A stretch of 64,000 nucleotides of DNA from Candidatus Marinarcus aquaticus (GCF_004116335.1 NZ_PDKN01000011.1:1-64000), one strand, 5' to 3'. Shown: positions 1 to 64,000, counted from the first letter of the stretch. Notes: a model not told the origin generated them from the letters alone. Program-made: numbers and translations.

Positions 1-1
1 C

Positions 2-946
2 TTTTCATTATTCTTGTTCTTTAGCTTTATTAAAGCAGAAAATCTTATTGTAAAAAAAAGAGTTTTTTATATTAATTCTTATAATTCTGGTCTTTATTGG
101 AGTGATGGAATTGAAAAAAGTATAAAAAAAGTATTTTTTAATTCTAAAATGCCCATTAAATTTAAAAGAGCCGAAATGGACTCTAAAAGAAATAATGATG
201 AGCCTTACAAAATAAAAATAGCCCAAAAAATCAAAAATCAAATTGAAAACTTTAAACCTGAGGTGATTATTACCTCAGATGACAATGCTTTTAAATATAT
301 AATTTTACCTTACTTTAAAGACAGTACTATTCCTGTTATTTTTTGTGGGATAAATGGTTCTAGCAAAAAATATGGGTTGCCAATATCTAATGTTACAGGT
401 ATGGAAGAGGTGCAATTAGTTCCTCAAACTGTTGAAATCTTAAGCAAGTATGCAAAAGGTAATAGAGTAGGTTTTTTAAAAGATGATTCCTTGACTACAA
501 GAATTGAGTTAGCCTATTTTCAAAAACAGTTAAATAAAAAAATGGAGGCAAGATTAGTCACTTCTGTTGAAGAGTGGAAAAAAGGATTTATTGAATTACA
601 AAATAATGTAGATATTCTTATCATTGGATATGGGGGCTCTATAAAAGATTGGGATAAAAATAAAAAAGAGATAAAAGACTTTACACTTCAAAATACTATT
701 ATTCCAACTGGAACAGGTGATGGAAATTTAATTGAATATGCGCTTTTGTCTCTACCTCTTAAACCAGAGGAGCAAGGTGAGTGGGCAGCAAATACAGCTC
801 TTAGAGTTCTAAAAGGTGAAAACATAAAAAACATTCCTATTGTTGTAAATAAAAAATCAAATATTTTTATAAATACAACGTTAGCAAAAAAGTTTAATAT
901 AGTTTTTCCTTTTGAATTAATTGATAATGCGGTGCTAATAAAATGA
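2..946 (+). CDS. ABC transporter substrate-binding-like protein, 5' end missing
   Basis: The reading frame is open from the window edge. Its first visible residues are hydrophobic and end in FIKA-EN, which looks like the tail of a signal peptide, so the true start lies upstream. The mature part (about 300 residues) has the alternating beta-alpha pattern of periplasmic binding proteins of the PF04392 type (conserved stretches near VIITSDDNAFKYI, PVIFCGINGS and IIPTGTGDG). The last codon overlaps the start of the downstream histidine kinase (ATGA). No permease or ATPase is visible, so I infer that it senses a ligand for the kinase rather than serving uptake. The fold is fairly clear; the ligand is unknown. 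Confidence 0.72.
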   Translation, partial: FSLFLFFSFIKAENLIVKKRVFYINSYNSGLYWSDGIEKSIKKVFFNSKMPIKFKRAEMDSKRNNDEPYKIKIAQKIKNQIENFKPEVIITSDDNAFKYIILPYFKDSTIPVIFCGINGSSKKYGLPISNVTGMEEVQLVPQTVEILSKYAKGNRVGFLKDDSLTTRIELAYFQKQLNKKMEARLVTSVEEWKKGFIELQNNVDILIIGYGGSIKDWDKNKKEIKDFTLQNTIIPTGTGDGNLIEYALLSLPLKPEEQGEWAANTALRVLKGENIKNIPIVVNKKSNIFINTTLAKKFNIVFPFELIDNAVLIK

Positions 947-2988
947 TAAAAAATAGCTCTTTAAAAACGGAACTTCTTATTTCAATCCTTTTGGTAATAA
1001 TACTTGGAATAGGTGCTATTTTTTACTTCTCTTACAATTATTTAAAAAAAGAGATAGATATATCACAAGAGGAAATATATAATGAAAAGATAGATAATAT
1101 TATCTATCTTATAAATCAAAAATATGAAATACTTTTAAAAACACAAATGGAAAAATCCTATGAAGAGTCATTTAAAAAAGGTACTTTAAATATTGTAAAA
1201 AAAGTTTTTGATAAAAATAAGAAAGATATTTTCCCTTTTATTATAGATGAAAATGGTTTTGTCGTGTTACATAAAATATATAATAAACAAAATGCTCATT
1301 TATATAAAAATAGAGAAGAGTATAAAAATATATTAAAAAATAAGAATGGCAATTTTGATATCATAAGGGAAAATAATGGCAGATGGGTTATTTTTAAATA
1401 TTATGAACCTTGGGATTGGATTATAGGTTATAGGGTTAGTAAGGATGTTAAATATGAACAATTATATATATTTAGGGAGATATTTTTAACTGTATCCCTC
1501 ATAATTGTTCTCGTGATTTCACTAATGATTATTTTGATAGTTAGAAATGTGTTAAAACCTATTGATATGTTAACGACAGTTTCTAAAAGAATTGCATCTG
1601 GAAATTTAGATACACAGATTAAAGTGTCAGGCGTAAAAGAGTTAAAAATATTATCATCAAATTTTGAAAAGATGAGGGATAAAATTGTTGAAGATATTGA
1701 ACAGTTAAAAGAGCAAGAAGAAAAAATAAAAGCATTTAATTCTAAACTTCAAGAAGATGTAAGACTTAGAACAAAAGAGTTAGAAGAAGAAAAGAGAGTT
1801 TTTGAAACACTGTTTAATGACAGTTCCGATGGAATAAGTTTATTAAAAGATGGTAAGTTTATTGATTGTAATCTTGCACTTTTAAAATTGCTCGATATAA
1901 AACAAAAAGAGGAATTCTTAAATTTAAATCTCAATATGATATCTCCAGAGATTCAAGCAAATGGCATATCTTCAGCTATTTTGGTAAAAGAGAATATAAA
2001 CAAATGTTTAGAGAAAGGTAGTATACGATTTGAATGGCTTCACAAAAAAGTAACAGGTATAGAGTTTTGGTGTGAGATTGTACTTACAAAAATAGTCATT
2101 AATGGTGAAGTTGTAGTTCATGGAGTTTGGAGAGATATTCAAGATAAAAAAATGCTGGAGCTGGAGCTGGAAAATAAAAATCTTGATTTGCAAGAATCAA
2201 ATCATGAACTTGAAGCTTCGATGGAAAATCTGATAATCACTCAAAATAAACTCATAGAATCTGAAAAATTGGCGGGACTTGGTAGTTTGGTTTCAGGTGT
2301 AGCCCATGAGATCAGTGCACCCATTGGTCTTGGAATTACAGGAGCATCACATTTAGAGTATATTTGTGAAGAGGTGATTTCAAAATATGAGAGTGGCACA
2401 ATTCCACCTGAAGAGTGGGAGCGTTATTTACAAAGTTCAAATGATTTGGTTAAAGTCATTGTAAAAAGTTTACAAAAAACAGAAAAGATTATAAAAAACT
2501 TTAAACAAGTAGCAGTGGATCAAACCAGTGAATTAAAAAGAGTTTTTAACGTTAAAGAGTATATAAAAGGGATCTTGATTAGTATGGATAGATTATTAAA
2601 TGAAAGAAACATTGAGTTTAAAATAGAGTGTGATGAGATGCTACAAATTGAATCTTTCCCCGGTCTTTTTGCACAAGTTCTTACTCATCTGATCTCAAAC
2701 TCTTTAGAACATGCCTATAAAGATACTGAAAAAGGAGTTATCTCTTTAAATGCTAAAATTGAAGATAAAGAGTTTATTTTAGAATATCGTGATTATGGAA
2801 AAGGAATCTTACAGGGCAATATATCGAAAATTTATGAGCCTTTTTTTACCACCAATAGAAATAATGGTTCAATTGGATTAGGATTAAATATTGTTTATAA
2901 TCTCATAACAATTAATTTAGGCGGGAAAATTGATTGCATAAGTGAAGAAAACAGAGGCACTACATTTATTATAAAAGTCCCACTTTAA
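943..2988 (+). CDS. Membrane sensor histidine kinase (Cache-HAMP-PAS-HisKA-HATPase)
   Basis: 681 residues. Segments seen: TM helix at about 10-32; a periplasmic Cache-like sensor domain at about 35-175 (FIIDENGFVVLH, then WVIFKYYEPWDWIIGY); second TM at about 178-200; HAMP at about 200-255; coiled coil; PAS-like domain at about 285-405; second coiled coil; H-box with VAHEISAPIG (His455); N-box SNSLEHAY near 585; G-boxes DYGKG near 617 and GLGLNIVYN. All catalytic elements are present. It overlaps the upstream binding-protein gene by 4 bp, so the two are probably translationally coupled. No response regulator gene is adjacent, so the output partner must be encoded elsewhere. Confidence 0.88.
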   Translation: MIKNSSLKTELLISILLVIILGIGAIFYFSYNYLKKEIDISQEEIYNEKIDNIIYLINQKYEILLKTQMEKSYEESFKKGTLNIVKKVFDKNKKDIFPFIIDENGFVVLHKIYNKQNAHLYKNREEYKNILKNKNGNFDIIRENNGRWVIFKYYEPWDWIIGYRVSKDVKYEQLYIFREIFLTVSLIIVLVISLMIILIVRNVLKPIDMLTTVSKRIASGNLDTQIKVSGVKELKILSSNFEKMRDKIVEDIEQLKEQEEKIKAFNSKLQEDVRLRTKELEEEKRVFETLFNDSSDGISLLKDGKFIDCNLALLKLLDIKQKEEFLNLNLNMISPEIQANGISSAILVKENINKCLEKGSIRFEWLHKKVTGIEFWCEIVLTKIVINGEVVVHGVWRDIQDKKMLELELENKNLDLQESNHELEASMENLIITQNKLIESEKLAGLGSLVSGVAHEISAPIGLGITGASHLEYICEEVISKYESGTIPPEEWERYLQSSNDLVKVIVKSLQKTEKIIKNFKQVAVDQTSELKRVFNVKEYIKGILISMDRLLNERNIEFKIECDEMLQIESFPGLFAQVLTHLISNSLEHAYKDTEKGVISLNAKIEDKEFILEYRDYGKGILQGNISKIYEPFFTTNRNNGSIGLGLNIVYNLITINLGGKIDCISEENRGTTFIIKVPL

Positions 2989-3035
2989 GCTCACAAATAT
3001 AGTCATAATCAATGAGTATTGTTATTTCAAAGTAG

Positions 3036-3056
3036 TACACTTTAGAAGTGTATTTT
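3036..3056 (+). terminator. Probable terminator of the histidine kinase gene
   Basis: A perfect 7-bp stem (TACACTT / AAGTGTA, 3-nt loop) is followed directly by a T-run. It lies 48 bp after the kinase stop codon. The stem is short, so strength is uncertain. Confidence 0.5.
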
Positions 3057-3233
3057 CCCTAACTTTGATTTGTTCTAAAATCTATATTTAATAGGCTCAA
3101 CCTAAAAAACACTGCTTTGAGCTTGTATGATATAGAATTATTTGCACAGTGTCTTATCCAAAGAAACTCAAAACACAAAGTTTTATCAGAGTAAATGTGT
3201 GTTATTATTTTGAAAGCTTATTTAGGAGTTCTT

Positions 3234-3779
3234 ATGATAAAAACCGTTCAAACTTTTTTAATGATAACCTTTCTTATTACATTGAGTGGATGTGATAGTA
3301 AGAAAGAGCAAGAACATGAAAACTATAAACAAGAGATTAAAGAGAGACAAAAAGATGCGTATAAGCACTTTAAAGAAGTAGATATGACGTTTGATACGTC
3401 ATACGCTAAAAAAAGGTTTTATGTCCCTGTATATTCACACATCTATTATGCCCAAAACAGGTTTACAAGATTGGCCATTACTCTGAGTATTCGTAATACC
3501 GATTTAGAAAAAGATCTCTACGTTGAAAATATTGATTATTATAATACAGAAGGCAAACTTGTTAAACATTATATTAAAAAACCTCATATTTTAAAACCAA
3601 TGGCATCTGTTGATTACGTAGTAAACTTAGAAGATATGAGTGGTGGAAGCGGAGCAAACTTTTTAATTGATATTGCCAGTGAAAATGATTTAACTGAACC
3701 TATTATTCAAGCCATTATGATCAATAACTCAGGAAACTCCAATCTCTGTTTTACTGCACAAGGGCAAATGATTAAATAG
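3234..3779 (+). CDS. DUF3124 family lipoprotein
   Basis: 181 residues from the ATG at 3234, which is preceded by AGGAG at a good distance. An in-frame GTG at 3195 has no ribosome site and would put 13 residues before the signal sequence, so I reject it. The N-terminus is a lipoprotein signal ending in LITLSGC. The body matches DUF3124 as I know it: YVPVYSHIYY, LAITLSIRNTD, YYNTEGKLV and DMSGGSGANF. These proteins are periplasmic and have no established function. The gene is monocistronic with a strong terminator behind it. Confidence 0.82.
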   Translation: MIKTVQTFLMITFLITLSGCDSKKEQEHENYKQEIKERQKDAYKHFKEVDMTFDTSYAKKRFYVPVYSHIYYAQNRFTRLAITLSIRNTDLEKDLYVENIDYYNTEGKLVKHYIKKPHILKPMASVDYVVNLEDMSGGSGANFLIDIASENDLTEPIIQAIMINNSGNSNLCFTAQGQMIK

Positions 3780-3796
3780 TCTTTGTAAACAGATAA

Positions 3797-3844
3797 AAAA
3801 AGAGATATGAGAAAAAGATATCATTTATCTCATGAGCTCTTTTT
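3797..3844 (+). terminator. Rho-independent terminator after DUF3124 gene
   Basis: Stem AAAAAGAG..ATGAGA pairs with TCTCAT..CTCTTTTT, and the 3' arm itself ends in five T. A second small hairpin (GCCTC / GAGGC, 3845-3861) follows immediately. This isolates the DUF3124 gene from the corrin operon. Confidence 0.7.
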
Positions 3845-3893
3845 GCCTCGTTCTTAGAGGCTATCAATAAGTAAAACATAATCATTTTTTGGG

Positions 3894-3899
3894 TATATT
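3894..3899 (+). promoter_or_regulatory. Candidate -10 element for the corrin operon
   Basis: TATATT is preceded by a T-rich tract and GGG, a form common in Campylobacterota sigma-70 promoters, which often lack a clear -35. It is the first promoter-like sequence after the DUF3124 terminator. If used, transcription would start at about 3905, next to the ATG of the 58-codon ORF at 3906. Confidence 0.35.
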
Positions 3900-3905
3900 T
3901 CACTT

Positions 3906-4082
3906 ATGAAACACCTCAGAGGATACACAAAACGCTACTTCAGTTTAGCCATTATATCAATGTACTCAACTTTAAATAAGTTGGCAACACTTTGGACAAA
4001 CTATAAGTATCATTTAAAAGCGGTTGAGTATCAAGAGTACAAAACTTCACCTCCCTTGCAACGACACTTTACTGAAAATTAA
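3906..4082 (+). CDS. Possible 58-residue small protein upstream of cbiM
   Basis: The open frame runs ATG to TAA, 51 bp before cbiM. The product would be basic with a moderately hydrophobic centre (YFSLAIISMYSTLNK) and a polar tail. There is no Shine-Dalgarno, but the candidate -10 at 3894 would make it a leaderless message. I recognise no family. It could be a real small protein of the cobalt/corrin operon or simply an open frame in a long leader. The region shows no cobalamin riboswitch core. Confidence 0.3.
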   Translation: MKHLRGYTKRYFSLAIISMYSTLNKLATLWTNYKYHLKAVEYQEYKTSPPLQRHFTEN

Positions 4083-4133
4083 TTTCATACAAAAAACTAA
4101 AATTTACGATTTCAAAATATAAAAGGATAAATG

Positions 4134-4814
4134 ATGCATATAGAAACAGGTGTAGTAAACGGTGCAAAAATGGTTTTAAGTTATGGAACGGCTGCCGTTT
4201 CATTTGGTATTGCAGGAAAATTAGCATGGGAAACAATGCAAAAAAGTGGTTTTTTACCTTTGGCTGTAAAAACATTGATTTCAACTCTTTTGGTGTTTGT
4301 TTTCTTTGAAGTATTCCCTCATCATCCCGTAGGTGTATCAGAGGTTCACCTTATTTTAGGTTCAACAATTTACCTAATTTTTGGAGCTGCTCCAGCTGCT
4401 ATGGGGTTGGCTTTAGGTTTATTGGTTCAAGGTCTCTTTTTTGCACCATTTGATTTACCACAATATGGTATTAATGTTACCACACTTTTGATGCCTCTGT
4501 TTGCCATGAGTTATGTGGCACGTAAAATCATCCCAGAAAATATTGCTTATACCGATATTCGATACAAAGATGCATTGAAACTTTCAGTGACGTATCAAGG
4601 TGGGATTGTTGCTTGGGTTATTTTTTGGGCACTGTATGGTCAAGGGTTTGGTGCAGAAAATATTGCCAATGTATTGAGTTTTGGAACAGCTTATATGAGT
4701 GTGGTTATTTTAGAACCATTCATTGATTTAGCGGTACTTTCAGGAGCGAAAAGCTTGAAAAGCATCCAAAACAGTCGTTTTGTTAACCAGAGACTTTATA
4801 ACAAACTTTCATAG
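4134..4814 (+). CDS. cbiM: CbiM-like cobalt/nickel transport permease (ECF S-component type)
   Basis: 226 residues with several TM helices. Two adjacent ATGs exist (4131 and 4134). I choose 4134 because it gives the MHIETG N-terminus; CbiM/NikM proteins need His at position 2 for metal binding, and AAGGA at 4122-4126 is then 7 nt away. Other family features: PHHPVGVSEVHLILGST near 75 and FGAAPAAMGLALGLL near 90. CbiN, CbiQ and CbiO are not adjacent, so the energising module must be elsewhere or the protein acts alone. Being first in the corrin operon supports cobalt as substrate. Confidence 0.85.
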   Translation: MHIETGVVNGAKMVLSYGTAAVSFGIAGKLAWETMQKSGFLPLAVKTLISTLLVFVFFEVFPHHPVGVSEVHLILGSTIYLIFGAAPAAMGLALGLLVQGLFFAPFDLPQYGINVTTLLMPLFAMSYVARKIIPENIAYTDIRYKDALKLSVTYQGGIVAWVIFWALYGQGFGAENIANVLSFGTAYMSVVILEPFIDLAVLSGAKSLKSIQNSRFVNQRLYNKLS

Positions 4815-4821
4815 TCTTAGG

Positions 4822-4843
4822 CAAAAGAGCAGCGTCTCTTTTG
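4822..4843 (+). terminator. Hairpin between cbiM and cbiK
   Basis: A perfect 8-bp stem CAAAAGAG / CTCTTTTG with a 6-nt loop lies just after the cbiM stop. No T-run follows, so it may be an attenuator or RNA-stability element that separates transporter from enzyme expression rather than a full terminator. Confidence 0.4.
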
Positions 4844-4872
4844 TCTGCTATTACATATAATCAAGGTCAAAA

Positions 4873-5700
4873 ATGAAACGATACAGACACTATAAAAAAG
4901 ATAAAGCCATTATTCTTTCTGTTTTTGGTTCGGTCGTAGAACAACAGAAATATTTGGATTTGAAACAAAAAGTTGAAGCGCAGTTTGAGGGTGCAGATGT
5001 CTATCTTGCAGTCAGTTCTCGAATGGTTTTAAAAGTGCTTTTAAAAAAAGGATTTGAGTATAAATCTGTGGCTCAAACACTTGCAGATATAGATAACATT
5101 GGATACCGAAACATTATTGTCTCTTCAATCAACCTTTACCCTACAGAAGAACATGAACTATTAAAAAGAACTGTAGAAGGTTTTAAGCTCTTCTCTTACG
5201 CTAATATCCGTTTAAGTAACGCAATTTTTACAAAAACAAAAGATACCACACACTTTTTAAAAGAATTAGATGAGACCGTTTCGAAACCAAATCAAGCCAA
5301 TTTGTATATCATTCATGGATCTCCGAAGTTGGAGTTGGGTGGGTTAGAAGCCATTTCGTACACGGCACAATTTTTAGAGCATACTCGAAGATTAAACTAT
5401 ACGTGCTCTTTGGAAGGGGCTTTCCCTTTTTCTGTGATGAAAGACTCCTTGGTTGAAAAAATGCAACAAGATGGTGTACAAAAGGTGCAAATTGTACCGA
5501 TGTTGCTTGTCAGTGGAAATCACTACATAAAAGACATGACGCAGATTAAAGAAGAGTTAAGCGAACATTTTGATACGAGCATTGTAAAAAGCATCACTGA
5601 AGATGAACGATTTAATCTTATAGAGATACCGATAATTTCCAATATTATTTTAAACAATATTAAAGAAGAGGTGATAAAACTGGGGCATGGACATGAGTAA
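4873..5700 (+). CDS. cbiK: Anaerobic sirohydrochlorin cobaltochelatase CbiK
   Basis: 275 residues, the usual size for the two-domain CbiK class rather than the short CbiX. It inserts Co2+ into sirohydrochlorin, the entry step of the oxygen-independent route. IIHGSPK carries His148, and LLVSGNHYIKDM carries His217. These sit like the two catalytic histidines of Salmonella CbiK (H145 and H207, from memory). There is no signal peptide, so it acts in the cytoplasm. The tail GHGHE may be a weak metal site. The gene overlaps cbiL by a few bases. Confidence 0.88.
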   Translation: MKRYRHYKKDKAIILSVFGSVVEQQKYLDLKQKVEAQFEGADVYLAVSSRMVLKVLLKKGFEYKSVAQTLADIDNIGYRNIIVSSINLYPTEEHELLKRTVEGFKLFSYANIRLSNAIFTKTKDTTHFLKELDETVSKPNQANLYIIHGSPKLELGGLEAISYTAQFLEHTRRLNYTCSLEGAFPFSVMKDSLVEKMQQDGVQKVQIVPMLLVSGNHYIKDMTQIKEELSEHFDTSIVKSITEDERFNLIEIPIISNIILNNIKEEVIKLGHGHE

Positions 5701-6385
5701 AATAAGGCTTTCAATGGTCTCTTTAGGACCATCTGATTGGGAGTTAGTGACAATAAAAGCGTTGAATCGACTTAAAAGTGTGCAGGCCATTGCCATACCC
5801 ACTAAAAACAAAGAGGGCTCTTTTGAGCGTTCCATTACGTTTAAAATTGTGGATAGACTCATGCAAGAGTATCATTTTGCAAAGCCTTTGATTTCTGTAT
5901 ATACACCCATGAAGTTCAAACACTCTGATTGGCTCAATCAGGCACAAACTTTGCAAGAGGCCGTCAAAGAGTATGGTACAATTGCTTTTGTTACTTTAGG
6001 AGATGCAGGCGTATACAGTACGGTCTATTATCTGCTTGATATTATAAAAGAGCAGAACCCTCAATTGTATGAACGCAGTGAGGTCATTGCGGGCATTACT
6101 TCGTTTTCTTATGCGTCATCCAAAGTTAAAAAACCTTTGTGTTTGGGCAAAAGCAGATTGGAACTTATCCCTTTAATCGGAGAAGAAGTACCAAGTACCA
6201 AGATATACATGCGACCATCTGTGGGAATGCAGACCTCCAGTATTAAAGATGAAGGGGAGATATACACTTTTGAGAATCTCTGTTTTGAAGGTGAACACAT
6301 ACAAAAAAGCAAAATAAGTGTTGTACGAAAATACATGACGTTACTGATTGATTTTGTAAAACCAGCTAAAGGAGATGTTGCATGA
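5693..6385 (+). CDS. cbiL: (Cobalt-)precorrin-2 C20-methyltransferase CbiL
   Basis: 230 residues. It adds the C20 methyl to cobalt-factor II. The SAM-dependent tetrapyrrole methylase fold is seen in SLGPSDWELVTIKAL at the N-terminus, LGDAGVYSTVYYLLDII near 105 (the usual GDPxxYST, with Ala-Gly for Pro-Thr), and GITSFSYASS near 140. I choose the ATG at 5693, 7 nt after GGGG; the in-frame ATG at 5687 is closer to it. The gene overlaps cbiK by 8 bp and cbiC by 4 bp. Confidence 0.87.
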   Translation: MSKIRLSMVSLGPSDWELVTIKALNRLKSVQAIAIPTKNKEGSFERSITFKIVDRLMQEYHFAKPLISVYTPMKFKHSDWLNQAQTLQEAVKEYGTIAFVTLGDAGVYSTVYYLLDIIKEQNPQLYERSEVIAGITSFSYASSKVKKPLCLGKSRLELIPLIGEEVPSTKIYMRPSVGMQTSSIKDEGEIYTFENLCFEGEHIQKSKISVVRKYMTLLIDFVKPAKGDVA

Positions 6386-7092
6386 CATTTGTACAAGAAG
6401 AACCACCTGTAAACATTGGAGCAGATATCTCTTTAAAATCATTTGAAATCATTGCAAATGAGCTTCAAGAGTATGAAAAAGCAAAAGAGTTTGATGCTCA
6501 ACAGCTTGAAGTCATACATCGTTTGATTCATACAACCAGCTGTTTTGATGAAGTGCTTGAGAATGTCTTCTTTTCAGACAATGCCATTACAAGAATTCAA
6601 AACCTGTTACTCAATAAAGCCAAGATTATTGTGGATGTGAACATGATAAAAGTGGGATTGAGCCAATTTTATTTGAACAAATATGATAATGAAGTCATCT
6701 GTTATGTGAATGAACCCTTTACATACGAACTTGCTGAAAAAAACAGAACCACACGAAGTTATGCTGCGGTGGTAGAAGCGATTAAACGTCATAAAGACCA
6801 ACCTCTGATTTTAGCATGTGGAAATGCGCCGACATTTATCTATGCTGCAATTAACACACTGATTGAACAAAAAGTCGATTTAAGTCAGGTGGCTCTTTTA
6901 CTCTTTCCTGTTGGTTTTGTTAATGTCGTTGAATCAAAAGAGTATGGAAAACGATTTTGTGAAGCTTTTGATGTGCCTACAATAATAATGCAAGGACGTT
7001 TTGGAAGTTCAACAATGACCGTCGCAACGTTGCATGCTGTTTATAAACTCATTGAGAATTTTGATGGAACCAGTAAATACAATGGAAAATAG
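6382..7092 (+). CDS. cbiC: (Cobalt-)precorrin-8X methylmutase CbiC
   Basis: 236 residues. It moves the methyl from C11 to C12 to give cobyrinate, the last ring step. The key motif is RLIHTTSCFDEVLENVFFS with the catalytic His at about 50. VDVNMIKVGL, ACGNAPTFIYA and FPVGFVNVVESKE follow in family order. It starts inside the cbiL stop (ATGA) and overlaps the ferredoxin-like gene by 11 bp, so translation is probably coupled. Confidence 0.9.
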   Translation: MTFVQEEPPVNIGADISLKSFEIIANELQEYEKAKEFDAQQLEVIHRLIHTTSCFDEVLENVFFSDNAITRIQNLLLNKAKIIVDVNMIKVGLSQFYLNKYDNEVICYVNEPFTYELAEKNRTTRSYAAVVEAIKRHKDQPLILACGNAPTFIYAAINTLIEQKVDLSQVALLLFPVGFVNVVESKEYGKRFCEAFDVPTIIMQGRFGSSTMTVATLHAVYKLIENFDGTSKYNGK

Positions 7093-7534
7093 ACGTTTTA
7101 ATACCATGGGCAGCGAAGTGGTCGATGGTTATGTATGCAAACCTAAAAAACTTATTTCTGATAAACCCATCATGTATTTTAAAACACAAATCTTTTTATG
7201 TGATGGTGAGCGTTGCAGTGCAGCCAATAAAAACAAAGAGTTGGCTGCACATTTGCGAGAGTTGCTTAAACGTATGCAACTGCATACGGGGAAAAACCGT
7301 ATCAAAATATCTCGTACCAACTGTTTTGGTGCGTGTCGTTTCAGACAAGTTGCCGTGGTGTATGAAAATACAAAAGCCAATGGCTACCTTGCAAACAACA
7401 ACATTTGGCTTAAAAACATCCATAAATATGATATGAAAAAGTGGGAGTCTTTGTTTAATGATTTAAGCTCTAACCATGCCCTTGAGGGCTTAGAGTATGA
7501 ACAAATCCCTATGAGTGAGTTAGAAGATGAGTAA
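7082..7534 (+). CDS. [2Fe-2S] thioredoxin-like ferredoxin within the corrin operon
   Basis: 150 residues from the ATG at 7082; an in-frame ATG at 7064 is possible, as both have weak ribosome sites. Four cysteines, FLCDGERC (C40, C45) and TNCFGAC (C81, C85), have the spacing of thioredoxin-like [2Fe-2S] proteins. It sits between cbiC and cobA with overlaps on both sides, so it is part of the operon. Fe-S accessory domains are known in some anaerobic corrin enzymes (for example the extended CbiH of Bacillus megaterium). I infer a redox role in corrin synthesis. It might serve the reductive step usually done by CbiJ, which is absent here, but that is speculation. Confidence 0.8.
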   Translation: MENRRFNTMGSEVVDGYVCKPKKLISDKPIMYFKTQIFLCDGERCSAANKNKELAAHLRELLKRMQLHTGKNRIKISRTNCFGACRFRQVAVVYENTKANGYLANNNIWLKNIHKYDMKKWESLFNDLSSNHALEGLEYEQIPMSELEDE

Positions 7535-8267
7535 AAAAGTTTATTTAGTGGGTGCTGGTCCAGGAGATATTGAGTTATTAACGCTTAAAGGCATGAAGCT
7601 TTTAAACAGAGCTGATGTGGTATTGTATGATGCTTTGGTGAACCCTGAGATATTTCAGTTTTGCAAAGATGATGTTATCAAAGTCAATGTTGGAAAACGA
7701 AAAGACCATCACCTAAAAAAACAAGAAGAGATCAATGAACTCATTGTTGAGTATGCACAAAAACATGAGACGGTAGTACGACTCAAAGGGGGAACACCTT
7801 TTGTGTTTGGTCGAGGTTATGAAGAGGTTCGCTTTATTGTAAAAGCTGGTTTTGAACCCGTGGTTGTAAGTGGCGTAAGTTCAACAACTTCTGTGCTGGA
7901 AAGCTTTATGATTCCCTCTATTGACAGAGAGTTCAGTGATGCGTATCGAACCATTACGGGACATGACATGAAGTCTTTTTCAGAAATTGTTACACAGTAT
8001 CATTCAAGAGAAAATCTTGTCATTATGATGGGGATACATAATCTTAAACAAATTGTTTTCACTCTTTTAGAAAAAGGGTATCCAAGCACGTTGCCTATTG
8101 CCATTTTAAGTAAAGGTACCTGTAAAGATGCACAACAAGTTGTTTCAACATTGGGAGAGATAGAACAAAAAGATTCCCTTTTTTTTGAACAGATGAAGCA
8201 GTTAACACCTGCCATTATTTTTGTAGGGCAAACACTCAATGCCACGCAAGAGCTTATAGCAAAGTAG
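7527..8267 (+). CDS. cobA: Uroporphyrinogen-III C-methyltransferase, copy 1
   Basis: 246 residues. It adds methyls at C2 and C7 of uroporphyrinogen III to make precorrin-2. Motifs: VYLVGAGPGDIELLTLKG, DALVNPEI, GKRKDHHLKKQEEINELI, RLKGGTPFVFGRGYEE and ITGHD. It has no fused dehydrogenase/ferrochelatase domain (CysG type), so oxidation to sirohydrochlorin must come from another protein. A paralogue at 18102 matches at roughly 70-75% of residues by eye. It overlaps the ferredoxin gene by 8 bp. Confidence 0.9.
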   Translation: MSKKVYLVGAGPGDIELLTLKGMKLLNRADVVLYDALVNPEIFQFCKDDVIKVNVGKRKDHHLKKQEEINELIVEYAQKHETVVRLKGGTPFVFGRGYEEVRFIVKAGFEPVVVSGVSSTTSVLESFMIPSIDREFSDAYRTITGHDMKSFSEIVTQYHSRENLVIMMGIHNLKQIVFTLLEKGYPSTLPIAILSKGTCKDAQQVVSTLGEIEQKDSLFFEQMKQLTPAIIFVGQTLNATQELIAK

Positions 8268-8272
8268 TTCTT

Positions 8273-9295
8273 ATGAGTGAACGTGTACTGAAAAAAGGAT
8301 ACACCACAGGCGCTCATGCGCATATGCTGTTTATAAAAGCATTGGAGTCTTTTTTAGTTACACGAAGTACCGTTCATTGTTACACCACAAAGATGGACAA
8401 TGATGATTTGGACGTTACAAAAGGGTGTGAGATTGTTTTTACACTTACTTGTAGCTTTGAAGAGTTAACGTTAAATCCCATTATACATAAGCCATTTGTG
8501 TGTGAATCAAAGGGTAATCAACTTTTTTTATATGCAGGTGAGGGTGTGGGCGTTGTGACGAAAAAAGGGTTGAAAGTGAGTGCGGGATTTCCGGCGATTA
8601 ACCCTGTGCCTCAAGAGGCCATTTTTAATACGTTTAAAAAGATGACAACAAATATAAAAGGTCTGGATCTGTTTGCTTGTATTGGGGTGAGTAATGGAGA
8701 AGAAATAGCCAAACAAACGGCCAATGCCAAAGTGGGTGTTTTAGGGGGTATCTCTATTTTAGGTACGACGGGCATTGTTAAACCCATTTCAAGTTCAGCT
8801 TACATTGATTCCGTGCGCACTGAAATTGAGTTTGCCGTTGAAAATGGGCATAAAAGACTTTACTTTACTTTGGGAAATTCGGCGTATGAACAAGCCAAAC
8901 GACACAGCAGTGAAGAGGCCATCATAGAGATTGGAAATTTTGTTTATGACTCTATTGAAATTGCCAAACATTTAAAAGTGCAAGAGGTTGTTTTTTTATG
9001 TGGTATTGGTAAAATGACAAAAGTGTATCAAGGGTTTAAAAATACGCATAATCGTTTTGGGGTGATTGATTTTGAACAGTTAAAACAAGATATTATGAAG
9101 ACACTTCACTATGAAGTTGATATAGAGGCTACTTTAACGGTCAAAGGTGTCTCTCAAGAGTTGGAAAAGCAAGGTTTATTGGAAGCTTTTTACGACATGG
9201 TCACACAAAAAGCCAATCAACAAATAGCGTATTGGCATAAAGATGTGAATATCAAAGCAGTCATACTTGAACAAAAAGAGGTATTGGGATGGTAA
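8273..9295 (+). CDS. cbiD: Cobalt-precorrin-5B C1-methyltransferase CbiD
   Basis: 340 residues. It methylates C1 after ring contraction in the anaerobic route; its presence, with CbiG and CbiK, marks this pathway as oxygen-independent. Motifs: KKGYTTGAHAH at 7-17 (normally YTTGTCAA), GEGVGVVTKKGL, GFPAINPVPQEAI, and GISILGTTGIVKPIS near 165. It starts 5 bp after cobA and overlaps cbiET by 7 bp. Confidence 0.9.
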   Translation: MSERVLKKGYTTGAHAHMLFIKALESFLVTRSTVHCYTTKMDNDDLDVTKGCEIVFTLTCSFEELTLNPIIHKPFVCESKGNQLFLYAGEGVGVVTKKGLKVSAGFPAINPVPQEAIFNTFKKMTTNIKGLDLFACIGVSNGEEIAKQTANAKVGVLGGISILGTTGIVKPISSSAYIDSVRTEIEFAVENGHKRLYFTLGNSAYEQAKRHSSEEAIIEIGNFVYDSIEIAKHLKVQEVVFLCGIGKMTKVYQGFKNTHNRFGVIDFEQLKQDIMKTLHYEVDIEATLTVKGVSQELEKQGLLEAFYDMVTQKANQQIAYWHKDVNIKAVILEQKEVLGW

Positions 9296-10452
9296 CAATT
9301 ATGGGCAATGGTATGGGAGAGTATTCGTTAAAAAATCTCAATATTGATTTCAGTGCTTACGACACTGTTTTATGTGATGTGAACTTCAAAGATGAGCATG
9401 AAAAGATTGCAAAATTTAAATACAAAGAGATAAAAGAGTACATTCAAAACAATCATAACTCAAAGCATATTTTATATGTGGTGACGGGCAGTCCACTCTT
9501 TTTTAGTGCAGGCGCTCTTGTAGCCAAAAGTTTGCCCAAAGAAAACGTTCAAATCATCAACAACACCTCTTCTTTAGATTATATGATGCAACGATGTGGT
9601 TTATCCTACTCAGATATTCAAGCACTTTCACTGCATGGCCGAGACAACCTTGACTTAACACAATTTTTAACTAAAGAGTATACGTTTATTCTGTGTGATG
9701 CGGTATCCATCAAGCGATTACAAAAAGCACTTTTTTATTTGGATAAAAGTGAGATAGAAGTGACGATAGGGTATAAATTAGGCTATGACGATGAATGCAT
9801 CGAATTCATTGATATTTTTGAAACAACAAATGAAAAATTTGATTTAACTCAACCCTATGTATTGTTGATAAAACGAAAGTATGATACGATTTATAACATA
9901 GAAAAAGATTCGGCATTTCAAACCCAACGAGGCATGATAACCAAACAGTATAAACGACATTTGAGTTTGCAAAACTTAGACTTATTGCCCAATCAAATAT
10001 TCTGGGATGTAGGTGCAGGCAGCGGCAGTTGTGGTATTGAAGCCTATAAACGATATAAAACACAAACCATTTTCTTTGAAAAAAACAGTGAAAGAGTAGA
10101 AAACATCAAAAGCAATTTACAAACGCATCGTGTATTGGATAGTCTATTGTTAGAAGGGGAAGCACAAACGCTTTTTTCGTCTGTAGAAAAAAACCCTCAA
10201 CGCATCTTTGTAGGTGGAGGGGGAGAAGAGGTGATTAAAACATTGCCTTATTTGTATGAACGATTAGATGTACAAGGTATCATGCTTATTAATGCAATTA
10301 CTTTAAAGCACCTCACTCTTATCATTCACATTTTAAAAGAGCACGCCATAACATACGAAGTGTTCTCTTTAAGTTTAACAACATACAAAGGAGAGTTGGA
10401 TTTGGTTGAACCAGAGCGACAACTCTTTCAAATAAAAATTCTTAAAGCATAG
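9289..10452 (+). CDS. cbiET: Fused precorrin-6B C5,15-methyltransferase/decarboxylase CbiET
   Basis: 387 residues in two domains. The first 200 or so form the CbiE tetrapyrrole methylase (MGNGMGEYS at the start, VVTGSPLFFSAG near 70, LHGRDN near 120). From about 215 comes the CbiT class I methyltransferase: MITKQYKRHLSL, then the SAM loop DVGAGSGSCGIEA at about 240 and FVGGGGEEVI near 305. It methylates C5 and C15 and decarboxylates the C12 acetate. The fusion is like CobL. It overlaps cbiD by 7 bp. Confidence 0.9.
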   Translation: MVTIMGNGMGEYSLKNLNIDFSAYDTVLCDVNFKDEHEKIAKFKYKEIKEYIQNNHNSKHILYVVTGSPLFFSAGALVAKSLPKENVQIINNTSSLDYMMQRCGLSYSDIQALSLHGRDNLDLTQFLTKEYTFILCDAVSIKRLQKALFYLDKSEIEVTIGYKLGYDDECIEFIDIFETTNEKFDLTQPYVLLIKRKYDTIYNIEKDSAFQTQRGMITKQYKRHLSLQNLDLLPNQIFWDVGAGSGSCGIEAYKRYKTQTIFFEKNSERVENIKSNLQTHRVLDSLLLEGEAQTLFSSVEKNPQRIFVGGGGEEVIKTLPYLYERLDVQGIMLINAITLKHLTLIIHILKEHAITYEVFSLSLTTYKGELDLVEPERQLFQIKILKA

Positions 10453-10460
10453 GAGCGCAG

Positions 10461-11201
10461 ATGGTTTATTTTATTGGAGCAGGTCCGGGTGACCCTGAAC
10501 TTATCAGTGTCAAAGCCATGAAGATACTTCAAAAAGCCGATGCTGTATTATACACAGGCTCACTTGTGCCCAAAGAGGTGCTTTCATGGTGTAAAGAAGA
10601 TGCCATTATTCAAGACAGTCAAGGCATGAAATATCCAGAGATATTTGAGTTTTTATTACAACATAAAGCAAAAATAGTCGCTCGTGTTCATACGGGTGAC
10701 CCCTCTTTATACTCAACCATTGCCAAGCAAATAGAGTATCTCAAAGCCCATGATATCGCATACAGTGTTATTCCTGGTATTACTGCTGCATTTGGTGCAG
10801 CTGCCAGCTTGGGTATAGAGTATACTATTCCAGGTGTTTCACAAACTATTATTTTAACACGTGTGGAAGGAAAAACACCCAACCCTGAAGCACTGGAGAA
10901 TATCTTGTCATGCAAACACTCTTCACATGCGTTTTATCTTTCGATATTATTGATTAAAAAGATAAAAAATACAGCACTGAAACTGGGATACTCTGAAGAG
11001 ACACCGTGTTGGGTGGTTGAAAAAGCAACATGGAGTGATGAGAAGATATATAAGGGTTCGATTACTACCATTGAAGAAAAAGTCAAACACATCAAAGGTG
11101 TGGCACTGATTTTGTTTGGTGCATTTTTGCATCAAAAAGAGAGTGAAGAGTCACACTTGTATGTGAAACCTTTAATCAAAGAGTTGGAAAACAGAGCATG
11201 A
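10461..11201 (+). CDS. cbiF: Cobalt-precorrin-4 C11-methyltransferase CbiF
   Basis: 246 residues. Motifs follow the family closely: VYFIGAGPGDPELISVKA at the N-terminus, YTGSLVPKEV near 33, RVHTGDPSLYSTI near 75, VIPGITAAFGAAASLGIEYT near 105, and VSQTIILTRVEGKTP near 130. GGAGCG lies just before the ATG. It is followed by cbiG with a 4-bp overlap. Confidence 0.92.
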   Translation: MVYFIGAGPGDPELISVKAMKILQKADAVLYTGSLVPKEVLSWCKEDAIIQDSQGMKYPEIFEFLLQHKAKIVARVHTGDPSLYSTIAKQIEYLKAHDIAYSVIPGITAAFGAAASLGIEYTIPGVSQTIILTRVEGKTPNPEALENILSCKHSSHAFYLSILLIKKIKNTALKLGYSEETPCWVVEKATWSDEKIYKGSITTIEEKVKHIKGVALILFGAFLHQKESEESHLYVKPLIKELENRA

Positions 11202-12199
11202 AAATTGCTATTATCTCGATTAATCAACCCAGTTATCAAAGTGCACTAACACTCGCATCGTATCTGGATGAACATGAAGTTGATATCTATGCTAAAGAGA
11301 AAGAGAGTTCATGTTTGCTTTATGAAAAGGTGGATGATATTTTTAAAGACGCTTGGAATAGTTATGATGCCTTTATTTGTATCATGGCCACAGGTATAGT
11401 TGTGCGAAAGATTGCTCCTTTTTTACAAAATAAAGCCCATGACCCAGCCGTGTTAGTCATGAGTATTGATCTGTTAAAAGTGATGCCTTTGTTAAGTGGT
11501 CATCTTGGTGGTGCCAATGAGTTGGGAACACTAATTTCAAAACGTATTAAAGGGTGTATCAACTTTGTAACAACGGCAACGGATCAAATGAAAGTTTTTG
11601 CTTTTGATATGTTTGCCAAAAAATATGAGATGAACATTGAAAACTTAGATAAATTAGCCCATATCTCAAACCGATTAATCAATCAAAAAAGAGTTAAAGT
11701 TGCAACGTATGATGCGGTGTATCAAAGTATAGAAAATACAAAGAATTTAGAGCGTATCTCTTTTGATGAAGTCGATGAAAACAGTGTGCTTATCTCTGCA
11801 TTTGGGAAAGTTGAACAACTGCATCTAAAACCAATGGTGTTTTTAGGAATAGGGTGCAACAGAGGCACTACGTGCGGTGAGATAGAAGAAGCTTTTACCT
11901 CTTTTTTACAAAAACACAGTTTGCACAAAGAACAGATTAAAAGTATTGCTTCGTATGAAGCAAAAAAAGATGAGCAAGGTCTTTTAGAGTTTGCTTTAAA
12001 ACATCAGTTAGAAATTACTTTTTTTAATGAAAAAGATATCAACACTTTAGAAGGTGAGTTCTCCCCCTCACAAGCACAAAAGTTTTTTAACCTAAAAGGG
12101 GTCGCTGAACCTTCAAGTATTTTGATATCAATCTTTAAAGAGTTGGTTCTACCCAAAGAGATTTACAATAAAAAAATTACCATAGCAGGAGCAATATAA
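11198..12199 (+). CDS. cbiG: Cobalt-precorrin-5A hydrolase CbiG
   Basis: 333 residues. It opens the delta-lactone of cobalt-precorrin-5A and releases acetaldehyde. N-terminal part: IMATGIVVRKIAPF near 64, DPAVLVMS, and LLSGHLGGANELG near 100. C-terminal CbiG domain: LGIGCNRGTTCGEIEEAF near 215, SYEAKKDEQGL, and KGVAEPS near 305. The linker between the two domains is short. It overlaps cbiF by 4 bp. Confidence 0.91.
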   Translation: MKIAIISINQPSYQSALTLASYLDEHEVDIYAKEKESSCLLYEKVDDIFKDAWNSYDAFICIMATGIVVRKIAPFLQNKAHDPAVLVMSIDLLKVMPLLSGHLGGANELGTLISKRIKGCINFVTTATDQMKVFAFDMFAKKYEMNIENLDKLAHISNRLINQKRVKVATYDAVYQSIENTKNLERISFDEVDENSVLISAFGKVEQLHLKPMVFLGIGCNRGTTCGEIEEAFTSFLQKHSLHKEQIKSIASYEAKKDEQGLLEFALKHQLEITFFNEKDINTLEGEFSPSQAQKFFNLKGVAEPSSILISIFKELVLPKEIYNKKITIAGAI

Positions 12200-12202
12200 A
12201 AT

Positions 12203-12991
12203 ATGAACAGATTATACATCGTAAGCAGTGGTGCAGGAGGAGTAAACTATATGACTCCTGAAGCATACCAAGCGATTGAAGAAAGTAGCGTGGTGGTTGC
12301 TTATTCAAAATATGCACGTGAATTGGAAAGCATCTTAAAAGGAAAAGAGCTTTATACTTCGGGGATGACTCATGAAATAGAGCGTTGCAATCAGGCCATA
12401 ACCTTTGCACAAAGTGGTAAAACCACCTCCATTATCTCAAACGGAGATGCCAATGTCTTTGGCATGGCAACACTCATTGTGGAATTAATGGATGAGAAAA
12501 ATCTGTGGGATGAGATTGAACTTATTTCTCTTCCGGGCGTAACTTCATTTTTAGCAGCAGCTTCAAAAGCAGGCGCTCCTGTGTCACAAGATTTTTCTAT
12601 CATTTCATTATCGGACAGATTAACCAATATTGACCTGATTGATAAAAGAGTACACTTGGCACTTGATTGTGATTTTGTATTGGGTATTTACAATCCCAAA
12701 TCCAAAAAACGAATACAACCGTATTTGAACTTTTTATTTCGACTTCAAGAAGTACCAGAGCGTATTGTTATTGTGGCTCAAAATGTGGGCAGAAAAGAGA
12801 AAGAGGAAATCACCGTTACAACCACGACACACTTAATCAAGGAAGGCATTGCTTATGAAAAAGTGGGCATGAATACCATGATTATTGTCTGTAACAGCAG
12901 CAGTAAATTGACAAAAAATGGATTGGTGCTAACTCCAAGAGGTTATTTGAATAAGTATGATATGCAAGGTGAACTCAAAGAAAACGTTTAA
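12203..12991 (+). CDS. cbiH: Cobalt-precorrin-3B C17-methyltransferase CbiH (ring contraction)
   Basis: 262 residues. Motifs: LYIVSSGAGGVNYMTPEAYQ, VAYSKYARELE near 33, ISNGDANVFGMA near 80, VTSFLAAASKAGAPVSQDF near 113, IYNPKSKKR near 170, and TPRGYLNKY near the end. This is the compact CbiH without the Fe-S extension seen in B. megaterium CbiH60, which makes the separate [2Fe-2S] protein in the same operon more interesting. Last gene of the run; no clear terminator follows. Confidence 0.9.
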   Translation: MNRLYIVSSGAGGVNYMTPEAYQAIEESSVVVAYSKYARELESILKGKELYTSGMTHEIERCNQAITFAQSGKTTSIISNGDANVFGMATLIVELMDEKNLWDEIELISLPGVTSFLAAASKAGAPVSQDFSIISLSDRLTNIDLIDKRVHLALDCDFVLGIYNPKSKKRIQPYLNFLFRLQEVPERIVIVAQNVGRKEKEEITVTTTTHLIKEGIAYEKVGMNTMIIVCNSSSKLTKNGLVLTPRGYLNKYDMQGELKENV

Positions 12992-13005
12992 ACAAAAATA
13001 TAATG

Positions 13006-13037
13006 TAACACTTAACATAACGTTGACTCACTATAAT
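13006..13037 (+). promoter_or_regulatory. Promoter with TAACR repeats and -10 TATAAT
   Basis: TAACA (13006), TAACA (13013) and TAACG (13018-13022) are followed by exactly 9 nt and TATAAT (13032-13037). The same layout occurs before the outer-membrane gene and both response regulators nearby. The predicted start is about 13044, upstream of the 27-codon membrane peptide ORF. Confidence 0.6.
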
Positions 13038-13067
13038 AACTCTATAAAATATGAAAAGAGTGAGTCA
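13024..13067. repeat. 9-bp inverted repeat TGACTCACT / AGTGAGTCA
   Basis: A perfect 9-bp inverted repeat (13024-13032 and 13059-13067) with 26 nt between the arms. It spans the -10 box and the 5' leader of the small ORF at 13070. It could be an operator or a leader hairpin. No T-run follows, so it is unlikely to be a terminator. Confidence 0.55.
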
Positions 13068-13069
13068 TT

Positions 13070-13153
13070 TTGGATAGAGTCTTTTTTGCAACCCTTCTTA
13101 CTATTGGTATTTTTATTTATGTCGCTTTGAACTATCTCTTTCTTTTTCGATAA
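13070..13153 (+). CDS. Possible 27-residue membrane peptide
   Basis: The frame runs from TTG (13070) to TAA. The product would be one hydrophobic helix with charged ends: MDRVFFATLLTIGIFIYV, then ALNYLFLF and Arg. AAGAG lies about 9 nt upstream. The strong promoter-like sequence at 13006-13037 points straight at it, and little else in this 284-bp gap could be the target. Single-TM peptides of this size are often regulators of sensor kinases; a kinase is encoded close by, but a link is only inference. Confidence 0.4.
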   Translation: MDRVFFATLLTIGIFIYVALNYLFLFR

Positions 13154-13186
13154 GATTGAATATCACCATACATTTGACCAATCAAT

Positions 13187-13239
13187 ATTGACATCCTTCA
13201 AATTCATTTTTCTACAAAATTGAATAGAAGTATGTCAAT
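13187..13239. repeat. Imperfect long inverted repeat
   Basis: ATTGACAT (13187-13194) pairs with ATGTCAAT (13232-13239), and pairing continues inward through CTTC/GAAG-like bases to a TTCA/TGAA region. It lies just beyond the 3' end of the minus-strand outer-membrane gene and could terminate it, or be a remnant of a mobile element end. Confidence 0.4.
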
Positions 13240-13275
13240 GGTTTTGAATACCAATTTTACAAATGCAGCGACTTC

Positions 13276-14538
13276 TTATGACAATTTTAGATGTGCAATT
13301 GTCATAGTATAGACTTCACTTGTATTTTCCCCATCACTGACGGTATACATAACCTGAAAAGTTTCATAAGTAGGTAATGCTACGCTTCCAGGGTAAGCCA
13401 CTGTTACATTGGTGCCTGACTTCGTCACAGTAATGGTGTAAGGAAGACCACCAATATGTCTTTTTCCCACAATATTTATTGTAAGTGCGTCGCCATCAGC
13501 ATCATGGATGTGTGAACTTAAGTCTACAGTAACACTTTTGGTCCATCCTGCACTGACGGTGAAACTCTCTCCTGTAGGAGCAGAATTACTTGGTTCTACA
13601 TTTGGTTTTTGTCTGGGATTGAGACTCTTATTTAATCGTTGATTGAACTCATTGGAAGCCAACTCTTGTGCTTTAAAAGTGGCAGTACTTACTTGGCTTT
13701 CAAAGAAGTCTCGGTTACTTAACGGATCATTTTCAATATCTTCATCATAAACAATGCCATATGACACAGAGTTTGAAGTATTCGCTTGAGCAGTTAATAT
13801 GGGTGACCAACTTTTTGAAGCAAAGGCATATTTTACTCCCAGTGTGATGCGATAATCGTTTTCATCCGTTTGCATTGCATCGTTGTATTGTACAAAGGTT
13901 CGTATATCTTCTATGGGATAATATGCCCCTTGGGCAATCAGACCTGAATAGTTGTTGTGATAAACATGTGAGTTTTGGTATGTGAGCATGGCTTCAAGAG
14001 TTCCCCAATCTTTGGTAAAGTTGAGTTCATATTGACCCAAAGCTTCAATGTAAGCAGTGTTGGTATAACCATTGGCTTCATACGCATCACGCAGTCTGTT
14101 CCCCACATATCCCAACTCAATATTGTAGTTCTTATCATCTCCCCAACCAACAGAGGTTCCCAGTGTGTATTGCTTAATATCAATATTGTGTGTACCAAAG
14201 AGTACCTCTTTTTTTAAATACCCAAGTCCACCTTTGATATAAAAACTTTGTGGAAGAGCATATTTATAGACCCCATAGAGTTTTTGATAATCATTGCCGT
14301 ACTCTAAACCAGCTTGGCTTTGGTCATCTTTGTACTCAATTCCAACTCCTGAGTAGGTTTCATCGTTGCTTTTTTCACCCACACCAAAGACTCTTACTTC
14401 TGAACCATTATCTGAGATACTGGATTGTGTGAATTCATTTTCTAATGAGGTTGAAAAGGTTAATGTACCACAGCATAGAAGTGATGCGGCCACCACACTT
14501 TTGAACTCTTTTTTTTGACTCTTAAAAAAAGATGACAT
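13276..14538 (-). CDS. Outer-membrane beta-barrel protein with C-terminal Ig/cadherin-like domain
   Basis: 420 residues. The N-terminal hydrophobic stretch near 16-30 (VVAASLLCCGTLTFSTS) looks like a signal peptide. Residues about 40-255 have the alternating aromatic/polar pattern of barrel strands (SGVGIEYKDD, QKLYGVYKYAL, FYIKGGLGYL, YRITLGVKYAF). A linker rich in Asn/Pro (KSLNPRQKPNVEPSNSAP) leads to a domain at about 320-415 with DLSSHIHDADGDALTI and MYTVSDGE, typical of cadherin-like/VCBS Ig folds. The last residues are not a typical barrel end, so the Ig domain may be exposed. AAAGGA precedes the ATG. Function unknown; adhesion or sensing is possible. Confidence 0.65.
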   Translation of the reverse strand: MSSFFKSQKKEFKSVVAASLLCCGTLTFSTSLENEFTQSSISDNGSEVRVFGVGEKSNDETYSGVGIEYKDDQSQAGLEYGNDYQKLYGVYKYALPQSFYIKGGLGYLKKEVLFGTHNIDIKQYTLGTSVGWGDDKNYNIELGYVGNRLRDAYEANGYTNTAYIEALGQYELNFTKDWGTLEAMLTYQNSHVYHNNYSGLIAQGAYYPIEDIRTFVQYNDAMQTDENDYRITLGVKYAFASKSWSPILTAQANTSNSVSYGIVYDEDIENDPLSNRDFFESQVSTATFKAQELASNEFNQRLNKSLNPRQKPNVEPSNSAPTGESFTVSAGWTKSVTVDLSSHIHDADGDALTINIVGKRHIGGLPYTITVTKSGTNVTVAYPGSVALPTYETFQVMYTVSDGENTSEVYTMTIAHLKLS

Positions 14539-14589
14539 CTCTGTTCCTTTAATATAAACACAATCATCATGTGTCTGTAATATTTAAGG

Positions 14590-14621
14590 AATTATAATGA
14601 TTAATCGTTATATTGTGTGTG
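14590..14621 (-). promoter_or_regulatory. Promoter of the outer-membrane gene, TAACG-9-TATAAT
   Basis: On the minus strand TAACG (14609-14605) is followed by 9 nt and TATAAT (14595-14590). Twelve nt upstream of TAACG is TCACA, a weaker copy of the repeat. The predicted start near 14583 leaves a 45-nt leader. The element overlaps the 3' end of the upstream kinase gene. Confidence 0.6.
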
Positions 14622-16469
14622 ATATTTTTTGTTTTTAAACCATAAAGAGATATGCGTGCCATTATCCACAACGGTTTTGAGTTCACCTTCGAGTTGTTCT
14701 TGAGCTAAGGATTCAACCATCATCTGCCCAAAAGTGAGTTTGTTTGTTTTTGTAAGACCTTTTCCATTGTCGGATACTTTAAGCAAGATTCCACTGTTGA
14801 AGTCGTGCAATTCAATAGAAATAATGCCTTGCGCTCCATCAAAGGCATGTTTGATGGCATTGGTAACGAGTTCATTGACAATCAATCCACAATAGATCGC
14901 TTCTTCCGTGTCCAGTGTCGCATTGATGTTAAGATGAAACGTAATGTTTTCAAGTTCAAAACTGTTTTTGATATTATCAAGCACCTTTTCAAAATACTCT
15001 TTTGCATCGATATGGACGAGGTTTTTTTGGTTATAAAGCATTTGATGTACAATACTCATGGCATGGATTTTTCGCTCCACATCATAGAGTTTTTCTTGAA
15101 TATGTGTATCATTGTTGTCATTGAGTTTCAGTGCATACAGTGAGGTGATGAATTGCATGTTGTTTTTGACTCGATGATGCAACTCTTTAAGCAGCAGTTC
15201 ATTTTGTTTTAATTCGTTGTTCAACTCTTGTGTTCGAAGTTGCACAATCTGTTCTAAACGTCTGGACTCATTTCTTTGCTGTATGAGTAAAGATTTTGTT
15301 AAGTCACTCTTTTTTTTCTCCAATGATTTGATTCTGTAAGCAAGAAAAATAGCAAAAAGAATAACTTCTGAGATGATCAGCACTTCAAAAGTATAAGCAA
15401 AAAACTCTTCTACAGGGAAAATCCCCATGTATTGAAAGAAGACACTTAGCCAACCTAAAAGGGCTAAACTCCATCCCATAATAAAAAACTTTGCTTGTGG
15501 ATTCTTTTTATACAGTGCATAAAATCCAATCCATAAAAAGTAGTATGGCGTAAAAAACTGGAAAAATACCACTTGAGAAATGGTAAACACATTAAACAGT
15601 TGCAATATAAAATAGAGCGGAATCATGTAAATGAGGCCTCTTAGAGTGATGTCAATTTTTTTATATTGTGGGGTATTTAAAAAGCATCGTATAAACAGTG
15701 CCATAGCAAAAGTAACCAGTACATTGATATAAAAAACAGAGAAGTAATGATCCACTTTAATAAACTCAATGCTTTGCATTGGAAAGAGGTGGAATTTAGC
15801 AAAAAGAGATAATTGATTTTGCATCAACGTAGCAACAAGGTACAACAGATAATAAAAATAGATACGATCTTTAGTAAAGAAAAACAAAAAGGCATTGTAG
15901 ATTGCTAAAGAGAGAATTCCTCCAAAAAACAGAGCCCAAATAAGTTGTTCCAGTGAATCTTTTTTATAAAACTCATCGGGTGTAAAAAGTTCAGGTTTAA
16001 ACCACAGTGAGAGTTGTTCATTTTTTACATATAAATAGAACTCATGAGTCGTATGGGGTTGCAGTGTAAAGGTGATATTGTAGAAAATGGTTCCCGCAAA
16101 TTTATCAAGGTGAAAAAGTCCGGTGGTTTTTTCCCAAAGTATTTGGTTGTTTTTTATTTCATACAGAGTGACTTCTTCTGTTGTAAGGTTATTAATGGAT
16201 ATGATGCGTTCAAGTGAAATTTCACTTTCATTATTTAATCTGAATTTGATCCAAACACTTTCGGGTTTTAAGTTGCAGTAATCAATTTGATTTTTTGAGG
16301 GTAATGAAAACTTTTCTGGTTGAGCCAGAATGGTTGTAATGTTCTCTTTATTTCCCATGTCATGATAAATGGTGGCATGTTCTAACAGCGGTATTACTTT
16401 GTCTTTTTCAGTAACACTGAAAGCATGCAGATGAAAACAGAACAGAATAAACAGAATTAAAGAGCGCAT
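14601..16469 (-). CDS. 7TMR-DISM sensor histidine kinase with HisKA_2 core
   Basis: 622 residues. Signal peptide (MRSLILFILFCFHLHAF), then an extracellular 7TMR-DISMED2-type beta domain at about 25-165 (ESVWIKFRLNNES is typical), seven TM helices at about 175-385, a coiled coil, and a cytoplasmic kinase. The phospho-acceptor region is LLLKELHHRVKNNMQFITSL with His431/His432, the HisKA_2 type. The N-box is NELVTNAIKHAF and the G-box SDNGKGL. It faces the two response regulators divergently and lies upstream of the outer-membrane gene on the same strand, so it is their likely partner. The ligand is unknown; such receptors often sense carbohydrates or stress signals. Confidence 0.88.
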   Translation of the reverse strand: MRSLILFILFCFHLHAFSVTEKDKVIPLLEHATIYHDMGNKENITTILAQPEKFSLPSKNQIDYCNLKPESVWIKFRLNNESEISLERIISINNLTTEEVTLYEIKNNQILWEKTTGLFHLDKFAGTIFYNITFTLQPHTTHEFYLYVKNEQLSLWFKPELFTPDEFYKKDSLEQLIWALFFGGILSLAIYNAFLFFFTKDRIYFYYLLYLVATLMQNQLSLFAKFHLFPMQSIEFIKVDHYFSVFYINVLVTFAMALFIRCFLNTPQYKKIDITLRGLIYMIPLYFILQLFNVFTISQVVFFQFFTPYYFLWIGFYALYKKNPQAKFFIMGWSLALLGWLSVFFQYMGIFPVEEFFAYTFEVLIISEVILFAIFLAYRIKSLEKKKSDLTKSLLIQQRNESRRLEQIVQLRTQELNNELKQNELLLKELHHRVKNNMQFITSLYALKLNDNNDTHIQEKLYDVERKIHAMSIVHQMLYNQKNLVHIDAKEYFEKVLDNIKNSFELENITFHLNINATLDTEEAIYCGLIVNELVTNAIKHAFDGAQGIISIELHDFNSGILLKVSDNGKGLTKTNKLTFGQMMVESLAQEQLEGELKTVVDNGTHISLWFKNKKYHTQYND

Positions 16470-16519
16470 AAAAATCTTTTTTTAAAATTTTAACATAAAA
16501 AAAGTTACTTTTTTAAATG

Positions 16520-16551
16520 TAACGGTAAATATAACGCAAGAGCGATAGAAT
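16520..16551 (+). promoter_or_regulatory. Promoter of response regulator 1, TAACG-7-TAACG-9-TAGAAT
   Basis: TAACG at 16520-16524 and 16532-16536 are direct repeats with 12-bp period. After 9 nt comes TAGAAT (16546-16551). The ATG at 16558 is 6 nt past the -10, so the message would be leaderless; no Shine-Dalgarno is seen. An inverted repeat GTTAC / GTAAC (16504-16523) overlaps the upstream site and faces the divergent kinase gene. Confidence 0.6.
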
Positions 16552-16557
16552 AAAGTT

Positions 16558-17229
16558 ATGAAAAAAATCAATATATTAATCATTGAAGATACCACATTGA
16601 CGGCCCAAAAAATGAAACGAACATTACAGTGGGCGGGTTACCATGTCGCTGCCATAGCATATAACAGTGATGCGGCCATAGGTGTGATGTTTAAAGAGCA
16701 CATTGATATTATTATTGCTGATATTAATATCAAAGGGGAAATCAATGGTATTCAAACAGCAAAAGTGATTCAAAAAAACTTCAATGTACCCGTTATATTT
16801 TTAACTTCATATCATGATGATTCTACATTGGCAGAAGCTTCAAGTGTTGATTTTACAGGTTATATTGTAAAACCTTATTTGGATGCACACCTTTTACGAG
16901 AGGTCAAATTGGCTTCATTTCGTTTTGGATTAAATGATAGAATTGAACCCATCACGTTAAACAGTGGTTATATCTATGATGCAACCAGTAAACGGTTGCA
17001 TAAAGAGAATAAAGAGATTACATTAACCAAAAAAGAGGAGATGTTTTTGCATATTTTAGTTCAAAATAAAAACAGCATGATCTCCAATGAATATGTTGAT
17101 TTGGTTTTGTGGCATGACTCCACAACTTATGATGAAAACCGACGTCAGTTGCTTTTTCGTTTAAGAAAAAAGGTACCTGAACTGAACATTGAAACACTCA
17201 AAGGTAAAGGGTATATTTTAAAGGTATAA
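16558..17229 (+). CDS. Response regulator 1, receiver plus winged-helix DNA-binding domain
   Basis: 223 residues. Receiver domain about 1-120: acidic pair E10/D11, phospho-acceptor D55 (IIIADINIKG), Thr in VIFLTSYHDD, Lys in GYIVKPY. The output domain at about 130-223 is the OmpR/PhoB winged helix (ITLTKKEEMFLHIL, then RRQLLFRLRKKVPELNIETLKGKGY). It is likely phosphorylated by the divergent 7TM kinase. Its promoter carries TAACG direct repeats, suggesting autoregulation. No ribosome site precedes the ATG. Confidence 0.9.
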   Translation: MKKINILIIEDTTLTAQKMKRTLQWAGYHVAAIAYNSDAAIGVMFKEHIDIIIADINIKGEINGIQTAKVIQKNFNVPVIFLTSYHDDSTLAEASSVDFTGYIVKPYLDAHLLREVKLASFRFGLNDRIEPITLNSGYIYDATSKRLHKENKEITLTKKEEMFLHILVQNKNSMISNEYVDLVLWHDSTTYDENRRQLLFRLRKKVPELNIETLKGKGYILKV

Positions 17230-17285
17230 GGTTCAGTTTTGGTGTGTATATCTATAATCATTCATTATATTTAATAACTCAATTA

Positions 17286-17316
17286 TAACGTTAATATAAC
17301 AAGATTTAGTTATAAT
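17286..17316 (+). promoter_or_regulatory. Promoter of response regulator 2, TAACG-6-TAACA-9-TATAAT
   Basis: TAACG (17286-17290) and TAACA (17297-17301), period 11 bp, are followed by 9 nt and TATAAT (17311-17316). The ATG at 17325 is 8 nt past the -10, again consistent with a leaderless message. Confidence 0.62.
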
Positions 17317-17324
17317 CAAAGACC

Positions 17325-18008
17325 ATGAAGACGTTTAATATATTAATCATCGAAGATGAATTTCTCATTGCTCTTAATTTAAAACAGATATTAGAAAGAA
17401 ATAATTATAAAGTTATTGGCATTGCAAAAGACAGCAGTAGCGCACTGTTTCATGTTCAAAATAATAAAATCGATTTGATATTAGCTGATATTTATATTGC
17501 AGGTCATTTAAATGGCATTGAAACGGTGAAATTGATTCAAAATAGTTTTGATATACCTGTTATTTTTCTCACAGCCCACCAAGAAGAGAAGTTTTTAAAA
17601 CAAGCTTCACAAGTAAACTTTTTAGGATACATTGTTAAACCCTATTTTGAAGAGACATTTTTAAGAGAGGTCAAACTTGCTTATTATACGATCTTGAATT
17701 CTCATAATAACATCAGCCTAAAACTTACTCAAACTTTGTCATATAACATTCAAGAACAAAGTCTTAAAGAGAACGAAGAAGAGATGATTCTCAGTCGGAA
17801 TGAGAAACAACTACTGCATTTATTAGTGGTCAATAAAAACAGAATCGTTTTAAATGAACAAATCGATTCACTGCTTTGGCACGATAATCCAGTGGATGAT
17901 ACAACACGTCGACAACTTCTTTTCAGATTACGCAAAAAACTGCCCCAACTTAATATTCAAACCATCAAAGGTGTAGGTTATAAATTTATTTCAGAAGAGC
18001 TTCTGTGA
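17325..18008 (+). CDS. Response regulator 2, paralogue of the preceding gene
   Basis: 227 residues with the same layout: E10/D11, phospho-acceptor D55 (LILADIYIAG), VIFLTAHQEE, GYIVKPYF, and a C-terminal winged helix with TTRRQLLFRLRKKLPQLNI. By eye about half the residues match regulator 1, most strongly in the recognition-helix region, so both probably bind the same DNA sites. It has its own promoter, so it is a separate transcription unit. A tandem duplication followed by divergence is the simple explanation. Confidence 0.9.
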   Translation: MKTFNILIIEDEFLIALNLKQILERNNYKVIGIAKDSSSALFHVQNNKIDLILADIYIAGHLNGIETVKLIQNSFDIPVIFLTAHQEEKFLKQASQVNFLGYIVKPYFEETFLREVKLAYYTILNSHNNISLKLTQTLSYNIQEQSLKENEEEMILSRNEKQLLHLLVVNKNRIVLNEQIDSLLWHDNPVDDTTRRQLLFRLRKKLPQLNIQTIKGVGYKFISEELL

Positions 18009-18101
18009 CTCTTAAAATAATTCTTTTATAGTATATATCAAGTATTTTGTAAAATTGAAACGCTATAATAAACGTATATAGATACAAATGAGAATAATAT
18101 T

Positions 18102-18839
18102 ATGAGTAAAAAAATATATTTAGTGGGCGCAGGACCAGGGGATATTGAACTGTTGACCATCAAAGGTTTGAATATCTTAAAAAAAGCAGATGTGGTTTTA
18201 TATGATGCCTTAGTTAATCCAAAAATGCTGGAGTTTTGTAAACAAGATACCCTAAAAATCAATGTGGGAAAAAGAAAAGATTATCATTTAAAAAAACAAG
18301 AAGAGATTAATGAACTCATTATCAACTATGCCAAAGAGTATGAAGTTGTAGTACGCCTTAAAGGAGGAACGCCTTTTGTTTTTGGACGAGGCTATGAAGA
18401 AGTTCGTGCAATTAAACAAGCAGGATATGAACCTGTGGTAATAAGTGGGGTGAGTTCCACGACGTCTGTACTTGAAAATTTTATGATCCCATCCATTGAC
18501 AGAGAGTTCAGTGATGCATACAGAACCATTACAGGGCATGACACTCAACGTTTTTCTGAAATTATTACCGCTTTTCATCCCCGAGAAAATTTGGTAATTA
18601 TGATGGGTGTACACAACTTAGAAAAGATTGTGCATACCCTGTTGGAAAAAGGCTTTCCTAGCAGTATGCCTATTGCCATTTTAAGTCGAGGTACAACCCA
18701 AAATGCACAACAACTTCTCTTTACACTTGAAGAGTTGAAACACAAAGAGAAAAGTTTTTTTGAAGAGGCGAAAAAACTTACACCTGCGATTATTTTTGTG
18801 GGTGAAACGCTTAATGCAACAAAAGTATTACTTTGTTAA
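18102..18839 (+). CDS. cobA: Uroporphyrinogen-III C-methyltransferase, copy 2
   Basis: 245 residues, close to the copy at 7527 throughout (same MSKK start, VGKRKD-HLKKQEEINELI, VRLKGGTPFVFGRGYEEV, SIDREFSDAYRTITGHD). It stands alone with its own TATAAT-like -10 at about 18063, outside the corrin operon. Uroporphyrinogen methylation also feeds siroheme, so one copy may serve nitrite/sulfite reductase cofactor supply while the other serves B12. That division of labour is inference. Confidence 0.9.
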   Translation: MSKKIYLVGAGPGDIELLTIKGLNILKKADVVLYDALVNPKMLEFCKQDTLKINVGKRKDYHLKKQEEINELIINYAKEYEVVVRLKGGTPFVFGRGYEEVRAIKQAGYEPVVISGVSSTTSVLENFMIPSIDREFSDAYRTITGHDTQRFSEIITAFHPRENLVIMMGVHNLEKIVHTLLEKGFPSSMPIAILSRGTTQNAQQLLFTLEELKHKEKSFFEEAKKLTPAIIFVGETLNATKVLLC

Positions 18840-18840
18840 C

Positions 18841-19344
18841 TTAATGGCAGATACTCTTCATGCCATTTTGACACGCTTTTTTTAAAAAGAGGTTTGCTTT
18901 TGAGAGATTTTTAGCGGTGGTTAAACCTTGTTGGTAAATAGTAGCAATATTAAAACACCCTTGTTCAAATCCAACTTGACATGTTTTAAAATAGACTCGA
19001 CGACTCTCTTTGATGATATGTAAAAGTCTGTTTTGTTTCTCATTTGAAAAAGATTTCCAATTGACATGTTGACTTGTTGTGACGATTTTTTCAAACTTAT
19101 CAAAGCTATAGATATTGAGCTGATTGCTTAAATTCGTGCATGCTTGAACATATTTTTGCAGTTGTGTTTGTTTCTCTTTGTCTTTAATCTCTTTAGGTTG
19201 AAAACGACGAGTAAAAAGACTGTAGCTGCATTTACAAATATTGTGAGTGTGACTCTTTTGGCAAGTTCTTAAAAACTCTGGTTTGGTACTTTTTGCTTCA
19301 GTGAAACTGAACAAGAACAGGCATAGAAAAAGGAAAAAGCGCAT
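18841..19344 (-). CDS. Secreted Cys-rich protein with Sel1-like repeats
   Basis: 167 residues. Signal peptide MRFFLFLCLFLFSFTEA. The mature N-terminal part has CQKSHTHNICKCSY. The C-terminal part has two Sel1/Hcp-type helical pairs (YFKTCQVGFEQGCFNIATIY and ANLFLKKACQNGMKSIC), with cysteines placed as in Helicobacter cysteine-rich proteins. The ATG at 19344 overlaps the stop of the upstream gene (TGATG), so the two are coupled. It is likely periplasmic or secreted; function unknown. Confidence 0.68.
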   Translation of the reverse strand: MRFFLFLCLFLFSFTEAKSTKPEFLRTCQKSHTHNICKCSYSLFTRRFQPKEIKDKEKQTQLQKYVQACTNLSNQLNIYSFDKFEKIVTTSQHVNWKSFSNEKQNRLLHIIKESRRVYFKTCQVGFEQGCFNIATIYQQGLTTAKNLSKANLFLKKACQNGMKSICH

Positions 19345-19832
19345 CAAAGAATTACATCACCTTTTGTTGTATTACGAACCTCTTCAAGTTTAAAGCAAGC
19401 ATTAGCAATATTTCTTGGAGTAGTATCTGCAAAATCTTGAATGATTTTATGAATGGTTTTCATCTCATCTTTTGAAAAGAGTGATTCATCAAACTCTTCT
19501 TCCATTTGTAGAAAATCGAGTTCAATATAGTTCTCTTTAGTTTCGATTTCAATGTCCAAATAATCAAGCAGTTCTTGAATCAAAAAGAGACGTTCATCGC
19601 TTTCATCCAAATCTTCTTGGTTGGCAATGATATCAAAAATTTCACTTAATATTACAGGTTCTGGGTTTCTTGAAACTTTGACATATTCATCACCAAAAAT
19701 TTTTTGTCCGCAAAATTTTTGGTGGTTATAATCCATTAAAAAAAGAAGAATGGATACTTTTTTATCATTAAGATGTTTTACTTGTTTGTGAAGCATGTAT
19801 AAAATAACGTTTGCTACTTTGGTCATATCCAT
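19344..19832 (-). CDS. Panacea/SocA-like (DUF4065) domain protein
   Basis: 162 residues. The first two thirds resemble the Panacea domain: VANVILYMLHKQ at the start, KVSILLFLMDYNHQKFCGQKIF, then VILSEIFDII. Panacea domains act as proteolytic adaptors (SocA) or as antitoxins for many unrelated toxins. The C-terminus is acidic and helical. The only overlapping neighbour encodes a secreted Sel1-like protein, which is not an obvious toxin. I am moderately sure of the domain and unsure of the role. Confidence 0.6.
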   Translation of the reverse strand: MDMTKVANVILYMLHKQVKHLNDKKVSILLFLMDYNHQKFCGQKIFGDEYVKVSRNPEPVILSEIFDIIANQEDLDESDERLFLIQELLDYLDIEIETKENYIELDFLQMEEEFDESLFSKDEMKTIHKIIQDFADTTPRNIANACFKLEEVRNTTKGDVIL

Positions 19833-19885
19833 AAGGAGTCCTTGTTTGGTTTGTCGAAGTATACAAAATTATTTAAAATAATTCA

Positions 19886-19980
19886 AATACGCCAGTGATT
19901 GAGTCTGTTTTTATTTAATACAGGCCATATAAGCACGATAATTTTGAATGAAAAAGGTTAAAATACTCTTTTAAGTTTTT
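19886..19980 (-). pseudogene. Degenerate copy of the acpH 3' end
   Basis: This stretch matches the 3' end of the acpH gene at 20898 (about 45 nt nearly identical, then fading). Read on the minus strand it encodes a C-terminus ending NKNRLNHWRI-stop, against NENRLNHWRI-stop in the intact gene, and is closed upstream by an in-frame stop. It lies on the other side of the orphan gene 20054-20809, so the two copies flank that gene about 1,015 bp apart. Confidence 0.7.
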
Positions 19981-20053
19981 TATAATGCTGTTCGTTAGTG
20001 CAGGTATTTCATCTAAGAGGAGTTCTCCTCTTAGATAGTAGTAAAAATCAATT

Positions 20054-20809
20054 TTATGCTAAAAGGTGTAAATGTGAACTATTATTTACTACAGAACTTA
20101 ATTGTCCTTTATCACCATAGATTGATGAACTGCTAGGCTCTTTTATAGTTATATCTGCATTTTCAAGTTCTAAGGCTTGCTTTACATACTTAATGAGCTT
20201 ACTGCTGTCACTATTATTCATATAATCTTCCATTGAAGCTAAAAAGTTTTTTTCAAACTCTTTATCCGCTTTTAATTTATCGGTGAGTTTATTAAAATCA
20301 ATCTCTGCATCTGTGTTTTTAAGATCAAATGTTATGTCAGCACTTTTAAAAGAGTTGCTTTTGTATGAAGTGTATGTATATCGTAAACTCATACCCGTTG
20401 TCTCTTTTGTGCCTTGTCTTGTATAGTTCTCATCATCCCAAGGTAAGTGAGTAGTGGTTTCCTCTACTTTTGTAAAAATACCGTAAGTACCCGTAACTTG
20501 GTCTTTGTCATTTACGATATCTATAGAGTCATTGGTCAATTTTGATAGTGAAAATTTTCCAGAACCATCAATGCCTCTTTCGTAATCTTTAATAATATCT
20601 GAGACTTTATTAAGACCAATTGCTGCATTTTTCAACCAAGGATTTTCTTCTAATTGTTTATGAGTAGGAGTATACTCTTTTCTCTCTTCCTCTACTTTTG
20701 CTTGAGCTTTTCTGATGGCATTAAATGTATCTTTGTCTACTCTTGTAGGTTCAGGAAGCTCTTGTACTTCTCCAAAAATTCGCGTGTGATAAGTGCTGTT
20801 TACTTGCAT
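20054..20809 (-). CDS. Hypothetical protein
   Basis: 251 residues, no family recognised. No signal peptide or TM helix. The start MQVNSTYHTRIFGEVQ is polar. A helical segment at about 27-80 (IRKAQAKVEEERKEYT) is followed by a region with GIDGSGKFSLSKL (EF-hand-like spacing) and beta-rich sequence (SLRYTYTSYKSNSFKSADITFDL). An atypical secreted or flagellum-related protein is possible. The flanking duplicated acpH ends suggest that this gene was inserted or rearranged here. Confidence 0.6.
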   Translation of the reverse strand: MQVNSTYHTRIFGEVQELPEPTRVDKDTFNAIRKAQAKVEEERKEYTPTHKQLEENPWLKNAAIGLNKVSDIIKDYERGIDGSGKFSLSKLTNDSIDIVNDKDQVTGTYGIFTKVEETTTHLPWDDENYTRQGTKETTGMSLRYTYTSYKSNSFKSADITFDLKNTDAEIDFNKLTDKLKADKEFEKNFLASMEDYMNNSDSSKLIKYVKQALELENADITIKEPSSSSIYGDKGQLSSVVNNSSHLHLLA

Positions 20810-20897
20810 GATTTATCCTTTTATCTATATTTAAGAATTGTATAATCAATATCTTTAGGTTCAGCTTAAATGAATAGTCATTCAAGTATAAAATAAA

Positions 20898-21512
20898 TTA
20901 AATACGCCAGTGATTGAGTCTGTTTTCATTTAATAAAGGCTTTATATGCCAACACAGTTGAGGGAAAAAAGCTAAAAAATCCTCTTCAATCTTTTCAATA
21001 TTTTCTTTAACGGCATCATAGTAATGTGTAGCATTGTCGCGGTTGAGTACTCTTTGTGAAACTTTTTTGTCAACTCTTTGAAAAGCTTCATGTAACTGGT
21101 TGAGTGTTTGGTATTGGTGCAAAATTTCAAACTCGACCATTCTTTGCAGAGGTATTTGTACTTTTAAAGGAAGAGTGGGCAAAACTCTTTTTGCTTCATT
21201 ATGATAGGTATTTAAAAACTCTTTAAGTGGGATATTACAAAAACGTTCCCAGTTTTTTGTCAATAAATAATCATATGTTAAATCAATCACAATGCCTCTT
21301 AAAAGTCCACTTGATTTAAGGCGTTGCTTACTTTGTAAAAAAAGAGGATGTTTGTCTGTATAGGAGTCGATACATATATGTGTTTGCATCCCTTTACGTA
21401 TGGCATTATTTGCATTCTCCCAAGCTCTTGCTTTTAAAGGGTCGGCTAAATAGTTTGCAATTTGAAAGTCGATATCTTGCTCCGATAAAAAGATATGTGC
21501 CAGCCAATTCAT
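20898..21512 (-). CDS. acpH: Acyl carrier protein phosphodiesterase family protein
   Basis: 204 residues, close to the usual AcpH length. Motifs: MNWLAHIFLSE at the start, NYLADPLKA near 20, RKGMQTHICIDSYTDKHP near 38 (His/Asp of the HD-like site), and RGIVIDLTYDYLLTKNW near 70. The enzyme removes 4'-phosphopantetheine from holo-ACP. Cytoplasmic, monocistronic. Its last codons are repeated at 19886. Confidence 0.85.
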   Translation of the reverse strand: MNWLAHIFLSEQDIDFQIANYLADPLKARAWENANNAIRKGMQTHICIDSYTDKHPLFLQSKQRLKSSGLLRGIVIDLTYDYLLTKNWERFCNIPLKEFLNTYHNEAKRVLPTLPLKVQIPLQRMVEFEILHQYQTLNQLHEAFQRVDKKVSQRVLNRDNATHYYDAVKENIEKIEEDFLAFFPQLCWHIKPLLNENRLNHWRI

Positions 21513-21600
21513 AATGCTCCTTGATATTTCTATTTTAACATATTATTTGGGAGTGTGACGAATAAAGAGTATAATACATCACTTTATATCAGGAGTCCTT

Positions 21601-22236
21601 ATGAATATGGAACTGCTTTTAGCTTATACCGTTGTAGCTTTTTTTTATGTCACAAGCCCAGGTCCTGCCATTTTTTTAGCCATTGCCAATGGTTTACGTT
21701 CCGATATGCCTACTGTGGCAATCTCTTCAAGTGCTAATGTATTGGGGCTTTTTATTTTATCAACGGCTTCTATTTTAGGTTTGGGTGTGATTATCACAAC
21801 ATCTGCAACACTGTTCATGATTGTAAAAGTTATAGGAGCACTCTATTTAATCTACTTAGGTGTGAAGTTTTTACGTTCTAATACGCAGATTAATATGAGC
21901 AATTGTGAAACAAAAGTGATTCAAAAAAGTAAAAAATCTTACTTTTCTGAAGCCTTTTTTTTAGCGGTGACTAATCCGAAACCCATACTGTTTTTTACTG
22001 CCATTTTTCCTCAGTTTTTAGATATTCATAAAAATATCACAGAACAATTTTTTGTGATGACTTTGATTTTTTTATGTATCTCTTTTTGTTCTCTTTGCAC
22101 TTATGCATATATCGCTCGACGTTCAAAAATGTGGTTGACACAACAAAGCAGAATGGATTGGTTTCATAAGCTCACGGGTGGTCTGTTTATTGCCATGGGC
22201 ATTGGATTGTTGCAGCTTAAGAATAAAATGAATTAA
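21601..22236 (+). CDS. LysE/RhtB family amino-acid exporter
   Basis: 211 residues with about six TM helices. Family signature at the N-terminus: VTSPGPAIFLAIANGLRSD. Other landmarks: IVKVIGALYLIYLGVKFLRS near 80 and VTNPKPILFFTAIFPQFLD near 122. These exporters move amino acids or related metabolites out; the substrate cannot be told. AGGAG precedes the ATG. A second family member lies at 62312. Confidence 0.88.
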   Translation: MNMELLLAYTVVAFFYVTSPGPAIFLAIANGLRSDMPTVAISSSANVLGLFILSTASILGLGVIITTSATLFMIVKVIGALYLIYLGVKFLRSNTQINMSNCETKVIQKSKKSYFSEAFFLAVTNPKPILFFTAIFPQFLDIHKNITEQFFVMTLIFLCISFCSLCTYAYIARRSKMWLTQQSRMDWFHKLTGGLFIAMGIGLLQLKNKMN

Positions 22237-22273
22237 TACAGGTAGAATACACCATATCAAATGAGGATAATGT

Positions 22274-22981
22274 TTGGAAAATAATAAAAAAATAGCAATG
22301 TTTATTGATGCAGACAATGCACCTGCAAAAAAGATTGACACCGTTCTTTCAGAGTTAGCGTTGCGTGGTGTGGTCAATATTCGAAAAGCGTATGGAAACT
22401 GGAAAAATCAAACGCTTCAATCTTGGGTGGATGTGTTGCATGAACATGCCATTCAACCTGTACAACAGTTTGATTTAACCAAAGGCAAAAATGCTACAGA
22501 TATGGCCTTGGTGATTGATGTTATGGACATACTTTATACCAAAGATATTGACATTATCTGTTTGGTCTCTTCTGATTGTGACTTCACACCATTAGTCACA
22601 CGTGCATTGGCCGATGGAAAATTTGTGATTGGTTTTGGAGAGCGAAAAACACCCGATGCTTTTGCAAACAGTTGTTCACACTTTTTATATTTGGATGAAG
22701 AGAAAAAGTGTGATAATGAAGAGAAGTGTGAAGTCAACCTCAAAGGAAATACAAAACTTATTAATTTGCTTCGACAAGCCATTGAGAGTGTAGAAGAGGA
22801 AGATGGTTGGGCACGACTTGATAGAATAGGCCAACATATCTCTAACCACGCATCGTTTGACCAGCGAAACTATGGCTTTAAAAAACTCAGTGATTTGTTT
22901 GGGGCAATTGATCTGTTTGAAATGAAAAAAGAGGGACCTAAGTCGTTGTGGTTCAGAGACAGAAGAAGAGGAAAGAATTAA
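22274..22981 (+). CDS. NYN-domain ribonuclease-like protein with OST-HTH/LOTUS-type C-terminus
   Basis: 235 residues from TTG at 22274, placed 6 nt after GAGGA; no in-frame ATG fits. The NYN (PIN-like) domain spans about 5-140: AMFIDADNAP with the catalytic Asp pair, KGKNATDMALVIDVMD near 75, and CLVSSDCDFTPLVTRAL near 97. The C-terminal 65 residues resemble an OST-HTH RNA-binding domain (LLRQAIESVEEEDGWARLDRIGQ, then FKKLSDLFGAIDLFEM). I infer an RNA-processing role. Confidence 0.85.
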   Translation: MENNKKIAMFIDADNAPAKKIDTVLSELALRGVVNIRKAYGNWKNQTLQSWVDVLHEHAIQPVQQFDLTKGKNATDMALVIDVMDILYTKDIDIICLVSSDCDFTPLVTRALADGKFVIGFGERKTPDAFANSCSHFLYLDEEKKCDNEEKCEVNLKGNTKLINLLRQAIESVEEEDGWARLDRIGQHISNHASFDQRNYGFKKLSDLFGAIDLFEMKKEGPKSLWFRDRRRGKN

Positions 22982-22985
22982 CCGA

Positions 22986-23252
22986 CTAAAAGTCAGGTTG
23001 ATTCTCTGCTCTCATATCTTCAAGCCCTTCTAAAATGTCTATGGCATCTTGCTCTTTTAGATTATTATGCTCAATATCCAAAATGACTTCATCAAAATAG
23101 AGTTTGACTTGTTTCATATAATCGAGTTCTTCTTGAAGTGTTTTACTGTTTTTCTTTTTAGCCAGTTGCTCTTCAAGTTCTTTGATATCTTGAGCAACTT
23201 CAATAAGTACATCTTCTTTTAACAGTGTTTCGAGCTCTTTGATTTTATCCAT
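22986..23252 (-). CDS. Small coiled-coil hypothetical protein
   Basis: 88 residues, strongly acidic and helical, with heptad-like leucines across about 1-60 (ELETLLKED, KELEEQLAKKKNS). AGGATC precedes the ATG. Convergent with the NYN gene and ending 4 bp from it. No family recognised. Confidence 0.65.
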   Translation of the reverse strand: MDKIKELETLLKEDVLIEVAQDIKELEEQLAKKKNSKTLQEELDYMKQVKLYFDEVILDIEHNNLKEQDAIDILEGLEDMRAENQPDF

Positions 23253-23338
23253 AACGATCCTTTGTATATGTGAAACTATACAAGTTTTTTATTTAAAAGA
23301 GAATAGACTTAGGATATTAAATTATTTTAGGAGGCATT

Positions 23339-23764
23339 ATGGTTCGGCAATTACTTTTATACTTAGTAATTATTACGACGGTTTCAATAAATGGGTTTGC
23401 ACATGAAGCAAGTGAAGTATTGCACGTAGAAACTTTGGCAAAATCAACGAAAAGTTGGAATGGTGTTGCTTTGCCGTCATACCCCAAAGGGCAACCTGAG
23501 GTGACGATTTTAAATATTACAATTCCGCCTCACTCAAAGTTGGTTTGGCATAAACATCCTGTGATTAATGCAGGGGTTTTACTTAGCGGAGAGTTGAGTG
23601 TCATCAGTGAGAAGGGAGAGACCTTAGAACTCAAAAAAGGAGAGAGCATCGTTGAACTTGTCAACACTTGGCATTATGGTGAAAACAGAGGGGATATCCC
23701 TGCACAAATAATGGTGTTTTATGCAGGAACAACAGATTTACCAATTACTGTAAAAAAAGAGTAA
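23339..23764 (+). CDS. Secreted cupin-domain protein
   Basis: 141 residues. Signal peptide about 1-21 (ending ISINGFA-HE). One cupin barrel: PPHSKLVWHKHPVINAGVLLSGEL carries the metal-binding His-x-His and the Gly pattern, and the second motif has VNTWHYGENRG. It is probably a periplasmic metal-dependent small-molecule binder or enzyme. AGGAGG lies before the ATG. Confidence 0.8.
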   Translation: MVRQLLLYLVIITTVSINGFAHEASEVLHVETLAKSTKSWNGVALPSYPKGQPEVTILNITIPPHSKLVWHKHPVINAGVLLSGELSVISEKGETLELKKGESIVELVNTWHYGENRGDIPAQIMVFYAGTTDLPITVKKE

Positions 23765-23793
23765 ACGTAAGCATCTGTATGTACAATCTTAAA

Positions 23794-24753
23794 TCACTCT
23801 AAATAGAGGTTAATTGTATTTAAATACCACTCTTCTTCAATAGAAGAGGGGCTTATTAGTTTTTGTTTCTCTTGTTGTAAGAAATGAATAGATGAAGTTG
23901 TTTGTATGTCACCAATTGATTTTAATGCCATAAGTTTATCTGACCAGTATTTTGATGTATAGTATATATTTACGAGTTCCTTTAAATAAGTCTCTCCTCC
24001 TAATAAACCAAGTGTACCAATTGAGGCAATTCGTACATATTCATCTGGATTATCAACAAGATTTAAAAGAAATGGAAGCGCATTTTTATTGTTTGAAAAC
24101 CCTAATGCATATACTTTCTTATATATATCGTTATCTTTGTTTTTTAATCCTAAATCTATTTTATTTTGTATTTTTTGTATTGTTGAGTTATCCAAAGAAA
24201 AACCATAGATTGTTTTATTCAGTTTTGCTACGGCTTCTCTAAAAAGTATGGTTATTGCATCATTGTAGCACGCATCAATAATTGGTTCCACTCCTGCAAC
24301 TTGAAATTTAGCTCGTTTAACTAAAGAAACAATTGGTTTGTTTTTATATGTTAATTTTAACGTTGAAAGAGTAACTGTTGGTACATATGCATTTTTTCTA
24401 TACGTTAAAATTGAAAAATCATCAAGTACAATTTTCTCATGAGATGCTGCATTTAAAGAAAGTGGAAGGGAACGAGCCGATAACTCTTTTTCTAAATTTT
24501 CTTTTACAAAATTGTAACCGTTAATTCTTTGATTTCTATAATGCAGTAAAAAAACTTTTTTAAATATTCCTGTTTCTACAGTGTGATTTTCTTGAAGGCC
24601 ATTTACTAATGCTAAACTTTTTTCACTTTTTTTATTGATCAAAAAAGAATGCTTTGAAGGTATCACCTCATTAACTGGTATTTTAACTGTACAGCCCGTC
24701 ATAAATATTATAGTTAAAGAACATGATAGTGTATATATTAATCTCTTTTTCAT
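23794..24753 (-). CDS. Lipoprotein with C-terminal HEAT-like repeats
   Basis: 319 residues. Lipoprotein signal ending IFMTGC. The middle region (about 60-180) is mixed alpha/beta with no recognised fold. From about 205 there are HEAT-type helix pairs (IYKKVYALGFSNNKNALPFL, LVDNPDEYVRIASIGTLGLL), like PBS-lyase HEAT repeats. Likely attached to the inner or outer membrane facing the periplasm. AT content is higher than in its neighbours. Confidence 0.65.
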   Translation of the reverse strand: MKKRLIYTLSCSLTIIFMTGCTVKIPVNEVIPSKHSFLINKKSEKSLALVNGLQENHTVETGIFKKVFLLHYRNQRINGYNFVKENLEKELSARSLPLSLNAASHEKIVLDDFSILTYRKNAYVPTVTLSTLKLTYKNKPIVSLVKRAKFQVAGVEPIIDACYNDAITILFREAVAKLNKTIYGFSLDNSTIQKIQNKIDLGLKNKDNDIYKKVYALGFSNNKNALPFLLNLVDNPDEYVRIASIGTLGLLGGETYLKELVNIYYTSKYWSDKLMALKSIGDIQTTSSIHFLQQEKQKLISPSSIEEEWYLNTINLYLE

Positions 24754-24820
24754 TTTTATCCTTAATTATTTAATTGTTACTATAACAACATTTTTCTGTT
24801 AAAATGTTTTAACAAAATAA

Positions 24821-24853
24821 AAAAGCCCACCTAACGTTTAGTTAGGCAGGCTT
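24821..24853 (-). terminator. Rho-independent terminator of comEA-like gene
   Basis: On the minus strand a GC-rich stem (AGCCTG CCTAAC / GTTAGG TGGGCT with two small mismatches) is followed by TTTTTTATTTT. It lies 29 bp past the comEA-like stop codon. Confidence 0.85.
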
Positions 24854-24881
24854 AAAGGGAATCCATCACATTAAAAAAGAG

Positions 24882-25127
24882 TTATTTACATTGTGAGAGT
24901 TCAATCATATTCTCATTTTTTTGTAGCAAACCTTTTCCGATGCCTTTTACTTTAAGAAGCTCCTCTTTACTTTTAAAACACTTATGTTCACTTCTGTATT
25001 GAACAATCATTTCAGTTTTCGCTGCACCAATACCTTTGAGTTGCATTAACTCTTCAGCACTTGCATTGTTAATATCCACTGCAAAAAGTGATGCACAAAA
25101 AAGCATCATTCCTAAAAGTAATTTCAT
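24882..25127 (-). CDS. ComEA-like helix-hairpin-helix DNA-binding protein, exported
   Basis: 81 residues. Signal peptide MKLLLGMMLFCASLFA, then VDINNASAEELMQLKGIGAAKTEMIVQYR and ELLKVKGIGKGLL, the two HhH hairpins of ComEA. It probably binds incoming DNA in the periplasm during transformation. One-domain periplasmic ComEA forms like this are common in Gram-negatives. AGGAG precedes the ATG. Confidence 0.88.
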   Translation of the reverse strand: MKLLLGMMLFCASLFAVDINNASAEELMQLKGIGAAKTEMIVQYRSEHKCFKSKEELLKVKGIGKGLLQKNENMIELSQCK

Positions 25128-25250
25128 GTTATCTCCTTAAAGTAAAATATCACATTATTGTGAATATTTGATTAATAGTCGCTTAAAAGTAATTAATTCT
25201 GTTATTTTATGGGAATGAAAAATGCATAGTAAATGAAAAAAAGAGAGATC

Positions 25251-25463
25251 ATGGCATTTAATCCCGATGAATTTTTTTCAACCATTACTGTAGGTGATAT
25301 TATCTCAAAATTTAAACATCTTAAAACAATTGATTTTAAGGAAGTGAGTTTGAACACAGAATTGATTAAACTCAATTATGAAGTGGTTTCTAAAGAGTAT
25401 ACAGATTTTGAATTCAGTGATATTGAACAATACGCAAGATTTGAAATTGATGAGATTGTTTAA
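25251..25463 (+). CDS. Small hypothetical protein
   Basis: 70 residues from the ATG at 25251, which follows AGAGAGA; an in-frame ATG at 25233 has no ribosome site. Acidic, no TM helix, predicted mixed helix/strand (FNPDEFFSTITVGDIISKFK). No family recognised. Its 3' end overlaps the convergent nucleoside transferase gene by 4 bp. Confidence 0.6.
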   Translation: MAFNPDEFFSTITVGDIISKFKHLKTIDFKEVSLNTELIKLNYEVVSKEYTDFEFSDIEQYARFEIDEIV

Positions 25464-25954
25464 TCTAAGAGTTTAAGACAATCTTCAAAGCTTCCAAATA
25501 CCATTTTATCCACACTGCAAGCAACCATAAGATTAATGGGGTAATCAAAATCTTCAATGACCATGTTATTTTTGTCCACGTAGGTATCATTGATCAGTTG
25601 CTTTTCCTCTTTTTTGAAAGTGTCCAAATAGCTTTTCTTTTCTTGCATGTAACCCAATACGTGTTTGCCTAAAGCTTTGGCGTATCCACACTCCCAAACC
25701 GTACCTGAGTCTGCCTCTTTGCCTCTAAAAGCATTGAGATTTGCAATGACAATATCTGCTTCATGAATGAGTTTGACATTGGCTTTGTAAATGTCGTGTG
25801 CAATTTTGTTTTTACTTTGACTAAAATCAACCACATTATCCAAAGGATACAAACCTTGGTATCCATACTTGTGGCATAATTGAGTGTAGTGTTGACCGAT
25901 TTGTATGGAGTCTTGTTTAAAGACATCAAATCCTGCTATGTATATCTTTTTCAT
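25460..25954 (-). CDS. Nucleoside 2-deoxyribosyltransferase
   Basis: 164 residues. KKIYIAGFDVF at the N-terminus, ANLNAFRGKEADSGTVWECGYAKALGK near 71-97, with the catalytic Glu at about 88. The enzyme exchanges the base on 2'-deoxyribonucleosides in salvage. Length and motifs fit the family. Single gene. Confidence 0.88.
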   Translation of the reverse strand: MKKIYIAGFDVFKQDSIQIGQHYTQLCHKYGYQGLYPLDNVVDFSQSKNKIAHDIYKANVKLIHEADIVIANLNAFRGKEADSGTVWECGYAKALGKHVLGYMQEKKSYLDTFKKEEKQLINDTYVDKNNMVIEDFDYPINLMVACSVDKMVFGSFEDCLKLLD

Positions 25955-26037
25955 GAAAACATTATACTTGAATTAATCTGATGAATTTATCTTTAAATAA
26001 GAAAGATAACCGTAAGATATGAAAAAAGGGGAGTATG

Positions 26038-26481
26038 ATGCATAAAATATTAAACTACATTCAAGTGAACAATAATATTGCAACTTCAGGACAACCCACA
26101 CCCAAACAGTTTGAAGAGATTGCCAATGCAAAGTATGAAATCGTTATTAATTTAGCGCTGAGTACCTCTTCAAATGCCATTAAAGATGAAGACAAAATTG
26201 TCAGTGAGTTGGGTATGACCTATATTCATATTCCTGTAGATTTTGAAGAGCCTTCAAAAGAGCACTTAAAACAGTTTTTACGAATACTTGCCAGTTTAGA
26301 TGAACGAAAAGTATGGATTCATTGTGCGTTGAATTATCGGGTCAGTGCCTTTATGTATGTTTTTCATAAATACATCTATCAAACTCCATTTGATGAGATT
26401 GATCTTACACTGCTTGAAGAGTGGTGTCCCAATACAAAATGGCAAGAACTCATGAAAATCACTCCAGATGAACTTGAGTAA
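26038..26481 (+). CDS. Tyrosine-phosphatase-like protein (DUF442-type fold)
   Basis: 147 residues from the second of two adjacent ATGs (26035, 26038); GGGGAG suits the second better. NIATSGQPTPKQFEEI near 14 and INLAL near 38 are typical of the DUF442/BLH phosphatase-like group. The P-loop reads HCALNYR, that is Cys-x4-Arg, one residue shorter than the canonical Cys-x5-Arg, so phosphatase activity is uncertain. Confidence 0.78.
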   Translation: MHKILNYIQVNNNIATSGQPTPKQFEEIANAKYEIVINLALSTSSNAIKDEDKIVSELGMTYIHIPVDFEEPSKEHLKQFLRILASLDERKVWIHCALNYRVSAFMYVFHKYIYQTPFDEIDLTLLEEWCPNTKWQELMKITPDELE

Positions 26482-26565
26482 AAGGGCACCTCTTACTAGA
26501 TGCCCATATACCACTTTTAGATTATTTTTGTTAAAATAACTCAATTTAATAATGATGGATTTTAA

Positions 26566-27681
26566 TTGGATTTAAATATACAAACACTTACCGCTAAATT
26601 TAATACTCCGTTACACTTAGAGAGCGGTCGAATTTTAGAAAGCTATAAAACCAGATATGAAACCTATGGGACACTCAATGAAGACAAAAGCAACGTGATT
26701 GTGATTTGTCATGCATTAAGTGGTTCACACCACGCTGCAGGTCGTTACCAAGATGAAGCCAAACCGGGATGGTGGGATAACTTTATAGGACCAGGGAAAA
26801 CAATAGATACTGAAAAATATTTTGTAATTTGCTCCAATAACTTGGGTTCTTGTTTTGGTTCAACCTCTCCTATGAGCATTGAACCACGTACAAATAAAGC
26901 CTACCGATTTAAATTTCCTGTATTGACGATTTCAGATGTGGTTAAAGCACAAATGCAACTCTATAAACATTTAGGTATAGAACATGTGAAAGCCGTGATT
27001 GGTGGTAGTATGGGTGGAATGCAAGCACTGTGTTACTCCATTGAGTATCCTACTTTTGCAGATACCTATATTGCGATGGCAACCACTGCTTATACACGAC
27101 CTTGGGCGATTGCTTTGAATAAAATTGCCATTGAAGCCATACGTCATGATCCTGCCTTTAAAAATGGGATGTATGAAAAAGGCGATTTAATTGCTGAATC
27201 ACTTCCGGGACTTGCCATTGGACGAATGGCAGGTCTGATTGCATATGTGGGACCAAACTCAATGAACAACAAGTTTGGACGAAATTATGCCCACACAGAT
27301 GGTTTGTATGAACTCTTTGGTCGATTTGAAGTAGAACGATATTTAGAATACAACGCATACAATTTTCCAAAGATTTTTGACCCCTTGTCATATCTTTATA
27401 TTTGTAAGACCATGAATATCTTTGATGCTTCACGAGGAAGTGATAAGCTTCCTGATTCTTTAGCAAATGTTCAAAGAAAGCTGCATCTGATTTCATTTTC
27501 TGATGATGTGTTGTTCTTCCCTGAAGAGATGGAAGAGATACGAGATATTATGATTGAACTGGGAAAAGAGGATTTAGTGACCTATAAAAAGATTGAGAGT
27601 GAACATGGACACGACTCCTTCTTAGTGGAAGTGGATAAATTCAGTGACCACGTAAAAGCAATTTTAAAGGAAATAGAGTGA
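26566..27681 (+). CDS. metX: Homoserine O-acetyltransferase MetX
   Basis: 371 residues from TTG at 26566 (GATGG about 7 nt upstream; ATGs just before are out of frame). Alpha/beta hydrolase fold with nucleophile Ser148 in GGSMGGMQAL, acid Asp near 313 (ISFSDDVLF) and His near 349 (EHGHDSF). CHALSGSHHAAG near 50 forms the oxyanion region. It makes O-acetylhomoserine for methionine synthesis. It shares one transcription unit with xseB, overlapping by 4 bp. Confidence 0.93.
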   Translation: MDLNIQTLTAKFNTPLHLESGRILESYKTRYETYGTLNEDKSNVIVICHALSGSHHAAGRYQDEAKPGWWDNFIGPGKTIDTEKYFVICSNNLGSCFGSTSPMSIEPRTNKAYRFKFPVLTISDVVKAQMQLYKHLGIEHVKAVIGGSMGGMQALCYSIEYPTFADTYIAMATTAYTRPWAIALNKIAIEAIRHDPAFKNGMYEKGDLIAESLPGLAIGRMAGLIAYVGPNSMNNKFGRNYAHTDGLYELFGRFEVERYLEYNAYNFPKIFDPLSYLYICKTMNIFDASRGSDKLPDSLANVQRKLHLISFSDDVLFFPEEMEEIRDIMIELGKEDLVTYKKIESEHGHDSFLVEVDKFSDHVKAILKEIE

Positions 27682-27884
27682 GTGATACCCCCGTAAATGA
27701 AGAAGAAGCAGTCAGTTTTGAGAAAAAATTGGAAAACTCAAAAGCATTGTTAAACAAACTCATTGACCCAGAAATTACTCTTTCAGACTCAGTTGAAGTT
27801 TACAAAGCGGGTATGAAAGAGTTAAGCGAAGCACAAAAACTTCTGGAAGAAGCTAAACTGGAGTTTGAAGAACTCAATAAATAA
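27678..27884 (+). CDS. xseB: Exodeoxyribonuclease VII small subunit
   Basis: 68 residues from GTG overlapping the metX stop. FEKKLENSKALLNKLIDPEITLSDSVEVYKAG matches XseB, a short helical hairpin that binds XseA. The large subunit gene is not in the window. The metX-xseB pairing is common in Campylobacterota. Confidence 0.88.
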   Translation: MSDTPVNEEEAVSFEKKLENSKALLNKLIDPEITLSDSVEVYKAGMKELSEAQKLLEEAKLEFEELNK

Positions 27885-27932
27885 ACCCAACTAAAATAGT
27901 TGGGTATTGTTTGATGCTTGTCAAACAATTTT
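27885..27932 (+). terminator. Tandem hairpins ending the metX-xseB unit
   Basis: Hairpin 1: ACCCAACTA / TAGTTGGGT (27885-27905, 3-nt loop). Hairpin 2: TTGTTTGA / TCAAACAA (27907-27928), followed by TTTT. Both stems are perfect. Confidence 0.82.
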
Positions 27933-28000
27933 AAAGAAATTCTGCTATTATTACAATACAAAACAATAAATAAACTCTACTTATTTAGTAAGGATTAAAA

Positions 28001-28681
28001 ATGAATGAAGCACATGAATATTTTAACAGACAAATTAAACTTTGGGGTGAAGCAACACAAGATTCATTGGCTTCAAAAAAGGTCGCCATCATAGGAAGTG
28101 GTGGTCTGGGGTGTTCTTTAGGGATTGCTTTGGGTGCCAGTGGAATTGGTGAATTTTCTTTTGTCGATTTTGATGAAGTGGGTGTACACAATATTCACCG
28201 TCAAATTGGTTTTAAAGTAGGAGATGATGGAAAGTATAAATCAGAAGTTTTAAAAGAGCTGGTTGAGTCTCGTTGTCCATATACAAAGGTGACCACTTAT
28301 ACTGAAGGTTTTGAAGATTTTGCCAAGCGGAATTTAGAGTTTGACCTAATCATTGATGCAACAGACAATCTTCCAACACGTGCAGCAATTAACGAGTACT
28401 GTATGAGTAAAAACCAACCTTGGATTTATGGAAGCGTGGAGGAGTTTCATGGACAAGTCTGCTTCTTTGAAGAGGCCTCATATGAAGCAGTTTTCCAAAT
28501 AAATGACAGAAAACCTAATGGAATTGCGTGTCCAATCGTGATGCACATTGCTTCACTTCAAGCCAATTTGGCCATAAGATATCTAACAGGATTGAGTGTT
28601 AAAAAAGATGTTTTATACTACATCTCTTTCAACGAAGAAGGCGAATACACTACAAAGAAATTTAACCTTCCTAAACAGTAA
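28001..28681 (+). CDS. ThiF/MoeB/HesA-family adenylyltransferase
   Basis: 226 residues. RQIKLWGEATQDSL at the start, the nucleotide loop IIGSGGLGCSLGIALGASGIG near 30-50, DFDEVGVHNIHRQIGF near 56, and DATDNLPTRAAIN near 116 (catalytic Asp). It adenylates the C-terminus of a small sulfur-carrier protein (ThiS/MoaD type). The zinc Cys pairs of full-length E1-like enzymes are not seen. ThiF or MoeB role cannot be settled from sequence. Confidence 0.82.
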   Translation: MNEAHEYFNRQIKLWGEATQDSLASKKVAIIGSGGLGCSLGIALGASGIGEFSFVDFDEVGVHNIHRQIGFKVGDDGKYKSEVLKELVESRCPYTKVTTYTEGFEDFAKRNLEFDLIIDATDNLPTRAAINEYCMSKNQPWIYGSVEEFHGQVCFFEEASYEAVFQINDRKPNGIACPIVMHIASLQANLAIRYLTGLSVKKDVLYYISFNEEGEYTTKKFNLPKQ

Positions 28682-28823
28682 GCCACCCTTTGGTGTCTTG
28701 CTTGAATGTAACGAAACACACTATAAAATCGAACTTCTTTTTAACCCCTTTAAATCTAACATTTTTTTAAGCACTTTTTGGATAAAATAATCAAATTTTT
28801 AAATACACAAACAGGGAAATTTA

Positions 28824-31800
28824 ATGCCAAAAAGAGAAGACATAAAATCTATTTTACTTATCGGTTCAGGGCCAATTGTCATTGGTCAAGCGTGTGAATT
28901 TGACTATTCAGGTACACAAGCAACAAAAACATTAAAAGAGCTTGGATACAGAGTTGTTCTGATCAATTCAAACCCAGCTACGATTATGACAGACCCAGAA
29001 TTTGCAGATAAAACATACATTGAACCTATCACAGAAGAGGTGGTAGCAAAAATAATTGAAAAAGAGAATATTGACGCAATTTTACCAACAATGGGTGGTC
29101 AAACTGCACTGAATGTTGCTACTTCTATGTATGATAAAGGGATGTTAAAAGATGTTAAGTTTTTAGGGGCAAATCCAGAAGCAATTAAAAAGGGTGAAGA
29201 CAGACATCTTTTTAATGAAGCAATGATTAAAATTGGTATGGACTTACCAAAGAGTAAAAATGCATATACGCTAGAAGAAGCAATTGAAGTTGCAAAAGAG
29301 ATTGGTTTTCCTGTAATCAGTCGAGCTTCATTTACACTTGCTGGTGGTGGGTCAGGTGTGGCTTACAATATGGAAGAGTTTAAAGCTTTGGCTGAAGCTG
29401 GAATTGACGCAAGTCCAATCAACGAAATTGAAATCATGGAATCAATGCTTGGTTGGAAAGAGTACGAGATGGAGGTTATCAGAGACCATAAAGATAACTG
29501 TATCATCGTATGTTCAATTGAGAACTTAGACCCAATGGGAGTACACACAGGTGATTCTATCACGATTGCACCTGCATTGACACTCACAGATAAAGAGTAT
29601 CAAGCCATGAGAAATGCTTCATTTGCAATTCTAAGAGAGATTGGTGTCGATACTGGGGGGTCAAACGTACAGTTTGCTATCAATCCTGAAACAGGTCGAA
29701 TGATTGTTATTGAGATGAATCCAAGAGTTTCAAGAAGTTCTGCATTGGCTTCTAAAGCGACGGGTTATCCTATTGCAAAAGTGGCGACACTTCTTGCAGT
29801 TGGGTTTACGTTAGATGAAATTACAAATGATATTACAGGAACTGCTGCATCATTTGAACCAGTGATTGACTACATCGTGACAAAAGTGCCTCGATTTACT
29901 TTTGAAAAATTCCCTAAAGCAGATTCAACCCTTTCAACTGGTATGAAATCAGTGGGTGAAGCCATGGCGATTGGTCGAACATTTAATGAATCAATTCAAA
30001 AAGCGCTGTGCTCTATGGAGACCGGACTGATTGGTTTTGACATGATTGAATCAGACTTAGACTTCATCAAAAAAGAAATCAGACGACCAAATGACTCTCG
30101 AATGTTATACGTAATGCAAGGTATGAGAGAGGGATTAACAAACGAAGAAATTTTTGAATTGTGTGCAATTGACCCATGGTTCTTAAGTAAATTCAGAGAA
30201 ATCTATGAGTTAGAGCAATCAATCACACCAGCACTTTTAAGTGATGCAAAAGCAATGAGAAACATCAAATCAAATGGTTTCTCGGATAAGATGATTGCAA
30301 AACTGCTTGGAAAATCTGAAGAGGATATTTATGAAGCACGAAAAGCATTGGGGGTTGATTTTGAATACAATGAAGTAGATACGTGTGCGGCTGAGTTTAA
30401 AGCATTAACTCCTTACCTTTACTCTACAACAAACATCTCTATCTTACCAGAAGTTAAAAAACCAGAGAGCGATGAGAAGAAAGTTCTTATCATCGGTGGT
30501 GGACCAAACAGAATTGGTCAAGGGATTGAGTTTGACTACTGTTGTGTACACGCCTCATTTGCTTTGAATGAAATGGGTGTAAAAACCATCATGTACAACT
30601 GTAACCCTGAAACAGTCTCAACCGATTATGATACATCCGATGTACTCTATTTTGAACCAATTGATTTTGAACACGTACGAAGTGTAGTAGAACAAGAGCA
30701 ACCAGATGGTGTTATTGTACACTTTGGTGGACAAACACCACTTAAACTAGCAAATGCTTTAACCGATGCGGGAGCTAAAATCATTGGTACGACTGCTGAA
30801 GTAATTGACTTAGCTGAAGACAGAGAAAAATTCTCAAGTTTTGTTACAAAAGCAGGGTTACTACAACCAGACAATGGAACAGCAGTTACTTTTGAACAAG
30901 CAGTGACCATTGCAGAAAAGATTGGTTACCCAGTACTTGTACGACCATCATTTGTTTTAGGTGGACGAGGTATGAAGATTGTTTACTCTACTGAAGAGTT
31001 GAAACAGTACATGGATGAAGCAGTATCGGTTTCAAATGATGCACCTGTACTTATTGACAAATTCCTTGATCGTGCAATCGAGCTTGATGTAGATTGTATT
31101 TGTGATGGGAAAGAGGTCTATATTGGTGGAATTATGCAACATATTGAAGAAGCAGGTGTTCACTCAGGTGACTCAGCTTGTTCATTGCCTCCTGTGTCTA
31201 TCTCTGATGAGTTAATCAAAGAGTTAGAAGAGAAAACAAAAGCGATGGCTTTAGGACTAGGTGTTGTTGGTTTAATGAACACACAATACGCAATTCATAA
31301 AGGGCAAATTTACTTAATTGAAGTAAACCCAAGAGCTTCACGAACAGTACCATTTGTTTCTAAAGCAACAGGAATGCCTTTAGCAAAAGTAGCCACTCGT
31401 GTTATGTGGGGTGAGCCTTTAAGAGAAGCGTTAGCAGTATATGACAAAAACATTGTGTTTGAAGAGAACGGAGTACTTAAACCACGATTGAAAAACCACG
31501 TTGCTGTTAAAGAAGCGGTTTTTCCATTTAATAAACTCAATGGTGCTGACCTTATTTTAAGTCCTGAAATGAAATCAACAGGTGAGGTTATGGGTATTGC
31601 AGATAACTTTGGTATTGCGTTTGCAAAATCTCAAAGTGCAGCTAAAAACAGTTTAGCTACTGAAGGTAAAGTATTTATCTCTTTATGTGATTTGGATAAA
31701 GAGTTTGCGCCAGTGATTGCAAGAGGATTGATTGAACAAGGATTAACTCTTGTTGCTACAGGTGGAACACATAAAATCATCAGTGACTCTGGTATTGAGT

Positions 31801-32066
31801 GTGAGAAAGTACTGAAAGTAAGTGAAGGTCGACCAAACATCATTGACCACTTAACCAACGGTGAAATTGCCATGGCAATCAATACCACAGATGAAAAAGA
31901 GCTCTCTAAAGATGACGGACGAGATATCAGAAGAACGGTTCTAAAAATGAACGTACCATACTTTACAACGGTTGCTGCAGCTTTACCAGCTGTTGAGGCA
32001 ATCAAAGAGATTAAAGCAGGTAACGCAAGCAATGTGAAGTCTATCCAAGACTTTTTAAATGACTGA
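28824..32066 (+). CDS. carB: Carbamoyl-phosphate synthase large subunit
   Basis: 1080 residues, normal length. Two homologous halves each begin with the ATP-binding pattern: [20 protein letters not shown] near 10 and [19 protein letters not shown] near 553. ATP-grasp loops are [15 protein letters not shown] and [15 protein letters not shown]. The C-terminal MGS-like regulatory domain (about 935-1080) has [11 protein letters not shown]. It makes carbamoyl phosphate for arginine and pyrimidines. carA is not adjacent. Overlaps the next gene at TGATG. Confidence 0.96.
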
Positions 32067-32509
32067 TGGACTCAAAACAAGTCTATTTAGCTCAAACGGA
32101 TACAACGGTTGGTTTTTTATCACAAGATGATGAAAAGCTCAGCCGCATCAAACAACGTCCCACAACACAAAAAATTCTTCAAGTTGTGAACTCTTTTGCC
32201 ACATTAAACTTCCAAGTTCGCATTCCTAAGAAGTATCGTAAAATGGTTAGAAATGCAAAAAAGACAACATTTATTTATCCTAACGGTGAGTCTTACAGAG
32301 TTGTACCTTATACAAGTGCTCATCATGACTTTGTAAAAAAATTTAATGTCATATACTCCACTTCTGCCAACCGCACCTCTCATGCTTTTGAAAAAAGTTA
32401 TGCGCTAAAACATGCAAATATCATTGTTGAAGATAAAAATCAACTTTTTGAAACAAACTCTTCACAGATAATTAAGTTTTCTTGTAATAAAATAAAAAAG
32501 TTAAGATAA
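32066..32509 (+). CDS. Short Sua5/YciO/YrdC-family protein
   Basis: 147 residues, shorter than full YrdC (about 190) or Sua5. QVYLAQTDTTVGFLSQD, KQRPTTQKILQVVNSF, KTTFIYPNGESYRVV and YSTSANRTS match the YrdC fold around its nucleotide/RNA site. This compact form after carB is familiar in Campylobacterota. Whether it makes threonylcarbamoyl-AMP is unclear. Start codon overlaps the carB stop. Confidence 0.75.
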   Translation: MDSKQVYLAQTDTTVGFLSQDDEKLSRIKQRPTTQKILQVVNSFATLNFQVRIPKKYRKMVRNAKKTTFIYPNGESYRVVPYTSAHHDFVKKFNVIYSTSANRTSHAFEKSYALKHANIIVEDKNQLFETNSSQIIKFSCNKIKKLR

Positions 32510-32547
32510 AAATTATATTTTAATTAAATAATCTCATAGGGTATTCC

Positions 32548-33834
32548 ATGTTTTTAAACAGAAGACGAGAATTAGAGCAGTTAGAGGCAGACTACAAATT
32601 ACCAACTTCTACTTTGGTTTTTCTTTTTGGAAGAAAACAAGTGGGGAAAACCGCATTGATTAATGAGTATACAAAAAATAAAGATACCATTTATCTCTCT
32701 TGTATAGAGATTCTTTCCAAGCTTTTGTTTGAAAATTTTACAGCTATTATCAGTAAATATTTCAATAAAAATATGGCACAAACCGCTTCGTTCAGTACTT
32801 TTTTAGAAATTTTAAGCAGTTGTGATATCAAAAGAAAGACAGTCGTTGTTTTAGATAATTTTCAAAATTTAACAAAAATAGAAAAAGATGCTTTGGCCGT
32901 TTTATATAAAGTTTGGAATAAAAAACTGAAACAAAAAAACATACAACTGATCATCAGCACATCAATTAATTCAAGTTTGCCTGAAGACAGAAAAGTGTAT
33001 GAGAGTGCCAATGCTCAAATTGTTTTAAAATCACTTCATTTTACTGTGATTAAAGACATCATTAAAGATGTCTCTAAAAATGATTTGATGTATATTTATG
33101 CTTCGTTGGGTACAAATATAAAATACCTTCAACAATACAATATAAAAAAAGATTTTGTTCTGAATTTAAAAGAGATTTTTTTAAATCCCAACAGTGATAT
33201 TTTTCATGATGGTCTGAATATTGTGAAAAATGATCTAAGTGAGATAGGAACTTATTCTTCTATATTGTATGCCATTGCAAAAGGAAATTCTAAAATAGGA
33301 GATATTGCTTCATTTTTAGATGTAAAGTCATCATATTTGACACGATATTTACAAAAATTGGTTGATATGATGATCATTGCCAAACAAGTTCCAATCACAG
33401 ATGATCCTTCTAAAAGTAAATTTGGGCGTTATAGAATTGAAGACAACTATTTAAAGTTTTGGTTTGCCTATATTTATCCCAACATGTCTCAGCTTAATAA
33501 ACATGACACCTACAGTGTCTTAAATCAAATACGAACAACTTATAGTAAACAGATGGTTCATCCTGCATACAAAAACTATATTTTTGAGCTTATTAATAAT
33601 GCGCCAGAACAGTTTTTAAGTTTTACTCCAATAAAGATTGGTCGATGGTGGAACAACAAAGACAAAGAGATTGATATTGTTGCATATAATAACAGTGAGA
33701 TTACGTTTATTGATTGTAAATGGAGAACAAAAGAGACGGCTTCTCAATCGTATGAAATCTTAAAACAAAAATCCAGACTTTTTGATACAGTATTAAATAA
33801 AAATTTTATAATCTTTTCTAAAACAGCTCATTAA
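32548..33834 (+). CDS. Archaeal-type ATPase with DUF234 nuclease-like C-terminus
   Basis: 428 residues. FLNRRRELEQLEADYK at the start and Walker A FGRKQVGKTALINEY near 27, Walker B TVVVLDNFQNL near 100. From about 225 a winged-helix segment (IGDIASFLDVKSSYLTRYLQKL), then DUF234 with EIDIVAYNNSEITFIDCKWR near 377, which fits a PD-(D/E)xK core. The family is widespread in archaea and anaerobes, often mobile, without firm function. It has AGGG upstream of the start. Confidence 0.82.
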   Translation: MFLNRRRELEQLEADYKLPTSTLVFLFGRKQVGKTALINEYTKNKDTIYLSCIEILSKLLFENFTAIISKYFNKNMAQTASFSTFLEILSSCDIKRKTVVVLDNFQNLTKIEKDALAVLYKVWNKKLKQKNIQLIISTSINSSLPEDRKVYESANAQIVLKSLHFTVIKDIIKDVSKNDLMYIYASLGTNIKYLQQYNIKKDFVLNLKEIFLNPNSDIFHDGLNIVKNDLSEIGTYSSILYAIAKGNSKIGDIASFLDVKSSYLTRYLQKLVDMMIIAKQVPITDDPSKSKFGRYRIEDNYLKFWFAYIYPNMSQLNKHDTYSVLNQIRTTYSKQMVHPAYKNYIFELINNAPEQFLSFTPIKIGRWWNNKDKEIDIVAYNNSEITFIDCKWRTKETASQSYEILKQKSRLFDTVLNKNFIIFSKTAH

Positions 33835-34045
33835 TTCTAAGAAATTCCTATGCCACATGTTTTGTACATGTGGTAAACTCCCAATAATCCATGTTTTGTA
33901 TAACAGTTTTAATTATGTTTGTTTACATAATAAATAACGTTTTTTTTATAAATTTCTTTTTTGTGACCACCAAATTAAGTTTGAGCTAACACTACCTGAC
34001 ATAAAATTAATATAGAGAAGATTAACTTTACATTAAGGAAAGAAG

Positions 34046-37000
34046 ATGTCAAACGTAATTAAAATCACAGACAAAAATGGGAATATCCAAGAGTTACAAG
34101 TAGATAAGAACATAGAATTAAGCGTCCAAAGTGGGGACTATGTTTTTATTGATGAACTATTGAATGCTGTACAATTAGAGATTATCAATAACGATAACCT
34201 AAAAGTAGTATTTCCAAATGGTAATGAAGTTGTGTTGAATGATATCGCAAAATTAATCAGCGAGAACCCAACCGGAGAGATAGCACCGCAGTTCAGTGAT
34301 GAAGAGTTAATAAACAGTTTGACAACAAAATTAGAGTTTCTTCAAAATGACCTGTTTGATGAAGGTGCTGTGATTTCAAATTATGCAGAGTTGTTAAATG
34401 CATTGCAAGCAGCAGCCGCTGGTCAAGAAGTGTTAGAAGACGGAAGTGCTGCACCAGAGATTAATATTGGTGATTATAAAGCAAGTGACAATGAGTATGA
34501 GCTGGGTCACTTAAGAACAGCACAAGCCGATTTAAATGATGACTTAGTACCGGGCGAAGCAGCGAATAATGGTACGGGTACAGGTGATGCTGGTACAGAT
34601 GGTACAGGTACAGAGGCAACACCTTTAAATACAGTCGTATCTCTTTCTGCAACAGATACCAATGAAGATGTGGGTGAGATTGTTATCACTGCAACACTTA
34701 CAACTGCAGGTGAAACGGATGTAACTATTACAACAGAGCATGGTGATATTCTTATTCCAGCAGGTGAAACAACAGGTACATTAGTTGTAGATGTACAAGA
34801 CTCTGATGTATATCTTGACCCTCAAACATTCTCTGCTACTGTTTCTGAAGTTTCAGGTGGTAATTTTGACAATGTTGATTTCTCTGATGCGACAACAACT
34901 GCACAAATCACAGATACCATTGATACAACCACCATGACCCTTGAAACAAGTGCCATTAATGAAGACAGTGAAACCGTAACGGTGACTGCAAAACTGGATA
35001 ACCCAGCACAAACAGATATGACAGTAACATTAGAAGATGGAACAGAGATTACGATTGAAGCTGGAAAAACAGAAGGAAGCACGGAAGTTAATTTAGCAGA
35101 GATGAGTGATGTGTATAATGATGATAACGGAAGCTACACAGCAACAGTAGAATCAACCACAGGTGGAAACTTTGAGAAGTTAGATATTTCAGGAGCGACT
35201 GTAACAACAGCCATCACAGATACCATTGATACAACCACCATGACCCTTGAAACAAGTGCCATTAATGAAGACAGTGAAACCGTAACGGTGACTGCAAAAC
35301 TGGATAACCCAGCACAAACAGATATGACAGTAACATTAGAAGATGGAACAGAGATTACGATTGAAGCTGGAAAAACAGAAGGAAGCACGGAAGTTAATTT
35401 AGCAGAGATGAGTGATGTGTATAATGATGATAACGGAAGCTACACAGCAACAGTAGAATCAACCACAGGTGGAAACTTTGAGAAGTTAGATATTTCAGGA
35501 GCGACTGTAACAACAGCCATCACAGATACCATTGATACAACCACCGTAACCATTACGGGAACAGTTACAAGTCCTTCAACCATTGACGTAACCAATATTG
35601 ATTCAGAACCAAATGGGATCAATGTTTATGCTCTTGATTTAAATGGAGACGTTCAAGATTTATCGGTTGTAAAAGGAACCAACCATGATGGTTTTGGTGT
35701 AAATGGAAAAACTTCTGGTTCAGGAGCAAGTTCAGAACTTGGTCATGGTAACAATGGAGTGAGCGAAAAAATTGTTGTAGATTTTGATTCTGAAGTAAAA
35801 AGTTTAGATGTCTCTTTTGCATGGAGAAACAACAGAGAAACCGCAAAAGTAACATTTTTTGATGACGAAGGAAATGAAGTAGGTTCTGCGACAGTTTCTG
35901 GAGGTGGAAACAACAATGAAGCACTTGTAACATATTATGATGAAAATGGTAATGTAACAAAAGTTGAAACTGCACAAGGTGGTTCAGACAAAGTTGACTT
36001 ATCATATAAATTTGAGCCAGGAAATGGACAAACATTCTCTAAAGTAGAGTTCTCAGCACCAGGTTATGATGATGATTATTTAATTAATAAAATCACTTAT
36101 AAAGAAGTCGTTAATTCAGATGTAACGGATGTTATTACAAATAATGGAGAAGTTACATTAGAAATTCAAACGTCAAACCCTCCACAAGCAGGAACAACGG
36201 CAATAGCTGTTGTAGAAGTAGGTGGAAAAGAGTATCATGTACAATTGGATGTGAATGGTCGAGGAACTTTAAATGTTGAAGTTAATGGTGATTCAGACTT
36301 AACAGCAACGGTAAAAGAGATTATTGGTGGAAATTTTGAAGATGTGGATACTTCAAATGCCAATTGGGATTTAGCATCAGAACTTATTTCATTAGATGAC
36401 AATATTGATGCAGTAGAAGACCAAACCTACTATTTGGATACGACAGACTTTGGAGATGAACAAATAAATGTTTCACAAGTTAAAATTACTGAGTTACCTG
36501 AAAATGGTACACTTTACATGAACAGTGGAAAAATTGTAGAAACTATTGTCACCAATGATGGAAAAGAGATTAATGTTTATGAAAATAAACAACCAATTGC
36601 AGCTGGCACAGTTATAACAATGGCAGATATTGCAGCAGGAAAAGTTTCATTTGAACCAGATTCAAACAGTGATGAAGATGGTAGCTTTAAGTTTCAAGCA
36701 GATGATGGAAATGGAAACTTTAAAAACACAGAACATACCACTACCATTAAAGTAACGGCAGTAGCTGATGCACCAACGTTAGATATGGATATCAGCGATG
36801 CGAATGTTATCGCAGGTGAACCACAAGGGGGATTATTTGATGATTTAACAATTGAAGATGGTCAAAACTTGGATCACAGTTACTATTCAAATCATCATGA
36901 TCAAGATTTGAAAATTGATAATATGAATGCACATACTATTAATTTAAGTCATGGTGATGACAATGTCAGTATCAAATACAGTGTCAATGGAAAATATATT

Positions 37001-38086
37001 GAACTGGGTGGCGGTGATGATAATTTAGTCATAGGTGGAAGTGCTGATAATAGTACAATTTATGCTGGAAGCGGTGATGATAATGTGCAAATCGATGGAA
37101 ATATGGGTTCATATGTGCATTTAGGTTCAGGAGATGACAATATCCAAATTGCATCGGATGCTAATTTTAACAGTGGCGCAAAAATTGATGGAGGTTGGGG
37201 AAAAGATACTCTTTTCTTTACGGGAAATGCATCAAATTATGCCATCGTTGACTTCTGGGGTAATCGACTCTCTTTTGAGGATTATAATGCAGGTGAGTAT
37301 TACACTGGACATGAATATAAAATTTATAAAGTTGATGGTAATGGTACGCTTCAAGGTAATCCACTAAAAGTTGAGAGCATTGAGAAAATTGTATTTGAAG
37401 GTGATATGGCTGATAATGCGCAAGACAGTTATGAATATACAATTGACTTAAATGCACAATTAACAGATACGGATGGCAGTGAAACATTATCGGATATCAC
37501 ATTAACAAATCTTCCAGCAGGAACGGTTTTAAAAGACAGTGATGGCAATGAGCTTACAGCAAATGATGATGGAAGTTATACGGTGCCTGTAGATGAAAAT
37601 GGTGGAGAAGTGAGTGTGACTTTATCAAGTCAAACACAACTTGACGAGAGTGCATTAAAAGAGATTAAAGCAAGTGTGACTTCAACAGAAGAGAATGGAG
37701 GCGATACCGAAACGGTTTCTGCAACTGACGACTCTTTTATCATTGAAGAAGATACTGTACTTGACTTTGATTCATTATCACAAGATCAATTGCCACAAGC
37801 ATCTACACTTGAACTTGGTAATGGTGCACAAACACTTGAAAATGTTGAATATCAAGATATTCTAAGCATGGCAAGTACCGATGAGAATTCTGAAAAAATC
37901 TTCAAAATTCTTGGTGACAGTGAAGATACTGTTAACCTCAAAGATGGTGAAGGAGACAACAAATGGACGAAATCTGAAGAGCAGTTTACTGATGAAGATG
38001 GTGAAACATTTGATGTCTATACCAACCAAGATCTTACCGTATTTATTGACAGTGATGCAGATACAAATATCACTGGAGGTATTTAA
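34046..38086 (+). CDS. Large repetitive type I-secreted adhesin (LapA/RTX-like)
   Basis: 1346 residues, acidic, no N-terminal signal. Residues 1-125 look like a retention module (VIKITDKNGNIQELQVD, LKVVFPNGNEVVLND). A Gly/Thr linker at about 177-195 is followed by Ig/Calx-beta-like domains, two of them identical 102-residue copies. Then come a cadherin-like domain (about 795-910, VEDQTYYLD, DGSFKFQADDGNG), RTX-like nonapeptides (GGGDDNLVI, GSGDDNVQI, GSGDDNIQI) and a typical T1SS C-terminal tail (ILGDSEDTVNL, DGETFDVYTNQDLTVFID). It is probably held at or released from the cell surface. The secretion genes are not nearby. Confidence 0.85.
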   Translation: MSNVIKITDKNGNIQELQVDKNIELSVQSGDYVFIDELLNAVQLEIINNDNLKVVFPNGNEVVLNDIAKLISENPTGEIAPQFSDEELINSLTTKLEFLQNDLFDEGAVISNYAELLNALQAAAAGQEVLEDGSAAPEINIGDYKASDNEYELGHLRTAQADLNDDLVPGEAANNGTGTGDAGTDGTGTEATPLNTVVSLSATDTNEDVGEIVITATLTTAGETDVTITTEHGDILIPAGETTGTLVVDVQDSDVYLDPQTFSATVSEVSGGNFDNVDFSDATTTAQITDTIDTTTMTLETSAINEDSETVTVTAKLDNPAQTDMTVTLEDGTEITIEAGKTEGSTEVNLAEMSDVYNDDNGSYTATVESTTGGNFEKLDISGATVTTAITDTIDTTTMTLETSAINEDSETVTVTAKLDNPAQTDMTVTLEDGTEITIEAGKTEGSTEVNLAEMSDVYNDDNGSYTATVESTTGGNFEKLDISGATVTTAITDTIDTTTVTITGTVTSPSTIDVTNIDSEPNGINVYALDLNGDVQDLSVVKGTNHDGFGVNGKTSGSGASSELGHGNNGVSEKIVVDFDSEVKSLDVSFAWRNNRETAKVTFFDDEGNEVGSATVSGGGNNNEALVTYYDENGNVTKVETAQGGSDKVDLSYKFEPGNGQTFSKVEFSAPGYDDDYLINKITYKEVVNSDVTDVITNNGEVTLEIQTSNPPQAGTTAIAVVEVGGKEYHVQLDVNGRGTLNVEVNGDSDLTATVKEIIGGNFEDVDTSNANWDLASELISLDDNIDAVEDQTYYLDTTDFGDEQINVSQVKITELPENGTLYMNSGKIVETIVTNDGKEINVYENKQPIAAGTVITMADIAAGKVSFEPDSNSDEDGSFKFQADDGNGNFKNTEHTTTIKVTAVADAPTLDMDISDANVIAGEPQGGLFDDLTIEDGQNLDHSYYSNHHDQDLKIDNMNAHTINLSHGDDNVSIKYSVNGKYIELGGGDDNLVIGGSADNSTIYAGSGDDNVQIDGNMGSYVHLGSGDDNIQIASDANFNSGAKIDGGWGKDTLFFTGNASNYAIVDFWGNRLSFEDYNAGEYYTGHEYKIYKVDGNGTLQGNPLKVESIEKIVFEGDMADNAQDSYEYTIDLNAQLTDTDGSETLSDITLTNLPAGTVLKDSDGNELTANDDGSYTVPVDENGGEVSVTLSSQTQLDESALKEIKASVTSTEENGGDTETVSATDDSFIIEEDTVLDFDSLSQDQLPQASTLELGNGAQTLENVEYQDILSMASTDENSEKIFKILGDSEDTVNLKDGEGDNKWTKSEEQFTDEDGETFDVYTNQDLTVFIDSDADTNITGGI
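34909..35520 (+). repeat. Perfect 2 x 306-bp in-frame tandem repeat
   Basis: The 306-bp unit at 34909-35214 is repeated without visible change at 35215-35520, and the first 27 or so bases recur again before the sequence diverges. The unit encodes one 102-residue Ig-like domain (starts TDTIDTTTMTLE). Such identity points to recent duplication and allows copy-number change by recombination. Confidence 0.93.
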
Positions 38087-38087
38087 T

Positions 38088-38116
38088 AAAAGAGAGGAAC
38101 ACCTCTCTTTTAATTT
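38088..38116 (+). terminator. Rho-independent terminator after the adhesin
   Basis: Perfect 10-bp stem AAAAGAGAGG / CCTCTCTTTT with a 4-nt loop, starting at the adhesin stop codon and followed by AATTTTT. Confidence 0.85.
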
Positions 38117-38143
38117 TTAAGCTGTCCTAAAAAATAATTTGAT

Positions 38144-38149
38144 TATAAT
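38144..38149 (+). promoter_or_regulatory. -10 element of tRNA-Glu
   Basis: TATAAT lies 15 nt before the mature tRNA 5' end, after an A/T-rich tract. It is the only promoter-like sequence between the adhesin terminator and the tRNA. Confidence 0.6.
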
Positions 38150-38164
38150 GGCGACTCTACATTT

Positions 38165-38240
38165 GACCCCGTCGTCTAGAGGCCAAGGACGTCAGGATTT
38201 CCTCCTGAAAACGTATGTTCGAATCATACTGGGGTCGCCA
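38165..38240 (+). tRNA. tRNA-Glu (anticodon TTC)
   Basis: 76 nt including an encoded CCA. Acceptor stem GACCCCG / TGGGGTC, D-arm GTCT...GGAC with AGAGGCC, anticodon stem TCAGG / CCTGA with loop ATTTCCT (anticodon TTC at 34-36), T-arm GTATG TTCGAAT CATAC. All four stems fold. It reads GAA and GAG. Confidence 0.97.
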
Positions 38241-38406
38241 ACTGTTTTGTGATTTTTCTTAAAATTGATTCCCTTTATAAATCTCTTTTTCTTCTGTTCT
38301 AAATAAATATTAAAATATCCGTACAAATCATTTTCATAATATATTTTAAAAAATTATCAAAAAAACTTTTTCGTGATAAAAAAGGAGTAAAATGATATAA
38401 GCGTAA

Positions 38407-38815
38407 CATAGGAAAAAAATAAAACCAAATGTAAGAGCTTATATTGCATATACGGCTGGAAGAATTGTCCTTAACAAAGAGCTTTTTGATATATACGATT
38501 GCACTGAAAAAAAGTATAGCGTTAAATGGTGTGGTTGGTAGTTTTAAAGTAGAAATAGAAGATAAAGAGAATTGTTGTAAACACTTAGGAGATAGCTATA
38601 ACAATAGTTATGAACTCTTTAATGTTACAGGACAACACTTTGTAGAACTCAGTATTTTGGGTCACACTTTTAAAAGGGTATGATTATGGGAGGTTTTTTC
38701 ATTTTCAAGGTGAAGTCAAAAGGAGAAAGTCTCTATTTATGACTATGAGTTCAATCAAGAGTTTGATTATGAGTTTGAAAACAACCATTTAAATAGTTTA
38801 CGGCAAGCTATTTAA
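38407..38815 (+). pseudogene. Frameshifted remnant of a YDY-motif protein gene
   Basis: Protein-like sequence continues through three frames. From 38407 to 38541: IKPNVRAYIAYTAGRIVLNK then ELFDIYDCTEKKYSVKW, with no start codon. In the next frame to 38683: VVGSFKVEIEDKENCCKHLG and more. Then GYDYGRFFHFQGEV in the third frame, and YDYEFNQEFDYEFENN to a stop at 38815 in the second frame. The recurring YDY/YDC pattern across frames suggests one decayed gene rather than separate ORFs. It starts about 170 bp after tRNA-Glu. I do not recognise the family. Confidence 0.5.
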
Positions 38816-38820
38816 ATGGT
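38784..38820. terminator. Bidirectional 13-bp hairpin
   Basis: Perfect stem ACCATTTAAATAG / CTATTTAAATGGT with an 11-nt loop, at the end of the pseudogene and just past the 3' end of the minus-strand small gene at 38827. AT-rich, so possibly a weak terminator for either side. Confidence 0.5.
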
Positions 38821-38826
38821 CATTAA

Positions 38827-38967
38827 TTAAAAGAGTTTGAACTCTTTAAACTTTTTTAAAAATGTTTGTAACGTCTCTTTAAAAGTTTTGTCGTCACAGC
38901 TTTTGTGTTTTTCTTTGTTGTTATCTGATAGTGCATAACGCATCAGTACCATTGTTCTGCATGACAT
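38827..38967 (-). CDS. 46-residue hypothetical protein
   Basis: Starts MSCRTMVLMRYALSDNNKEK and ends with a Lys/Phe-rich amphipathic helix (FLKKFKEFKLF). GGAG sits 7 nt before the ATG, which supports translation. Two cysteines, no TM helix, very basic C-terminus. It lies next to the Lys-rich histone-like gene on the same strand. No family recognised. Confidence 0.5.
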   Translation of the reverse strand: MSCRTMVLMRYALSDNNKEKHKSCDDKTFKETLQTFLKKFKEFKLF

Positions 38968-39014
38968 GATTTACTCCTTTGTAAATAAAGAAGTAGGAAT
39001 CTACTTCTTTTTTG

Positions 39015-39239
39015 TTAAGCTACTTTTTTAACTGCTTTTTTAACTGCTTTTTTAACTGCTTTTTTAGCTACTTTTTTAGCTACTTTTTTCTTCGCTGGTT
39101 TTTTCTTTAATACTAATTTAGTTACTTTTTTAGTTACATCTTTAGAGTCTTTTTTCTTAACATCTTTTTTTGCAACCGCTTTCTTAACTGTCTTTGCAGC
39201 AACTTTTTTTACAACTTTTTTCTTAAGTTCTTTTGCCAT
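39015..39239 (-). CDS. Lysine-rich histone H1-like protein
   Basis: 74 residues, nearly half Lys, built of KKAVKK / KKVAKK repeats, like the C-terminal tails of bacterial H1-like proteins. It probably binds DNA or RNA nonspecifically by charge. The 3' part is a run of near-identical 12-nt units (AAAAAAGCAGTT and variants), prone to length change. GGA lies upstream of the ATG. Divergent from aroB. Confidence 0.72.
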   Translation of the reverse strand: MAKELKKKVVKKVAAKTVKKAVAKKDVKKKDSKDVTKKVTKLVLKKKPAKKKVAKKVAKKAVKKAVKKAVKKVA

Positions 39240-39416
39240 ATTTTGTGTCCTTTTTTGCTATTTTATATTACTAAAAGTAATAAATTATAGAGATTATATG
39301 ATATTTTTGTTATTTTGTCAAGTCTTTGAAAATATAAAGGTATATCAAGATTTAGTAATTTTGCGATATAATATCTACTTATTCAAACAAATTATAAGAT
39401 ATATTGGACCAGATTT

Positions 39417-40457
39417 ATGACCGTAAAGATAGAATTACCCGATAATACGAAATACGATATTAATATTGAGAGTTTAAAACAGATTAAACTTGATACCAAA
39501 GTTGTTGTGGTAACAAACCCAACCATCAGTGCGTTACATTTAGATTATGTGATGCAACACATCCAAGCAAAAGAGGTGAGTGTCGTCACTGTTCCTGATG
39601 GGGAAGAGTATAAAAACATGGAAACCATCGATATGATTTTGACACACTGTTTTGAAAAACGACTGGACAGAAAGTCTGTTTTGATTGCCTTTGGTGGTGG
39701 CGTGATTGGTGACATGACCGGTTTTGCAGCATCAATGTACCAAAGAGGAATTGATTTTATGCAAATTCCTACCACACTGCTTTCGCAAGTGGATGCGAGT
39801 GTGGGTGGAAAAACAGGCGTGAACAATAAGTTTGGTAAAAACCTTATTGGCGCATTTCATCAACCCATTGAAGTCAATATTGATCCATACTTTTTAAGTA
39901 CACTTCCAAAAAGAGAGTTTGCTGCAGGTGTGGCAGAGATTGTTAAGATGGCCGTTACCTTTAATAAAGATTTCTTTGAGTGGTTAGAGCAAAATGATTT
40001 AAACTCTGAAGAGAACATCAAAACGGCCATTGCAAAATCGGTTGAGACAAAAGCATGGGTGGTTTCACAAGATGAAAAAGAAAAAGGTATTCGTGCTGCG
40101 TTGAACTATGGGCACACTTTTGGGCATGTCATTGAAAATGAGACCAAATACAGCACGTATTTGCACGGTGAAGCCGTTGGGATTGGAATGGTCATGGCCA
40201 ATGAATTGGCAGTTAAAGTTGGCATGATGAGCGCACAAGAGGCTCAAAGAATCAAAACGTTGCTTGAAAAGTATGATATCCCAACTGATTATGAAATCAA
40301 AGATGTGGAAGATTTTTATGAACACTTCTTCTTAGATAAAAAATCAATGGATAATAAAATCAAGTTTATTTTGCCAAAACACATCGGGGATTGTGAAATC
40401 ACTGATGCGATTGAAAAAGAGAGAGTCATGGATGTTTTAAAAGGGTTTGCACATTGA
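39417..40457 (+). CDS. aroB: 3-dehydroquinate synthase
   Basis: 346 residues, normal length. NAD-binding and catalytic landmarks: PDGEEYKNMETID near 60, FGGGVIGDMTGFAASMYQRG near 92, PTTLLSQVDASVGGKTGVN near 119 and LNYGHTFGHVIENE near 224 (metal-binding His). Second step of the shikimate pathway. It is first in a run with mscS-like, mtaB and ftsH-like genes, each overlapping the next. Confidence 0.96.
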   Translation: MTVKIELPDNTKYDINIESLKQIKLDTKVVVVTNPTISALHLDYVMQHIQAKEVSVVTVPDGEEYKNMETIDMILTHCFEKRLDRKSVLIAFGGGVIGDMTGFAASMYQRGIDFMQIPTTLLSQVDASVGGKTGVNNKFGKNLIGAFHQPIEVNIDPYFLSTLPKREFAAGVAEIVKMAVTFNKDFFEWLEQNDLNSEENIKTAIAKSVETKAWVVSQDEKEKGIRAALNYGHTFGHVIENETKYSTYLHGEAVGIGMVMANELAVKVGMMSAQEAQRIKTLLEKYDIPTDYEIKDVEDFYEHFFLDKKSMDNKIKFILPKHIGDCEITDAIEKERVMDVLKGFAH

Positions 40458-42106
40458 AAAATTTAATCTTAATGTTTTTATTCTGTTCTCAACTGCTGTT
40501 GGCGCAATCACCTGCAACGGCAACAAATGAAGAAGCAGCAACACAACAAGTTCAAGAGACACTTTCGCAAGAAGAGTTAGATAAACGTGCAAAAATTCAA
40601 GAGCTTAAACTACAGATCAATGAGATACGACTGAAACTTGAAGACAATATTTTACTTAAACGATACAGCAACTATATTGCTTATCGACAAATCTCAGATG
40701 AACTTTTTAGACTTGAAGAGGCATATAAACAGTATGAAACCAAAAAAGGTGAAAAATATAAAGAGTTGGAGTATCAAACCAGCAATAAAATTCGTATTAA
40801 AAAGAATGAGCTTGAACTCATTGCAGAGTATAAAGATTCTCCTATTGGGAATTTGATCAATCCTCCTGAGATTCAAAAAAGTGAACCTGTAACCAATCCT
40901 TTTGGAATTATCAATGCCTATTCTGATATTAAAAAACTTGAAAACAACAAAGTACGTTTTAAAAAGCTGTATGAAGATATTGAAGAGTTGACTGAACTTT
41001 TAGAAAAGAAGATTTTTTTAAATCTTGAATTATATGAGATAGAACCAACGGAGGCACTTCAACTGAGAATCAACTTCTTAATGCAACAAAAGAAAGATTT
41101 TAATATGGTGCTTGAAATTGTATCAACAACCAACAACGTATATTCAAGAAAAATTGAGCAAGTAATTTTAGAAATACAAAGTCAAATCTCAAATCAAGTT
41201 GAGAAATCTGTTAAGATTTTTATGACGGTTTTTGTGCTTTTGATTGCCTCTTTCTTAATCAAATTAACATTGAAACGATACTTCTTCCAAAATGAAAACT
41301 ATTATATGGTCAATAAAATCATCAATTTTGTGATTGTCTTTTTGGTCATCATGGTGGTGTTGTTCTCATACATTGATAACGTTTCATATCTTGTAACCAT
41401 TCTGGGGTTTGCATCAGCGGGTATCGCAATTGCTTTAAAAGATTGGTTTATGTCTATTTTTGGATGGATGGTGATTGTAACATCAGGATCTATTCATGTG
41501 GGAGATAGAATCAAAGTTCAACGAGATGGTATTCAAGCGGTGGGAGATGTTTTAGACATCTCTTTGTTTAAAATCACCATTCGAGAAGATATTACTTTGA
41601 CCTCTTATACAACCAACAGACGTACAGGAAGAATCTTCTTTATTCCAAACAACTATATCTTCTCTGAACTTATTGCAAACTATACGCATGCAGATTTAAG
41701 AACGGTGTGGGATGGAATTGATATTACGATTACGTTTGATTCAAACTATAAAAAAGCGCAACACATTGCAAAAGAGATTTTAAAACAGTACTCAAAAGGG
41801 TATACCGATATTACAAGAAAACAGTTAAGTAAAATGAGAAGCAAATACTCTTTACGTGCAACTGGAGTTGAACCACGTGTCTATACCTTTGTTGAGCCAT
41901 ATGGTATTGTGATTTCATCTTGGTATCTGACCAATTCTTATGCGGCATTGGCTTTAAGAAGTACTATGAGTCCTGAAATATTAGAAGCATTTATGAAAGA
42001 GGATGATATTCATATTGCATACCCTACGCAAAGTATTAATCTTCAATCAACGCCTCGTGAAATGCCTAAAGACCTTCAACAAGAGTCACACTACGGTAAG
42101 GCTTAA
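40454..42106 (+). CDS. MscS-family mechanosensitive channel with long N-terminal coiled coil
   Basis: 550 residues from TTG overlapping the aroB stop (TTGA). Signal peptide MKNLILMFLFCSQLLLA, then a long periplasmic helical region (about 40-245). TM helices at about 250-275 and 285-310, then the MscS pore helix and beta domain (ILGFASAGIAIALKDWF, SGSIHVGDRIKVQRDG, IPNNYIFSELI). Likely an inner-membrane osmotic safety valve. The same order after aroB is, from memory, seen in Helicobacter. Confidence 0.87.
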   Translation: MKNLILMFLFCSQLLLAQSPATATNEEAATQQVQETLSQEELDKRAKIQELKLQINEIRLKLEDNILLKRYSNYIAYRQISDELFRLEEAYKQYETKKGEKYKELEYQTSNKIRIKKNELELIAEYKDSPIGNLINPPEIQKSEPVTNPFGIINAYSDIKKLENNKVRFKKLYEDIEELTELLEKKIFLNLELYEIEPTEALQLRINFLMQQKKDFNMVLEIVSTTNNVYSRKIEQVILEIQSQISNQVEKSVKIFMTVFVLLIASFLIKLTLKRYFFQNENYYMVNKIINFVIVFLVIMVVLFSYIDNVSYLVTILGFASAGIAIALKDWFMSIFGWMVIVTSGSIHVGDRIKVQRDGIQAVGDVLDISLFKITIREDITLTSYTTNRRTGRIFFIPNNYIFSELIANYTHADLRTVWDGIDITITFDSNYKKAQHIAKEILKQYSKGYTDITRKQLSKMRSKYSLRATGVEPRVYTFVEPYGIVISSWYLTNSYAALALRSTMSPEILEAFMKEDDIHIAYPTQSINLQSTPREMPKDLQQESHYGKA

Positions 42107-43371
42107 TGAACTTTTCAAATAATAAACCAAAAGTATACTTCAAGACTTTTGGGTGTCGAACCAATGTGTTTGATACCCAAGTCATGATGAGTAACTTACA
42201 AGATTTTGAAGTCACACAAAATGAACATGAGGCCAATATTGTGGTGATAAACTCTTGTACAGTTACAAACAGTGCAGACAGCACAGCCCGAGGCTATATC
42301 AACAGCTTGAAAAAACTGCCGAATAATCCAAGAGTTATCTTTACGGGGTGTGGGGTTTGGACAAAAGGGGAGAATCTTTTTAAAGAACAAAAGATTGATG
42401 CGCTTTTTGGACACAGTGAAAAAGAGAAAATCAATGATCTGCTTAAAAATGAAGAGCGTTTTTTTGACGCAGGTGATTTAGAACACATTGATGACACTAT
42501 TGTTGAAGAGTTCATTGGTAAAAGCAGGGCGTTTATTAAAATCCAAGAGGGGTGTGATTTCAGATGCTCTTATTGTATCATTCCTCATGTAAGGGGAGAT
42601 GCACGAAGCTATAAAGAGGATAAGATTTTAGAGCAAATCAGGACTTTAGCTTCAAACGGTTTTGGAGAGTTTATTCTTACAGGAACCAACGTTGGAAGCT
42701 ACGGGAAAAAACAGCACACCTCATTGGCCAAACTGCTTAAAAAGATTGGTATGACTAAAGGTGTACGACGCGTTCGTTTAGGAAGTGTTGAACCCATACA
42801 AATTGATGATGAGTTCAAAGAGATTATTCACGAACCTTGGATGGCACGTCATCTGCATATTGCACTGCAACATACCAGCAAACAGATGCTTGAAATCATG
42901 AACAGACGAAACAAAGTCTTGTCTGACTTAGAGCTTTTTGAATTTTTAAGCAATAATGGGTATGCTTTAGGTACAGATTTTATCGTGGGACACCCAGGTG
43001 AGACGGAAACTTTATGGAAAGAGGCCATCGAGAATTTACATAAGTTTCCTTTAACACACGTGCATGCATTTACTTACTCAAAACGAGATGGTACACCAAG
43101 TGCGACAATGAAACCAGAAATAAATGGTGCCATTGCCAAAGAGCGATACAATGAGTTGGTCTCTATTATTGAAGAGAAGAACTTGAAGTTTCGACAAGAC
43201 AAGCAAGTATTGGATGTGTTAATTGAACAAGAAAAAGATGGCAAGCAAATAGGTTTGGATCAATTTTTTAATAAAATCGAAGTCGAAAGTCCTGCTGATT
43301 TAGTAGGAGATTGGATTCAAATAACAAACTACGAAGCAAAGGCAGAGTGTAATGTTGCAAAATTCGAATAA
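42106..43371 (+). CDS. mtaB: tRNA t6A methylthiotransferase MtaB
   Basis: 421 residues. N-terminal UPF0004 domain with VYFKTFGCRTN and INSCTVTN (cluster cysteines), radical-SAM triad CDFRCSYC at C150, C154 and C157, then TGTNVGSYG and LGSVEPIQI. RTN in the first motif and the lack of a clear TRAM domain favour MtaB over MiaB. It converts t6A37 to ms2t6A37 in tRNA. Start overlaps the MscS stop (TAATG); 3' end overlaps the next gene by 20 bp. Confidence 0.88.
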   Translation: MNFSNNKPKVYFKTFGCRTNVFDTQVMMSNLQDFEVTQNEHEANIVVINSCTVTNSADSTARGYINSLKKLPNNPRVIFTGCGVWTKGENLFKEQKIDALFGHSEKEKINDLLKNEERFFDAGDLEHIDDTIVEEFIGKSRAFIKIQEGCDFRCSYCIIPHVRGDARSYKEDKILEQIRTLASNGFGEFILTGTNVGSYGKKQHTSLAKLLKKIGMTKGVRRVRLGSVEPIQIDDEFKEIIHEPWMARHLHIALQHTSKQMLEIMNRRNKVLSDLELFEFLSNNGYALGTDFIVGHPGETETLWKEAIENLHKFPLTHVHAFTYSKRDGTPSATMKPEINGAIAKERYNELVSIIEEKNLKFRQDKQVLDVLIEQEKDGKQIGLDQFFNKIEVESPADLVGDWIQITNYEAKAECNVAKFE

Positions 43372-44839
43372 AAAAAATGATAATGAAACGGTTTTAGATA
43401 AAAATCTAAAGATGATGAGTATGTCAGCCATTATTTTGTTGGCTCTTTTTATTTACACGCTTTATAAAAGCAGTGCAAGTATCAACTCCACCTCTTATTA
43501 TGTGGGTGTCATCTTTCTTTTTATTCTTCTGTTCTTTGCTATTTTTCTTCGATTTTATAAAGATAAAATCAAAAAATTTCTTCCTCAAAATAAGTTTGCC
43601 CAAGAGTTACAAAAAGCTTCTCAAAAAAGTTCTGCAACAACATCTGTTCAAGAAAACAGTGAGGATTCAAGTATTGAAGCCATGACTTCTGAAATCACCT
43701 TTAAAGATGTAGCAGGTATCAGCAGTGTTAAAGAGGAGCTTGAAGAGATTGTTGACTTTTTAAATGCTCCTAAAAAATATGTCAAACATGGTGTGAAACT
43801 GCCTAAAGGTGTATTGCTTGTAGGCCCTCCCGGTGTTGGGAAAACACTTGTAGCTCGTGCGGTTGCGGGTGAAGCCAAGGTTCCATTTTTCTATCAAAGC
43901 GGTGCCAGCTTTGTACATATTTATGTAGGTATGGGTGCCAAAAGAGTCAAAGAGCTCTTTGCAAAGGCCAAAGCGAGTGCTCCTGCGATTGTTTTTATTG
44001 ATGAAATTGATGCGGTGGGTAAGAAACGAAGTGGCAGTTCAAATGATGAACGAGAAGCAACACTCAATGAACTCTTGACACAAATGGATGGATTTGATGG
44101 TGAGAGTGGGGTGATTGTCATTGCAGCAACCAATAAAATTGAAGTTTTAGATGATGCATTGCTTAGAGCAGGGCGTTTTGACCGACGTGTCTTTTTAAAC
44201 CTTCCAAACATCCAAGACAGAGAGAAGATTTTAGAACTTTACTTACATAAGAAAAAACATGATCTTGATATCAAAGAGTTGGCATTTAATACAGCTGGTT
44301 TCTCTTCAGCAGCCATTGCTACATTGATTAATGAAGCTCTTTTAAATATGATAAAAAGAGGCGACAAAGTTCTTCTTTTAGAAGACATTGAAACGGCTAA
44401 AACCAAAGTTGAGTTTGGTAAAAAAGAGCATAAACTGCTCAACAGTAAACAAAAAGAGGTATTGGCGTTGTATCAAGCAAGTAAGGCGTATATTGCTCAA
44501 AAACCCATTCGTCTTTTTGAAGAGGGAATTAAAAAAAGCGATGAACTTTTTCCTTCAAAAAGTGTATTGACTCAACAAATCAAAGAGTATTTAGCAGGTT
44601 CTATTGGAGTAGAAGTAGTACAAGGTGAAGCGTATGCCATACATACTGAGGATTTACACAGTGCGTATGAGTTGGCCTCCGTAATGGTGGATGAGTATAA
44701 AATGGAACAAGATGTTCAAGCATTTATTGAGGCCGTTAAAAGCGATTTAAAGAGTGAAATCTATAAACACACGGCTGATGTGGTACGACTCAAAGATATT
44801 TTACTTCACAATGAGGTCATTACTGATAATGAGTTATAA
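43352..44839 (+). CDS. FtsH-like membrane AAA+ ATPase with lost protease site
   Basis: 495 residues, shorter than FtsH (about 640). Two N-terminal TM helices at about 24-42 and 52-70. AAA domain: Walker A GPPGVGKT at about 158, pore loop ASFVHIYVGMGAKRV, Walker B IVFIDEIDAVG near 215, second region of homology LLRAGRFDRR. Where FtsH has the zinc motif HEAGH, this protein reads LYQASKAY (near 374), so both His and the Glu are gone. It should hydrolyse ATP but not cut proteins. A remodelling or chaperone role is inferred. Confidence 0.88.
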   Translation: MLQNSNKKNDNETVLDKNLKMMSMSAIILLALFIYTLYKSSASINSTSYYVGVIFLFILLFFAIFLRFYKDKIKKFLPQNKFAQELQKASQKSSATTSVQENSEDSSIEAMTSEITFKDVAGISSVKEELEEIVDFLNAPKKYVKHGVKLPKGVLLVGPPGVGKTLVARAVAGEAKVPFFYQSGASFVHIYVGMGAKRVKELFAKAKASAPAIVFIDEIDAVGKKRSGSSNDEREATLNELLTQMDGFDGESGVIVIAATNKIEVLDDALLRAGRFDRRVFLNLPNIQDREKILELYLHKKKHDLDIKELAFNTAGFSSAAIATLINEALLNMIKRGDKVLLLEDIETAKTKVEFGKKEHKLLNSKQKEVLALYQASKAYIAQKPIRLFEEGIKKSDELFPSKSVLTQQIKEYLAGSIGVEVVQGEAYAIHTEDLHSAYELASVMVDEYKMEQDVQAFIEAVKSDLKSEIYKHTADVVRLKDILLHNEVITDNEL

Positions 44840-45347
44840 GACAACGTATTACAGTGGTTTTTGTTTACAAAATGAGCAAGGACTATTTGATGAATATTTA
44901 ATCAATAATGATTTTACTCTTGCTGGTTTCTCTTATGGTGCCATCAACGCTTTTGAAGAGGCATTACACTCTTCAAAACGCATCGATGTGTTGCAACTTT
45001 TTTCTCCCGCTTTTTTTCAAGATAAAGATGAGAAGTTTAAACGCATGCAGTTGATGTTTTTTAAGAAAGATGCCCAAGGATATTGCCAAAACTTTTTAAA
45101 GAATGTGGTCTATCCCTCTTCAAAAAATATTGAACCATTTTTCAGACAAGGAACTTATGAAGAGTTGGATGAACTGTTGCATTATGTTTGGGATACAAAG
45201 AAAGTACAAACACTTTGTAACAAAGGGACAAAAATAGAAGTTTATGTTGGTAGTGAAGATAAAATTGTTGATGCTAATAATATAAAAGAGTTTTTTACAC
45301 CCTTTGCCACGGTCTATTATATAAAAGAGTGTGGACATATTTTATAA
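44829..45347 (+). CDS. bioV: Pimeloyl-ACP methyl ester esterase BioV-like
   Basis: 172 residues from the ATG at 44829 (11-bp overlap with the ATPase gene); an upstream GTG frame would overlap far more. Small alpha/beta hydrolase: nucleophile Ser35 in AGFSYGAINAFEEAL, acid in VGSEDKIVD, His170 at the extreme C-terminus (ECGHIL). BioV of Helicobacter has this compact form and frees pimeloyl-ACP for biotin synthesis. Other biotin genes are not in the window. The hydrolase call is firm; BioV is likely. Confidence 0.75.
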   Translation: MSYKTTYYSGFCLQNEQGLFDEYLINNDFTLAGFSYGAINAFEEALHSSKRIDVLQLFSPAFFQDKDEKFKRMQLMFFKKDAQGYCQNFLKNVVYPSSKNIEPFFRQGTYEELDELLHYVWDTKKVQTLCNKGTKIEVYVGSEDKIVDANNIKEFFTPFATVYYIKECGHIL

Positions 45348-45366
45348 ATTTTAAGGATTACAAATA

Positions 45367-45900
45367 ATGAATGAAAAAGCAAAGATAGGAATCGTCACAA
45401 CCAGTGATCGAGCAAGTAAAGGGATCTATGAAGACCTTTCTGGACAAGCCATTATAGATACATTAAATGAATATTTAACGAGTGCTTGGGAACCAGTATA
45501 TAAAGTGATTGAAGATGATCAAATTACGATTGAAGAGACATTGATTGACTTGGTTGATAAACAGAAGTGTTGTTTGGTAGTAACAACAGGTGGAACAGGT
45601 CCTGCAAAAAGAGATGTCACACCTGAAGCAACTGAAAATGTATGTGATAGAATGATGCCTGGTTTTGGTGAGTTGATGCGAGCTGAGTCTTTAAAATATG
45701 TACCAACAGCGATTTTATCACGACAAACAGCAGGTTTAAGAGGAAGCTCTTTGATTGTTAATCTTCCAGGAAAACCAAAATCTATCAGAGAGTGTTTGGA
45801 TGCAGTTTTTCCTGCTATTCCATACTGCATTGATTTGATGGAAGGTCCGTATTTAGAGTGTAATGAAGAGGTCATAAAACCTTTTAGGCCTAAAAAGTAA
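45367..45900 (+). CDS. mogA: Molybdopterin adenylyltransferase MogA
   Basis: 177 residues. IGIVTTSDRASKGIYEDLSG at the start, TTGGTGPAKRDVTPEAT near 76 and LPGKPKSIRECLDAV near 136, all standard for MogA/MoaB. It adenylates molybdopterin before Mo insertion. AAGGAT lies upstream of the ATG. Molybdenum use fits nitrate or formate respiration, but no such enzymes are in the window. Confidence 0.93.
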   Translation: MNEKAKIGIVTTSDRASKGIYEDLSGQAIIDTLNEYLTSAWEPVYKVIEDDQITIEETLIDLVDKQKCCLVVTTGGTGPAKRDVTPEATENVCDRMMPGFGELMRAESLKYVPTAILSRQTAGLRGSSLIVNLPGKPKSIRECLDAVFPAIPYCIDLMEGPYLECNEEVIKPFRPKK

Positions 45901-45917
45901 GTAGAAAAGGGGAGATT

Positions 45918-47252
45918 GTGAAGAAGATATTAATAGCTATCATTTCATCGTTAGTCATGTTTGCCGTGGCACATTTGGCATTTAACACGCAGCATGCCAC
46001 ATTAATGGCACTGATTGTATTTTTGGTTGTTCTATGGACCAATGAAGGGTTGCCATTGGGTGTGGTTTCACTGCTTCCTATTGTACTTTTTCCATCATTT
46101 GATATTTTAAGTACCAATGCAACGGCGATTAACTACTCAAAATCCACGATTTTTCTTTTTTTGGGTGGTTTTATGATTGCCATTGCTACACAAAAAACAA
46201 ATCTGCACAAATATATTTCAAACAAACTGTTGACCATATTTCCAAGTACTCCAAGAGGTATATTGTTTTCACTGGCAATTACTTCAGCATTTTTAAGTTC
46301 ATTGATCTCCAACTCTACAACGGCACTGTTGTTGATTCCAATTGCCATGTATTTAAGCGATGATTTAAAGTTTAAAGTGCGATTGATTTTAGTCATAGCG
46401 TATGGAGCAAGTATTGGTGGTATTGTTACCCCCATTGGTACACCACCCAACTTGATTTTGCTTGGATTTATGGAGCAACACGGTATGCAAGCCATTCCAT
46501 TTATTAAGTGGATTTTATTGACAACGCCATTAGCAATAGCAATGTTGATTATGATTCCTTTTGTTTTATCCATTGGTTTAACAGATGTGAAGCTTGATAA
46601 TGAGTTAGAAGATCGAGGAGTACTCGACCCAGAGAAGAAACGATTGTTATATATCTTAGGCTCATTGGTCGTACTTCTTTTAGTGAACTCTAAAATTGAA
46701 CCATACTACTCAGGTTTAGGTTTGAATGAAAAAGGGATTTTGTTAAGTTATGGTTTGTTGATGTTTGCACCAAAGATTGGTTTTTTATCATGGGATGATA
46801 CAAAGAAAATTCCGTATGAGATTATCTTCTTATTTGGAGCAGGGTTCTCTATTGCTGCAGCATTCTCTGCAACAGGCTTGGCTGAAGAGATTGCAAATCA
46901 TTTATTGAGTCTTTCAAACCTTCCTGCTATTGTTCTGATTTTAATTGTGGCGTCATTGATTACATTTACAACAGAGATTACATCAAACACAGCATTAATC
47001 TCTATTGCTCTGCCAATCATTTACTCACTGTCGCAAACAACACAGATTGATGGTACGTTGATTATTTTTGTTGCAACCATTTGTGCAAGTTATGCGTTTA
47101 TGTTGCCAATTGCAACGCCACCAAACGCCATTGCTATGAGCAGTGGTGCGGTAAAAGTAAAAGACATGGCCAAATATGGATTTGTATTTAATATTTTAGG
47201 AATCTTGTCTATTACGGCTGTAGCTCTTCTATATTGGCAATACTATTTATAA
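45918..47252 (+). CDS. SLC13/DASS-family sodium-dicarboxylate transporter
   Basis: 444 residues from GTG at 45918 (AGGGGAG 5 nt upstream). About eleven TM helices. The two SNT hairpin motifs are present: ISNSTTALLLIPIAMYL near 133 and TEITSNTALISIALPI near 353, plus GIVTPIGTPPNLILLG near 172 and PIATPPNAIAMSSG near 395. It imports dicarboxylates such as succinate or malate with Na+, though sulfate transporters also occur in the superfamily. Stands between mogA and mutS2. Confidence 0.88.
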   Translation: MKKILIAIISSLVMFAVAHLAFNTQHATLMALIVFLVVLWTNEGLPLGVVSLLPIVLFPSFDILSTNATAINYSKSTIFLFLGGFMIAIATQKTNLHKYISNKLLTIFPSTPRGILFSLAITSAFLSSLISNSTTALLLIPIAMYLSDDLKFKVRLILVIAYGASIGGIVTPIGTPPNLILLGFMEQHGMQAIPFIKWILLTTPLAIAMLIMIPFVLSIGLTDVKLDNELEDRGVLDPEKKRLLYILGSLVVLLLVNSKIEPYYSGLGLNEKGILLSYGLLMFAPKIGFLSWDDTKKIPYEIIFLFGAGFSIAAAFSATGLAEEIANHLLSLSNLPAIVLILIVASLITFTTEITSNTALISIALPIIYSLSQTTQIDGTLIIFVATICASYAFMLPIATPPNAIAMSSGAVKVKDMAKYGFVFNILGILSITAVALLYWQYYL

Positions 47253-47269
47253 GGTGATTTGAATAATCC

Positions 47270-49471
47270 ATGCAAGAGATATTTAAAAAATTAGATTTAA
47301 TTGATTATATTGAAGAGTTTACGAAACTCTTCGCTCGAAAAAAAGAGGTGGTGTTAGAAGGAGATATCAATCTTCACTATAAGCTCATACAAGAGCTCTC
47401 TTCTTATAACATCAAACAACCTTTACAGACACAAAACCTTGACAGTGCTTTGATGCATATTCAAAAGCAAGGGATTTTAAAACTCGATGATATTTATGAG
47501 TTTGTAAAAATCATTCACTATTTTGAGTATTTAAAAGGCTTTAATTTTGAGAGTAAACTGCAAGAGTGGATGGATAAGATCATCATTCCTAATGATATTG
47601 AGAACATTGCAAGTTACTTCAACAAAAAAGGGGAACTTAAAGAGGGTATCGATGATGACCTTGATATGATTAAAAAAGCGCTTTATTCCAATAAAGAGTC
47701 GATTAAACAAGCCTTGTATAAAGTGATCAACAGTGCTAAAATTCGGCCTTATTTAGTCGATGCTCAAGTGCACTTTGTCAATGGAGAAGAGACGCTATTA
47801 GTGCGTGGTGGGTTTAATCATGTTATTAAAGCTTCTGTGGTTCATCGTAGTGCTTCAGGGTTTTTCTATATCTTACCCCACAATATTTCTGAACTCAAGC
47901 AAAAAGAGTCAAATCTTAAAAACAAACAAGAAGAGATTTTACTGCAATTGTGTAAGGAGATAAGCTCAAATTTTGAGAAAAATTTGATGTTTTTAAAGTT
48001 TATCAATAAAGAGTTTGACCGATTTGATCACTACCAAGCACGCGTCTTTTTTGCCAAAATTTCAGATAAAAACTTTATTTTACCAAGTAAAGGCAAACAG
48101 TGTAAACTCGTTGAGTTCAGACACCCTGCTTTGCATGATGCAAAACCCATTACGGTTGATTTTTCAAAATCAGTTGTGATGATTACAGGGGTGAATGCTG
48201 GAGGTAAAACGATGATGTTAAAATCGATTCTCTCTTCGGTACTTTTATCGAAATATCTCATTCCTTATCAAGCCCATAAAAGCTCAATAATTGGTCATTT
48301 TAAAAATGTGTTAGCCGTTCTTGATGACCCACAAAATGTCAAAAATGACATTTCTACATTTGCAGGACGAATGGTGGAGTTTTCAAAACTCTTTGGCAGC
48401 AAAAATGTCATTGTGGGTGTGGATGAGATAGAGCTGGGAACAGATTCAGATGAAGCAGCCAGTCTGTTTAAAGTCATCATTGAAGAGTTGATCCAAAAAG
48501 ATATTAAAATCATCATTACCACGCACCATAAAAGATTGGCCGCACTCATGGCTGCTAATGAAGATGTGGAATTGATGGCCGCTATTTATGACGAAGCCAA
48601 TCAAAAACCTACTTATGAGTTCTTACAAGGAACCATTGGTAAGTCTTACGCTTTTGAAACAGCAGGACGTTATGGTATTCCTATTAATGTGATTAAAACA
48701 GCCAAAAAGGTCTATGGAGAAGATAAAGACAAACTCAATGAACTGATTGAACGAAGCAGTGAGTTGGAACGAGAGTATAAAACAAAAATCGCCAAACTCA
48801 ATGATGATATTGCAGAGTATGAAAGGTTGACAAAGAGCCTTAAAGAGCAAAAAAAGCAGCTGGATGAACACATTTATTCTGAGAAGTCAAAACTGCATAA
48901 AGAGTATTATGATGCCAAAGAAGAGGCTAAAAAAGCAATTAAAGCGAAGCTTTCAAAAGAGTCTCACCAACACTTAAATGAAGCACATAAAAAAGTCAAA
49001 GAGATTAAAACTCAAAAAGTTCAAGAAGTGGAGAGCTTTAAAGTAGGGGACAGAATCAAATATAAAACCTCTAAAGGTGAGATTCTCTCTATTAAAGGTA
49101 AAAAAGCCTTTATTGAAAATGACTTAGGGATGCGGGTACAAGTCAATTTAAGTGATCTTCAACGAAGTGGAAATCTTGTCAAAGTAGCTGCCAAGCAAAA
49201 GGTGGTTGTGAATGTACAACGACCAGAAAGTGGAACCATCTCTTTAGACTTACATGGACAACGTGCAGATGAAGCCGTTGAAAACTTAGATAAGTTTATC
49301 TCTGATTCATTGATTGCGGGTTTCGATGAAGTGCTTGTATATCACGGTATTGGTACAGGAAAACTCTCATATGCTGTAAAGAAATATTTAGATAAACACC
49401 CTAAAATCAAAGGGTATGAAGACGCACATCCAAGTCAAGGTGGATTTGGTGCAAAAGTGATTAAACTTTAA
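47270..49471 (+). CDS. mutS2: MutS2-type DNA-binding ATPase with Smr nuclease domain
   Basis: 733 residues. MutS core and clamp helices about 90-290, Walker A TGVNAGGKTMML near 307, Walker B VIVGVDEIELGTDSDEA near 383, coiled coil about 490-585, KOW-like segment VGDRIKYKTSKGEILS near 590, and a C-terminal Smr domain from about 655 (LDLHGQRADEAV, VYHGIGTGKL). MutS2 suppresses recombination or rescues collided ribosomes in studied species. It lacks the MutS mismatch-recognition domain. Confidence 0.92.
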   Translation: MQEIFKKLDLIDYIEEFTKLFARKKEVVLEGDINLHYKLIQELSSYNIKQPLQTQNLDSALMHIQKQGILKLDDIYEFVKIIHYFEYLKGFNFESKLQEWMDKIIIPNDIENIASYFNKKGELKEGIDDDLDMIKKALYSNKESIKQALYKVINSAKIRPYLVDAQVHFVNGEETLLVRGGFNHVIKASVVHRSASGFFYILPHNISELKQKESNLKNKQEEILLQLCKEISSNFEKNLMFLKFINKEFDRFDHYQARVFFAKISDKNFILPSKGKQCKLVEFRHPALHDAKPITVDFSKSVVMITGVNAGGKTMMLKSILSSVLLSKYLIPYQAHKSSIIGHFKNVLAVLDDPQNVKNDISTFAGRMVEFSKLFGSKNVIVGVDEIELGTDSDEAASLFKVIIEELIQKDIKIIITTHHKRLAALMAANEDVELMAAIYDEANQKPTYEFLQGTIGKSYAFETAGRYGIPINVIKTAKKVYGEDKDKLNELIERSSELEREYKTKIAKLNDDIAEYERLTKSLKEQKKQLDEHIYSEKSKLHKEYYDAKEEAKKAIKAKLSKESHQHLNEAHKKVKEIKTQKVQEVESFKVGDRIKYKTSKGEILSIKGKKAFIENDLGMRVQVNLSDLQRSGNLVKVAAKQKVVVNVQRPESGTISLDLHGQRADEAVENLDKFISDSLIAGFDEVLVYHGIGTGKLSYAVKKYLDKHPKIKGYEDAHPSQGGFGAKVIKL

Positions 49472-49516
49472 AGAAAAAAGAAAATTTATATCCTCTTTTC
49501 TTGTAATTTCATCAAA

Positions 49517-49548
49517 AAAGACTAAGAGAGAAAACTCTTTTAGTCTTT
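49517..49548. terminator. Bidirectional terminator shared by mutS2 and the convergent gene
   Basis: 14-bp stem AAAGACTAAGAGAG / CTCTTTTAGTCTTT with one G-T pair and a 4-nt loop. The right arm encodes the last codons and stop of the minus-strand gene at 49540, so that gene ends inside its own terminator. Confidence 0.75.
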
Positions 49549-49926
49549 AAGTGATTTAATCATATTCTCCATCGTAACATTGGCTTGTTCATTAGGTGCT
49601 TCAAGAAAGTTCACAATAAAACTTTTTTCAAGTTCAACAACACCAATTGACCTTGGTCGTACGGCCAGAACTTCGGATGTGGGTATCTCTTTACCAAAAC
49701 AAAATACAATATTTTTGGCATCTTTAATGATAGGATTAATCTCACCTTTGATATTAACTGTATGCTCATATTGATTAAATGTTGCAATGTAAGCAATCAC
49801 ATCATTGGCATCAATTCTTTTTTTTAACGCATCAATAATCTCATCAACAGTAGTGTAGTTTAATTCACTTTTTGAAAACTCAATCTCAAATATATGGTAT
49901 TTTTCTTTAAAAACTTTTTGTTTCAA
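49540..49926 (-). CDS. Hypothetical protein, DUF6858-like
   Basis: 128 residues from TTG at 49926, immediately after the stop of the upstream gene; AAGGAG is embedded in the last codons of that gene. KEKYHIFEIEFSKSE at the start, DAKNIVFCFGKEIP near 70 and AVRPRSIGVVELEKSFIVNF near 87. I recall this pattern as DUF6858, a family of Campylobacterota and relatives, but could not check. Cytoplasmic, unknown function. Confidence 0.65.
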   Translation of the reverse strand: MKQKVFKEKYHIFEIEFSKSELNYTTVDEIIDALKKRIDANDVIAYIATFNQYEHTVNIKGEINPIIKDAKNIVFCFGKEIPTSEVLAVRPRSIGVVELEKSFIVNFLEAPNEQANVTMENMIKSLKD

Positions 49927-50472
49927 TTATTCTCCTTTTAATGTTGTAAATGATTTCATTACACAATCCATGCGTTCAGATATGTCTGAACCATCAAGTT
50001 TCATGTAATCGGTTTGAATTTTGTAAATGACTTGTTTATTGAGTTTGAATTCAAACACCAAATAACCAGCATATTTTTTTGCACCATCTTGTTTTTTCCC
50101 TTTATCCTCTTTGTCATTTTCATAAATATAATAATCAATGACCAACTTCTCTTTAGAAGGTTCAGCTTCTTTTAAATAAGAGAGTAATACGGATTCAAAA
50201 AGTGTTTGATTTTGTTGTTGATTTAAGTGGTGCACCAGATTACTTTTCATAAGTTTTGAGTATTCAATATCTGTGTGGATCAGATAGTTGTGTGTTTGTA
50301 AAAGTTGAATTGCTTTATCAACTCTCTCTTTTTTATAAAGTTTTTCAAAAGTAATGGTTTTTTCTTGGCATTCGACTCTTTTTATTTTTAAATCTTTTTT
50401 TACCTGTTTATATATTGATAGTCCAATTGTGACTATAAGTAGAACTATAATAAGAGTAGCAATTTTTTTCAT
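49927..50472 (-). CDS. Membrane-anchored hypothetical protein
   Basis: 181 residues. One N-terminal TM/signal anchor (IATLIIVLLIVTIGLSIY), then a mostly helical then beta-rich domain outside the membrane (YAGYLVFEFKLNKQVIYKIQ). Two cysteines (ECQE near 35 and DCVM near 170) could form a disulfide. Upstream partner of the DUF6858-like gene in a two-gene unit. No family recognised. Confidence 0.62.
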   Translation of the reverse strand: MKKIATLIIVLLIVTIGLSIYKQVKKDLKIKRVECQEKTITFEKLYKKERVDKAIQLLQTHNYLIHTDIEYSKLMKSNLVHHLNQQQNQTLFESVLLSYLKEAEPSKEKLVIDYYIYENDKEDKGKKQDGAKKYAGYLVFEFKLNKQVIYKIQTDYMKLDGSDISERMDCVMKSFTTLKGE

Positions 50473-50615
50473 AATCTCCCTTTTATAAGTGATTTGTGAT
50501 TGTACTCTTTTAAAATTTAAGGTTTTATAAATATAAATATAAGTTATAGTTATATTATGCTGTATTGAGTGAAAAAAGTTTTTTAACGAAAATAGTATTA
50601 TAATTAAATATAATA

Positions 50616-53210
50616 CTATTTTGAAGTATCCAGTTCAATATTTAAGATGGTTTTTTTATCAAACTGTTCTGTTTTAAATGTTGAATCTATCTCAATTTGC
50701 TCGGGTTTGAGTGCTTGGTTTTTAAGCAAATAGGTTTTGATGTTGTTGACTCTTTTGAGTGCCAAAGCATTGATCTGCTTTTGTGAAACGGTTTGTTTAA
50801 GTATGAGTTGATTTTTCAATGCCTCTTCATAAGCCAATGCATCAAACTTCTCTTTGGTTTCAAATCTCTCTTTTAAATCATCGCTGTCTAAATCATAGGA
50901 TTCGTAAAGTTCTTCTAAAAGCTCAACATAACGCTCTTTATACTTTTCATCTTTGACATCTTTGAGTTCTTTTTTGATCAATGTATCCAATATCTCTTCT
51001 TGTAAAGCGTAGTAGTCGCCTTTTGTGTCATAGGTAGGATAAAGTTTGATCGCCAATTTTTTTCTTGATTCAAGAATTTTCAAGAGTTTATCCAAAGGCT
51101 CTTTTTGTACAGGTGTGATGGCACTTGCACCATAATCAAAAGCCACTGCATTGATCTCATCCTCTTCAAAACCAAACAGTGATCCAAGAAGAGAAAAAGG
51201 TGCGGTAATGGCTTTTAAAATTAAGTTGGTAAACGCTTTCCAAACAATCGGTGCAATACTGAACTGGGGATTATCTAAATCCCCTTTAATCGGCAATGAA
51301 ATATCAATAAGACCATTGGAGTCTTCTAAAATAGCAATGGCAAGCTCCAATGGTAAGTTGACAGCCTCTTTACTCTCTATTTTTTCACCCAGTTTTATTT
51401 TTTCAATGGCAATATTGTTTTTAGCATTGAGTTTTGAATCTTTAATAATGTAGTTTAAATCTACATTGAGTTTTCCTTCATCAATACTTCGGCCAATAAA
51501 TTTGCCTGAATAAGGTGTTAAATCATGAATAGAGATATTTGAAAAGCCCACTTTAACTTCGGTGGTATCTTTGATGTTATTGTGTGTTGTAAGTCCTTTG
51601 ATGGCCACATGACCATATTTGCCCACCACACCTTCCAGACTCATTTGTGATGGTCTGGTTCCTTTGGTATTAAAGGTTGAGAAATAGCCTTGCAGTTTAT
51701 GAATATTGGTTTTAAATGGTATGGGCAGTGTTTCATCTTCAAATGTGATGAATCCATTTTTAACACTCAATGGTCCCAATAATAAGTGCAGAGTCTCTTT
51801 GGTTGACTCTTCTTTTGACTTTTTTGTTTGTGAGGTACTTTTTTTTTGAATGGTTGCTAAATTCAGTTGACTCTTTTTATTGATATGGACATATGCAAAA
51901 GGATCAACCACTTCTACAGATTTGACACTCGCTTGTTGCTGTAAAGAGTCATATTTAATACCATTAAGGTTGACTCTACTCGCTTTAATAATAGTTTGAT
52001 TTTTTTTAGATAGTTCTATTTTATGAATAGAAGTATCGCTGTTAAAAACAGTATGGTCATTTCTCATGCTTACTTCACCCGTACTGTTTACAAAAGCAGA
52101 GTCGATATTGAGATAAACATTTTGTGAAAGAATAGGGTTTAAAATATCAAGTGGCAACTGCGTTACTGTATAATGACTTTCAACTTCAAAAGGTTCAAAT
52201 AGAAGTGTTGTATTGTTTTTTATTTCCCCTTCATTGATTAAAAGTGTAAAATCGGTTTGAAGTGATTTTCTCTCTTTTTTTGCAGGATAAGAAAGGTTCA
52301 TATCGTCCAAAACAAGTTGTTTGAGTTCAAGCAGTGGTTGAGTTTTTTTATCGTAGACGGCAAGGTTTTTAAATTCAACAGAACTGTCATTGATTTGGGC
52401 AAATAAACCATTTTCAAGTGAAAGCAGAAAACCAATGTGCGCATTGAGTGTCAAATCTTTATTTAAATCAAACGCATAATTTGTTTTGATGCTTTCCCAA
52501 AAATTTGAAACGGCATAGTTTTTTAAATCAAGTTTTCCATAGACTTTAAATGGGTTTAAGTATAAACCTCCGTTCCAACTGAGACGACTTTTTGTATCGA
52601 TGGCGGTATCAAATGAGTGTGAAGCAACACTGTTTTCTAAAGTACTTAAATCTCGAAATTCAAAGCTTAAGTGATCTAACGTCGTTGAAAAAGGCGTTTG
52701 CAAAGAGTTGTCAGTAAAGGCAATGGACCCATTTTGAATTTGAAGTTTGTCCAGTTTCAGTTTTAAAAGTTCACTGTAGTTTGATGGTTCTTCTTTATTG
52801 GTGGGAGTCTTTTCTTTGTTATCAGAAGGTAAAAGTGTTAAGAAGTTTAACTCTTTGTTTGTGTTCATCTCCAGATGAATTTTTGGATTTTGTATGTGTA
52901 TAAGTTTGAAATGCAAATATTGATTGCTGATTGTTCGTGCCAAATCAAAATCCACAACAAGTGATTGAAAACTGACTAAAGGTTTCTCTTTTTGTTCCAA
53001 TGTAAGTTCTTCTAATTGAAGTTTAAAAAGCAATGGATTAAAGCGGACATTGTTGAGTTTGAGTGTTGCATTGAGATTACTCTTTACCCAAGAGGTGGCT
53101 TGTGATTGAATTAACATGGGCAGTATAAAAAATCCCAATACCAAATAGATTAAAATAATCAAAGAAATCAACACTTTTATTTTGTTTTGAAGCAGTCGTT
53201 TCATATTCAT
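50616..53210 (-). CDS. DUF748/AsmA-like inner-membrane protein
   Basis: 864 residues from the ATG at 53210 (AAAGG upstream); a longer frame adds 19 residues without a ribosome site. One TM helix at about 13-35, then a very long periplasmic beta-rich region with repeated amphipathic strands (LKLNNVRFNPLLFKLQLEEL is the classic start). DUF748 core near 560-640 (ISIHDLTPYSGKFIGRSIDEG, LPIKGDLDNPQFSIAPIVWK). The C-terminal part (about 690-864) is helical and charged, with an OmpA-like flavour. AsmA-like proteins are proposed bridges for phospholipid transport. Confidence 0.85.
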   Translation of the reverse strand: MNMKRLLQNKIKVLISLIILIYLVLGFFILPMLIQSQATSWVKSNLNATLKLNNVRFNPLLFKLQLEELTLEQKEKPLVSFQSLVVDFDLARTISNQYLHFKLIHIQNPKIHLEMNTNKELNFLTLLPSDNKEKTPTNKEEPSNYSELLKLKLDKLQIQNGSIAFTDNSLQTPFSTTLDHLSFEFRDLSTLENSVASHSFDTAIDTKSRLSWNGGLYLNPFKVYGKLDLKNYAVSNFWESIKTNYAFDLNKDLTLNAHIGFLLSLENGLFAQINDSSVEFKNLAVYDKKTQPLLELKQLVLDDMNLSYPAKKERKSLQTDFTLLINEGEIKNNTTLLFEPFEVESHYTVTQLPLDILNPILSQNVYLNIDSAFVNSTGEVSMRNDHTVFNSDTSIHKIELSKKNQTIIKASRVNLNGIKYDSLQQQASVKSVEVVDPFAYVHINKKSQLNLATIQKKSTSQTKKSKEESTKETLHLLLGPLSVKNGFITFEDETLPIPFKTNIHKLQGYFSTFNTKGTRPSQMSLEGVVGKYGHVAIKGLTTHNNIKDTTEVKVGFSNISIHDLTPYSGKFIGRSIDEGKLNVDLNYIIKDSKLNAKNNIAIEKIKLGEKIESKEAVNLPLELAIAILEDSNGLIDISLPIKGDLDNPQFSIAPIVWKAFTNLILKAITAPFSLLGSLFGFEEDEINAVAFDYGASAITPVQKEPLDKLLKILESRKKLAIKLYPTYDTKGDYYALQEEILDTLIKKELKDVKDEKYKERYVELLEELYESYDLDSDDLKERFETKEKFDALAYEEALKNQLILKQTVSQKQINALALKRVNNIKTYLLKNQALKPEQIEIDSTFKTEQFDKKTILNIELDTSK

Positions 53211-53294
53211 AATAAAGCCTTTACATATATCTCTTATTATAACAAAATAAAGATAACTTAGATACAATCTCAGAAGTTAATAACAGGACTTACA

Positions 53295-54395
53295 ATGACA
53301 ATTATAGAACTTTTTCAGAAGCTTTTACGTTATAAATCGGTCACACCTTCCGATGATGGAGCATTTGATTTTATAGAGGAGTATTTAGGCGAGGAATGGA
53401 CTTGCATAAATATCGATAGAGAAGATACAAAAAACAGATTTTATTATAAAAAGTTTAATGACAATCCCCAGCACCTATGTTTTGCAGGACATATTGATGT
53501 AGTACCTCCAGGTGAGGGTTGGGAGGTTGATCCCTTTGCTGCAGAAGTTATAGATGGAGTAATTACTGCAAGAGGTTCACAAGATATGAAAAGTGGTGAT
53601 GCTGCCTTTTTATATGCTTGTAAACATGCAAAAAACTTTGATGGAACACTCTCTATTTTAATGACAAGTGATGAAGAGGGCGAAGGAACCTATGGAACCA
53701 TCAAGGCTTTAGAACACTTAAAAGAGATTGATTTTATTCCACAATATGCCGTGGTAGCAGAACCAACGTGTGAAGATATTTTTGGAGATGCAATCAAAGT
53801 AGGGCGAAGAGGAAGTATCAATGGATATATCACTATCAAGGGAAAGCAAGGTCATGCTGCTTATCCTGAAAAGTGTATAAACCCAGTACATAACTTTGCA
53901 CATGTACTTCCTAAAATAGCTGGTCATAATCTTGATGATGGAGATGAGTATTTTGCTCCTAGTAAAATGGTAATCACTGATATAAGAGGTGGTATGCAAG
54001 TTACAAACGTAACTCCAAATGAGTTAAAACTTATGTTCAATGTAAGAAACTCAACAAATACTACAAGAGAATCAGTAGAAGAGTTTATCCATAAAAACCT
54101 AGAAGGTTTAGAGTATGACTTTAGAACGACACAAGGTTCATTCCCGTTTGTAACCAATAAAGAATCAAAAGTGGTGAAAGCTATGGAAAACTCTATAAAA
54201 GAAGTTTTAGGAGTAACAACAAAACACTCAACACACGGTGGAACTTCTGACGCCAGATATTTTGGAGCTTTTGGAATAGAAGCCATAGAGTTTGGAGTTA
54301 TAAACGATACTATTCACTCTGTAGGGGAGAGAACAACTGTTAAAGAAGTAGAGGGATTAACTGCTGTTTTTGAGGACTTGATTAAAAACTTTTAG
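53295..54395 (+). CDS. dapE: Succinyl-diaminopimelate desuccinylase
   Basis: 366 residues. M20 peptidase fold: LCFAGHIDVVPPGEGW near 60 (zinc His, Asp), GSQDMKSGDAAFLYA near 95 (second Asp), SDEEGEGTYGTI near 125 (catalytic Glu-Glu), and HGGTSDARYF near 315. Lysine and peptidoglycan precursor synthesis. Acidic, cytoplasmic. The accessory patch begins right after it. Confidence 0.92.
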   Translation: MTIIELFQKLLRYKSVTPSDDGAFDFIEEYLGEEWTCINIDREDTKNRFYYKKFNDNPQHLCFAGHIDVVPPGEGWEVDPFAAEVIDGVITARGSQDMKSGDAAFLYACKHAKNFDGTLSILMTSDEEGEGTYGTIKALEHLKEIDFIPQYAVVAEPTCEDIFGDAIKVGRRGSINGYITIKGKQGHAAYPEKCINPVHNFAHVLPKIAGHNLDDGDEYFAPSKMVITDIRGGMQVTNVTPNELKLMFNVRNSTNTTRESVEEFIHKNLEGLEYDFRTTQGSFPFVTNKESKVVKAMENSIKEVLGVTTKHSTHGGTSDARYFGAFGIEAIEFGVINDTIHSVGERTTVKEVEGLTAVFEDLIKNF

Positions 54396-54477
54396 ATTTG
54401 ATTACATTATGTAATATTTTTTATTATTTATAAAAAACACTGATAGAATTACTTTATATTATTTATGGAGTAGTTCT

Positions 54478-55026
54478 ATGGAAAACTTAGCAAAACAATT
54501 GATTGAAAATCAAATCTATGATATTCGTAACTTAAAAGTGATGTTAGATAGTGACTTGGCAACTCTTTATCAAGTTGAAACCAAAAGAATAAATGAAGCT
54601 GTAAAAAATAATCCTGAAAAATTTCCTGAAGATTTTTATTTTGAATTGACAAAAGAAGAAACAGAAATTTTGAGGTCGAAATTTTCGACCTTTAAAAATA
54701 GCTTAAATAATAGAAAATATAATCCAAAAGTATTTACCGAGCAAGGTGTATATATGCTCGCAACTGTACTAAAAAGCAAAGTTGCCACAGATGTAACAAT
54801 AAATATCATGCGAACCTTTACAAAGCTTAGAGAGTTTGCACTTACTTACAAAGATATAGTAATAGAACTAAAAAATCTAAAAGAAGATTTGAAACTAAAT
54901 AAAAATCAAACAATAGAAAATACAAAACATATCAAAACAGCCTTTGAACTGCTTACTCAAATACTTGAAGATACAAAAAAGACAGATGATAAAGTGATGG
55001 GGTTTAGGGTTGAAAAAAAGAATTAG
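54478..55026 (+). CDS. ORF6N-domain DNA-binding protein
   Basis: 182 residues. ORF6N domain about 8-95: YDIRNLKVMLDSDLATLYQVETKRINEAVKNN region, FPEDFYFELTKEE, then KVFTEQGVYMLATVLKSKVA. The C-terminus is a coiled coil (ELKNLKEDLKLNKNQ). ORF6N proteins come mostly from phages and mobile DNA and act as regulators or antirepressors. It lies at the head of the AT-rich accessory patch. A perfect palindrome (GGTCGAAATTTTCGACC) sits inside the coding region near 54674-54690. Confidence 0.85.
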   Translation: MENLAKQLIENQIYDIRNLKVMLDSDLATLYQVETKRINEAVKNNPEKFPEDFYFELTKEETEILRSKFSTFKNSLNNRKYNPKVFTEQGVYMLATVLKSKVATDVTINIMRTFTKLREFALTYKDIVIELKNLKEDLKLNKNQTIENTKHIKTAFELLTQILEDTKKTDDKVMGFRVEKKN

Positions 55027-55061
55027 ATATAATAAAAGCAATTGAATGAAAGGAATTATTA

Positions 55062-56612
55062 TTGTTAGACTTTATTCTTAATCAAAGTAATATTGGCATA
55101 TATAATAAATGTGAAATTATAGAAGTTTTTGGTATCAGAAAAAATGATAAAACACCTTTTAATATTTTTACACTTGTTGTTTTTGAAAATACAAAACAAG
55201 AAAAAACAAAAGAGTTTTCATTTGATAAACTTCAAAAGTTTAAAGGTATAAAAGATATTAAATGGGGAATCCAGAGGCGAATAGTTAATATTGATATTGT
55301 AAAAAAGTTATATGATGATTTATTAAATAACGAAATTTTTCAAATTGACGATATATTAGAAGTGGGTTCTTTAAAACTTCTTCCTGAACAATATGTACAA
55401 TCTGAAGATTGGTTTAATAATCCTCAATTGAATCATATTTTAAAAAATAATTTTAAATACGGCTCTTATATATTAGAGTTTTTTGATGAAGATAAAGGCA
55501 ATTGTCAGTTTCTACTTGATGCACCTGAACTTTTAAATAGTTTCAGTGAAAATTTGACTGAAAAACTACCTATAAAAATTGGGAACCTTTCTGATAGACT
55601 TGGTAATATTATTCTTCAATTTCCTATTAATAGTTTTACGATGACTTGGACAACTATTAAAAATAAAGAACTTCGTAGGTATGAAGGAATAAAGGTGGAG
55701 ATTGAACCTAAAAATAGTAACTTTAATCTAGATAATTTACTTATAAGGATATATGAAGAGAATGATAATGTTATTACAAGACAAAGATTAATTGAAGTAA
55801 AAGATAATATTGTAGAAATTTTGTTAGATGATTGTTTTGGAACAACTATTGAAATTTTTGATAAAAAAAGTTCATTTATATTATATAAAAATAAATTTAC
55901 GATTATGAAAGAAATGAATTCTATAATTGCTATACAAGAACCTCAAAAAAGAGTGTTTAATGTTAATGGAAAAACTGAAGAAATTGTAGTGTCACATAAT
56001 CAAAGTAATACATATGGTAAAGCCAATAAAGATAATAAAGAATTTAATTTATGGATTTCAGATAGAAAATATGAAGATGAGTTAAAAGAACTTGAAGAAA
56101 AAAAATCTTTTATTCAGTACTATGGAAAACAAGAAAGTAAGGCACTTTTAGATGTTAGAGAACTTATTAAAAAGTATGGAGAAAATGGCGTTTATCTTTG
56201 GGATCCATATTTAAGTGCAGATGATATAAAAAAGACATTGTATTTCTCAGCTAATGCGCATGTTCCATTAAAAGCAATAAGAGGCTTTAAAAAAAATGAT
56301 AATCAAGAACATAAAAAACAGATTAAAGAAAATATGAAAAATATATTTAATTCTGATGAACAACAATTTTTATTTCTAAATTTAGAGGTTAGAGGGAAAA
56401 TAGATAATAATGGATATGATTTTCATGATAGGTTTTTAATATTTCCGTTAGAAAAACCAAAAGTATGGTCTTTGGGAACATCTGTAAATAGTCTTGGCAA
56501 ATCCCACCATATTATGCAAGAAGTAAAACATGCTCAACATATTTTAAATACATTTAATGACTTGTGGAAAAAACTAGATAAAGAAGAGTGTTTGATATGG
56601 AAAAGCAGATAA
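55062..56612 (+). CDS. Unknown protein with PLD-like nuclease C-terminal domain
   Basis: 516 residues from TTG at 55062 (AAAGGA 7 nt upstream). The first 330 or so residues are of no family I recognise; the region around 170-290 is beta-rich. The last 150 look like a phospholipase D-like nuclease: GVYLWDPYLSADDIKKTLYF near 385, then YDFHDRFLIF near 460 and WSLGTSVNSLGKSHHIMQEV near 475. The single His-x-Arg motif would need dimerisation. The layout recalls VPA1262-like proteins, but that is memory only. It overlaps the next gene by 16 bp, so they likely form one system. Confidence 0.6.
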   Translation: MLDFILNQSNIGIYNKCEIIEVFGIRKNDKTPFNIFTLVVFENTKQEKTKEFSFDKLQKFKGIKDIKWGIQRRIVNIDIVKKLYDDLLNNEIFQIDDILEVGSLKLLPEQYVQSEDWFNNPQLNHILKNNFKYGSYILEFFDEDKGNCQFLLDAPELLNSFSENLTEKLPIKIGNLSDRLGNIILQFPINSFTMTWTTIKNKELRRYEGIKVEIEPKNSNFNLDNLLIRIYEENDNVITRQRLIEVKDNIVEILLDDCFGTTIEIFDKKSSFILYKNKFTIMKEMNSIIAIQEPQKRVFNVNGKTEEIVVSHNQSNTYGKANKDNKEFNLWISDRKYEDELKELEEKKSFIQYYGKQESKALLDVRELIKKYGENGVYLWDPYLSADDIKKTLYFSANAHVPLKAIRGFKKNDNQEHKKQIKENMKNIFNSDEQQFLFLNLEVRGKIDNNGYDFHDRFLIFPLEKPKVWSLGTSVNSLGKSHHIMQEVKHAQHILNTFNDLWKKLDKEECLIWKSR

Positions 56613-58039
56613 ATCAAATTTTAACACAAATACATGAAAATGATACTTCAAAGTTAGATGGTAGCTTTTTAGATAAATATTATCAGTTGTTTGATACTAA
56701 AAAATATCTTGGAAAAGATTTTGATTCTATTTATAAAGATATGGAAACAGCATATGATATAAAAAAATATTCAATGCCATATGATGATAAATCTACTAAA
56801 ATATATAAACAACTCGTAGAAAGTGTTGTAAATGTATTTGATGATAAAAAAAGGTTAAAATTAATCCCTCTAATTGTTTATTTAGACATAGAAAATACTT
56901 TATATAACTATTTGTATGAGAATAAATATTTTGATAATTTTATAGAAGTAAAAGATTATTTTATAGGTACTCTTGAAGATAGTGGTGTCAGCGTAGATAT
57001 TAAAAGTATCTCAAAATACCATTGGGAAAGTGAAGCTTATGAAAGTTATCAAAAAGCTTTAGTGCAAAAAGATTTTATACAGATATATAATTTTGTAGAG
57101 GCAGTACAACGAGGGAATTTTATGTATGAACCGTATATAGATTTTCTCTCTTTTGTTTCTGTTAAAATATTTTTTGATGATTTCGTTAAGGTTTTAGATA
57201 ATATAAATAATGTTTTTAAAATAAAATATTTGCTAAATAATTTAACCACAAAAGAGAAACTTTTATTGGCTAATAAAACTAAAAATACTTTAGTGAAATT
57301 TGAAGCTATTAGAAGCAGTGTTTATTTTAAATCTAACCATAATAGTTGTAGCAATCTTTTAAAAGACGAAAATGGGCTTATTTCAAAAAACATGCTTTTT
57401 TTAACACAAGATAAACAAGTTTGGAAAGATTTTCTTCAATATTTTTTAATCTACCCTTCAAGAAATCCACAGCTTTTTTTACCTCTTGCAGATGTATTAA
57501 GTCAAAGTAGTAATGAAACAATAAATATTTTTATTGATACTGTAAAAATAAATCAATATTTTGATGAGGATAGCAAAGAAGCCTTAAATAATAGTATTTT
57601 TAAAATAGAAGATGATGAAATCCAAAAATATATAATGGAAAAGATTTTTACAAAATGGAAAGATTTTATTGATAGTTATGATGACTATATTGGAAATCTA
57701 TTTTTAACTGATGTTATTGATATTGCAATTGTTTATGTAAGAGAGTTTTTGCCAAAAGAAGTTATAGAAAAAGAGATTAAACAAATAATTTATAATATAG
57801 AAGAAATAGATAATTATTGGTTTAAAAATAGTTCTCAACAAGGAAATTATTTATATAAACAACTTTCAAAGCTTTTTGTTTTTGGAATTTCAATAGAAAA
57901 GCATCATCTAAATAATTTAAAAAATGAAATAGGGAATTTTTTATATAATATACGTAAGAATTTGAGAGGTGAATATTCTCATAACTCTAAAACAACAATG
58001 CAATTGTTTAATGAATATGTTTTAAAGGAAAATAAATAA
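56597..58039 (+). CDS. Large helical protein of unknown function, partner of the PLD-like gene
   Basis: 480 residues from the ATG at 56597 (AGAAGAG 8 nt upstream; a GTG at 56588 is also in frame). Almost entirely helical by composition, rich in Asn, Ile, Lys and Tyr, with no signal or TM helix. The C-terminus reads IRKNLRGEYSHNSK, whose Arg-x4-His resembles the HEPN ribonuclease motif, a weak hint only. Overlap with the PLD-like gene and the high AT content suggest joint acquisition. Defence against phage or plasmids is my inference from gene type and setting. Confidence 0.6.
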   Translation: MEKQINQILTQIHENDTSKLDGSFLDKYYQLFDTKKYLGKDFDSIYKDMETAYDIKKYSMPYDDKSTKIYKQLVESVVNVFDDKKRLKLIPLIVYLDIENTLYNYLYENKYFDNFIEVKDYFIGTLEDSGVSVDIKSISKYHWESEAYESYQKALVQKDFIQIYNFVEAVQRGNFMYEPYIDFLSFVSVKIFFDDFVKVLDNINNVFKIKYLLNNLTTKEKLLLANKTKNTLVKFEAIRSSVYFKSNHNSCSNLLKDENGLISKNMLFLTQDKQVWKDFLQYFLIYPSRNPQLFLPLADVLSQSSNETINIFIDTVKINQYFDEDSKEALNNSIFKIEDDEIQKYIMEKIFTKWKDFIDSYDDYIGNLFLTDVIDIAIVYVREFLPKEVIEKEIKQIIYNIEEIDNYWFKNSSQQGNYLYKQLSKLFVFGISIEKHHLNNLKNEIGNFLYNIRKNLRGEYSHNSKTTMQLFNEYVLKENK

Positions 58040-58205
58040 ACATATGTCGTGGTATATTTGAAATATCATCATGCCAAATATTATAATCAGTAAAGTGATT
58101 TCTCTTTCAAAAATTTATAACCTAAAAACTATTTATTGTATATAAAAGTCATTAAAAAATTTTAGGAAGAACAATTATAAATAAATTTATAAAAAGGTAC
58201 GAAAT

Positions 58206-58442
58206 ATGCCATTTTCAAAAGAAGAAAAACAAAAGCTTTTAGAAGTAAAGTTTGTAGGTGAAACCGTTATAAGAAGATTTGAGCAAATAGGTATTGATTC
58301 TTTGGAGGCTTTATCTAAAAGTAGTGTGGATGAGATTACGGATATTGTTTCAGATATTTTGGGAAGCAGTTGTTGGAAAAATTCTCCCCAAGCTAAAAAA
58401 GCGGTGCAAAATGCCATTGATTATGCTAAATCTGTCCAATAA
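58206..58442 (+). CDS. Helix-hairpin-helix small protein (Cdd1/TfoX-C-like)
   Basis: 78 residues. KFVGETVIRRFEQIGIDSLEALSKSS has the helix-hairpin-helix layout of TfoX C-terminal or Cdd1-type domains, followed by two helices with SSCWKNSPQAKKAV. Likely binds DNA or acts as a small adaptor. It precedes the MmcQ/YjbR gene by 27 bp on the same strand. The 166-bp gap before it shows nothing convincing. Confidence 0.7.
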   Translation: MPFSKEEKQKLLEVKFVGETVIRRFEQIGIDSLEALSKSSVDEITDIVSDILGSSCWKNSPQAKKAVQNAIDYAKSVQ

Positions 58443-58469
58443 ATTTAAAAATTAAAAAAGAGTTAAATA

Positions 58470-58826
58470 ATGAACTTAGAACAAATAGAAACTATATTTA
58501 TGGCTAAGCAAGGGGCAACAAAAGATTTTCCTTTTGGTGATGATACTATGGTATTTAAAGTTATGGATAAAATGTTTGGTCTTATTAGTTTGAAAAAAAA
58601 TCCGTTAAATATAAATTTAAAATGTGATCCAAATGATGCAATAGCCTATAGAGATATTTATGAGTGTGTAAATCCAGGTTATCATATGAATAAAAAACAT
58701 TGGAATACCATAACCTTAGATGGAACTATAAAAGAAGAGATACTAAAAGACATGGTCAATGAATCATATGATTTAATAGTATCGAAACTAACAAAAAAAC
58801 AAAAAGAAGAGTTATTTTTCAAATAG
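58470..58826 (+). CDS. MmcQ/YjbR family protein
   Basis: 118 residues. FMAKQGATKDFPFGDDTMVFKV near 10-31, MFGLISLKKNPLNINLKCDP, and NPGYHMNKKHWNTITLDG near 67 are the family's conserved stretches. The fold resembles a double-wing DNA-binding protein; function is not established. TfoX-like and YjbR-like genes are often neighbours. Confidence 0.85.
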   Translation: MNLEQIETIFMAKQGATKDFPFGDDTMVFKVMDKMFGLISLKKNPLNINLKCDPNDAIAYRDIYECVNPGYHMNKKHWNTITLDGTIKEEILKDMVNESYDLIVSKLTKKQKEELFFK

Positions 58827-58954
58827 CTATAAAATGAAAAACGATATACTACCGCATAAATAAAAAAGGAAAAAACAATGAACACTTTACTCTAATTCAA
58901 GGGTAAAATCTGACTTATCCTTGATACTAAATATAGATAGTTCAAGGAATTTAT

Positions 58955-60460
58955 ATGCAATATCTACAAATAAATAATCTTACTTTTAAATACACAAGCA
59001 GTGAAATTTTTTCAAATCTTAATTTGAGTTTTGAAAAGGGTTGGAGCTGTATAGTTGGCTCAAATGGTTCAGGTAAAACCACACTTTTTAAACTCATTGC
59101 TAGAATACTAAACCCCCAAGAAGGTAATATCATTGGCAATGAGTTGGTCTATTATTGTGAACAAGAACTTCATGAAAAACCAAATGGTTTTGATGATTTT
59201 ATTTACACATACAATACAAAAACATTTAAGCTAAAAGAGTTACTTCACATAGAAGATGAGTGGTTTTATAGGTGGGAAACTCTAAGTTTCGGCGAGCGAA
59301 AACGCATACAAATAGCCATTGCTCTTTTTTTAGAACCTAATGTTTTATTGCTTGATGAACCAAGTAATCATCTGGATATAAAAACAAAAGAGATATTAAT
59401 AAAGAGTTTGAAAAATTTTAAAAGCATTGGTATTTTAATAAGCCATGATAGAGAACTTTTGAACTCTTTGTGCCATAACACAGTTATTATAAAAAATAAA
59501 AAAATCTATAACTATAAAACCACTTTCCAAAAGGCAACAGAAGAGTTAGATTCATATTTTAATTTTTTGCAAAAAGAGAATGATAATATAAACAGTAAAG
59601 TGAAAAAACTACAAAACAATATTCAAGCGCAAAAAGAGAAAGTTTCTCAATCAAAAAGCAGATTATCTAAGAAAAATGTAAATACAAAAGATAAAAGTTT
59701 AAAAGAGAAAATAAACTTAGCAAAACTTACTGGAAAAGATAAATCTGATTCAAAACTTGTGACAAGTTTTTCTAAAAAAGCTCATGTATTATCCTCTAAA
59801 AGAAATGAAATAGAAAAAAACTTTGACAAAGGTATTACTATAAAAGATGAAAAGAGTAAAAAAGAGAAGTTCTCTTTTCTTTTGCAAAAAGGTCAATTGC
59901 TTTTAGGCGAAAAAAAGATTTTAAAGTATGAAAATCTATCTTTAAATAAAAGTGATAAAATAGCCATAATAGGTGACAATGGTGTAGGGAAAAGCAGTTT
60001 TTTAAAACTACTTATCTCAAAAATATCATCTCTTAAAAACTATTTGTATCTTCCCCAAGAAATAGACTTAAAACAAAAAGAGAATCTTTTTGAAGCAATA
60101 AAGAGTTTGAATAATGAAAAAAAAGGTGAACTTTTTACTCTCATTCAAAGGTTGTCTTCAAATCCTAAAAATCTCTTAAACAATAACACTACAAGCCCAG
60201 GAGAGCTTAGAAAACTTTTTATTGCAAAGGCTTTATTGGATAATATACAATTTATAATATTAGATGAACCTACCAATCATATGGATATAGATTCAATTGA
60301 GTCTATTGAACAAGCTTTAAAAGAGTATCAAAATACTCTAATCGTTGTAAGTCATGATAAAACTTTTGTAAAAAATATAAAAGCAAGAATTTACACTATC
60401 TTAAAAGGTGTAGGTGATTTTTATGAGTTAAAGGAAGCAGATGCAGCTAATAGAATATAA
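58955..60460 (+). CDS. ABC-F family ATPase
   Basis: 501 residues, two nucleotide-binding domains, no TM. NBD1: IVGSNGSGKTTLFKL near 34, LSFGERKRIQIAIALFLEPN near 110, LLDEPSNHLDI. A long basic linker (about 200-300, many Lys) follows. NBD2: IIGDNGVGKSSFLKL near 343, signature SPGELRKLFIAKALL near 415 (SPGE for SGGE), ILDEPTNHMDI near 433. ABC-F proteins act on ribosomes, some giving antibiotic resistance. It overlaps the next gene by 20 bp. Confidence 0.88.
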   Translation: MQYLQINNLTFKYTSSEIFSNLNLSFEKGWSCIVGSNGSGKTTLFKLIARILNPQEGNIIGNELVYYCEQELHEKPNGFDDFIYTYNTKTFKLKELLHIEDEWFYRWETLSFGERKRIQIAIALFLEPNVLLLDEPSNHLDIKTKEILIKSLKNFKSIGILISHDRELLNSLCHNTVIIKNKKIYNYKTTFQKATEELDSYFNFLQKENDNINSKVKKLQNNIQAQKEKVSQSKSRLSKKNVNTKDKSLKEKINLAKLTGKDKSDSKLVTSFSKKAHVLSSKRNEIEKNFDKGITIKDEKSKKEKFSFLLQKGQLLLGEKKILKYENLSLNKSDKIAIIGDNGVGKSSFLKLLISKISSLKNYLYLPQEIDLKQKENLFEAIKSLNNEKKGELFTLIQRLSSNPKNLLNNNTTSPGELRKLFIAKALLDNIQFIILDEPTNHMDIDSIESIEQALKEYQNTLIVVSHDKTFVKNIKARIYTILKGVGDFYELKEADAANRI

Positions 60461-60908
60461 TAAAAAATATCAAAAAACTATACCTAAACTTTTTACAAAT
60501 ACTATTCATAAAACATGCAATAAAGATTATGCAAAAGAGCAATTAAAGGCTTGGGCAAATTTGCATATCGATTATGAAGTTTGGGAAAAAAGATTAAATA
60601 CAACAAAACCCTATTTAGCAATATTTGATGAAAAGTTAGTTGGTTTTGCTGAGTTTTATGAGGATAATATTGATTGCTTTTACGTACACCATGAATATCA
60701 AGGTTGTGGTGTAGGAAAAATGCTTATAAATAATATCTTTAAAGAGGCAAAACAGAACGAACAAACTTTATTAAGAGTAGATGCAAGTATCACTGCAAAG
60801 CCATTTTTTGAAAAGTTTGGTTTTGTAGAAGTAAAAAAGAATAGAGTCGTAAGAAATAATATAGAGTTAATAAATTTTAGTATGCAAAGGGTGGAAGATG
60901 AAAAATAG
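60441..60908 (+). CDS. GNAT family N-acetyltransferase
   Basis: 155 residues. Acetyl-CoA loop YEHQ-type: HHEYQGCGVGKMLINNIFKEA near 75, then LRVDASITAKPFFEKFGFVEV near 110, the GNAT signature. YQKTIPKLFTNTIHKTC at the N-terminus resembles PhnO/YafP-like acetyltransferases. Substrate unknown. It overlaps both neighbours, so the trio is one operon. Confidence 0.88.
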   Translation: MQLIEYNKKYQKTIPKLFTNTIHKTCNKDYAKEQLKAWANLHIDYEVWEKRLNTTKPYLAIFDEKLVGFAEFYEDNIDCFYVHHEYQGCGVGKMLINNIFKEAKQNEQTLLRVDASITAKPFFEKFGFVEVKKNRVVRNNIELINFSMQRVEDEK

Positions 60909-61377
60909 ACTACATTTTATGTGTGGAAAAATGGCAGCAGGGAAATCGACACTGTCAAAAAAACTCTCTAAAGAACATAATGCCATTTTTTTAAGTGAAG
61001 ATGAACTTTTAAAAAAGTTATATCCCGATGAAATAAAAACCATTGAAGATTATATAAAATATTCAAAAAGAGTAAAAGATACGATGTTTGAATTTATTGT
61101 TGACCTTTTAAAAAAAGGCAATGAAGTTGTTTTGGATTTTCCTGCAAATACTGTTTCTCAAAGGCAGTGGTTCAAAGATATATTTGAAACAGCAAATGTT
61201 GAGCATATGATGTATTATGTAAAAAGAAGTGATGATATATGTAAAGAGCAACTGAAAAAAAGAAATGAAAATTTATCTAAAGATGCTCCTTTGATAGATG
61301 AAGCAACTTTTGATGCGATAACAAAATATTTTCAAGAACCAAAAGAAGAGGAAGGTTTTAATATAAAATATGAGTAA
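60898..61377 (+). CDS. AAA_33 P-loop kinase-like protein
   Basis: 159 residues. P-loop MCGKMAAGKSTLSKKL near 8, LSEDELLKKLYPDE near 30, VVLDFPANTVSQRQWFKDIF near 78, lid region RSDDICKEQLKKRN near 110. It resembles small-molecule kinases of the zeta-toxin/chloramphenicol-phosphotransferase type. Such kinases may phosphorylate nucleotides, sugars or antibiotics. The start ATG overlaps the GNAT stop by 11 bp. Confidence 0.83.
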   Translation: MKNRLHFMCGKMAAGKSTLSKKLSKEHNAIFLSEDELLKKLYPDEIKTIEDYIKYSKRVKDTMFEFIVDLLKKGNEVVLDFPANTVSQRQWFKDIFETANVEHMMYYVKRSDDICKEQLKKRNENLSKDAPLIDEATFDAITKYFQEPKEEEGFNIKYE

Positions 61378-61429
61378 ATAAGTTGGGAAGTAAAAAGCGC
61401 TATTAAGATTATTTGGTTATCATTCATTT

Positions 61430-62242
61430 ATGAAACAACACAAGAGTTTTACAAGAATTTTTACAGATAAAAACTTGCCTTTTTTAGAGTTGAGATACTC
61501 CAATAATACAAAACATTATAAAGAACATCTGCATGATACTTTTTCGATTGGTATTAATTTACAAGGTGAATCTGTTTATACCAATAAGGATGCTCAATAC
61601 GATTTAGACAAAGGCATGCTTGCGGTGGTTAACCCACATACAATTCACTCTTGCAATCCTGTTCAAAAAACCCCAAATGTATATTATATGATGTATTTAG
61701 ATGAACAATGGTGTCAAGGTATTCAAAACTCTATTTCAGAAGATATTACGCACTTTAAAGAGTTTCCTGAAGATATTTTATACGATGAAACACTGTATGA
61801 TGAGTTTAAAACTTTATGCGAGACGCTGTTTGGTGAAATCACATATTTAGAAAAAGAGGATTTTTTGATTCGTTTTTTTACGCAATTTTTTGGACAATAT
61901 TTAAAGGACTCAAAAGAGAAGTTTGAGGATACCGTGTTTGAAGATATCAAAGCGTATTTAAATGAAAATTTTCAACAAAATATCTCGTTGATAGATTTGT
62001 CAAGCAAATTTGAGTTAAACCCTTTTTATATTATTCGTCTTTTTAAAACACATCTTAACACAACGCCACATGCGTATTTGATTAACATTAAAATCAATAA
62101 GGCAAAAGAGCTTTTAAAAGCCAATCATTCGATTGTGGATACAGCATTGGAGTGTGGTTTTGCAGACCAAAGTCATCTGCATAGAAACTTTTTAAAAATT
62201 GTAGCTACCACACCCAAAGAGTACCAACAAAATTTTGCATAG
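61430..62242 (+). CDS. AraC family transcriptional regulator
   Basis: 270 residues. N-terminal cupin-like ligand domain (KEHLHDTFSIGINLQGE near 31, VVNPHTIHSCNP near 64). C-terminal double HTH about 170-270: NISLIDLSSKFELNPFYIIRLFK and ALECGFADQSHLHRNFLKI, with TPHAYL and TPKEYQQ. It lies 70 bp upstream of a LysE exporter on the same strand, a pairing common in bacteria, so it probably controls that exporter. Confidence 0.9.
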   Translation: MKQHKSFTRIFTDKNLPFLELRYSNNTKHYKEHLHDTFSIGINLQGESVYTNKDAQYDLDKGMLAVVNPHTIHSCNPVQKTPNVYYMMYLDEQWCQGIQNSISEDITHFKEFPEDILYDETLYDEFKTLCETLFGEITYLEKEDFLIRFFTQFFGQYLKDSKEKFEDTVFEDIKAYLNENFQQNISLIDLSSKFELNPFYIIRLFKTHLNTTPHAYLINIKINKAKELLKANHSIVDTALECGFADQSHLHRNFLKIVATTPKEYQQNFA

Positions 62243-62311
62243 TCAATTTTGTACAAGATAAAAAACTTACAAATCTCTATACTTCTTTTTTTGAAATAGG
62301 AGAGTGATGGT

Positions 62312-62947
62312 ATGGAGATATATCTATCGGGTTTTTTAGCGCTGGCATTGGCACACTTTGTGGCATTGCTCAGTCCGGGAGTTGACTTTTTTTTAATTCT
62401 TTCAAACGCTTCAAAATATGGACGCTCTTCTGGAGTAGTCACATCTGCTGGAATCGCTACGGGAAATTTGGTCTATATTTTATTGGCATTGTTTGGAATA
62501 ACTCTAATTAAAGAGAATGAATTGGTTTTTGCATCCCTTAAAATATTGGGTTCCCTCTATCTTTTGTATATTGGTTATATGCTTTTAAGAGTAAAAAAAA
62601 GAGAACTCTTTTCAAATCAAACAGAAGAGAAAAAACGAAAAAAAGAGACAATAAAATATTTTTCAATGGGCTTTTTATCTGCAATTTTGAATCCTAAAAA
62701 TTCCATATTTTATTTGACGATGTTTACAATATCGATTCAAAATGACACCCCATTTTATGTGCAATCATTTTACGCAGCATGGATGTTTCTTGCAGTACTG
62801 TTTTGGGATATTTTTGTTGTTTATTTGGTGACAAATTCAAAAAGTCGTATATGGGTTGAGCGATATTCAAACCATATAGAGAAAGTTTCAGGAGCAATTC
62901 TTCTGTTTTTGGGCAGTTCTATTTTAGTTGACAGCGTATTATACTAA
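62312..62947 (+). CDS. LysE/RhtB family exporter
   Basis: 211 residues, about six TM helices. LSPGVDFFLILSNASKYGRSSG near 24 is the family signature; LKILGSLYLLYIGYMLLRV near 78 and LNPKNSIFYLTMFTI near 125 follow. AGGAG lies 12 nt before the ATG. Likely regulated by the AraC protein just upstream. Substrate unknown, probably amino acids or homoserine-like compounds. Confidence 0.9.
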   Translation: MEIYLSGFLALALAHFVALLSPGVDFFLILSNASKYGRSSGVVTSAGIATGNLVYILLALFGITLIKENELVFASLKILGSLYLLYIGYMLLRVKKRELFSNQTEEKKRKKETIKYFSMGFLSAILNPKNSIFYLTMFTISIQNDTPFYVQSFYAAWMFLAVLFWDIFVVYLVTNSKSRIWVERYSNHIEKVSGAILLFLGSSILVDSVLY

Positions 62948-62968
62948 AATCAATATCTCTGCAAAGGG

Positions 62969-63481
62969 TTACAGCCCCATTGCAGATTGAGTGGCAAAGA
63001 TAACAATGCCAATAGCAAAAAGAACAACCACGATCAAAGCAAGCAGTTTATAAAAAGAGAATTGTAAGCGGATGGTTTCACCATTATGTATTTCAATGTT
63101 ATGGTATTTGATGCACAAGTAGATTAAAACAACTGCAAGCAGTGAACTGATAACCTCTATGGAAAAAAGAGTTGATGACATGGTCACAGGACTTGTTGGA
63201 AAAATCTTAAATAAATCAAGTATATATACAAACAGATAAAGCAGGGCAAAAATAGCACTTAAAACAACGGAGTATTTTTTCTTTTTTGCGATTAAAAAAG
63301 CCACAACAAAACTAAGAAGCCCCAATGTGGTAAGAAAGATGTTAAACAATGCTAAAACGGTTTCACTGTAGTGCGAGAAGTCTCTTGTTTCTATGGGACC
63401 ACCCGGAACTAAAATTGTCAGTAAAACAGATAAAACAACAAGCAAAAAAGCAATAACATAATGGATGTTTTTTGTAAGCAT
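62969..63481 (-). CDS. Hypothetical membrane protein with four to five TM helices
   Basis: 170 residues. TM stretches near 10-25 (YVIAFLLVVLSVLLTIL), 42-65 (VLALFNIFLTTLGLLSFVVAFLI), 70-92, 105-125 and 143-165 (LLALIVVVLFAIGIVIFA). No conserved polar motif seen. No family recognised. Convergent with the LysE gene. Confidence 0.68.
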   Translation of the reverse strand: MLTKNIHYVIAFLLVVLSVLLTILVPGGPIETRDFSHYSETVLALFNIFLTTLGLLSFVVAFLIAKKKKYSVVLSAIFALLYLFVYILDLFKIFPTSPVTMSSTLFSIEVISSLLAVVLIYLCIKYHNIEIHNGETIRLQFSFYKLLALIVVVLFAIGIVIFATQSAMGL

Positions 63482-63624
63482 GATAAACCTTTGTATGTAG
63501 AGAAATAGTAAAAACTATTTTACTTAAATGGATGTTGTATGAAGGTTAAAAGCTTGATAAAGATTAAAAAAAGTTATGATAAAGTGAAATAAAATTTTTC
63601 TTTTATTTGAAAGTAGAGTTATTT

Positions 63625-64000
63625 ATGAATTTAAAAAACTATTTAGAAGAGGCAAACATCATTGATTTTAGCAATCAAGCAATACACAACTTAGCCAAAA
63701 GTTTATCACAAAACTGCAGTAGCGATGAACAAATAGCTAAAAACTGTTTTATTTATGTTCGAGATGAAGTAGCACACAGTGGTGATATAAAAGCAGAAGT
63801 TACTACGTGTAAAGCAAGCGATGTCTTAAAGTATAAAACAGGTTGGTGTTATGCTAAATCGCATCTTCTTGCAGCGCTTTTAAGAGCCAACAATATCCCT
63901 ACAGGGTTTTGTTATCAACGTTTGAGTTGTGGAGAGTATGAAGATGATCAGTATTGTTTGCATGGTTTAAATGCTGTGTATTTGGAAAAATATGGTTGGT
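63625..64000 (+). CDS. Transglutaminase-like domain protein, 3' end beyond window
   Basis: 125 residues visible from the ATG at 63625. CFIYVRDEVAHSGD near 41, then TGWCYAKSHLLAALLRANNIP with catalytic-type Cys75 and CLHGLNAVYLE with His113 are the transglutaminase-like core (cysteine protease fold). The final Asp would lie past the window end. Probably a cytoplasmic hydrolase or peptidase; substrate unknown. Confidence 0.83.
   Translation, partial: MNLKNYLEEANIIDFSNQAIHNLAKSLSQNCSSDEQIAKNCFIYVRDEVAHSGDIKAEVTTCKASDVLKYKTGWCYAKSHLLAALLRANNIPTGFCYQRLSCGEYEDDQYCLHGLNAVYLEKYGW

Follow-up and report, generated by a model that had tools for sequence, protein, structure and literature searches.

Two overlapping genes at positions 55062-58039 of the window, the 64,000-nucleotide stretch of Candidatus Marinarcus aquaticus DNA analyzed here, raise the question of what a nuclease-like protein and a large companion protein do together in a variable patch of a bacterial genome. 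The initial annotation had suggested a defense system in which a phospholipase D (PLD)-like effector acts with a dedicated helical partner. We examined the locus, the two predicted proteins, their relatives across sequenced species and the genes surrounding them.

The gene pair and the variable site next to dapE

Two open frames of 516 and 480 codons had been called at this locus, and both are present. Gene 1 (55062-56612, plus strand) has 516 codons and a TTG start, with the sequence AAAGGA just before it. Gene 2 ends at 58039 on the same strand and starts either with an ATG at 56597 (480 codons) or with a GTG at 56588 (483 codons), resulting in an overlap with gene 1 of 16 or 25 bases, respectively. 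The GC content is 0.23-0.25 across 55-58 kb compared to about 0.30-0.38 for most of the window, in agreement with the description of the pair as a more AT-rich patch. Note that another AT-rich segment of the window (14-2988; GC 0.24-0.28) encodes, as judged by eye, an ABC-type substrate-binding-like protein and a sensor histidine kinase. Elsewhere, at 34046-38086, the window contains a surface-protein-like open frame of 1346 residues in which a repeat of about 90 residues (TTTMTLETSAINEDSETVTVTAKLDNPAQ...) occurs in two identical tandem copies; a tRNA-Glu comes next, at 38165.

On the left, the pair is flanked by dapE (53295-54395, plus strand), which is 82-95% identical in most relatives, and by a gene for an ORF6N-domain protein (54478-55026, plus strand; PF10543, E 5.6e-35; PDC-S05, E 2.6e-70). 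On the right are genes for a 78-residue helix-hairpin-helix (HHH) protein (58206-58442, plus strand), with a weak Pfam match to HHH_5 under the cut-off, and for a YjbR-family protein (58470-58826, plus strand; PF04237, E 1.2e-29), which is 96% identical in relative G433. All four genes lie outside the proposed system.

For 15 Arcobacteraceae relatives (L189-L203), we examined what follows dapE, counting as alternative cargo the genes located between the same flanks as the pair or straight after dapE. In G433, the dapE, HHH and YjbR genes follow each other without anything between them, and the distance from dapE to YjbR is 687 bases, versus about 4.1 kb in the window. G390 has the ORF6N gene and then directly the HHH gene, with no cargo. 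Other relatives carry at this site a KAP NTPase of the PADLOC candidate class PDC-S49 (G376 and G256), an AAA and NACHT pair (G309 and G428), a 1273-residue nSTAND protein with a profile match just below cut-off (G123), a HipA protein (G323), a TPR-AAA_21 ATPase together with a small gene (G425) or an ion channel (G395). The same-genus relative G001 is without the pair. The DNA match between the window and G376 (L198) breaks at 55053 and resumes at 58184, with homology to relatives continuing in the HHH gene. Because the site is empty or differently filled in relatives and the DNA match breaks at these two positions, the pair, on the segment 55054-58183, behaves as exchangeable cargo of a defense hotspot. 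In the window this hotspot spans 54396-58205; across relatives it lies between dapE and the HHH/YjbR or related genes and holds defense-type cargo or is empty. G207 has at the same site a 1245-residue protein (L190:2470-6207) with no match in Pfam or PADLOC, a further defense candidate by position.

The ORF6N gene was considered as a third component of the system and rejected, as the same site in relatives has other cargo or none. It follows dapE in 7 of the 15 relatives, and a homolog lies within 6 kb of just one other pair (L042). Since it stands beside unrelated cargo or none, we regard it as a hotspot resident outside the system. Thus, the originally described setting of the pair, next to a phage-type ORF6N gene and between dapE and small genes, is correct as to the neighbors, but the ORF6N gene belongs to the site and does not indicate delivery of the pair by a phage.

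Predicted folds and the altered active site

Gene 1 is a clear member of the NCBIfam family NF040700 ('VPA1262 family N-terminal domain', VPA1262_N_dom), with an E-value of 6e-66 and a score of 223 bits against a curated cut-off of 80. The alignment is nearly full length, covering residues 63-503 of the protein and positions 15-477 of the 478 in the profile. The NF040700 entry describes a family without assigned function and does not mention a partner gene. Profile searches in Pfam, PADLOC and PHROGs returned no match for gene 1, and the PADLOC-DB 2.0.0 (2023) models assigned no family to either protein of the window.

The AlphaFold model of gene 1 (pLDDT 89.8, pTM 0.69) consists of an alpha/beta N-terminal part, a beta-sandwich, a disordered linker and a C-terminal PLD domain. 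The beta-sandwich (residues about 190-283; 55629-55910) resembles the sandwich domain of GH2 enzymes, with VIA-align Z-scores of 9.3-9.8 over 88-96 residues. The linker (residues 315-338; 56004-56075) is modeled with low confidence (pLDDT <50). For the C-terminal domain (residues 340-516; 56079-56609), the proposed PLD-like identity was borne out both by the model and by structural matches. VIA-align gave Z-scores of 12.1 for FAM83, 11.3 for SauUSI, 11.0 for NucT, 10.4 for Nuc, 10-11 for bacterial PLDs, 10.2 for TrmB and about 9.5-9.9 for Zucchini; overall, many PLD chains matched with Z 9-12 across 130-170 residues. Foldseek matched the domain to Zucchini, NucT and Nuc with a probability of 1.00 and E-values of about 1e-3 to 5e-3. 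Sequence searches of the PDB with both proteins and both alignments returned only chance-level matches.

PLD enzymes have the general motif H-x-K-x4-D-x6-G-S-x-N. The sequence stretches noted at the outset (WDPYLS, FHDRFLIF and SLGTSVNSLGK) are all found in gene 1, which reads H-D-R-F-L-I-F-P ... G-T-S-V-N at the position of this motif. H455-D456-R457 (56424-56432), at the HxK position with Lys changed to Arg, is invariant in 78 of 78 relatives, as are G472, S474 and N476 of the G-x-S-x-N element (56475-56489), at the GSxN position, and likewise W380, D381 and T392. The complete HxK(x4)D(x6)GSxN motif is absent: R457 replaces the Lys, and the Asp position is occupied by Pro in 75 of the 78 relatives. 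The PLD part is the most conserved portion of the protein, with a mean identity of 45% versus 30% for residues 1-312. With Arg at the Lys position of HxK and no Asp after it, catalysis by gene 1 is not assured. However, the motif is altered yet fixed, and therefore a working enzyme with changed chemistry is favored over a relic; we predict that gene 1 has nuclease activity.

The PLD-like part of gene 1 is related to that of PDC-S05, a PADLOC candidate comprising ORF6N, a coiled coil and often a C-terminal PLD-like domain. When relatives of genes 1 and 2 were compared with PADLOC, 19 of 78 gene-1 relatives matched PDC-S05, weakly and through the PLD-like part, and the other matches were sporadic and weak. 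Conversely, all 30 weak matches to NF040700 contain a PLD-like part, 14 of them with ORF6N in the same open frame. The HDRF-type PLD domain, being common to gene-1 relatives and ORF6N/PDC-S05 proteins, may thus be a shared effector module. PDC-S05 proteins are encoded by single genes and have an ORF6N head, whereas the head of gene 1 is rich in beta structure and its partner is a solenoid. The ORF6N gene of the window is a form without the PLD-like part. At L010:1012-1887 and 29 other weakly matching Campylobacterota loci, we noted ORF6N proteins with a C-terminal PLD-like sequence (HDRF...GASLKDLGKK), sometimes several per genome.

Gene 2 (56597-58039, plus strand, from the ATG) matched no family in Pfam, NCBIfam, PADLOC or PHROGs. 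Its AlphaFold model (pLDDT 89.6) is helical throughout and forms a solenoid. Structural matches to HEAT/ARM and PUF proteins had middling scores, and no specific structural family was returned in searches with the model. The predicted all-helical superhelix may be like that of HEAT/ARM solenoid proteins (Z 6-9, and up to 9.3 over 217 residues), with scores that are common for any helical repeat protein and no sequence relation detected. Only two Trp residues are near-invariant in the gene 2 family, a pattern unlike that of an enzyme. A HEPN nuclease, suggested earlier on account of a weak Arg-x4-His pattern near the end of the protein, was rejected on residue conservation in 66 relatives: Arg occupies the R457 column of gene 2 in 12 of 66 sequences, the residues common in the H462 column do not include His, and an Arg-x4-His pattern is present anywhere in the sequence in 19 of 66. 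Two clostridial partners (L057 and L106) are about 380-400 residues long and are without roughly the first 140 positions of the solenoid profile; their gene 1 is complete.

Distribution and parallel divergence of the two genes

Relatives were sought with conserved blocks in one genome per species across 84,980 species. Because two short motifs were required, the result, at least 95 gene-1 relatives, is a lower bound; the best 80 of the 95 were kept. Relatives occur in more than 10 phyla including archaea: Campylobacterota, Pseudomonadota, Bacteroidota, Bacillota, Acidobacteriota, Chloroflexota, Myxococcota, Bdellovibrionota, Thermodesulfobacteriota, Fibrobacterota, Candidatus Melainabacteria and Methanobacteriota.

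An iterative search seeded by gene 2 of the window alone placed a gene 2 homolog directly downstream of gene 1 in 87 of 94 loci. This recurrent gene order, together with the profile score of gene 1, puts the pair far beyond chance. Overlap between the genes was seen in 70 of the 76 pairs in which it could be measured, with 4, 16, 25, 28 and 49 bases as the most common lengths. Among the seven loci outside the 87, three are at a contig edge (L008, L121 and L124), one has a divergent partner-like gene with a weak match only (L110), and in two the partner was not detected (L082 and L094). In the latter two, from Chitinophaga (L082:9950-11542) and Methanobrevibacter (L094:9998-11503), gene 1 appears to be intact, suggesting that the partner is not strictly obligatory. 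L082 is from an isolate, and no partner was found across its whole genome; at L094, the gene after gene 1 resembles, by eye, an FRG-domain protein. The NF040700 match at L014 (G135) was not accepted as an ordinary relative and was treated separately, as a distinct variant that does not have this partner. Its operon (L014:1105-4122) encodes a 523-residue distant relative of gene 1 with FHDRF and an altered head, a second PLD-like protein of 187 residues with FHDRF, and a third protein with no detectable relation to the partner.

Of the 19 gene-1-carrying genomes that were searched, 18 contain the partner. In these, its copy number equals that of gene 1, including two copies in the genome with two gene-1 loci, and orphan partners were not seen. 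In 397 Campylobacterota genomes, clear partner matches were limited to G000 and G317, both of which also have gene 1, and G281 was marginal. With two complete pairs in these 397 genomes and no fixed syntenic position, the pair is rare and not a universally conserved element of the genus. Pairwise distances of gene 1 and gene 2 are closely correlated (r 0.925; none of 2000 permutations exceeded 0.11), and the partner diverges faster, with a mean identity of 17% versus 33% for gene 1. Thus, homologs of the two genes do co-occur, and they diverge in parallel.

In the tree, gene 1 of the window groups first with Aliarcobacter; the next to join are a delta-proteobacterial bin and gammaproteobacteria, among them Methylophaga (support 100). 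This grouping points to transfer between phyla, with the caveat that bin names are submitters' labels and not proof. Several gene-1 copies are located on plasmids. Among phage sequences, gene 1 was found in five viral contigs and in a single annotated phage record, a 6.8 kb clone that is unverified; scanning viral contigs directly at the protein level, with only the protein of the window as query, gave no match. We therefore rejected prophage cargo as an explanation and consider that phages are not the main vehicle.

Defense-gene neighborhood and proposed function

To analyze the surroundings, we took up to eight proteins nearest the pair at 18 loci and, as controls, an equal number from 20-kb stretches elsewhere on the same contigs. 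At a threshold of E 1e-20, the 143 neighbor proteins matched 62 PADLOC families, compared to 3 for 139 control proteins. Note that 62 is a count of families and not of proteins, and that some of these families represent variants of a single system; the contrast with the controls is still large. The matches listed include CBASS cyclases and effectors, E1-E2/JAB, HamA of Hachiman, AbiEi, reverse transcriptases and type II methyltransferases. By annotation, the pair has around it a type I restriction system plus a reverse transcriptase on an Aliarcobacter faecis plasmid, restriction endonucleases and an AbiEii-type gene on an Agrobacterium plasmid, and a CBASS cyclase and a pore-forming effector on a Rhizobium etli plasmid. 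The pair thus lies in defense islands, an association that bears indirectly on its function.

This setting bears on whether the pair serves defense at all. It could instead have another role in mobile elements, such as element competition or an accessory metabolic or envelope function sited in islands. The pair does occur on plasmids and genomic islands, and the family's namesake in Vibrio parahaemolyticus, VPA1262, is a gene of the pandemic island VPaI-6, where its neighbors include integrase and colicin-like genes (PMC1464126). However, the neighborhood signal is specifically one of defense, and the chromosomal site in Arcobacteraceae also hosts NACHT, nSTAND, KAP and HipA cargo, making a non-defense role highly unlikely. 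Alternatively, the pair might resemble a toxin-antitoxin module, with gene 1 a constitutively toxic nuclease and gene 2 a proteic neutralizer, the loss of which would bring about defense or plasmid stabilization. Overlapping genes that diverge in parallel, the second one faster, and the plasmid location of several copies are consistent with this arrangement. So is the single in-frame stop in three gene-1 copies beside an intact partner (L002, L072 and L111), as would be expected of a costly effector, in numbers too small to weigh. On the other hand, the effector gene comes first and the partner second, and a partner of 480 residues is unlike small labile antitoxins. Moreover, an apparently intact gene 1 is found without a partner (L082 and L094) or beside a broken one (L068 and L041, both draft bins), weakly suggesting that gene 1 alone is tolerated; we consider a toxin-antitoxin pair improbable for this reason.

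A different possibility concerns the effector itself. FAM83 is regarded as a pseudo-PLD, and the PLD-like domain of gene 1 could similarly be a pseudoenzyme, or act like the effector-binding part of TrmB, so that defense would be exerted by binding or scaffolding rather than cutting. The replacement of the catalytic Lys by Arg, the missing Asp and the structural matches, with FAM83 scoring best and TrmB also detected, would fit such a role. Yet the active-site His, Arg, Ser and Asn are invariant in 78 sequences from across phyla with an overall identity averaging 33%, a degree of constraint that a pure scaffold would not need, and the match to SauUSI, a restriction nuclease of the PLD type, is about as good. 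A pseudoenzyme therefore appears unlikely.

We return to the PLD domain as a putative nuclease. Zucchini/MitoPLD, Nuc and NucT, which are homodimers with two half-sites, have one PLD domain per chain, as has gene 1, and match its fold with Z 9.5-11. Unlike gene 1, they contain the full HxK motif and have neither a partner gene nor an N-terminal sensor-like part. In DISARM, DrmC is a PLD-type defense nuclease. SauUSI, DrmC and the CoCoNuT types with PLD domains (PMC11090510) have a PLD-fold nuclease domain as effector, similar to the role proposed for gene 1. The window pair differs from these systems in being without helicase, ATPase or methyltransferase, in having H-x-R in place of H-x-K and in having one domain per chain. 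Thus, a defense operon with a PLD nuclease is of a known kind, while the combination of PLD and solenoid appears to be new. In the literature searched, with supplementary lists and most subscription journals outside its scope and an unnamed entry among predicted systems possible, we found no phage assay of any family member and no description of the function of VPA1262 or of a two-gene PLD and HEAT system.

In conclusion, the PLD fold, near-obligate pairing, defense neighbors and swappable cargo site, all genomic or computed, support the candidate defense system, and the pair is most likely a widespread two-gene system of this kind, apparently uncharacterized, with a function that we infer. 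From the computed pairing, folds, invariant active-site residues, mobility and island setting, we think it probable that the two genes together constitute a single horizontally transferred system against phages (or mobile elements), in which the solenoid and the N-terminal part of gene 1 provide sensing or restraint and the PLD nuclease is the effector. Gene 1 would combine its alpha/beta part and beta-sandwich, via the flexible linker, with a PLD-type nuclease domain contributing one H-x-R ... G-x-S-x-N half-site per chain. Because there is a single half-site, the active enzyme would probably be a dimer, or else be assembled on the partner. The solenoid may bind gene 1 directly and, with the N-terminal part as the presumed sensor, would detect infection and restrain the nuclease until triggered. 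The nuclease would then cut phage or host nucleic acid and stop the infection, possibly with loss of the cell; an abortive action is envisaged rather than a selective one. Only two genes are conserved across loci and neither matches a methyltransferase family; the pair contains no modification enzyme, and therefore a triggered effector is favored over restriction-modification.

On the stronger reading that this is an undescribed, cross-domain two-component immune system, in which an H-x-R PLD nuclease with a new sensor head is controlled by a dedicated solenoid without known relatives, we are evenly divided. Only one of the two proteins has a family name. If the proposal is correct, the PADLOC library used in this analysis has missed a defense system present in species of more than 10 phyla, archaea among them, and the pair would offer a direct way to test how a solenoid partner controls a PLD nuclease whose active site is altered. 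It would also suggest a role for one gene of the VPaI-6 island of pandemic Vibrio parahaemolyticus. In the Arcobacteraceae, the dapE-side site is a readable hotspot for finding other candidate systems.
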